A DNA stretch of 25,291 nucleotides, taken from a virus. The notes below the pieces were generated by a model. The model was not told where the DNA came from. It made no database searches and was given only the letters and a program-made list of their open reading frames with translations. The stretch spans positions 1 through 25,291 of IMG/VR virus record IMGVR_UViG_3300005960_000457. One strand, given 5' to 3'. This document shows, in pieces, positions 1-25,291 of this stretch (positions within the stretch are counted from its first letter, which is position 1; each line of letters starts with the position of its first letter). The translations under genes were made by a program, and so were the position numbers.

Positions 1-510
1 ATGATGTACGTAATCATCATTATGTTCTACTGTTAAAAACTCTCCGTTATCAATTACTGGGAGATCATCTTTATATATGTATACATTTGATCCACCTTCT
101 GCTGGTAATATAGGCACCATAACACTACAGTTCCTAGCAAAATCTTTATGTGGAGGAAGATTAAACCCTGGTTCATATATCCACATAACAGGAGTATTTC
201 GTACTCCATCTATATGAGTTATATATTCCATTTGTTCAGTTAATCGATCAACCTCTGGATTCTTGTATCTTTCTAATCTTCGAATAACTTTATGATCTTC
301 ACCACTATGAGCATGCTTTCCTGTAGGCAAACAGTCTTTACATATACATCTAAAGTAAGGACTTTTTGCTCGCTCGCCTGTAGGATCTTCAACATGCATC
401 TCAATATAAGGACGTTCTCTATGTTGGATTTCATAATAAAAATCTTCTAGAGCTTGACGGTCATACTCGATATGTTTTAACTCATGTATATAACTGCTTA
501 AATCTTTCAA
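1..510 (-). CDS. 2OG-Fe(II) oxygenase-like protein, 3' end cut by window edge
   Basis: Open frame of 170 codons with no stop before the left edge, so the C-terminus is missing. I place the start at a TTG at 508-510 because GGAGG lies 7 bases upstream; the first in-frame ATG comes much later and has no such site. It overlaps the upstream gene by 29 bases. The stretch EPGFNLPPHKD (about residues 113-123) followed by RNCSVMVPILP resembles the first metal-binding segment (HxD, His121 and Asp123) of phage 2-oxoglutarate/Fe(II) dioxygenases. The distal His and Arg would lie outside the window. A Cys pair (CICKDC, residues 55-60) is present. Family call is by motif only; the substrate is unknown. 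Confidence 0.6.
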   Translation of the reverse strand, partial: MKDLSSYIHELKHIEYDRQALEDFYYEIQHRERPYIEMHVEDPTGERAKSPYFRCICKDCLPTGKHAHSGEDHKVIRRLERYKNPEVDRLTEQMEYITHIDGVRNTPVMWIYEPGFNLPPHKDFARNCSVMVPILPAEGGSNVYIYKDDLPVIDNGEFLTVEHNDDYVHH

Positions 511-1000
511 TATTTATCCTCCAAACAGATTGCATGCATAATTTGTATTCCATATCTTTCACGTGTTCTATAATACTGTTCTTCATTTTTGATTCTATAA
601 GTAGCGCTCTGTGATACCGAGTAATATTAGCATAATTATTATTTTCAATATTAGAAGTTACGACTAAATCCTTTTCAGGTAGTAACTTTATAAACCTATT
701 TATATAACTTTTACCTCTTGGACTCGTTCCTCTGTGCAAAGTTTTATTGTTTCCTTCAGGAAGTGTTGCAGATCTATAGAAAACTCTCCATGCATTATCA
801 CTAACTTCAGGTATTGTGTGATAGCCAGCAATTGAAATTAACTTATTATCCTTTATTATACCACACCAGCCACCACCTTGTACAATAGTTTTTTCAAAGT
901 GCATAGCTTCAGGCGTAGCATTATTGACCCAGTCTAGATCATTACATTTTTTACAAAACTCTTCAACAAGATCGAGATGATCTAGAGTTATGTCAACCAC
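482..1000 (-). CDS. GNAT-like phage protein of unknown substrate
   Basis: A protein of about 172 residues. The frame stays open back to a GTG at 1030, but that start would overlap the upstream gene by 38 bases and add residues unlike a protein start. The GTG at 998-1000 gives VVDITLDHLDLVEEF, which looks like a natural N-terminus; TTG at 1006 is another option. The order of a strand-helix N-terminus, a GIIKDNKLISIAGY segment and a late NNNYANITRYHRAL stretch suggests a GNAT-type N-acyltransferase fold as seen in T4-like marine phages. I cannot identify a clear acetyl-CoA P-loop, so this is a weak fold-level guess. It follows the HExxH protein and precedes the oxygenase-like gene in one minus-strand run. 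Confidence 0.5.
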   Translation of the reverse strand: MVDITLDHLDLVEEFCKKCNDLDWVNNATPEAMHFEKTIVQGGGWCGIIKDNKLISIAGYHTIPEVSDNAWRVFYRSATLPEGNNKTLHRGTSPRGKSYINRFIKLLPEKDLVVTSNIENNNYANITRYHRALLIESKMKNSIIEHVKDMEYKLCMQSVWRINIERFKQLYT

Positions 1001-1538
1001 CTCCAAGTAATTCAATTCCCATAGCTCCACTAAAGTTAGGACAAGAACTCGCCATTAGAGCAAACAAAGGATCGTTCTCGTTCTTTTCATGTATGTGATC
1101 ATTTTCTTTTGTGTATTTATCTTGTATCTCAAAAGCCGGTCCTTCTAAAGCTTGTTTACAATCTACTGTTTCATACGTACCATTTATTTTTTGCATGAAA
1201 TGAACCAGCTCATGCATCAGTACTGATTCACGAAAACCTTCCCAATGCATATGTTCTGTAGGTTTATTTGCTATGAAGATCTCATTAGTATCATCATTGT
1301 AATATCCAGCAATATGACACGGGTCTGGTGGTTCTCCTACAAATAAAACTTTACACATTTGCTTAGATGTGGCAGTATGTACTGTAGGGAGAGGAGAACC
1401 ATCATATTTGTAGTCACTATTCTCTTCTATAAAATCTATCATTTCCAACATTAACTTTTGTTGCTGCGTATCAACACTTCCCATAAGACCAACAAAGGCA
1501 AGTGATATAAAGGTAACAAGTACTAGTAGTCGTATCAT
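993..1538 (-). CDS. Secreted putative zinc metallopeptidase (HELVH)
   Basis: 181 residues. The N-terminus (MIRLLVLVTFISLAFVGLMG) is a signal peptide or signal anchor. HELVHFMQ at about residues 109-116 is an HExxH zincin motif, followed after about 25 residues by E and F/Y-rich sequence that could provide the third ligand (ALEGPAFE). Four Cys residues suggest disulfides in the periplasm. The size and pattern resemble the small phage HExxH proteins annotated DUF6647-like; that name is from memory and not checked. The gene starts with ATGA overlapping the PEPCK stop, so it is translationally coupled to pckA. The substrate is unknown; a role in envelope protein turnover is inference. Confidence 0.6.
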   Translation of the reverse strand: MIRLLVLVTFISLAFVGLMGSVDTQQQKLMLEMIDFIEENSDYKYDGSPLPTVHTATSKQMCKVLFVGEPPDPCHIAGYYNDDTNEIFIANKPTEHMHWEGFRESVLMHELVHFMQKINGTYETVDCKQALEGPAFEIQDKYTKENDHIHEKNENDPLFALMASSCPNFSGAMGIELLGGG

Positions 1539-2731
1539 TCTGACAATAAAGCCTCCAATGTTTTGAGCACGTCTTGACTTGTATCCTTTAAAGGATACTC
1601 AGTTAAGATAGCTTGTTTAATCGTATTACGTGTAAAATCTAAATCAAATCGAGTTCCTGTATCTGGATTCATTCCAGTGTTTACTAAGAACACATTACAT
1701 TCATGTTTCTCTATTTTATCCATTAGTAGATTACTATATTCTTTTACAACTCTCGGCATGAAAGGTGATCCATAACACGGACTAAAAACTTTTTTAATCT
1801 CATTTGAACCAGCTTCGGTACCGGGCATTTGAGATGTATATCCTGTTTCAAAAAATCTTTCTACTGTCTTTCCACTAATTCTACTTATAGCAGGAAATAA
1901 TCCTTCGGCATCCATTGTAAGAAAGAATATGTTGTTAGCGTGTTTAAAGTTACCTCTTTTATGATATGCATTTTCTATACAACTAATAGGATAACTAAGC
2001 CTAGCATTATTTGCATCTGGATTTTCTTCAACCAAAGTATCTCTACGTCTTGCTTCTTCAACTGCATTAAAAATAGTAGGATGAGTTTCTGGAGTAAGTC
2101 CTTCGCTCTTAGCGTAGCAACCGGTTTCGATCATTCGTATTCCCATATTAGTCCACGCAACTTCATCATCACTAATTAGTTTGTATTCAGGATCACTACT
2201 CAGAGTAGTCTTACCTGTTCCACTCAAACCAAACATAAGATTTGTAGTTCTTCTGTAAGTAAAAGCACCACAGTGCATAGGTAGAATATCATACTTAGGT
2301 AGTTCAAAACTTACGATTCCAAAAACGCCCTTCTTAATCTCACCTAAAAAAGTAGTACCTGCGATGAGCATCAGTTTTCTATCTAAGTGAATATAGATCT
2401 TAGGGTCCATATCAATCGAAGTGTTATGATATATTGTCCAATCACCTTCTTGATCTTCAGCAGTTATTTTAAACATGTTCCACACAAATTGTTTGTGACG
2501 GTCATCATTTGTATGAATTGTAAAATTCGTTCCGACAGTTTCAAAGTTTAAGGGTTCTAAATAGTTATCTTGTCTTAATAGTATGTGATAAAAATTTTGA
2601 AAATCTTCTTCGGATCCTACTTTATTAAACTTTGGTCTAGATATATCTAGATCTCTCGTTTGTGTACCGAAAAAATATTTATTTTCTGGACTACGTCCAG
2701 TAGGTGAGGTGGTAATGTTAATGTTAGGCAT
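1535..2731 (-). CDS. pckA: Phosphoenolpyruvate carboxykinase (ATP), short phage form
   Basis: 398 residues. ATP-PEPCK converts oxaloacetate + ATP to PEP + CO2 + ADP in the cytoplasm. Signature elements appear in family order: TSPTGRSP near the N-terminus (Arg13), GEIKKG (Lys133/Lys134), MHCGAF (His153), the P-loop GLSGTGKTTL (168-177), ISDDE (Asp188/Asp189), NARLSYPI (Arg244), FLTMDAEGLFP, and NTGMNPDTG near the C-terminus. These match the E. coli Pck active-site residues R65, K212/K213, H232, S250-T255, D268/D269 and R333 by motif. Bacterial enzymes have about 530-540 residues. Here the N-terminal leader of about 50 residues and roughly 50 C-terminal residues are absent, but every recognisable catalytic motif is intact. 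GGAAG lies upstream of the ATG, immediately after the PsiE-like stop. Confidence 0.92.
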   Translation of the reverse strand: MPNINITTSPTGRSPENKYFFGTQTRDLDISRPKFNKVGSEEDFQNFYHILLRQDNYLEPLNFETVGTNFTIHTNDDRHKQFVWNMFKITAEDQEGDWTIYHNTSIDMDPKIYIHLDRKLMLIAGTTFLGEIKKGVFGIVSFELPKYDILPMHCGAFTYRRTTNLMFGLSGTGKTTLSSDPEYKLISDDEVAWTNMGIRMIETGCYAKSEGLTPETHPTIFNAVEEARRRDTLVEENPDANNARLSYPISCIENAYHKRGNFKHANNIFFLTMDAEGLFPAISRISGKTVERFFETGYTSQMPGTEAGSNEIKKVFSPCYGSPFMPRVVKEYSNLLMDKIEKHECNVFLVNTGMNPDTGTRFDLDFTRNTIKQAILTEYPLKDTSQDVLKTLEALLSE

Positions 2732-3160
2732 TTATTCTTCCAAGTCTTCTCTCAGTTTTTGTTTCTCTAAACTTAACTTATCTTTGAGACTCATAAGATA
2801 AGCAGCGCCAGCAAGGACAGCAATTGCTACAGCTTCAGCAATAAGTGTGAGGGGTTCATTATCTTTACTATGTAAAACTATTAATCTACATAAAGCAGTC
2901 ATGGCAATTATGATTGGTAGTGTAACAGGAATCCTATTGCTGAAATAGAATGCACCAACCATTCCAATTATCTCTGCGTATATGAATAAAAGAAATATAC
3001 CTCCTAGTGTAATCTTCAGAGCAATGATCATATCATAAATGTCCATTCCAGCTGCAACCATCGTAAGAGTACCGATTGTTGCCAGTAAAAGTTTTTCACT
3101 ATACACTGTTGTCCAATGCAATCTTTTATTTAATTTTCCAGGGTCGAGGTCAAACATCAT
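2732..3160 (-). CDS. psiE: PsiE-family membrane protein
   Basis: 142 residues with four predicted membrane segments (about residues 24-44, 47-68, 78-94 and 106-124) and a charged cytoplasmic tail. The pattern YAEIIGMVGAFYFSNRIPVTLPIIIAMTALCRLIVL, here quoted only in part as AEIIGM and MTALCRLIVL, is the conserved core of PsiE, the phosphate-starvation-inducible family. Its biochemical role is not established. First gene of an operon with pckA: a promoter at 3199-3227 lies upstream and the next gene follows with no gap. Two adjacent ATG codons (3158 and 3155) are possible starts. Confidence 0.75.
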   Translation of the reverse strand: MMFDLDPGKLNKRLHWTTVYSEKLLLATIGTLTMVAAGMDIYDMIIALKITLGGIFLLFIYAEIIGMVGAFYFSNRIPVTLPIIIAMTALCRLIVLHSKDNEPLTLIAEAVAIAVLAGAAYLMSLKDKLSLEKQKLREDLEE

Positions 3161-3198
3161 TCATATACCATACTAAATTGTTACTGTTATCTTTATAT

Positions 3199-3227
3199 AT
3201 TATACCACAATATGATCAGTTTGTAAA
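3199..3227 (-). promoter_or_regulatory. Sigma70-type promoter of the psiE-pckA operon
   Basis: Minus strand TTTACA, 17-base spacer, TATAAT, with TG at the extended -10 position (TGGTATAAT). The transcript would start near 3192, leaving about 30 bases of leader before the ATG. It belongs to the recurring promoter family seen across the window. Confidence 0.8.
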
Positions 3228-3236
3228 CACTTTTAT

Positions 3237-3244
3237 TATAAATA
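3237..3244 (+). promoter_or_regulatory. T4-type late promoter
   Basis: Exact TATAAATA on the plus strand, the gp55-dependent late-promoter octamer of T4-like phages. It lies about 90 bases before the only plus-strand genes. The leader holds a small hairpin (GTGGA-aggg-TCCAC near 3251). Confidence 0.65.
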
Positions 3245-3336
3245 TCATTAGTGGAAGGGTCCACTTGAGATTTACCATTTTATCGATTTGAAACATATCA
3301 TCACTTAACAAGGAAGGCGGTTAGAGGAGTTATAAC

Positions 3337-3828
3337 ATGGTAGATCCGATTACGGCGGTCGCCACCGCTACGGCAGCTTTCAACGCGATCAAAAAAGGAT
3401 TCGAGTTTGGAAGAGACGTAGAAAGTATGTCAGCAGATTTAGGCAGATGGATGGGTGCTGTTTCTGACATCAAGAAAGCTGAAGAGTATAATAAAAAACC
3501 ACCATTATTCAAAAAATTATTTGCTTCTGGTTCAGTAGAGGAAGAAGCTATGCAGGTATTTATGGCAAAGAAAAAAGCTGAAGACATGCGTGAACAATTA
3601 AAACAAATCATTTCTTTTACAAGAGGTCCAAGTGCTTGGCAAGAGTTACTAAAAACTGAAGCAGACATTCGGAAAAAAAGACAAAAGATGATATATGATC
3701 AAGAAGAATACAGACGAAAAGTTATAGAAATATGTGCAATAGTTGTCGGATGTTTGGCAGTCTTAGGTTTAATAGGTTTCTTTGCTTGGTTAGTAGGATA
3801 TGATAGAGGGTACTGGGGTGGTTGGTGA
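3337..3828 (+). CDS. Unknown phage protein with C-terminal membrane anchor
   Basis: 163 residues; GGAG lies 8 bases before the ATG. The N-terminus is Ala-rich and the middle (about 60-125) is a charged helical, probably coiled-coil region. A single hydrophobic segment (about 133-154, CAIVVGCLAVLGLIGFFAWLV) precedes a Gly/Trp/Tyr-rich tail. Similar proteins occur in marine T4-like phages but I know of no function. With the next gene it is the only plus-strand unit and sits behind a late promoter, so a virion or lysis-stage role is possible (inference). Confidence 0.75.
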   Translation: MVDPITAVATATAAFNAIKKGFEFGRDVESMSADLGRWMGAVSDIKKAEEYNKKPPLFKKLFASGSVEEEAMQVFMAKKKAEDMREQLKQIISFTRGPSAWQELLKTEADIRKKRQKMIYDQEEYRRKVIEICAIVVGCLAVLGLIGFFAWLVGYDRGYWGGW

Positions 3829-4202
3829 AAATTTTCATTCTAGTCATTACGTTGTTGCTCATTGCTCCGACAGCGCTTACTGCTGAACAGTCACAGCCAG
3901 ACAGCATATTCGGAAACTGTTTTACATGTTTTTTAAAGAAGCCTACTGATTGGACTATTGAGCAGTTAAAGAGATTAGGTAAGCGTGAAGATCCAAAGTA
4001 TATAACGTGTAGAAGATATAAGGTTGTGCCGACTAAATCTGGAGATCAGGTCTGTCTATATAAAGGTGCTAATGATACGTATAGTCTTGTAGTAGAAGGG
4101 TATTGTCCTTCTCAGTATCAGTGTAAGTATGATCCTTATGGAGAGGAACCAAGTATTGATAGTGTTGTAGATTCATTAAATGATTCTTTCAAGAAGAAAT
4201 AA
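3825..4202 (+). CDS. Small secreted Cys-rich protein of unknown function
   Basis: About 125 residues. The start is GTG at 3825, overlapping the previous stop as GTGA, with GGGGTGG upstream; a TTG at 3822 is in frame too. A cleavable signal peptide (KIFILVITLLLIAPTALTA) precedes a mature part with six or more Cys residues (FGNCFTCF, ITCRRY, QVCLY, GYCPSQYQCKY), consistent with periplasmic disulfides. I do not recognise the family. The end overlaps the convergent kinase-like gene by 14 bases. Confidence 0.7.
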   Translation: MKIFILVITLLLIAPTALTAEQSQPDSIFGNCFTCFLKKPTDWTIEQLKRLGKREDPKYITCRRYKVVPTKSGDQVCLYKGANDTYSLVVEGYCPSQYQCKYDPYGEEPSIDSVVDSLNDSFKKK

Positions 4203-4656
4203 GAAGCTGTTCAATTGGAAACGAAAGTGCATTTCGAGCATGCCATATAGCTTCATTTGTTGGCCACCATCTCCAACTGTCAAAGTCAATACACACTATT
4301 CTTCCATCTTCTCTCATCATATAGTTTCCTAAGTTTCGCATGTCTTTACCTATAAACATTGTATTAGGATAAGATGGATTTTCAAGCTTAGACATTTTAT
4401 GTATTAGTGTTGATACTTGACTTATCAACTTAAAGGTTGTATCTCTTCTTGTAGGTGCATCACATTTCAGTAAGTATTGAAATAGATCATCGCCATGTAT
4501 GTATTCCATTTCATATACGTACTCATCATATATACTTATCTTTGGAATGAGAGAATGTTTTAAAGTTGTTATCGTATAGATGTTAGCAATACAGCTTTGC
4601 TCTCTATCTACGTCTTTCTCTCTTATTTTCTTTACATATGTTTTAGGAAGTTTCAT
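4189..4656 (-). CDS. Mini protein-kinase-like fold protein
   Basis: 155 residues. The order of motifs resembles a very reduced kinase/APH fold: KKIREKDVDREQ (possible Lys and Glu of the N-lobe), YEMEYIHGDDLFQYL (hinge), then GKDMRNLGNYM (catalytic Asp and Asn spaced as in HxDxxxxN) and VCIDFDSW (DFD in place of DFG). It lacks a clear glycine-rich loop. Such small kinase-like proteins occur in T4-like marine phages, with no known substrate. The start overlaps the nitroreductase stop (ATGA). The call is by motif pattern and remains tentative. Confidence 0.5.
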   Translation of the reverse strand: MKLPKTYVKKIREKDVDREQSCIANIYTITTLKHSLIPKISIYDEYVYEMEYIHGDDLFQYLLKCDAPTRRDTTFKLISQVSTLIHKMSKLENPSYPNTMFIGKDMRNLGNYMMREDGRIVCIDFDSWRWWPTNEAIWHARNALSFPIEQLLISS

Positions 4657-5369
4657 AGTCTTTTCACATAAACTTCTTTCTTAAAAGAAGGGAACTTCCA
4701 CTTCTCATTATCAGGACCTGTTCTATAATCTCTGTCGGCAATATCTTTATTATAAACTTCCTCGTGTTCTTTTCTATCTTTATCTGGATGAGGATAGCCT
4801 ATTCCTAAGAGACAGTTACACTGGCTGTTTTCTATGTATGGTGCAACTTTGCTCTCATCAAAAGCAGAACACATTCCAGTTCTATATCCTAGTGATGTGG
4901 CAGCCATCATTAGTTGTCCTAATAAGATACCTTGACCCATATGTATAATTCTTGATTTTTCTTTCCATACATTAGGTTTAATTGACTCTTCACCTCTTTC
5001 ATCTACTATTCTATGAATGAGAGTTCTAGACTTACTCTGATCCCAATCATCGCATATTGCTATAAGTAAATTTGCTAATACCTGAGAGTTCTTAACGTTA
5101 TATTCATACTGTGTAACTCCATTACTGTCAGTCAAGTCTGTACCGTCATGAACAGCAAAATGATTAGTTTCATCATAAATCATTCTAACTACTTCTTGAT
5201 TCTCAATCATATAAACTTTATAATGAGTTTCATTTTGTTTTGTAGGAGCGAGTCTAATAATTTCTTCAAACAGATCTATGTGTTCTCTCGGTAGAGTTTT
5301 AGATCTGTCCCAATTTCTTTGTGCTGGATTTGTTGCTGCGACTGCAGACTTTATATCGTCAAGGAGCAT
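4653..5369 (-). CDS. Nitroreductase-family flavoprotein
   Basis: 238 residues. NWDRSKTLPREHIDLFEEI followed by RLAPTKQNETHYKVYMI matches the N-terminal FMN-binding region of the nitroreductase family, where the Arg/Ser/Asn residues contact FMN. GILLGQLMMAATSLGYRTGMC (about residues 147-167) matches the central helix plus the GLG..C segment. These are FMN-dependent NAD(P)H oxidoreductases; the substrate cannot be told from sequence. It overlaps the IscA-like gene by 11 bases and lies in a run with Fe-S and copper proteins, so a redox role is likely. Confidence 0.75.
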   Translation of the reverse strand: MLLDDIKSAVAATNPAQRNWDRSKTLPREHIDLFEEIIRLAPTKQNETHYKVYMIENQEVVRMIYDETNHFAVHDGTDLTDSNGVTQYEYNVKNSQVLANLLIAICDDWDQSKSRTLIHRIVDERGEESIKPNVWKEKSRIIHMGQGILLGQLMMAATSLGYRTGMCSAFDESKVAPYIENSQCNCLLGIGYPHPDKDRKEHEEVYNKDIADRDYRTGPDNEKWKFPSFKKEVYVKRL

Positions 5370-5724
5370 ATCCTATCTTCTCCATATCAAAGTTAACACT
5401 AATGCCGCAACCGCATGAGCTCTTAGCGTTAGGGTTTTTTATTTCGAAGTTACTACCTACAATACTCTTGACATAATCTAGTTCGGTTCCAAATAAAAAC
5501 ATAAGGCTAGTGCCACCTATTACAAATGCGCACTTGCCTTCTGTTGTTTTTATGACTTCATCATCTTTTTGAAGATCCTCAGGAGTCTTGACAAAGTCCC
5601 AATCGTACTCAAAACCAGCGCATCCGCCACCTTTTAGATTTAAGCTAACTCCGTAAACTTCGTTCTCTTCACAGAGTTTATCTATTTGTGCTTCAGCTGC
5701 TGGTGTTAGAGTACATACACTCAT
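5359..5724 (-). CDS. A-type Fe-S carrier (IscA/ErpA/HesB family)
   Basis: 121 residues. The three conserved cysteines are present: Cys35 in GGGCAGF and Cys104/Cys106 in SSCGCG, the ligand set that binds and hands over iron or [Fe-S] clusters. Length is slightly above the usual 107-115. HesB/IscA-like genes are common in T4-like cyanophages. Starts with ATGA overlapping the pseudoazurin stop, so it is coupled to it. With the NifU-like protein upstream it gives the phage both a scaffold-like and a carrier-like Fe-S component. Confidence 0.88.
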   Translation of the reverse strand: MSVCTLTPAAEAQIDKLCEENEVYGVSLNLKGGGCAGFEYDWDFVKTPEDLQKDDEVIKTTEGKCAFVIGGTSLMFLFGTELDYVKSIVGSNFEIKNPNAKSSCGCGISVNFDMEKIGYAP

Positions 5725-6167
5725 AGTTGTTCAAGTATCTCCTTAAACTTCTTTTTACTCTTTCCTCTAATCTTTATTTTCTTAATAGCGTCAAGATTTG
5801 AGTAATCTGCACCAACAACAACTGCGGCAATCATACCCATTGTTGCGTGTGGAGTACATTGATACATATACACACCAGGAGTGTCAAATGTTATTGAAAC
5901 TTCTTTGTTATTTTTTGACTTTTTTGGAAGTTCCCAACCTTCAGGTCCTGCAATAAAATGTACATTGTGTCCTTTAGATGACGGAACCCAAGTGATAGTG
6001 TCTCCTACATTAATACGAACTACATCTTCACTGTATACCATCTTTTCTTTGTCACGCTTGTTTAACATTTCAATCGTAATGTCTTCAGCTTGTGCAGCTG
6101 ACCAAAGAATGGTAGCAAAAAAGCTAAGTACCATAACTAGTAGTATTGGATTTTTCGGTGCTTTCAT
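5721..6167 (-). CDS. Pseudoazurin-like type I copper protein
   Basis: 148 residues with a signal peptide of about 27 residues ending AAQA, so periplasmic. The mature part begins ITIEMLNKRDKEKMVY, as in pseudoazurins, and has all four type I copper ligands: His67 in GHNV and Cys104, His107, Met112 in CTPHATMGM, with C-x2-H-x4-M spacing as in pseudoazurin. Pseudoazurin carries electrons from cytochromes to periplasmic reductases such as nitrite reductase, N2O reductase or cytochrome c peroxidase. GGAG lies upstream of the ATG and the start overlaps the preceding small gene (ATGA). Phage plastocyanin is known from cyanophages; a pseudoazurin is much less expected. Confidence 0.9.
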   Translation of the reverse strand: MKAPKNPILLVMVLSFFATILWSAAQAEDITIEMLNKRDKEKMVYSEDVVRINVGDTITWVPSSKGHNVHFIAGPEGWELPKKSKNNKEVSITFDTPGVYMYQCTPHATMGMIAAVVVGADYSNLDAIKKIKIRGKSKKKFKEILEQL

Positions 6168-6382
6168 ATTTTTTCTCCATTAAAATAAGTATTAATCATT
6201 TCTAGTCTATCATGTGCCATGGCCATCTTATCAAGTTCAGCCATAACTGCTTCTACAATATCTGAATGTTCGCCTATGCCGGCTGGCATAGTTTGATATA
6301 CTGCAATATTTGCTTTGTGTACTTCTAGCTCGCCTTCAGCTTGTTTCTTTGCGGCTAGAATAATCTGTTCGCCTGGTTTCAT
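6164..6382 (-). CDS. Small helical phage protein, unknown
   Basis: 72 residues, all-helical and charged, no membrane segment. AGGAG lies 10 bases before the ATG, inside the overlapping upstream mini-ORF. It is coupled on both sides (ATGA overlaps). I do not recognise it; its position in the pseudoazurin/Fe-S run is the only clue. Confidence 0.6.
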   Translation of the reverse strand: MKPGEQIILAAKKQAEGELEVHKANIAVYQTMPAGIGEHSDIVEAVMAELDKMAMAHDRLEMINTYFNGEKI

Positions 6383-6450
6383 TTAACTATTTCTCCTATT
6401 ATTGATATAGTGATTTCGATCATCCAGATGGCTGTAATTAACTCAATCAT
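6379..6450 (-). CDS. Candidate 23-residue membrane peptide
   Basis: A 23-codon frame (MIELITAIWMIEITISIIGE then IVK) that fills the gap between the NifU-like gene and the 72-residue gene. It overlaps the first by 8 bases and the second by ATGA. The peptide is hydrophobic throughout and could be one membrane helix. Its own ribosome site is weak, so it may be translated only by coupling. Too short for certainty. Confidence 0.35.
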   Translation of the reverse strand: MIELITAIWMIEITISIIGEIVK

Positions 6451-6751
6451 ATTGAGCGTTCCATCTACCGTCATCCGTGTAGTACGGATTATTAAAGTTT
6501 GGGTCGTCTACGCCTTCAACACCAGTAACTTCGTCTACATAGTGTTTAAGCATATTTTCTACACCTAGTTTTAGTGTAATAGAGCTAGCTGCACAACCAC
6601 TGCAACTACCCGATAATTGTACAAGAACACTACCCGTTTCCATATCAAAATCCTCAAGGCGAATGAATCCGCCGTGACTCGCCACAGCAGGCTGTACAGA
6701 GGTTTCGATAATTTCTCTAATATGTTCTAGTATTTCTTCTTTGCTTCTCAT
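6443..6751 (-). CDS. NifU C-terminal domain Fe-S scaffold protein
   Basis: 102 residues starting at the ATG at 6751. The frame continues upstream to 6823 but that part runs through a strong hairpin and past a late promoter, so it is probably not translated. The domain has the NifU/NfuA CxxC cluster site (Cys50 and Cys53 in GSCSGCAASS) after the typical PAVASHGG segment. NifU-like C-terminal domains assemble or carry [4Fe-4S] clusters. First gene of the coupled run leading to pseudoazurin, IscA-like protein and nitroreductase. A tail ending in WNAQYD follows the domain. Confidence 0.85.
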   Translation of the reverse strand: MRSKEEILEHIREIIETSVQPAVASHGGFIRLEDFDMETGSVLVQLSGSCSGCAASSITLKLGVENMLKHYVDEVTGVEGVDDPNFNNPYYTDDGRWNAQYD

Positions 6752-6756
6752 ATTTC

Positions 6757-6764
6757 TATTTATA
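6757..6764 (-). promoter_or_regulatory. T4-type late promoter of the NifU-pseudoazurin run
   Basis: Exact TATAAATA on the minus strand, followed after only 5 bases (GAAAT) by the NifU ATG. T4 late transcripts start about 6 bases after the octamer, so the mRNA would begin at or beside the start codon. Confidence 0.5.
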
Positions 6765-6780
6765 CTGGAATACGTAAGAT

Positions 6781-6802
6781 GGGAGGCTAACCGTGGCCTC
6801 CC
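6781..6802. other. Strong 7-bp GC hairpin
   Basis: GGGAGGC, an 8-base loop, then GCCTCCC. It stands between the GC-rich RNA region and the NifU gene. There is no U-tract on either strand, so it is not a standard terminator; it may be an RNA boundary or processing element. Confidence 0.5.
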
Positions 6803-7063
6803 GCGGATGTATTGAGGCATCACCCTTTGTGTTGAGCGAAATTGCTCTTAATGTGTGAAGAGAGGACTGTGGGTTCACCTCTAACTAGCTCGAACAAGAT
6901 ACCATTCTCATAACCGCTAGAACTTACTTCCGCTCGGGAGAGCGATGTGATTCTTACCCGCTAGGGCTCAAACCTGGGTACCACCCCTAAGCAATCAAGT
7001 TACGCATCTTGGTAATACGCGTTTCCTTGCACTTCACTATCCGACCCGTCGGTCAAATCTCGT
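6803..7063. ncRNA. Gene-free GC-rich stretch, possible structured RNA
   Basis: About 260 bases directly downstream of the tmRNA with no credible ORF and clearly more G+C than the surrounding genes. Small perfect stems include CGCTC-GGGA-GAGCG (6931-6944, a GNRA tetraloop if read on the plus strand), CCGA-cccg-TCGG (7041-7052), AGAGG...CCTCT (around 6862-6882) and GAGC...GCTC near 6835. I tested it by eye for tRNA arms, RNase P conserved regions and group I/II intron cores and found none. It could be a 3' trailer of the tmRNA precursor or an independent RNA; strand is undecided. Confidence 0.35.
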
Positions 7064-7430
7064 GGAGGGATTCTGTTTCCAAGCTCCCTCCTAGCTCAGT
7101 AAGATTAGGCTGCTAGAGCGTAATCCACAGGTGCAAAATTATCGTTTGCATTTAGTTTTGTTGATCTATGCGCGATCACCCGTCAAACTCCACTTCGATT
7201 CCATACCTGTCGATCCTAACTCTCCCCCCAAGAATACTTGACTTGATGGGCCGCATCAACTAAACCGTAAAACGTCTTACCGTTTCTGTCACCTGACTGC
7301 TAACCACCTTACTAAGCGGTGGTGCCCGGGCGGTGCTACGAAGGCCTATTAACCGGACCAAGTATTCTTGGTGGAGGAGTCGGGAATTGCACCCGAGTCC
7401 AGTATATCTTCACGTTGCTTCAACGTTTGA
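7064..7430 (-). ncRNA. ssrA: Permuted two-piece tmRNA (alphaproteobacterial type)
   Basis: tmRNA rescues stalled ribosomes and adds a degradation tag. The gene is permuted: the acceptor piece comes first in transcription (about 7430-7369). It has a hairpin ACGTTG-aag-CAACGT, a T-arm (TCGGG stem, loop TGCAATT, CCCGA), then CTCCTCC-A and an encoded CCA ending at 7369. After a spacer (7368-7229) whose ends pair (AAGAATACTTG/CAAGTATTCTT), the coding piece starts at 7228 with GGGGGAG. This pairs with CTCCTCC to form a 7-bp acceptor stem. GGATCGACAGG follows (tmRNA D-loop consensus), then the tag frame at 7149-7105 and a final hairpin GGAGGGA...TCCCTCC ending near 7064. The T-loop has G where U55 is usual. 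Total length, about 367, suits alphaproteobacterial ssrA. Confidence 0.9.
7105..7149 (-). other. tmRNA tag reading frame
   Basis: Resume codon GCA at 7149 begins ANDNFAPVDYALAA followed by TAA. The ANDNFA start and the ALAA end match alphaproteobacterial proteolysis tags, where the terminal LAA/VAA is the ClpXP degron. The stop codon lies in a small hairpin (GATTA...TAATC), like helix P5 of tmRNA. Confidence 0.9.
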
Positions 7431-7435
7431 AATTA

Positions 7436-7443
7436 TATTTATA
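7436..7443 (-). promoter_or_regulatory. T4-type late promoter at the tmRNA gene
   Basis: Exact TATAAATA on the minus strand, abutting the -10 box of the sigma70-type promoter and ending 6 bases before the predicted acceptor-piece region. The tmRNA could therefore be made both early and late. Confidence 0.5.
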
Positions 7444-7471
7444 TTATACCATATTTCTACGTGTTTGTAAA
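7443..7471 (-). promoter_or_regulatory. Sigma70-type promoter of the tmRNA
   Basis: Minus strand TTTACA, 17-base spacer, TATAAT with TGG before the -10 (extended -10). Predicted start near 7436, just ahead of the acceptor piece. Confidence 0.8.
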
Positions 7472-7489
7472 CCCCTTTTTTTTATTTTT

Positions 7490-8050
7490 TTACGCTGCTT
7501 CCCACTGTTCGTAAGTTACAATTTTTTCTAGTTTCTTAACTAGATCTTTACCGTACTTAGTAAAGAGAATACCTCTATTCCAGACAAAATGCTCAACATC
7601 TTGAATATGATGAAATGTCTCAGTTTGAGTCATCCAACGAAGAGCAGTTTCTTCATCACCAGCACCAATATTAATTATATCTTTAACCTCAGACTTGAAG
7701 GCTTTTAGCTTTCTTTCTTCAGCAGCCTTTTCCTCAGCCTGTGCTTCAGTAACAGCTTCAGAAATATAGTCGGCTTCTTTTCTAAGTTCTTCCATTGACA
7801 TGGATTTAAAGTCATAGTGATGACCTTTACTACCGAAGGCATCTTTATGTCCTTCGTAGATATAAGTTTCTAGATCTCTACGCTCTAGAGCTTGAACAGT
7901 GATGATACCTTCATCAATCCAGTACTGTGGATCTTCTGGCATAGTACCAGCCCAACGATTCTTTGGATCTTCGTTGACCCAAGCAATCGTCTTAGCGTTC
8001 TGCGCCTTAACGTGTTCTAAAAGTTCATTAAATCTTTTCATCATTCCCAT
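7490..8050 (-). CDS. Unknown phage protein, charged and helical
   Basis: 186 residues. GGGAG stands 10 bases before the ATG. The middle (about 88-125) is a Glu/Lys/Ala-rich helix, probably coiled coil, flanked by aromatic-rich segments. No membrane segment or catalytic motif is visible. Second gene after the promoter at 8363-8391, 15 bases behind the 8066-8329 gene, with which it probably forms an operon. I do not recognise a family. Confidence 0.7.
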   Translation of the reverse strand: MGMMKRFNELLEHVKAQNAKTIAWVNEDPKNRWAGTMPEDPQYWIDEGIITVQALERRDLETYIYEGHKDAFGSKGHHYDFKSMSMEELRKEADYISEAVTEAQAEEKAAEERKLKAFKSEVKDIINIGAGDEETALRWMTQTETFHHIQDVEHFVWNRGILFTKYGKDLVKKLEKIVTYEQWEAA

Positions 8051-8065
8051 TACAAAAAATCTCCC

Positions 8066-8329
8066 TTAGTTAATTGTCCAACCTAGATTGTAAACAAAGT
8101 TTGAATCAGTATCTTCAAAGATAGCCATTACAGCAGCTTCTCTTGGAGCAGTGTCCATATACTCAAGCTTTTGTCTAGCTTCATCGATCTGTTTAGCTTT
8201 AATTAACTCCATAACTTTTTTATAGTCAGCAGCATCTTCAGTGTACATATCGACCATATCGTTTTCGATAGCAAATTTTGACTTAGCTTCAGCTTTAGTT
8301 TCAGAGATTAATTTAAGTAGATTTTTCAT
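8066..8329 (-). CDS. Small unknown phage protein
   Basis: 87 residues. I use the second ATG (8329) because AAGGA lies 6 bases before it; the ATG at 8335 abuts the same site. It is helical and acidic, without membrane segments, and ends FVYNLGWTIN. First gene behind a consensus promoter, so probably expressed early and strongly. Function unknown. Confidence 0.65.
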   Translation of the reverse strand: MKNLLKLISETKAEAKSKFAIENDMVDMYTEDAADYKKVMELIKAKQIDEARQKLEYMDTAPREAAVMAIFEDTDSNFVYNLGWTIN

Positions 8330-8362
8330 TTTCATTCCTTCGTTTTTTTACCTTATATAAAC

Positions 8363-8391
8363 AATATACCACAACTCTCAGGGATTGTAAA
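8363..8391 (-). promoter_or_regulatory. Sigma70-type promoter
   Basis: Minus strand TTTACA, 17 bases, TATATT with TGG before the -10. It drives the two unknown genes at 8329-7490 and starts right after the terminator of the BMP gene. Confidence 0.75.
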
Positions 8392-8392
8392 C

Positions 8393-8420
8393 AAAAAAGT
8401 GCGCCGAAACGCACTTTTTT
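8393..8420. terminator. Rho-independent terminator, usable in both directions
   Basis: 11-bp stem AAAAAAGTGCG / CGCACTTTTTT with a 6-base loop (CCGAAA on plus). The minus strand reads GTGCG-TTTCGG-CGCAC followed by a T-run. It lies 38 bases after the BMP-family gene and separates it from the next promoter. Confidence 0.85.
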
Positions 8421-8458
8421 TTCTTTTTATTAGTATTCTGTTACATTTTTGTCACAGT

Positions 8459-9481
8459 TTAGTCTGGTAAGAAAGCGTCAATACCTTCAACATATTGATT
8501 CATTCCTAGTAGATCTCCAACACCTTTTCCTGGAAATATATCTAGTTTACCTTCTAGAATGTCCTTTTCAACTGCCATAGCAATTTCTTTGACATCATCT
8601 GGCATATTAGTATAAGGTGCCATTTCTACCATTCCAGTATCCATACCTCCCCATGTGTCAGACTTTTCCCAAGTACCATCAAGAACAGCTTTTACTCTCT
8701 CAACATAGTAAGGTCCCCATATATCTAGAATAGCAGTTAATTGAGTATCAGGTGCAAAGTTAATCATATCAGACGCTTGTCCAAATGCTTTCACTCCGTT
8801 CTGTTGTGCAACTTGTAGTGCAGCAGGAGAATCTGTGTGTTGTGTAATAATATCAGCGCCTTGTTGAATTAGTGCTTTAGCAGCATCTGATTCCAAACTT
8901 GGATCATACCAAGTATTAACCCAAACAACATCAATGTCAAAGTCAGGATTTACTGTAGTTGCACCTAGATAAAAAGCGTTGATACCACGTACAACTTCAG
9001 GTATTGGAAAGGAAGCAATATAACCGGCTTTTCCTTTTTCACTCATATGACCAGCAATAACTCCTTGGATATATCTTCCTTCATAAAATTTAGAAGAATA
9101 CACTGACATATTTTCAGCTGTTTTATATCCAGTCGCGTGTTCAAACTTTACATCTGGAAATTTTTCTGCTACTTTTAGCATTTGTTCCATATATCCAAAT
9201 GATGTTGCAAAAATCATATCGACTCCTTGCATTGCCATCTGAGTCATGACGCGTTCTGCATCCGGACCATACTTTACACTTTCAACAAACATGGTTTCAA
9301 CTTTATCGCCAAACTCTTCTTCAATAGCTTGACGTCCTTTATCGTGCATATAAGTCCAACCATGGTCTCCGGTTGGTCCTACATATACGAATCCTACTTT
9401 CAGTGGATCTGCAATTGCAGCAGAAAACACGAAAGACAATGGTAGTAATGCTACTACCAAAGCATTGAGTAATACTCTCAT
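8459..9481 (-). CDS. BMP-family periplasmic solute-binding protein
   Basis: 340 residues, a full-length substrate-binding protein of the BMP/PnrA (Med-like) family. The signal peptide (about 1-24, ending AAIA) has no lipobox Cys, so the mature protein is free in the periplasm. Family marks are KVGFVYVGPTGDHGW at the mature N-terminus, GVDMIFATSFGY, FEHATGY, YEGRYIQGVIAGHMS, GADIITQHTDSPAALQVAQ and GVKAFGQASDM. BMP proteins feed ABC transporters; characterised ones bind purine nucleosides. No transporter genes lie nearby, so it would have to use a host permease. AAAGGA lies 5 bases before the ATG. It stands alone between its own leader and a terminator, like a single-gene cargo unit. Confidence 0.9.
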   Translation of the reverse strand: MRVLLNALVVALLPLSFVFSAAIADPLKVGFVYVGPTGDHGWTYMHDKGRQAIEEEFGDKVETMFVESVKYGPDAERVMTQMAMQGVDMIFATSFGYMEQMLKVAEKFPDVKFEHATGYKTAENMSVYSSKFYEGRYIQGVIAGHMSEKGKAGYIASFPIPEVVRGINAFYLGATTVNPDFDIDVVWVNTWYDPSLESDAAKALIQQGADIITQHTDSPAALQVAQQNGVKAFGQASDMINFAPDTQLTAILDIWGPYYVERVKAVLDGTWEKSDTWGGMDTGMVEMAPYTNMPDDVKEIAMAVEKDILEGKLDIFPGKGVGDLLGMNQYVEGIDAFLPD

Positions 9482-9545
9482 AGATTTCCTTTCGAGGGTG
9501 ATGAGGCGGGATCGTAAGGGAATACTCCGCCAGGGGTTAAATTAT
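9482..9545 (-). promoter_or_regulatory. GC-rich leader of the BMP-family gene
   Basis: The stretch before the start codon is markedly GC-richer than the flanks. It can form GGCGG...CCGCC over a loop of about 16 bases. It may be a control element for translation of the binding protein; it matches no riboswitch I know. Confidence 0.3.
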
Positions 9546-9574
9546 TATATATACTAGTTTTTCTTCGCGTTCAA
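9546..9574 (-). promoter_or_regulatory. Probable promoter of the BMP-family gene
   Basis: Minus strand TTGAAC, 17 bases, TATATA. The -35 differs from the TTTACA family used elsewhere in the window, so this promoter is less certain. The rest of 9575-9659 is AT-rich, with an imperfect TTCAAG-caa-CTTGAA hairpin. Confidence 0.45.
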
Positions 9575-9659
9575 AAGTTTTTGATAATAAATTTTATATT
9601 TTTTCATTATCCTTTTATTTCTTTCAAGTTGCTTGAAGAAATTAGATATACCTGTGAAC

Positions 9660-10136
9660 TTAAAGATCTTCTGAGTCATTTTCTTTATCGTGCACATGAA
9701 GTTGAATTACAGCATAATGTAAAATCTTCATAAGATCACGACGAGCATCTGAAGCAGATCCTTTCTTTCCGTATCTTTGTGCATACTTTAGTATGTTTCC
9801 AATACAGAAACCAGTTCCATGGCCACCGTCGATTATAAATTCGGTGGCCTGAAATTTCTCTTTTGAGTAATGACTATTATAAGTCTTATCAATATGACGC
9901 TTAAGTTCTTCTAGAGTTTGATCCTCATTGAACTTATAATCTATAGCATAGTCACTATTAATATCTGGTTGTAGTGCATCTTCTGGATAAGGTATCTCCG
10001 GTGCACCTTGCTCTACTAGATTATTCACTATCTTTTCATAGTGACCATTAAACGGAGACTTAAAAGCCGATTGATCATGTCTTGGATCTTGAGCTTGCTT
10101 TTTCAAGATCTCGTTTTTCACTTCTTCAAAAGCCAT
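9660..10136 (-). CDS. DUF3310-family phage protein
   Basis: 158 residues. The C-terminal half has the DUF3310 pattern: HIDKTYNSHYS, QATEFIIDGGHGTGFCIGNILKYAQRYGKK (quoted here as GFCIGNILKYAQRYGKK), then a helix with LMKILHYAVIQLH. DUF3310 proteins are widespread in phages and sometimes named nucleotide kinase-like or SaV-like, but their role is unproven. The start overlaps the endolysin stop (TAATG), so the two genes are coupled. Confidence 0.8.
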   Translation of the reverse strand: MAFEEVKNEILKKQAQDPRHDQSAFKSPFNGHYEKIVNNLVEQGAPEIPYPEDALQPDINSDYAIDYKFNEDQTLEELKRHIDKTYNSHYSKEKFQATEFIIDGGHGTGFCIGNILKYAQRYGKKGSASDARRDLMKILHYAVIQLHVHDKENDSEDL

Positions 10137-10651
10137 TACTTACCTTTCATTCTATAAAATATATGAGATCCTACTCTTGCGACTCTGTCCATTGTAGGAG
10201 CCCAGTTTGGTTTAACGTAGTTTGCATGATAATGAGTTGAACCTTCAGTTATTCCTACATAACGACCGTGGATCCAAAAATCTCTTGCATACTTCCTTGA
10301 TTTTTCCCAAGCTGTCTTGTTTTTTGGTTCATCTGATCTCCCATCACACCACCAACTAAACTGACACTGGTGAAGCTTAGGATTACCGTTTGGACCTAAT
10401 CTAGCTTGTTTTATTACATCACAGACGTTGTTTGGAAAGTGTCTGTGATTTACTCTATTTAAAACTACATCGGATACTGACATTGCATCTGCAAGAGACG
10501 ATGCTCTTGTTTCCCAATATATATTCATCGCTATACATTGAATAGCACGATTTTCTTCTTGAAAGTCATGTTGTGCTTTTGCCGTATATCCTATTCCTGA
10601 AAACAGTGCCAAATTTAATGCCACTGTAATCGCTGCTGTTATTTTTTTCAT
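10136..10651 (-). CDS. SleB/CwlJ-type cell wall hydrolase (endolysin)
   Basis: 171 residues with an N-terminal signal sequence (about 1-26). The Hydrolase_2 domain starts around residue 33. AMNIYWETRASS carries the predicted catalytic Glu47, followed by DVVLNRVNHRHFPNNVCDVIKQ, QCQFSWWCDG, and GSTHYHANYVKPNW, all typical of SleB/CwlJ hydrolases. Such enzymes cut peptidoglycan glycan strands and serve as lysins in many marine myophages. The signal sequence suggests Sec export. It has its own promoter (10680-10708) and a near-late-promoter GATAAATA around 10750. Confidence 0.88.
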   Translation of the reverse strand: MKKITAAITVALNLALFSGIGYTAKAQHDFQEENRAIQCIAMNIYWETRASSLADAMSVSDVVLNRVNHRHFPNNVCDVIKQARLGPNGNPKLHQCQFSWWCDGRSDEPKNKTAWEKSRKYARDFWIHGRYVGITEGSTHYHANYVKPNWAPTMDRVARVGSHIFYRMKGK

Positions 10652-10679
10652 GTCTTCTGCCTCATTATTGTTATAGACT

Positions 10680-10708
10680 AATATACCAATAAATCACGCT
10701 AAAGTAAA
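10680..10708 (-). promoter_or_regulatory. Sigma70-type promoter of the endolysin gene
   Basis: Minus strand TTTACT, 17 bases, TATATT preceded by TGG. About 22 bases remain between the predicted start and the ATG. Confidence 0.7.
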
Positions 10709-10764
10709 CTAAAAAATTCATTCATTCCTTATTTTAGTTATATACTGTAATATATTTATCACAG

Positions 10765-10980
10765 TTAGTTTTTGTAAGTCTTTCCCATCTCTATCATACG
10801 TTCCTCATACTCTTTAGCAACTTCTGGATCATATTTACTTCCAGTTCCATCAGCACCAAAGTCAAATATTGCAAGTGCTATTAAAATTACTACAATCCAG
10901 ATACCACCAACTTTACATAGTCTTAAGAACTTTGTGTAAGCTTCTTCTGCTTGCACCTGCGCCTCTTCTCTTACTGTCAT
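10765..10980 (-). CDS. Small single-span membrane protein (possible holin)
   Basis: 71 residues with one membrane helix (about 26-43, GGIWIVVILIALAIFDFG) between a charged N-terminus and an acidic/basic C-terminal tail. The ATG overlaps the ThyX stop as ATGA. It lies just upstream of the endolysin, separated by 113 bases that contain the endolysin promoter. Position next to a lysin makes a holin conceivable; a single-span bacterial aa3-oxidase subunit IV-like protein would look similar. No decisive motif. Confidence 0.65.
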   Translation of the reverse strand: MTVREEAQVQAEEAYTKFLRLCKVGGIWIVVILIALAIFDFGADGTGSKYDPEVAKEYEERMIEMGKTYKN

Positions 10981-11852
10981 TTAATATCCTCTAACTTCTT
11001 AATTCCTAACGCCCAGTTTTCTGCAGCATCTTCAACGTACCTAATAGATTTATTAGGAAACTCTTCTTTAAAGAAGAACTTATCATTCTCATCGTAATAT
11101 TTTATATAAGCCATCTCTTCTTTAAAGTCCATGAAAACAATGGCTTTACCTTTATCATTGTCTGCATAGTGAGTTGTGATTTCTCGTCCCATATCTGTAT
11201 CTCCTAATACTGGAAAGATATCTGAAATTATACGGCCGCATGCTCTGGCCAATTCCATGTGTTCCTTTTGTGTTCCATTTCCAGATCTTAGTTCAATGTA
11301 ATGTACCCAAGACCTGAGTGTTCCATTAACGTATAATCTTGACTTGGTGTTTCCTTCAGGAAGTATACATCTAGCTTGTTCTTTTGCGATTCCTTTATCT
11401 ATTGCTTCTTTATAAATTTCCTTTACATGATCTATAATAAATTTCTGCTTTGCGTCCCACCAGACTTTCAATGATGAGTCATCAGTTTCAATGCTGTTTT
11501 GCCTGTTTGACTCATCCTGTAGCCTAGCTTCTCTCACCACAAAACTATCCCCAAGATCAGCAACGCTAGAATAGCGCTGAGAAAACTCTTGAAAGCTAAA
11601 CGATCTGTGTCGAAGAAGTTGTCTAGCGATGTCTCTTGTTGTTTCGATCTCGAGTGTTGCTGAGGCCATTTCGAGAGGTGACCAGTGCTTGTTCTTGATG
11701 AGGTATTTGATAAGCTTTTCACTCGTCTTTTTGTTATTTTGGTTTGATGGATTGGAGACACGGGCACAGAAGGCCACGAAATCTTTGGCGGAATTGATGT
11801 CATCTATAAAATCTCCTTCTGGTTTTGTATATCCAACTATTCTAACTTTCAC
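10977..11852 (-). CDS. thyX: FAD-dependent thymidylate synthase ThyX
   Basis: 291 residues. ThyX methylates dUMP to dTMP using methylene-tetrahydrofolate, FAD and NADPH. The signature RHRxxSxxxxSxR motif is intact at residues 81-93 (RHRSFSFQEFSQR), with the QARCILPEG segment further on and a typical C-terminal tail. The start is GTG at 11850-11852, overlapping the preceding stop, with GGGGA 9 bases upstream. Because the ThyA-fold gene at 22685 looks like a dCMP hydroxymethylase, ThyX is probably the real dTMP source of this phage. Confidence 0.96.
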   Translation of the reverse strand: MKVRIVGYTKPEGDFIDDINSAKDFVAFCARVSNPSNQNNKKTSEKLIKYLIKNKHWSPLEMASATLEIETTRDIARQLLRHRSFSFQEFSQRYSSVADLGDSFVVREARLQDESNRQNSIETDDSSLKVWWDAKQKFIIDHVKEIYKEAIDKGIAKEQARCILPEGNTKSRLYVNGTLRSWVHYIELRSGNGTQKEHMELARACGRIISDIFPVLGDTDMGREITTHYADNDKGKAIVFMDFKEEMAYIKYYDENDKFFFKEEFPNKSIRYVEDAAENWALGIKKLEDIK

Positions 11853-12211
11853 TATTCGTGTTCCCCACCCGGATCATTATCATCTAGTTTAATCTTTTTG
11901 CCGTCCATGTACATATTCTGTCTGGCTCTTGGATAACTATGATAACCTGCTTTCAAAAAGAAACCTGGCTTTCGTTTTGCTGTTTCAAAGGTTGCGACTG
12001 TAATAACAATAGCACCTATAAGAACTACATGTGCTGCAGCACTAAAACCAAATATCCACCAACTACCAACAAGTTGAGCAAAAGTTAAGCACCACATCCA
12101 AGCTAGCACTTGCATGACCATGTGTTGTACTTGTAAGTTAGGAATATTTCTTAGAGGATTATGCTCTAAATTCATAACGCTGTTCCAGCTATCGTAAATC
12201 CATTCTCTCAT
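11852..12211 (-). CDS. Two-span membrane protein, unknown
   Basis: 119 residues with two hydrophobic segments (about 29-48 and 51-76, the second rich in Ala/Val/Ile), flanked by an aromatic N-terminus and a soluble basic/acidic tail ending DDNDPGGEHE. Coupled to ThyX downstream and to the 84-residue gene upstream by overlapping stop-start codons. Similar proteins occur in marine T4-like phages; function unknown. Confidence 0.7.
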   Translation of the reverse strand: MREWIYDSWNSVMNLEHNPLRNIPNLQVQHMVMQVLAWMWCLTFAQLVGSWWIFGFSAAAHVVLIGAIVITVATFETAKRKPGFFLKAGYHSYPRARQNMYMDGKKIKLDDNDPGGEHE

Positions 12212-12465
12212 TAGTGTAACGTCTCCTTTTCTGGTTTTTTGTTGAAATCTTTTATTTGATCTGTCATATTCATTATAGTTTCTACCATCTTTTCAAAGTC
12301 TTCTTTGTTTAATCGGCTTTTGTAGAGACTTAAACCAAGAGTAGTGAGTACACCAGCAACCATCAAAGGATGTACGCCTTCATTGGATTCTAGTAAGAAT
12401 TCGCATGCACCCATTAGAATATCGTAACACTCTTGAAAGTCTCTATCTTCAAACTCTTCAAACAT
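12211..12465 (-). CDS. Small unknown phage protein
   Basis: 84 residues; acidic, with a hydrophobic helix around 37-50 (MVAGVLTTLGLSLY) that is too short for a confident membrane span, and a charged C-terminal helix. Stop-start overlaps on both sides place it in the helicase-to-ThyX operon. No family recognised. Confidence 0.65.
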   Translation of the reverse strand: MFEEFEDRDFQECYDILMGACEFLLESNEGVHPLMVAGVLTTLGLSLYKSRLNKEDFEKMVETIMNMTDQIKDFNKKPEKETLH

Positions 12466-12631
12466 TTTCTTGTGTTTTCTTTTTTAGATTATCAGCAACT
12501 TCTGTTGCTCTTTCGGTTAATACACTTATTGCAGTATGAATGTGTCCAGTGTCATGAGGCTGTAATCTTTCCTTCAAAATCTGAATCTCAGACTGTAATA
12601 TCAATAATCTATCTACACAATTAATTTTCAT
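12458..12631 (-). CDS. 57-residue helical protein
   Basis: A short gene between two others: the ATG at 12631 overlaps the upstream stop as ATGA and its stop overlaps the downstream start by 8 bases. The product starts MKINCVDRLLILQSEIQIL and is one long amphipathic, probably coiled-coil helix with a Lys-rich end. The double overlap and lack of any other use for this gap support it as real. Function unknown. Confidence 0.6.
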   Translation of the reverse strand: MKINCVDRLLILQSEIQILKERLQPHDTGHIHTAISVLTERATEVADNLKKKTQENV

Positions 12632-12801
12632 TTTTTCTCCAGTTCTATTATTCTTTTTTCAAGTTGATTAATTTTATCAGCCATTCTTTGCATTTCATGA
12701 CGCATTGAATCATCAGTTGAAGATATAAAACCATCACGTTTTCTAGATGTAAAATCTAATCTAAGTCCAGCGTCTGGATCTGTAGCCTTATCATAGGTCA
12801 T
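12628..12801 (-). CDS. Small coiled-coil protein
   Basis: 57 residues from the ATG at 12801, chosen because GGAG lies 8 bases before it. The longer frame to 12855 would overlap the methyltransferase by 65 bases. A basic N-terminal part (LRLDFTSRKRDGF) is followed by a heptad-like helix (MADKINQLEKRIIELEKK). Unknown role. Confidence 0.6.
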   Translation of the reverse strand: MTYDKATDPDAGLRLDFTSRKRDGFISSTDDSMRHEMQRMADKINQLEKRIIELEKK

Positions 12802-13435
12802 TTTTTTTCTCCATTTTCCAAAAACCTGATCCTGATTCAAAACTATCATGGTCAAAACTATATTTATTCTTTTTTATGAACTCATCTATAGCTTTTTTAC
12901 AACCTTCATGAGCAGGATGATAATCATCACCACATAAGTATTTAGTACCGTTTAAGTATTTAAGTTCATTCTTTACATTTTGATAACTATGTGCTCCGTC
13001 TAAATAAGCCATATCCCATTCACTATCTTTTTTAAGTAGGTTTACACTCTGCATCTGATGTGTTTTCTTATGAATAGAAAAATATCTAGGATGTTGAGAA
13101 GCACAGTAATCATACACTGTTCTATGATCCTTTTCCATATATAAGTTCATAGCATATACAATTGCAGGATTCTTACTGTTTTTCACCATCACACCATTAT
13201 AGTGAACTTGCTTCTGATCACCATTCATTCCAAACGTATCACATACGTGTAGTTTACACCCTTTTGGCAAAGAATCCATTAGTGCCCAAGAACTGAGACC
13301 CCATGCGCATCCTATCTCCAACACCTTAGAGTTTTCAGGAATAGATGAGGCAAAATCCATGAGACTACTAAGGTGTTTTTGATTATTAAAACCAGGAATG
13401 TCCTGATTTCTTTTTGGAGGATGAGGTATTATCAC
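12791..13435 (-). CDS. Class I SAM-dependent methyltransferase
   Basis: 214 residues. Motif I is VLEIGCAWG (38-46), followed by LHVCDTFG (motif II-like acidic residue) and WDMAYLDGAHSYQNVKNEL (post-IV segment), the pattern of the Methyltransf_24 group, which often acts on small molecules or sugars. YLCGDDYHPAHEG adds Asp/His residues that could bind a metal. The start is GTG overlapping the helicase stop (GTGA). Substrate unknown. Confidence 0.75.
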   Translation of the reverse strand: MIIPHPPKRNQDIPGFNNQKHLSSLMDFASSIPENSKVLEIGCAWGLSSWALMDSLPKGCKLHVCDTFGMNGDQKQVHYNGVMVKNSKNPAIVYAMNLYMEKDHRTVYDYCASQHPRYFSIHKKTHQMQSVNLLKKDSEWDMAYLDGAHSYQNVKNELKYLNGTKYLCGDDYHPAHEGCKKAIDEFIKKNKYSFDHDSFESGSGFWKMEKKNDL

Positions 13436-14817
13436 AACTTGAAACCTTCAAATTTAAGTTCTTGTCCGGTAGGTGTTTTATCGAAAGTAGGAGTATCGTC
13501 ACCGTCTGTATCGATAAGAGTTTGTTCAGCTTGATCAACATCAAACAATCTCATTTTAGATCTATCTACACCAATTACAAATCTTTTCTTATATGTAGGA
13601 TCATTGTATCTATTCTTTAATTGTTTTACTGCGAGTTGACCCATTTTTTCAAGTTCTTCAGTAGATATAATAGCAAACATTAAGTCGGCGGTAGCGGGTA
13701 GTCCAAAAGACTCGGACGTATCTTCCAACCCAATATCCGTGTTAGAATAACCCGAACGAGTCGTTTGCGTTGCAGAGACGATCGGTACGTCAAACTCGAC
13801 CGCAAGACCACGTATCTCTTCAGCAATTGCTTTAATGTAGGAGTATGAATTGATTGCACCGCCCATTCCTTTCATTCTTGATGAAGCACATATGTTTAAA
13901 TAATCTATAAAGATCATTTCCGGTTCAAATGTCTTCTTAAGTTTTAGCTCGTTTAGTAGAGCTCTAAAGTGTGATGTGTTTGCTTGACCAGTAGGATATT
14001 CTTTGATGATAAGCTTACCACTAGTTCTTGTAGATAATTTATACACCCTATCTGAAAACATATCCTTGCTTAGATTTTTTAGTTGGTCAATAGGTACATC
14101 AAGTAGATTAGCATCAATACGTTCGGCAATTCTTTCTTCTGCCATTTCCATTGTAATATAAAGAACGTTACGTCCTTGACTCATAGCTGACGCTGCACAA
14201 TGGCACATGAATAATGATTTACCGACGCCGGTACCGGCGAGACATATGTTTAAAGTTTTGTTTGGTAAACCACCTTTTGTAATTTTATTGAAGTATTCAA
14301 GATCGAAAGGAATTCTTTCTTCATCACGATGATAGAACTCATATCGCTCGTTTGCATTCTCAATATAGTCATGTCCTACATTTGTATCAAACGATACACC
14401 TAAAGCTTTTGTTAAAATCTCTGGTAACGCATTCTTTGTAAGTGTATTGTGCTTTCCATCAATAATTTGTATAGACTCCATAACCGCATTATATAGAGCT
14501 CTATCTTGACACCACTTTTCTGTATTTTCATACAGCCAAGTTTCATTAACATCTTCTTTTTCAAAAAGATTCGGAATGATTTCCACAGCATGTCTATACT
14601 GTTCTTCATTGTACGAGTCTGAATTATCAATCTCGATCTTGAATGCTTCTGCATTTGGAAGTTTATTGTATTTTCCAACAAACTTCCCTGCCTCTCTAAA
14701 AAGTAACTTGTATATTCCTTCAAAATAATCCGGTTTGACAAAGGGTAAAACCTTTCTCATATATGTTTCATTACTTAATATATTTTTTAAAACAACTTGT
14801 TCTATATTAGTGTTCAA
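13432..14817 (-). CDS. 41: Replicative DNA helicase, DnaB/T4 gp41 type
   Basis: 461 residues, against 475 for T4 gp41. The N-terminal domain starts NTNIEQVVLKNIL, and the RecA-like C-terminal domain has Walker A AGTGVGKSL (about 194-202), YITMEMAEERIAERID, Walker B-like EMIFIDYLNI, VSATQTTR, and an arginine-rich LKNRYNDPTYKKRFVIGVD near the end. It unwinds DNA 5' to 3' at the fork. I use TTG at 14817, since AAGGA lies 7 bases upstream and the resulting N-terminus fits the family. The frame stays open to another TTG at 14841. It follows UvsX and a small gene, as replication/recombination genes cluster in T4-like phages. Confidence 0.93.
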   Translation of the reverse strand: MNTNIEQVVLKNILSNETYMRKVLPFVKPDYFEGIYKLLFREAGKFVGKYNKLPNAEAFKIEIDNSDSYNEEQYRHAVEIIPNLFEKEDVNETWLYENTEKWCQDRALYNAVMESIQIIDGKHNTLTKNALPEILTKALGVSFDTNVGHDYIENANERYEFYHRDEERIPFDLEYFNKITKGGLPNKTLNICLAGTGVGKSLFMCHCAASAMSQGRNVLYITMEMAEERIAERIDANLLDVPIDQLKNLSKDMFSDRVYKLSTRTSGKLIIKEYPTGQANTSHFRALLNELKLKKTFEPEMIFIDYLNICASSRMKGMGGAINSYSYIKAIAEEIRGLAVEFDVPIVSATQTTRSGYSNTDIGLEDTSESFGLPATADLMFAIISTEELEKMGQLAVKQLKNRYNDPTYKKRFVIGVDRSKMRLFDVDQAEQTLIDTDGDDTPTFDKTPTGQELKFEGFKL

Positions 14818-15100
14818 TCGCTTGTCCTTCTGAGCTTTCAATTATTGCTACTAAAACATCTCCAACATGAGCCTGTAGTCCTGCATTATCTGATGTTAAA
14901 TCTGGATCTGGTGATTCATGTATTTCAAAATCATATTTCAAAATTGCTGATTCTCCGTCGCCTTCTCTTACGCTTACTTTTCCATAAGAAATAATAGTTT
15001 CAGGAAACGGGCCGGATAAAAGTCGAACATGCCACTGTTCTTCACCCTTTGCTATAAATTCATAATCCTCGTTCTCAAGCATCTTCTGCAACAATTTCAT
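14807..15100 (-). CDS. Small unknown protein between UvsX and the helicase
   Basis: 97 residues from the ATG at 15100. A TTG at 15127 or the ATG at 15082 (overlapping the UvsX stop by 8 bases) are alternatives. The fold looks beta-rich (WHVRLLSGPFPETIISYGKVSV, AILKYDFEIHES) and acidic. Genes of this size sit after uvsX in marine T4-like phages. No motif identifies a function. Confidence 0.65.
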   Translation of the reverse strand: MKLLQKMLENEDYEFIAKGEEQWHVRLLSGPFPETIISYGKVSVREGDGESAILKYDFEIHESPDPDLTSDNAGLQAHVGDVLVAIIESSEGQAIEH

Positions 15101-16109
15101 CCATTGAGACTTGTTCGGTGTATCCAATAGAGTATTGCTTCTTTATAAATTCCTTGAAATCTGTGTCAGTAAATGTAGGAGTCCAGAACTCTTCAAGAAG
15201 AGTTTCGGCTTCTCTTACTTTACTTTCTTCTCCTCTTCTTTGATACCAACCATTAGATGGTTTGATTACGTAACCACCAGCAAGAGCTACATCAAGAAGA
15301 CCCGAATAGTTTGATACACCACCTTCCCATGTAACTGAGATTGGAATCTTTGATTTTTCTTTTACATACCTAGATTTTTCAACATTAATAACAAAGTGGT
15401 AGCCTTTGATTTCTGTACCTTTCTTGTCTTGCTGACGACCTATAATCCAAATATTATCTGCACTATAGTATATACCTGTACCGCCACCCACAACATCTTT
15501 AGGAAATAAACCTATTTCTTTGTACGTATGATTAACTGCAAGAAGAGGAATATTCTTCATTGCAAGATAAGGTGTTGTCATACGAAACAAACCTTTGAGA
15601 GCCTTTGCTCTTGACATGTCTGCAACAGATTTTTCATTGAGTGTGTCTTCCATTTCTTTTTTAGAAGCTAAGTTACCGATTGAGTCAATTACAACTATAA
15701 CCTTATCATCTCTATCTAGATTTTCAAGTTGGCTTATCATATCAAATTTGAGTTCTTCTACGTTTGTGATTGGAGTATGTAGAACTCGAGTAGTGTCTAC
15801 ACCGAACTGTTTGAAGTATGACTGTGGAGAACCAAACTCTGAATCATAGAATAACATAACAGATTCAGGATATTTTTTCATATATGCTGCAGCCATTAGA
15901 AGAGCAAAAGAAGTTTTAAAGTGTTTTGAAGGACCAGCAAGAACAGTAAGTCCTGGAGCTAAGCCACCGTCAACTGATCCAGATAAAGCAACATTAATCA
16001 TAGGAACATCCGTTGATACCATATCTTTTTCAGTAAAAAATTTAGACTCTGAAAGAACTTCAGTGTGGCTCAGCTTTGAGTTCTTTTTGAGTTTATCCAT
16101 TATAGACAT
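15075..16109 (-). CDS. uvsX: RecA-like recombinase UvsX
   Basis: 344 residues. UvsX forms filaments on single-stranded DNA and carries out strand exchange in recombination-dependent replication. Walker A is GPSKHFKTS (59-67), the phage form of the RecA P-loop. VMLFYDSEFG, KVIVVIDSIGNLASKKE (Walker B) and LLAVNHTYKEIG follow in order, and VGGGTGIYYSADNIWIIGR matches the L2/C-terminal core. AAGGAG lies 7-8 bases before the ATG. First gene after its own consensus promoter. Confidence 0.93.
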   Translation of the reverse strand: MSIMDKLKKNSKLSHTEVLSESKFFTEKDMVSTDVPMINVALSGSVDGGLAPGLTVLAGPSKHFKTSFALLMAAAYMKKYPESVMLFYDSEFGSPQSYFKQFGVDTTRVLHTPITNVEELKFDMISQLENLDRDDKVIVVIDSIGNLASKKEMEDTLNEKSVADMSRAKALKGLFRMTTPYLAMKNIPLLAVNHTYKEIGLFPKDVVGGGTGIYYSADNIWIIGRQQDKKGTEIKGYHFVINVEKSRYVKEKSKIPISVTWEGGVSNYSGLLDVALAGGYVIKPSNGWYQRRGEESKVREAETLLEEFWTPTFTDTDFKEFIKKQYSIGYTEQVSMDEIVAEDA

Positions 16110-16134
16110 ACAATTCTCCTTTTAGAATAGTATA

Positions 16135-16163
16135 ATTATACCACAGTTTCATATAAATGTAAA
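16135..16163 (-). promoter_or_regulatory. Sigma70-type promoter of uvsX
   Basis: Minus strand TTTACA, 17 bases, TATAAT with TGG before the -10. Its -35 box directly abuts the stop codon of the C5-methyltransferase-like gene. Confidence 0.8.
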
Positions 16164-17354
16164 TTAAAAAAACGCCTCAAGTGTGGCAGGTTCTGGTTCT
16201 GACCAGAAAGTTTTAGTTTTGTTGCATTGTATTGCAAAGTTAGTTTTCTTCATCTGCGCTTTGCCGTATAAAAAGTTCTTAACATTTTCGGCCATGTCGC
16301 TTGCAGTTGTCACTGGAACATTTTGACATATCATATTTAAATTTTTGACACCTCCAACTAGATTAAAATCCTTTGGCATCTTCATAATATCTAGACACTC
16401 TCTTACATTCAAGTATCTATCAGCATCTGGATGTGTAAGCATACTAGGGTATGCACCAACAAAGGCACCGATGTAATCCTTAGGAACTACAACACCTCTT
16501 CTCATAATATTGCCTCCAGCCTTTAATTTATCTCCCATTCTTCTACACTTTATAGCATGATCAGTATAACCTTTCTTATCCGCCCACTCTGCGACTTCAT
16601 AGTAATTACTGCCATTGTCTTCAATATAGTGCATAATATCCCAAGTCTTATCTATCTTCTTTTGAAAATCAGTATGAGATATATTGTCATGCATTACTTC
16701 TAAAACGTATTTGTAAAACAGATCTTCACTTGGCTTAGAAGTTTTAACCATAGTATCGGTCATAATATCAGGTTCGTTAGTTGCACTGCTTCTGATCTGA
16801 TCAGCAATATTTTTATACGGTCTATTATAGTAACTAAATATTGGTACTTTATCTCCTTTCCAGAAGAAGTAAAATGCTCTATCTCTAACTTGACTCAATC
16901 CGTGAAGTATAGATTTAGTTTTATAAAGACTCACAGTGTAACCTAACTCATCAGCCAGTTCTCTCATCTTACTAACAATAGGTTCTCCCATTTTGCTAGC
17001 AAGTCTAGGCGCGTTTTCTCCCCAGAAAACCTGAGGTTGAACATTTTCTAATACATACTTAGCAGACTTAAGCATCCAATCGTTAGTAGGACTATCAGCG
17101 CTACTACTGGTATTAAGCGCAGAAAGGCCAGCACAAGGACAGACAGTGTTGACAACATCCACTCGAGAAGGAGCACTGCCACCCATATCAAGCTTAATAT
17201 AAGGAACGTCGTTATTATAATGGTTAACAAGTTGACTATCATTTGCTTCAAAATCTGAGTATGAAAGAATGTACTCAGGACGAGTCCCGAATACATTTTC
17301 CATTGCGAATGTTTCTCCACCTATAAGGGGAACTATGCTAGCATAACTATTCAT
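16164..17354 (-). CDS. C5-cytosine methyltransferase-like protein
   Basis: 396 residues from the ATG at 17354. That start overlaps the UDP-glucose dehydrogenase by 8 bases and begins just before the fold. ATG 17393, with AGAAAAG upstream, and TTG 17423 are alternatives. C5-MTase motifs are visible: a degenerate motif I (PLIGGETFAMENVF), motif IV PCAGLS with the catalytic Cys74 (PCQ in most enzymes), motif VI GENAP (112-116) and motif VIII QVRDR (154-158). The family methylates C5 of cytosine in DNA. The motif I is not the usual FAGxGG and a long C-terminal part (about 190-390) is unfamiliar. It is the last gene of the glycosyltransferase operon, so a role in the same DNA modification is possible but unproven. 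Confidence 0.75.
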   Translation of the reverse strand: MNSYASIVPLIGGETFAMENVFGTRPEYILSYSDFEANDSQLVNHYNNDVPYIKLDMGGSAPSRVDVVNTVCPCAGLSALNTSSSADSPTNDWMLKSAKYVLENVQPQVFWGENAPRLASKMGEPIVSKMRELADELGYTVSLYKTKSILHGLSQVRDRAFYFFWKGDKVPIFSYYNRPYKNIADQIRSSATNEPDIMTDTMVKTSKPSEDLFYKYVLEVMHDNISHTDFQKKIDKTWDIMHYIEDNGSNYYEVAEWADKKGYTDHAIKCRRMGDKLKAGGNIMRRGVVVPKDYIGAFVGAYPSMLTHPDADRYLNVRECLDIMKMPKDFNLVGGVKNLNMICQNVPVTTASDMAENVKNFLYGKAQMKKTNFAIQCNKTKTFWSEPEPATLEAFF

Positions 17355-18189
17355 AAGAAACGTTCTGTGCTTTTTCTCTATCGCACTTTTCATAATCTTT
17401 TCTATATTTATTATTTTCTTCAATAGCCTTTTCTAAGATAGAAAAGTTGTGACCTGAAAAGTGTATAAAAGCAGAGGTATCTTTAGGAAAACATGCACCA
17501 CCGAAACCACGGCGGCCATCATGTCCTGGTACACGCGTGTGAGACTGACCTATTCTTGGATCCTCTCCGATTGCATTTATTATACGACCAAAGTTACCTC
17601 CAAATTTTTCTACTACATCATAGAACTGATTAAAAAATAAGACCTTTGTTGCAAGAAATGAATTGATTCCATATTTTACGAAAGAAGCGTCTGACGCTTC
17701 CATATGAAATATTGGACATGGTTTACATAAGCTGTGTTGTTTATATATTTCCTCAACATTTTTTGTAACAGTTGGGTTGCCTCCAAAAATGTGCATAGGT
17801 GGATTTACAAAATCTTCTTTTGCACTTGCTTCGCGTAAAAATTCAGGATTGTAACACACTCTATTCTTTCCAATCTGATGAGTAGATAGTCTTTTAATAA
17901 CATCTGGCGTAACAGTAGATTTAATTACAATTATGCCAGATCTTCTTGTCATTAGTTTGTTCACAGAGTCTTCTACAATAGAAGTATTAACAGTTCCGTC
18001 ATCTGCCATTGGAGTAGGTACACATATAAAAGTAATGTCTGCTTCTAGTGGTGATGTAGTTTCAATACTTTTGTTCTCATCATAAATTGGATCAATAATT
18101 GTTTTTTCACAAGTATGATCATTGAATCCATAGTCTACGGCTTTACCTACAAATCCATGACCAACTATACACACTTTAAGCTTTTCCAT
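17347..18189 (-). CDS. UDP-glucose 6-dehydrogenase-like protein, short form
   Basis: 280 residues. The family oxidises UDP-glucose to UDP-glucuronate with two NAD+. Visible marks are the Rossmann loop GHGFVGKA (10-17), FICVPTP (54-60), STVTPD, YNPEFLREASAKEDF (113-127), KYGINSFLATK (172-182) and GFGGACFPKDTSAF with catalytic Cys233. Full-length enzymes have about 390-450 residues. The C-terminal UDP-binding Rossmann domain is missing here, and the gene ends cleanly at the next start, so this looks like a stable short phage form and not a fresh frameshift. The start overlaps the epimerase stop (TAATG). Confidence 0.85.
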   Translation of the reverse strand: MEKLKVCIVGHGFVGKAVDYGFNDHTCEKTIIDPIYDENKSIETTSPLEADITFICVPTPMADDGTVNTSIVEDSVNKLMTRRSGIIVIKSTVTPDVIKRLSTHQIGKNRVCYNPEFLREASAKEDFVNPPMHIFGGNPTVTKNVEEIYKQHSLCKPCPIFHMEASDASFVKYGINSFLATKVLFFNQFYDVVEKFGGNFGRIINAIGEDPRIGQSHTRVPGHDGRRGFGGACFPKDTSAFIHFSGHNFSILEKAIEENNKYRKDYEKCDREKAQNVSYE

Positions 18190-19133
18190 TAATTAACTCC
18201 GTAATATTCTTTGTACCAAGTTATAAACTTTTCAACTCCAACTGGTACGGGTGTTGTAGGAACGTATCCTAATTTTCGAAGCTTAGTAGTATCAGACCAT
18301 GTTTCAGGTGTATCTGCTGGATGAGCAGCTACTAATAACCTTTCAGTTTTTCTACCTAAGTTCTTTTCTATCTCGTCAACAAAGTCGACCAACTCTACCT
18401 GAGTTCCATGACCAATATTATATATCTCATGATAGGTTTCATTGCTCTCAACGATTTCATCAACTACGAGTTCAATACCTTGTACAATATCATCAACAAA
18501 AGTAAAGTCACGTTTCATGTCTCCGTAGTTATAAAGCTCAATAGGTTTACCTGCAACAATAGAATCTGTAAAAGAAAAGAGTGCCATGTCTGGTCGACCA
18601 TAAGGACCATACACTGTAAAAAATCTTAGTCCTGCAGATCTTGAAATTTTTGAATGCATAAACTGACATTCATTTGCTCGTTTTGACCAGCCATAAGGGT
18701 TGTTTTGGTGAAGTGGCCTATCATGCTCATTCCATGGAAGTGGTTGACCGTGCATAACGCAACTGCTAGATGCGTATACAACTGGAATATCATGATTTTC
18801 TGCTACTTCAACAATCCTTTGAGTACCTGTTATATTAGTATCAATATAGGGCTGTGGTTCTGCAAGGGCGTGTCTTGGGTTTGCATATGCTGCTAGATGT
18901 AAGATACAATCATAATCTTTTACATCATCTTCTAACATAGTGAAGTTCTGAATATCACCGGTAAGTGTTTCAATTCCTTCTTCTTTTAAGATAGTTGCTC
19001 TATCTTGTTTTAGTTTTACGTCATAGTAATCATTAAAATTATCTAGTCCTTTGACGTCCCACCCAGCACTTTTAAATGCAAGGGCAGAATGAAAGCCGAT
19101 CATACCGGCTTGTCCAGTTATGAATATTTTCAT
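18189..19133 (-). CDS. UDP-glucuronate 4-epimerase-like SDR
   Basis: 314 residues, extended short-chain dehydrogenase. NAD-binding GQAGMIG (7-13), then GLDNFNDYYDVKLK (29-42), which is the hallmark of UDP-glucuronate 4-epimerases (CapI/GAE type) and differs from GalE. The catalytic set is Ser122-124 with Tyr147 and Lys151 (YGWSK). FFTVYGPYGRPDMALFSF and MKRDFTFVDDIVQGI follow as in the family. Expected reaction: UDP-glucuronate to UDP-galacturonate. The start overlaps the glycosyltransferase stop (ATGA), so donor-sugar and transfer genes are translated together. Other UDP-sugar epimerase or decarboxylase activities are possible. Confidence 0.85.
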   Translation of the reverse strand: MKIFITGQAGMIGFHSALAFKSAGWDVKGLDNFNDYYDVKLKQDRATILKEEGIETLTGDIQNFTMLEDDVKDYDCILHLAAYANPRHALAEPQPYIDTNITGTQRIVEVAENHDIPVVYASSSCVMHGQPLPWNEHDRPLHQNNPYGWSKRANECQFMHSKISRSAGLRFFTVYGPYGRPDMALFSFTDSIVAGKPIELYNYGDMKRDFTFVDDIVQGIELVVDEIVESNETYHEIYNIGHGTQVELVDFVDEIEKNLGRKTERLLVAAHPADTPETWSDTTKLRKLGYVPTTPVPVGVEKFITWYKEYYGVN

Positions 19134-20374
19134 GCGAAAAACTCCTCTAGTCCTTGTGGTTGGTTTTCTTTAGTATTAATTGCAAGATCGACAATTTCGT
19201 TAACAACCATCTCGCCATCTGAGTGCTGCTTCCAAAATTCAAATGCCATCTCTCTCCAATCATCTCTCATAGTAGGATCATTCTTTAGTCTGATCATTAG
19301 TTCGCGACACTCTTTAAAATTAGAATAGTCAAGACCAATGGTGCCGCTGTTTTGGCATTGACTAATTGGTTTACCCTGCACAGGGTGAATTACGTTATCA
19401 CAAAAGTGTTTATGAAATATAGGTACTGTTCCTGATGCAATACATTCTGCATGACAGTTTTCAATATTATCTCCATAAGTTTCTGCTTTTAAATGGTATA
19501 GATCTGAACCGAAAGCTGAACGAGCCATTCTTTCCATGCAGTCTGAGTTTATATATTGAGGATATAAGTATGCACCTTTTCCGGTAACTTCTTTTCCATA
19601 CATGTCAGGTGTAAACTTAACATCACCATATTGCTTTTCTGGTCTGAAATGATTTTCAACTACTCTTCTATCAACTGGTTTTTCTGCCTTATTGTCTCTA
19701 TACAAGACTAATGGATACTGAATAGAAGCTTCAAGTCCTTCTAGAACTGTGATGAAATCATTATCCATAAGTTCATCTTGGTGATAATCAATCATAAGAC
19801 TAGGACCTTTCCACATAGCAGTACGTCCTATCCAACGAATCATATTATCTTGTTGTTCCTCAATAGGCCTCCAGTATTTTTCTCTGTGTCCTTCATAATC
19901 AAAACCTAAAGCCATCTTCGTAAGTGGGGTCTTAATATTATTCTTTTTCATGAACTTTGAAAAATCATTTTCAAGCGAGTGAGTCATGATAACATCAACA
20001 CTCATACAAACATCTGCTAGATTTGCATTACGTGCAATAGATGCTGCTTTATGATCTACATTGATAAATGCTTTTCGGATATGAACACGATCAAGAAACT
20101 TTAACCAGTTGTCTTTACAATCTTGAGGGTGAGACTTTGAAGGAACAGAATATACGATACATAGTTCATGTGAATTTACAATTGCAGCCATAGCTTCCCA
20201 TTCACGACCTAAGTTCATTTCCATTTGATCAATTTCTAAACCTTTTGCTCTTCCCCACTTTTTATCGTTTGCAGATAAGATCTTTGCACCTGTAACTTTT
20301 TGCATTTGTATTGCGCATTGTGTTACACCGCAACCTTCAGTACCACGACCAAGTACAATAATTATTTTATTCAT
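19130..20374 (-). CDS. AGT-like DNA 5-hydroxymethylcytosine alpha-glycosyltransferase
   Basis: 414 residues, against about 400 for T4 alpha-glucosyltransferase. From memory of T4 AGT, matching blocks occur in the same order: GTEGCGVT (11-18; T4 LEGCGVT), VDHKAASIARN (106-116), DVIMTHSLENDFSK (127-140), RWIGRTAMWKG (180-190; T4 RWIGRTTTWKG), EGLE (212-215), YINSDCMERMARSAFG (274-289; T4 YINSEMLERMSKSGFG) and SGTVPIF (314-320). T4 AGT is a GT-B enzyme moving glucose from UDP-glucose to hmC in duplex DNA. GGAGG sits 6 bases before the ATG and overlaps the previous stop. Given the downstream UDP-sugar genes, the donor may be a UDP-uronic acid (inference). Confidence 0.88.
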   Translation of the reverse strand: MNKIIIVLGRGTEGCGVTQCAIQMQKVTGAKILSANDKKWGRAKGLEIDQMEMNLGREWEAMAAIVNSHELCIVYSVPSKSHPQDCKDNWLKFLDRVHIRKAFINVDHKAASIARNANLADVCMSVDVIMTHSLENDFSKFMKKNNIKTPLTKMALGFDYEGHREKYWRPIEEQQDNMIRWIGRTAMWKGPSLMIDYHQDELMDNDFITVLEGLEASIQYPLVLYRDNKAEKPVDRRVVENHFRPEKQYGDVKFTPDMYGKEVTGKGAYLYPQYINSDCMERMARSAFGSDLYHLKAETYGDNIENCHAECIASGTVPIFHKHFCDNVIHPVQGKPISQCQNSGTIGLDYSNFKECRELMIRLKNDPTMRDDWREMAFEFWKQHSDGEMVVNEIVDLAINTKENQPQGLEEFFA

Positions 20375-20749
20375 TTATTCCTCCAAATATCGCTTACAAC
20401 CTTCAAGCTTTGACTCAACATACATAGGATTATTGAGCAACCTGTTTAATCCAGAAGGGTGTGGTAGTATATAGTGTTCGTATCTATTAAGTCTTGTGAG
20501 ATAGTCTGAAACTTTTGTTCCCCATGCTACTATCTTATCATATCCATCTAAAAGACTTCTTATTGATTCGTGATCAAAAGACTTATACTTAAAATCCCAA
20601 TTAGGATCTGATGAAAGATTTGTAAACGATACATAATCTAGTTCTAAATAGTCTAGCCATGTATGGAACCTCTTATAAGAAGATCCTTTCGACTTACTTA
20701 TTGGAACCCGCGAGGGATTCAATCCTACGAATATAAGTTTTCCTTTCAT
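20375..20749 (-). CDS. Uracil-DNA glycosylase superfamily-like protein
   Basis: 124 residues from the ATG at 20749. VGLNPSR (8-14) resembles motif A (GxxPxx) and ILPHPSGLNR (94-103) motif B (HPS) of UDG-like folds. The protein is short and lacks the four Cys of family 4/5 enzymes, so it may be a reduced member acting on another base or none. Upstream TTG codons lie inside the promoter and are excluded. The -10 box ends 6 bases before the ATG, so the transcript appears leaderless. First gene of the operon continuing into the glycosyltransferase. Confidence 0.6.
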   Translation of the reverse strand: MKGKLIFVGLNPSRVPISKSKGSSYKRFHTWLDYLELDYVSFTNLSSDPNWDFKYKSFDHESIRSLLDGYDKIVAWGTKVSDYLTRLNRYEHYILPHPSGLNRLLNNPMYVESKLEGCKRYLEE

Positions 20750-20755
20750 AGTACT

Positions 20756-20784
20756 ATTATACAACATTTTTTAGTATTTGTAAA
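20756..20784 (-). promoter_or_regulatory. Sigma70-type promoter giving a leaderless mRNA
   Basis: Minus strand TTTACA, 17 bases, TATAAT, then AGTACT and the ATG at 20749. With the usual 7-base distance the transcript starts on the A of the start codon. It drives the UDG-like/AGT-like/epimerase/dehydrogenase/C5-MTase operon. Confidence 0.8.
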
Positions 20785-21102
20785 CTATTTTGTTTGGTTT
20801 TCTAAAGCTTTTTTTAACGCTCTTTCGAGATCATTATCAGCTTCCTCGGCCATCTGTTGATAAGGGTCAACTGGCTGGAACTTTTTCTTCATTTCTAATA
20901 AATCGTATTCTATGTCTTGACTTGTTCTAACTTTAGTTTCTTTAATAGGAAGAACTTTTATTATGGACACGTCTTTTTCTGAAGGACCTAGATGCTTTTG
21001 CATTAAGAATATTCTTTCTTTAACATTAGATACTTTATCTTCTAAGTTATCCAGTCTGCTATAGGCTTTTGCTAAATCCAAAAGTTGCTTACTCCTGTCC
21101 AT
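20785..21102 (-). CDS. Coiled-coil protein of unknown function
   Basis: 105 residues; charged helices with heptad character at about 5-37 and 85-103 and a basic central linker. The ATG at 21102 abuts GAAGG and overlaps the SPASM-like gene by 14 bases; a TTG at 21081 with AGGAG 10 bases upstream is an alternative. The stop lies right at the -35 of the next promoter. No family recognised. Confidence 0.6.
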   Translation of the reverse strand: MDRSKQLLDLAKAYSRLDNLEDKVSNVKERIFLMQKHLGPSEKDVSIIKVLPIKETKVRTSQDIEYDLLEMKKKFQPVDPYQQMAEEADNDLERALKKALENQTK

Positions 21103-21511
21103 CCTTCGTAATTCCTAAAAGTTTCTCTTTCTCTAAAATACTATTTTTTTGTTGATTCAGTTGTTTTACATATGAAGAGTATGAGTGCTGATTACCGTCA
21201 TCATCTATAATGACGCCACACGATGTTTTACATCTACTTCCAGCTTCTTTAGGTTTAAACAATATTTTTCTATAAAAGTTTTTCCATTGTCTTGAATTAA
21301 GAGCATCTTCTGGAGTAATTCCATTTTTAACGTTAAGTTCTTTATTGTATATTCCTCCAGGATTTTCTTTTCTATCAAATGCATTGTCCATCCAACAACA
21401 AGGAACATAATAACCAGATGCTGAGAATGCCATGCACTGACCCATTCCATTTATATCTATATCACCATTTTCTAAAAAAGGAAAACATTTGGGAATAATC
21501 TTAAGCTGCAT
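21089..21511 (-). CDS. SPASM-like Fe-S domain protein, partner of the radical SAM gene
   Basis: 140 residues from the ATG at 21511 (AAGGAG about 10 bases upstream; GTG 21520 possible). Cysteines are arranged as in SPASM/twitch domains: KCFPF near the start, GQCMAFSASGYYVPCCWMDN in the middle (C..GxxxPCCxD), and GSRCKTSCG near the end. SPASM domains hold auxiliary [4Fe-4S] clusters and are normally fused to a radical SAM core. Here the core is the adjacent gene, overlapping by 11 bases, so the enzyme seems split in two chains. The product is unknown. Confidence 0.7.
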   Translation of the reverse strand: MQLKIIPKCFPFLENGDIDINGMGQCMAFSASGYYVPCCWMDNAFDRKENPGGIYNKELNVKNGITPEDALNSRQWKNFYRKILFKPKEAGSRCKTSCGVIIDDDGNQHSYSSYVKQLNQQKNSILEKEKLLGITKDGQE

Positions 21512-22274
21512 ACTTGTCACGCTCCTTTTTATATTCTTCTATATTATCTATGACTAAAGAAGACGCGAATCCTGTACCTGATAAGTGATAAGGATTTTTT
21601 GGAGGTGCAACATGATGACCAAAGTGTGATCCAAACCTACTGGATCTATGCAGAATAAATTCTATATTTTTATCTAGAGCGTATTCTGCCGCAACTACTA
21701 CATCGTTTTCATTATACTCAAATGGAATGTACTGCCATGACACCTTTAACTTATCATTAGCTACAGTTGCACAGTAATCCATAGCTGCGCATGCACTGTC
21801 CCAGTCTTGATTCTTTCTGTGTATTGAACATGATTTACCAACACCGTCTATACCAAAGATTATATTTGAAGTGTAATTACCTTGTAATAACAGATGACAT
21901 AGTTTTTGCCACCACTGCTTTTTCTTTCCAGAACCGTTAGTGTGAATCTCTAAATGTTGAAAGGTCGTTTCATTCAGGACTTCTATTATTCCTAATAGAT
22001 TTTTGTGATATATGGGATCAGATATTTGACCACATAAAAAAATTTTTTTAAATGAATTACCCATGATTCTAGCATCATCTTCTGTTAAATCACCGTATTC
22101 TTTTCCAGCCTGTTTAACAAAATTCTTACCATCTCTAGGATCTTGTCTAATACAATATGCACACTCAAGAAGACACCTGTGAGAGGTATCAACATTAATA
22201 AATCTCTTTTGAGCTATTCTAGTGAAGTGATTATAGTACAGATCAAAATGTTTTTCTAGATTAGATAAACTCAA
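21501..22274 (-). CDS. Radical SAM enzyme
   Basis: 257 residues. CLLECAYC (Cys34, Cys38, Cys41) is the CxxxCxxC site binding the [4Fe-4S] cluster that cleaves SAM. Downstream, FLCGQISDPIYH resembles the GGEP-type SAM contact region, and LEIHTNGS is the typical beta-strand 3 'TNG' element. I use a TTG at 22274, since GGGAG lies 6 bases before it; a TTG at 22280 is also open. It overlaps the dCMP deaminase stop. Proteins of this type recur in marine T4-like phages with unknown substrate. Its place beside deaminase and hydroxymethylase genes suggests nucleotide or DNA-base chemistry, but this is inference. Confidence 0.85.
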   Translation of the reverse strand: MSLSNLEKHFDLYYNHFTRIAQKRFINVDTSHRCLLECAYCIRQDPRDGKNFVKQAGKEYGDLTEDDARIMGNSFKKIFLCGQISDPIYHKNLLGIIEVLNETTFQHLEIHTNGSGKKKQWWQKLCHLLLQGNYTSNIIFGIDGVGKSCSIHRKNQDWDSACAAMDYCATVANDKLKVSWQYIPFEYNENDVVVAAEYALDKNIEFILHRSSRFGSHFGHHVAPPKNPYHLSGTGFASSLVIDNIEEYKKERDKYAA

Positions 22275-22695
22275 ATGCAACTCCCGCTTCAGTAAACATA
22301 GACTGCGTTAAGCCCCATGATTCTTTCCAGCGGTCGGTGATTTCTTGTTTTGGCATAACTACTCTTTTTACACCTACTTGTACTATTCCTTTTGCACAAT
22401 CTGAGCAACAAGGAAGTCCTACAACATAAAAGGTACTACCTTCTAGTGATATACCACTAAAGGCAGCATTGAATATAGTATTCATCTCTGCATGTACAAT
22501 ATACTTAAGTTTGATTTCTCTATTTTCTAATCTATCATTATCTGATATGCTACGAGGAAACCCATTATAACCTTGTGCTAGAACTTGACCCTTTTCACCA
22601 ATAGCAACGCATCCAATCTTAGATGATGGATCCTTTGACCATTTAGATATTCTTTCAGCTAGCTCTAAGTATCGCTTATCCCATTTATTTGACAA
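22261..22695 (-). CDS. cd: Deoxycytidylate (dCMP) deaminase
   Basis: 144 residues from a TTG at 22695 with AAAGG upstream; this gives MSNKWDKRYLELAERIS, a typical phage dCMP deaminase start. An ATG at 22719 is in frame but overlaps the previous gene by 35 bases. Zinc-binding motifs are HAEMNTI (His68, catalytic Glu70) and PCCSDCAKGI (Cys97, Cys100). It converts dCMP to dUMP, feeding ThyX. It shares its substrate with the hydroxymethylase encoded just upstream, which places control of the dCMP pool in one operon. Confidence 0.92.
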   Translation of the reverse strand: MSNKWDKRYLELAERISKWSKDPSSKIGCVAIGEKGQVLAQGYNGFPRSISDNDRLENREIKLKYIVHAEMNTIFNAAFSGISLEGSTFYVVGLPCCSDCAKGIVQVGVKRVVMPKQEITDRWKESWGLTQSMFTEAGVAFEFI

Positions 22696-23344
22696 GATGA
22701 AAGTGCCTTTCGTAAACATGTAGATTTTGTACTTGCCATGTTATAAAGCCTGCTTCAATTCCTAACATTTCTGCTAGTTCTTTTTGAACAAATCTTTGCC
22801 AGGCGTAATCATTTTTATATCCATATACAACATCATTTGACCGCATTTGAACTACAGCTTGCAACTCGTCATTTCGAATATAGTAAGTAACTGAATTAGT
22901 ACAAATAAAGTCGTTCTTACCATCTTCATTATATTCATGCCAGATAGACGGACGATTGTAAATCATTGAGGCCCTACGACCATCTGGATTATCTCGCAAT
23001 TCTCTGTAAACGTTTCCAAACTGATTATAGTATTTATCACTGTAAATTAGTTTACCATAATTAGAATTAATCTCACCTTCCTTATTTGCTGAGTACTGCC
23101 AAGCTGCCGGTGGTTCTGGTTTATCCCATATGTCATTAATATTAGTAGACTCAGACTTATACCACTTTAGTTCTGCATCAATATACTCATTGTTTGGTTC
23201 ACCAAAGATAGCCGGCTCATCTGCTAGAAAAGAAGCACCGAGTAGTTCAATTGTTTTTTGACCTGTTTTATCTAACTCAAAAGCTTCATCATTAAGTTCA
23301 TCAATAAAGTATTGACGAATATCTTTAACACTATATGTTATCAT
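22685..23344 (-). CDS. 42: dCMP hydroxymethylase (T4 gp42 type)
   Basis: 219 residues, thymidylate-synthase fold, from ATG 23344 (GTG 23347 is adjacent; AGAGAG upstream). RRASMIYNRPS is the phosphate-binding Arg region, and Cys148 in DFICTNS is the nucleophile. MRSNDVVYGYKNDYAWQ aligns with the TS segment RSxDxxLGxPFNxxxY. The TS Asn that selects dUMP is replaced by Asp179, the change that lets T4 dCMP hydroxymethylase accept dCMP. Both residue numbers equal those of T4 gp42. It makes 5-hydroxymethyl-dCMP from dCMP and methylene-tetrahydrofolate. Next to dCMP deaminase, and in the same genome as ThyX and an AGT-like enzyme, it implies hmC-containing phage DNA. Confidence 0.9.
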   Translation of the reverse strand: MITYSVKDIRQYFIDELNDEAFELDKTGQKTIELLGASFLADEPAIFGEPNNEYIDAELKWYKSESTNINDIWDKPEPPAAWQYSANKEGEINSNYGKLIYSDKYYNQFGNVYRELRDNPDGRRASMIYNRPSIWHEYNEDGKNDFICTNSVTYYIRNDELQAVVQMRSNDVVYGYKNDYAWQRFVQKELAEMLGIEAGFITWQVQNLHVYERHFHLVK

Positions 23345-23744
23345 CACAAACTCTCTTTCTTAGATCTGATGAAGAAAACCTATGGTCTCTCTTATTAAAG
23401 TATAAATCTATTCCTCTGTTACGACACTCATCTTTTCCAGTGAAATCTTTCTGTCTATACTCTTCACCTAGGATTCTTACATCAATTGGATACATGTTTA
23501 TTATATCAATTAAATCGGCTTCTGTACAATAAATAATGACTTCGTCTACATATTTTATTGCAGAAAGTTGTGCTTGTCTTTCTACAATAGATTGTATAGG
23601 AGAGTTCTTTTCTTTTCTATCAAAAGTAGGATCTACCTGTAGACCGCATATTAAATAATCACATTGAGCCTTCGCCTCTCTCAACATCATAACATGGCCT
23701 GCATGAAGTAAATCAAAAGTACTACATGTAAATCCTACCTTCAT
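23331..23744 (-). CDS. Cytidylyltransferase-like nucleotidyltransferase (TagD/RfaE type)
   Basis: 137 residues. CSTFDLLHAGHVMML contains the HxGH motif (His14-Ala-Gly-His17) of the nucleotidyltransferase alpha/beta-phosphodiesterase family, and FSSSDLRKRV near the end corresponds to the ISSTxIR nucleotide-binding motif. Size and motifs match glycerol-3-phosphate cytidylyltransferases, often seen in T4-like cyanophages. It would activate an alcohol or sugar phosphate with CTP. ATGA overlap with the small secreted gene upstream; overlaps the hydroxymethylase by 14 bases. The acceptor is not identifiable. Confidence 0.85.
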   Translation of the reverse strand: MKVGFTCSTFDLLHAGHVMMLREAKAQCDYLICGLQVDPTFDRKEKNSPIQSIVERQAQLSAIKYVDEVIIYCTEADLIDIINMYPIDVRILGEEYRQKDFTGKDECRNRGIDLYFNKRDHRFSSSDLRKRVCDDNI

Positions 23745-23932
23745 TCATCATTCTCACTTATTTCTATATAGTCTTCAATACAAACAAAACCAATTCCCAT
23801 TGGAGCAGATGCTTCTAAAAAGTAGCCAGTTTCAACACAGGTGTAAGGATCTTCAAAATAATCTACGGCAGTACCTTCTACTTCTCCTGCAGAATTCAAA
23901 CTAACCATGAGTAATATGAAACCAACTATCAT
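23741..23932 (-). CDS. Small secreted protein
   Basis: 63 residues from the ATG at 23932, chosen because GGAGAG lies 8 bases before it; an upstream ATG (23947) has no site. The signal peptide (MIVGFILLMVSLNSAGEVEG) is followed by an acidic mature part with two Cys (YTCVETG, GFVCIEDY), likely a disulfide in the periplasm. Unknown function. Confidence 0.6.
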   Translation of the reverse strand: MIVGFILLMVSLNSAGEVEGTAVDYFEDPYTCVETGYFLEASAPMGIGFVCIEDYIEISENDE

Positions 23933-24053
23933 TTTGTTTCTCTCCATTTTTGTAATTACATTCAGCTGCTGGTGCAGGATGACATCTAAACAGTAAAACT
24001 GTTAGTAATAATAATAAAAAAGGTATTGTTGTGTTAATTTTTCTTTTAAACAT
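23901..24053 (-). CDS. Candidate 50-residue secreted peptide
   Basis: A short frame opening with an ATG that overlaps the cupin stop (ATGTTTAA). It has a basic N-terminus, a hydrophobic run (PFLLLLLTVLLF) and then RCHPAPAAEC, so a signal peptide or lipoprotein signal is plausible. Its end overlaps the next secreted protein gene by 32 bases in another frame. It explains an otherwise empty 100-base gap. No homologue recognised. Confidence 0.45.
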   Translation of the reverse strand: MFKRKINTTIPFLLLLLTVLLFRCHPAPAAECNYKNGEKQNDSWFHITHG

Positions 24054-24396
24054 TTCCCATAAACCCTTGTTCTTCTCTTACAATATCATTATGATTGAAT
24101 TCTGCCCAATACAATTCATAAGCTACACCTGACTCTACACACTCAAATTTATGATATAGACCAGGCTTAACTTTTGTATAATCACCAGCCTTCAGTGTAG
24201 TAGTGTCTATAAGACTATAGTCTCTTTGCCAAACTTTGACTCGCATAACACCTGACTCTACATAAAAACCATTCCATTTGTATCTGTGCAAGTGTTTAGA
24301 ACAAACACCACCAGCTTCCATTTCAATCCTATGAAACTCTAAAGTGCCATTAGCTTCAATGAGTTCTGTAGTTCCCCAAACCTTACCTGCTTTCAT
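24046..24396 (-). CDS. Cupin-domain protein
   Basis: 116 residues, a single small cupin barrel. Motif 1 is SKHLHRYKWNGFYVESGVM (HxH, later E), and motif 2 TKVKPGLYHKFE (PxxxxH). The two His clusters suggest a bound metal. Small cupins of this kind include sugar-phosphate isomerase-like and nucleotide-sugar epimerase-like proteins. Coupled to its neighbours by short overlaps. Specific activity unknown; an accessory in sugar metabolism would fit but is not shown. Confidence 0.75.
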   Translation of the reverse strand: MKAGKVWGTTELIEANGTLEFHRIEMEAGGVCSKHLHRYKWNGFYVESGVMRVKVWQRDYSLIDTTTLKAGDYTKVKPGLYHKFECVESGVAYELYWAEFNHNDIVREEQGFMGNV

Positions 24397-24622
24397 CTAT
24401 AAAGTCCTCATATTTAATACTACCCCAATCAAGATTATAATGTTCAGGATACTTCTTATCCTTTTCAAACTGTGTTAATAGTTTATTTAACTCAATTGTT
24501 TCAGGATGCTCCCAAGACCTGAGTTTTTTAAGAATAATATTATCAGGATCTTTTTCTAATAATTGACATGCAGTCCAATCCATAATAAGTTGTCTTAAAG
24601 GTGTGTTGATTGCTCCAGCCAT
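24383..24622 (-). CDS. Small unknown phage protein
   Basis: 79 residues, helical, soluble, with a Trp-rich middle and acidic end. The ATG overlaps the stop of the Nmad1-like gene (TAATG) and its end overlaps the cupin gene by 14 bases, so it belongs to the same operon. No motif recognised. Confidence 0.6.
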   Translation of the reverse strand: MAGAINTPLRQLIMDWTACQLLEKDPDNIILKKLRSWEHPETIELNKLLTQFEKDKKYPEHYNLDWGSIKYEDFIDESR

Positions 24623-25005
24623 TACTTACCCGTTGCACCTGGAATTTTATCACTTAAGTCCACTGGTTTTAGTTTCTTAGGACGATTCAAAAAGTCACGA
24701 TCCGGATCTTGGCCGTCAATGCCGTGCTTCATATAAGCAGCGAAGAATGATGCATAGTTAATTATATCAATACATGAATCTTCAAGAGATTCAAAATTAG
24801 GATTATAATCAGGATCATTTTCCATAGCTTCGAGTACAGACTGCAACCTAAGAGTTTTTGCAATCATTGTATCTAGAAGAGTTGAACAACCTCTAGGATA
24901 ATACATTGCTTGTTTAATCCTAGAATTAGGGTTTTGATAGTCATTACCTTTTTTGTTTTGAATTTCTGCTGCTTTTTTCAGCACTTCGAGTGATGCTTTA
25001 CTCAT
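24622..25005 (-). CDS. Nmad1-like (DUF1599) nucleotide modification associated protein
   Basis: 127 residues. NKKGNDYQN (about 17-25), then LLDTMIAKTLRLQSVLEAM (about 43-61) and SLEDSCIDIINYASFFAAYM (about 73-92) match the order of conserved K..DY, K..R and D..NYA positions in the Nmad1 domain, an all-alpha, MazG-like fold often found beside phage DNA-modification genes. It may hydrolyse or bind modified nucleotides. GGAGGA lies before the ATG and a consensus promoter at 25031-25059 makes it the first gene of the operon running to the dCMP hydroxymethylase. Family call from remembered pattern. Confidence 0.65.
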   Translation of the reverse strand: MSKASLEVLKKAAEIQNKKGNDYQNPNSRIKQAMYYPRGCSTLLDTMIAKTLRLQSVLEAMENDPDYNPNFESLEDSCIDIINYASFFAAYMKHGIDGQDPDRDFLNRPKKLKPVDLSDKIPGATGK

Positions 25006-25030
25006 ATAATATCCTCCATTCTGATAATCT

Positions 25031-25059
25031 ATTATACAACATTTTGATTAGAAAGTAAA
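25031..25059 (-). promoter_or_regulatory. Sigma70-type promoter of the nucleotide operon
   Basis: Minus strand TTTACT, 17 bases, TATAAT. It lies between the upstream partial gene and the Nmad1-like gene, with about 20 bases of leader carrying GGAGGA. Confidence 0.75.
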
Positions 25060-25065
25060 CCATTT

Positions 25066-25291
25066 TTATAATATTTTTTTCCAAGACACGTTCTTTACAA
25101 ATTCATCGCCATTCCACACATACACACCTTCATGGTGATACTCTTTATCAACTTTGTTATTTATGAAGATGTAAACTATATCAGGATATTTTCTCCATTC
25201 ATCAAGCTTATCCTTTTTACATCTATCCAGAACATAAGGTACATTTCCCATATGTCCCGTTACTTTTATTTCAACAGGATCAAGGTAAGGA
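25066..25291 (-). CDS. Unknown protein, 5' end beyond window
   Basis: The frame is open to the right edge, so the ATG at 25251 is probably internal and the N-terminus lies outside. At least 74 residues are visible: PYLDPVEIKVTGHMGNVPY at the edge, then a beta-rich stretch (DIVYIFINNKVD, GVYVWNGDEFVKNVSWKKIL). No recognised domain. The stop stands 7 bases before the -35 of the next promoter. Confidence 0.55.
   Translation of the reverse strand, partial: PYLDPVEIKVTGHMGNVPYVLDRCKKDKLDEWRKYPDIVYIFINNKVDKEYHHEGVYVWNGDEFVKNVSWKKIL

Follow-up and report, generated by a model that had tools for sequence, protein, structure and literature searches.

The locus raises two questions: whether a virus here carries a complete permuted two-piece tmRNA gene, and what occupies the sequence between its two pieces. 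The DNA analysed, called the window below, is a 25,291-base IMG/VR virus record, and the tmRNA lies on its minus strand. The initial annotation, made from the sequence alone, had described a permuted two-piece phage tmRNA and had proposed a search with the alphaproteobacterial tmRNA covariance model as a check. ARAGORN called a permuted tmRNA at 7014-7461 (-) with the tag ANDNFAPVDYALAA, the same tag as had been read before. In the proposed covariance search, Rfam alpha_tmRNA (RF01849) matched 7061-7475 (-) with 94.2 bits, where the gathering score is 50 (E 9.5e-25), and tmRNA_permuted (RF04321) matched 7105-7430 (-) with 103.5 bits against a gathering score of 47 (E 1.8e-19). These scores are far beyond chance. 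A tmRNA gene of the permuted two-piece form is present and complete, and the earlier reading of the sequence is confirmed.

Read 5′ to 3′, the gene consists of the promoter, the T arm, the acceptor 3′ strand, CCA, an intervening sequence (IVS), G1, the tag and a 3′ hairpin ending at about 7061 (Table 1; L numbers are our labels for other sequences in the comparison). Re-reading of the sequence gave the same piece ends as had been annotated, with the CCA end (A76) at 7369, G1 of the coding piece at 7228 and a 140-nt IVS between them. The acceptor stem had been described as perfect. It is complete, with 7 bp (GGGGGAG/CUCCUCC) followed by an encoded ACCA, but not all of its pairs are Watson-Crick, since it contains a G3-U70 wobble. 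The G3-U70 pair is an identity element of tRNA-Ala.

Table 1. Positions of the tmRNA gene, its intervening sequence and neighbouring features in the window
Feature	Position	Strand	Basis or remark
sigma70-type promoter: -35 TTTACA (7471-7466), 17 nt, TG-extended -10 TATAAT (7448-7443)	7443-7471	-	11/12 consensus matches
Late-promoter-like TATAAATA, overlapping the -10	7436-7443	-	Direct sequence
tmRNA acceptor piece: T arm, acceptor 3′ strand (7379-7373), A73-CCA (7372-7369)	7369-7430 (5′ end approximate)	-	RF01849, RF04321, ARAGORN
Extension helix, 5′ strand (C75, A76 and first 10 IVS bases)	7359-7370	-	Pairs with 7229-7240
IVS, 140 nt, predicted to be removed on maturation	7229-7368	-	Between CCA end and G1
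Putative IVS-borne structured RNA: three helices and pseudoknot	7241-7358	-	3 lineages, 97.8% of cells paired, 8 double-change pairs
Extension helix, 3′ strand, directly before G1	7229-7240	-	Pairs with 7359-7370; A-U to U-A compensatory change, window versus L125
tmRNA coding piece, with the acceptor 5′ strand (7228-7222), the region of the tag and the 3′ hairpin	7061-7228	-	RF01849 match
Tag reading frame ANDNFAPVDYALAA and stop	7105-7149	-	ARAGORN; identical tag in L053, L124, L125
manA RNA (RF01745), 4 nt past tmRNA 3′ end	6851-7056	-	56.4 bits versus gathering 55.2, marginal
Further hairpins between manA and nifU (GAGC/GCUC; GGGAGGC/GCCUCCC)	6770-6850	-	Paired changes, window versus L125
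nifU-like gene, first of Fe-S assembly group	6443-6751	-	PF01106, E 1.4e-22
Cupredoxin	5721-6167	-	PF00127, E 9.1e-18
A-type carrier	5359-5724	-	PF01521, E 3.2e-14

Phage-borne permuted tmRNA is already known, so the tmRNA itself is not new (PMC9004378). A survey of phage genomes reported 53 two-piece tmRNAs, 50 of them marine or aquatic (PMC9004378), and a tmRNA database of 2025 holds 79 phage sequences of all forms (PMC11915505). A tag-less tmRNA of phage DS6A has been reported to inhibit trans-translation (PMC11915505). With this precedent, the phage RNA could be regarded as an inhibitor or decoy of the host system, and the lack of a phage SmpB would agree with such a role: a search of the window and 12 further phage records, complete Melnitz among them, gave none. 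The tag frame, with its stop codon and hydrophobic end, is nevertheless intact, as are CCA and G3-U70, and in dozens of relatives the tags vary yet end in ALAA-like signals. Inhibition is therefore very improbable. As a functional tmRNA, the phage RNA would depend on the SmpB of the host, and it might, as the initial annotation proposed, replace or supplement ribosome rescue by the host.

The initial annotation had also reported exact, overlapping sigma70-type and late promoters just upstream. The overlap is seen and the layout is conserved, but ‘exact’ does not hold for the sigma70-type element, which agrees with the consensus at only 11 of 12 positions. Of 72 phage tmRNA loci, 45 have this promoter arrangement at an equal distance, and in 48 TATAAATA occupies a fixed place ~76 nt ahead of the CCA end; the layout across most phage loci reads TTGACA-N17-TATAAATA at a fixed distance. 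Conservation among relatives strongly supports a real composite sigma70/late promoter, and its layout would fit both early and late transcription.

In marine phages the two ends of the IVS are complementary and lengthen the acceptor stem by ~12 bp, with the CCA end paired. Across 61 distinct phage helices, 94.3% of cells in this extension helix are paired, and compensatory changes occur at 10 of the 12 pairs. Column shuffles gave a mean of 68.1% and a maximum of 71.0%, and strand swaps a mean of 68.1% and a maximum of 73.8%. A helix of at least 9 bp was present in 55 of 76 phage IVSs, compared with 9 of 75 bacterial IVSs and 0.3-0.4% of shuffled sequences. The helix is annotated in neither of the two Rfam tmRNA models; it may have been mentioned earlier in the two-piece tmRNA literature. 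By pairing the CCA end, the hairpin may delay maturation. Bacterial tmRNAs of the alphaproteobacterial type (RF01849) share the gene order, the tRNA-like domain, the tag context (ANDN...) and G3-U70 with the phage gene, but their IVS is short (median 34 nt versus 81 nt in phages) and mostly lacks the extension helix and cargo, and their bit scores are typically ~160-310, compared with 94 here. Among the bacterial exceptions are Micavibrio-type genomes: a phage-like extension helix was seen in the tmRNAs of L213, L217, L290 and L291, which are from Micavibrio-type and other alphaproteobacterial genomes, and several of their tags have the ANDN unit repeated.

Phages commonly integrate at ssrA, and this is among the origins suggested for the Melnitz tmRNA (PMC9004378). 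The gene might accordingly have been left behind when a prophage excised from a host ssrA, and be under no selection. Many marine viral contigs, however, carry the tmRNA with the fixed phage promoter layout, the extension helix covaries in phages, and the phage copies score far below the bacterial ones, which marks them as old and diverged. A 16-base core pattern was found in at least 120 viral-contig stretches, and most of those listed contain a permuted tmRNA. Because promoter and helix are conserved, we give hardly any credence to a prophage remnant.

We also analysed the content of the IVS of the window, which holds no open reading frame. Its folding energy is no better than that of shuffled sequences (MFE z -0.60, not significant), and covariation was used instead for this reason. 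Sequence blocks of the IVS are common to the IVSs of L095/L202-L210 (103 nt) and L438/L466/L469 (~120 nt). In the three-lineage alignment, a 31-pair structure including a pseudoknot has 97.8% of cells paired and double changes at 8 of 31 pairs, the pseudoknot included, as scored on the same three lineages on which the structure was drawn. Controls with slid partners reached at most 47% paired. The pseudoknot GGCC/GGCC is CGCC/GGCG in L438, its pair 29-127 being C-G in one of the three lineages and G-C in the others. The number of pairs with a double change was matched by 46 of 500 shuffles, and a second covariation measure, further pair types, was not raised at all.

A search of the IVS against 4227 Rfam families gave no match at E up to 1 besides the tmRNA models that span it. 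A covariance model of the RNA (R1) matches the full RNA only in tmRNA IVSs, in three lineages; in other phages it matches the closing helix only. Similarly, in viral contigs the core pattern of the IVS RNA was found in tmRNA IVSs only. One match to the exact core CAGTCAGGTGACAGAA, in L200, was rejected as unrelated and due to chance. No copy was found in 230 alphaproteobacterial genomes, in a search that had no positive control. These comparisons support a conserved structured RNA with a pseudoknot in the window IVS, present in three phage lineages.

Could the IVS content instead be inert filler, held in place by the closing helix and conserved through recent common ancestry? The folding energy, the small number of lineages and the local identity to L125 are in keeping with this. 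The IVS is identical to that of L125 at 136 of 140 positions, and 332 of 2645 windows along the locus are equally good. An earlier impression that the IVS is unusually conserved was accordingly dropped: it holds against the tmRNA pieces and manA, but along the locus as a whole the IVS does not stand out. What speaks against filler is that three diverged lineages show double changes of a compensatory kind, in several of the helices as well as in the pseudoknot, and we consider it unlikely.

In other phages the IVS contains protein genes. In many of the longer phage IVSs a reading frame, with a start codon and a Shine-Dalgarno sequence, takes up the space to an extent beyond dinucleotide shuffles (p <=0.01 for L081/L108, L021/L085, Melnitz L002, L039, L167, L006, L054, L062 and L033). 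Homologous frames gave dN/dS values of ~0.17 (L021/L085), 0.07-0.15 (L054/L069/L115) and 0.04 (L017/L089). The IVS protein of L062 is 59% identical to the product of an annotated gene that immediately precedes the Melnitz tmRNA and has further free-standing homologues in L070, L081 and L083; that of L033 is 65% identical to a gene downstream of the L028 tmRNA, and the membrane peptide in the L054 IVS has matches at several loci. Reading frames, dN far below dS and free-standing homologues together indicate that the IVS is a real gene site. Searches of the IVS proteins against Pfam and PHROGs gave nothing significant, and an assignment of the L021/L085 protein as a Bfd-type ferredoxin was discarded, since Pfam did not support it. 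The nested small genes (L062, L033, L054, L081, L021, L002 and others) are unannotated even in the isolated Melnitz phages, and some IVS protein genes extend into the tmRNA coding piece. In L017, L054, L069, L089 and L115 the extension helix contains the Shine-Dalgarno sequence (AAAAGGAG) from which the IVS gene would be translated, and translation should therefore compete with tmRNA folding.

The IVS cargo that we found reported earlier comprises one tRNA and one repetitive element. The nested tRNA, in a permuted tmRNA IVS, was described as unique (PMC11915505). That case, GCA-2688965, resembles the present one in having a gene (tRNA-Ala) within the IVS, but its genome is binned as archaeal, and the cargo is a putative new structured RNA in the window and protein genes in its relatives. 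A site that accepts unrelated protein genes tolerates cargo, and the window IVS could then serve as a transcribed, precisely excised source of a free small RNA with targets in the host or the phage and no effect on the tmRNA. Conservation of the structure over three lineages agrees with this; the pattern search of viral contigs and the R1 searches, which did not find the RNA outside tmRNA IVSs, count against it. We regard a free small RNA as quite possible, though short of probable.

Directly behind the tmRNA lies a marginal match to the manA RNA. The same arrangement was found in L125 (67.5 bits), L053 (60.8 bits) and L438/L469 (61.8/63.4 bits), so that the tmRNA-manA tandem occurs in three lineages, with a spacing of 4-16 nt. 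The downstream context of manA differs: nifU in the window, a small membrane-protein-like gene in L053 and a terminator-like hairpin with a T run in L438. In the window nifU starts 100 nt downstream of manA, with a late-type promoter between them. As in the original description (RF01745, Weinberg 2010, PMC2864571), manA is identified by a covariance match, in a marine/phage setting and in a possible leader position; the difference here is its place between tmRNA and nifU, immediately after the tmRNA and presumably in one transcript with it. The main text of that report has no mention of tmRNA (PMC2864571). The hairpins at 6770-6850 could be the expression part of a switch or another RNA. A late-promoter-like TAAATA ends 2-6 nt before the nifU start codon, with no Shine-Dalgarno sequence, in the window (6764-6749) and in 13 distinct related nifU loci, and this placement suggests a leaderless late nifU mRNA. 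Just upstream of nifU in L133-L147, L164 and L177 there is a class II, Leu-like tRNA gene of ~85-102 nt with G73. Its anticodon loop is CUGUUUA or similar, with an apparent GUU anticodon, and its type in ARAGORN varies between Asp, Glu, Asn and unknown.

The closest described counterparts are the Melnitz phages, in which a permuted tmRNA stands beside a glutamine riboswitch (PMC9004378). Their ssrA (MZ577095-MZ577098) is likewise a phage-borne permuted alpha-type tmRNA, with the tag ANDNYVPVDYALAA, and is 76% identical in DNA to that of the window over part of its length. It has the extension helix and the early/late promoter, and an aptamer RNA immediately follows the tmRNA on its 3′ side. 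In contrast to the window, the aptamer in manA's position is a glutamine riboswitch, the neighbouring gene differs, and the IVS holds an unannotated frame (41 codons in the IVS) rather than a structured RNA. In L039 a glutamine riboswitch (2150-2198) lies upstream, not downstream, of the phage tmRNA. Aptamers placed after the tmRNA would, on the simplest reading, control what lies behind them and not the tmRNA; the wording of PMC9004378 differs from this.

Aptamer-type RNAs (manA, glutamine) adjoining phage tmRNAs also bring up a processing switch, in which folding or ligand binding of the IVS RNA would engage the RNase P site as well as the CCA end in pairing and so set the amount of mature tmRNA. 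The closing helix, which is the extended acceptor stem, does pair C75 and A76 and ends beside G1, and the domain layout is junction-like, with a loop-loop pseudoknot. The helix is nevertheless present in most phages, with other cargo or none, and thus does not need the domain, and no known aptamer was matched. A switch of this kind is decidedly unlikely.

We consider it likely that the locus encodes a working two-piece tmRNA of a marine T4-like phage, with the IVS as a cargo site and manA as presumed leader of the nifU/Fe-S genes. The acceptor piece, the IVS and the coding piece would be transcribed together from the composite early/late promoter. In the precursor, the IVS would extend the acceptor stem as a 12-bp helix with the CCA end paired, and would then be excised by host RNase P and 3′-end nucleases. 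The resulting two-piece RNA could be charged by host AlaRS through G3-U70 and, with host SmpB, would rescue stalled ribosomes and add ANDNFAPVDYALAA for proteolysis. The IVS RNA of the window would be released or be active within the precursor, small protein genes taking its place in the IVSs of other phages, and manA, on the same RNA, would serve nifU and the other Fe-S genes as a leader. A more far-reaching idea is that the phage IVS is a regulated cargo platform. An RNA domain in the window, or a small gene in its relatives, would be built into a hairpin that hides both the RNase P site and the CCA end, and tmRNA maturation would be under mutual control with the folding or translation of the cargo. 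We find this doubtful.

The extension helix, the IVS cargo and manA directly behind the tmRNA go beyond the initial annotation. The literature that we found on phage permuted tmRNAs treats the IVS as sequence merely missing from the mature tmRNA. In marine phages it is a gene site, enclosed in a conserved hairpin with which the 3′ end of the tmRNA is paired, and RNAs of aptamer type are found repeatedly just after the tmRNA. One presumed transcript would thus join the rescue of ribosomes with small genes and a candidate metabolite-sensing RNA, and sequence-level predictions for pre-tmRNA processing follow.

The host of the phage had been taken from the tmRNA to be alphaproteobacterial. Melnitz phages, which carry the same tmRNA type, infect Methylophilales OM43, placed in Gammaproteobacteria (PMC9004378), and the tmRNA type thus cannot prove the host; caution is needed wherever an alpha-type tmRNA alone is used to identify one. 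Host assignment from the tag was set aside as well, tags being too variable. SAR11, or another alphaproteobacterium, is a plausible host. The neighbouring proteins are closest to those of Kyanoviridae-type phages, and a hypothetical protein near the tmRNA is common to Melnitz and Pelagibacter phage Mosig. UvsX is 76% identical to that of phage C48C1, a syntenic relative with a similar gene order in which no tmRNA was found, so the tmRNA gene is accessory. Other genes of the window include a phage-encoded ATP-type phosphoenolpyruvate carboxykinase (1535-2731; PF01293, E 7.7e-90) and a Bmp/PnrA-like ABC transporter substrate-binding protein (8459-9481; PF02608, E 5.9e-56). In this one phage fragment ThyX is accompanied by a protein of ThyA fold that may be a dCMP-modifying enzyme (10977-11852 and 22685-23347).
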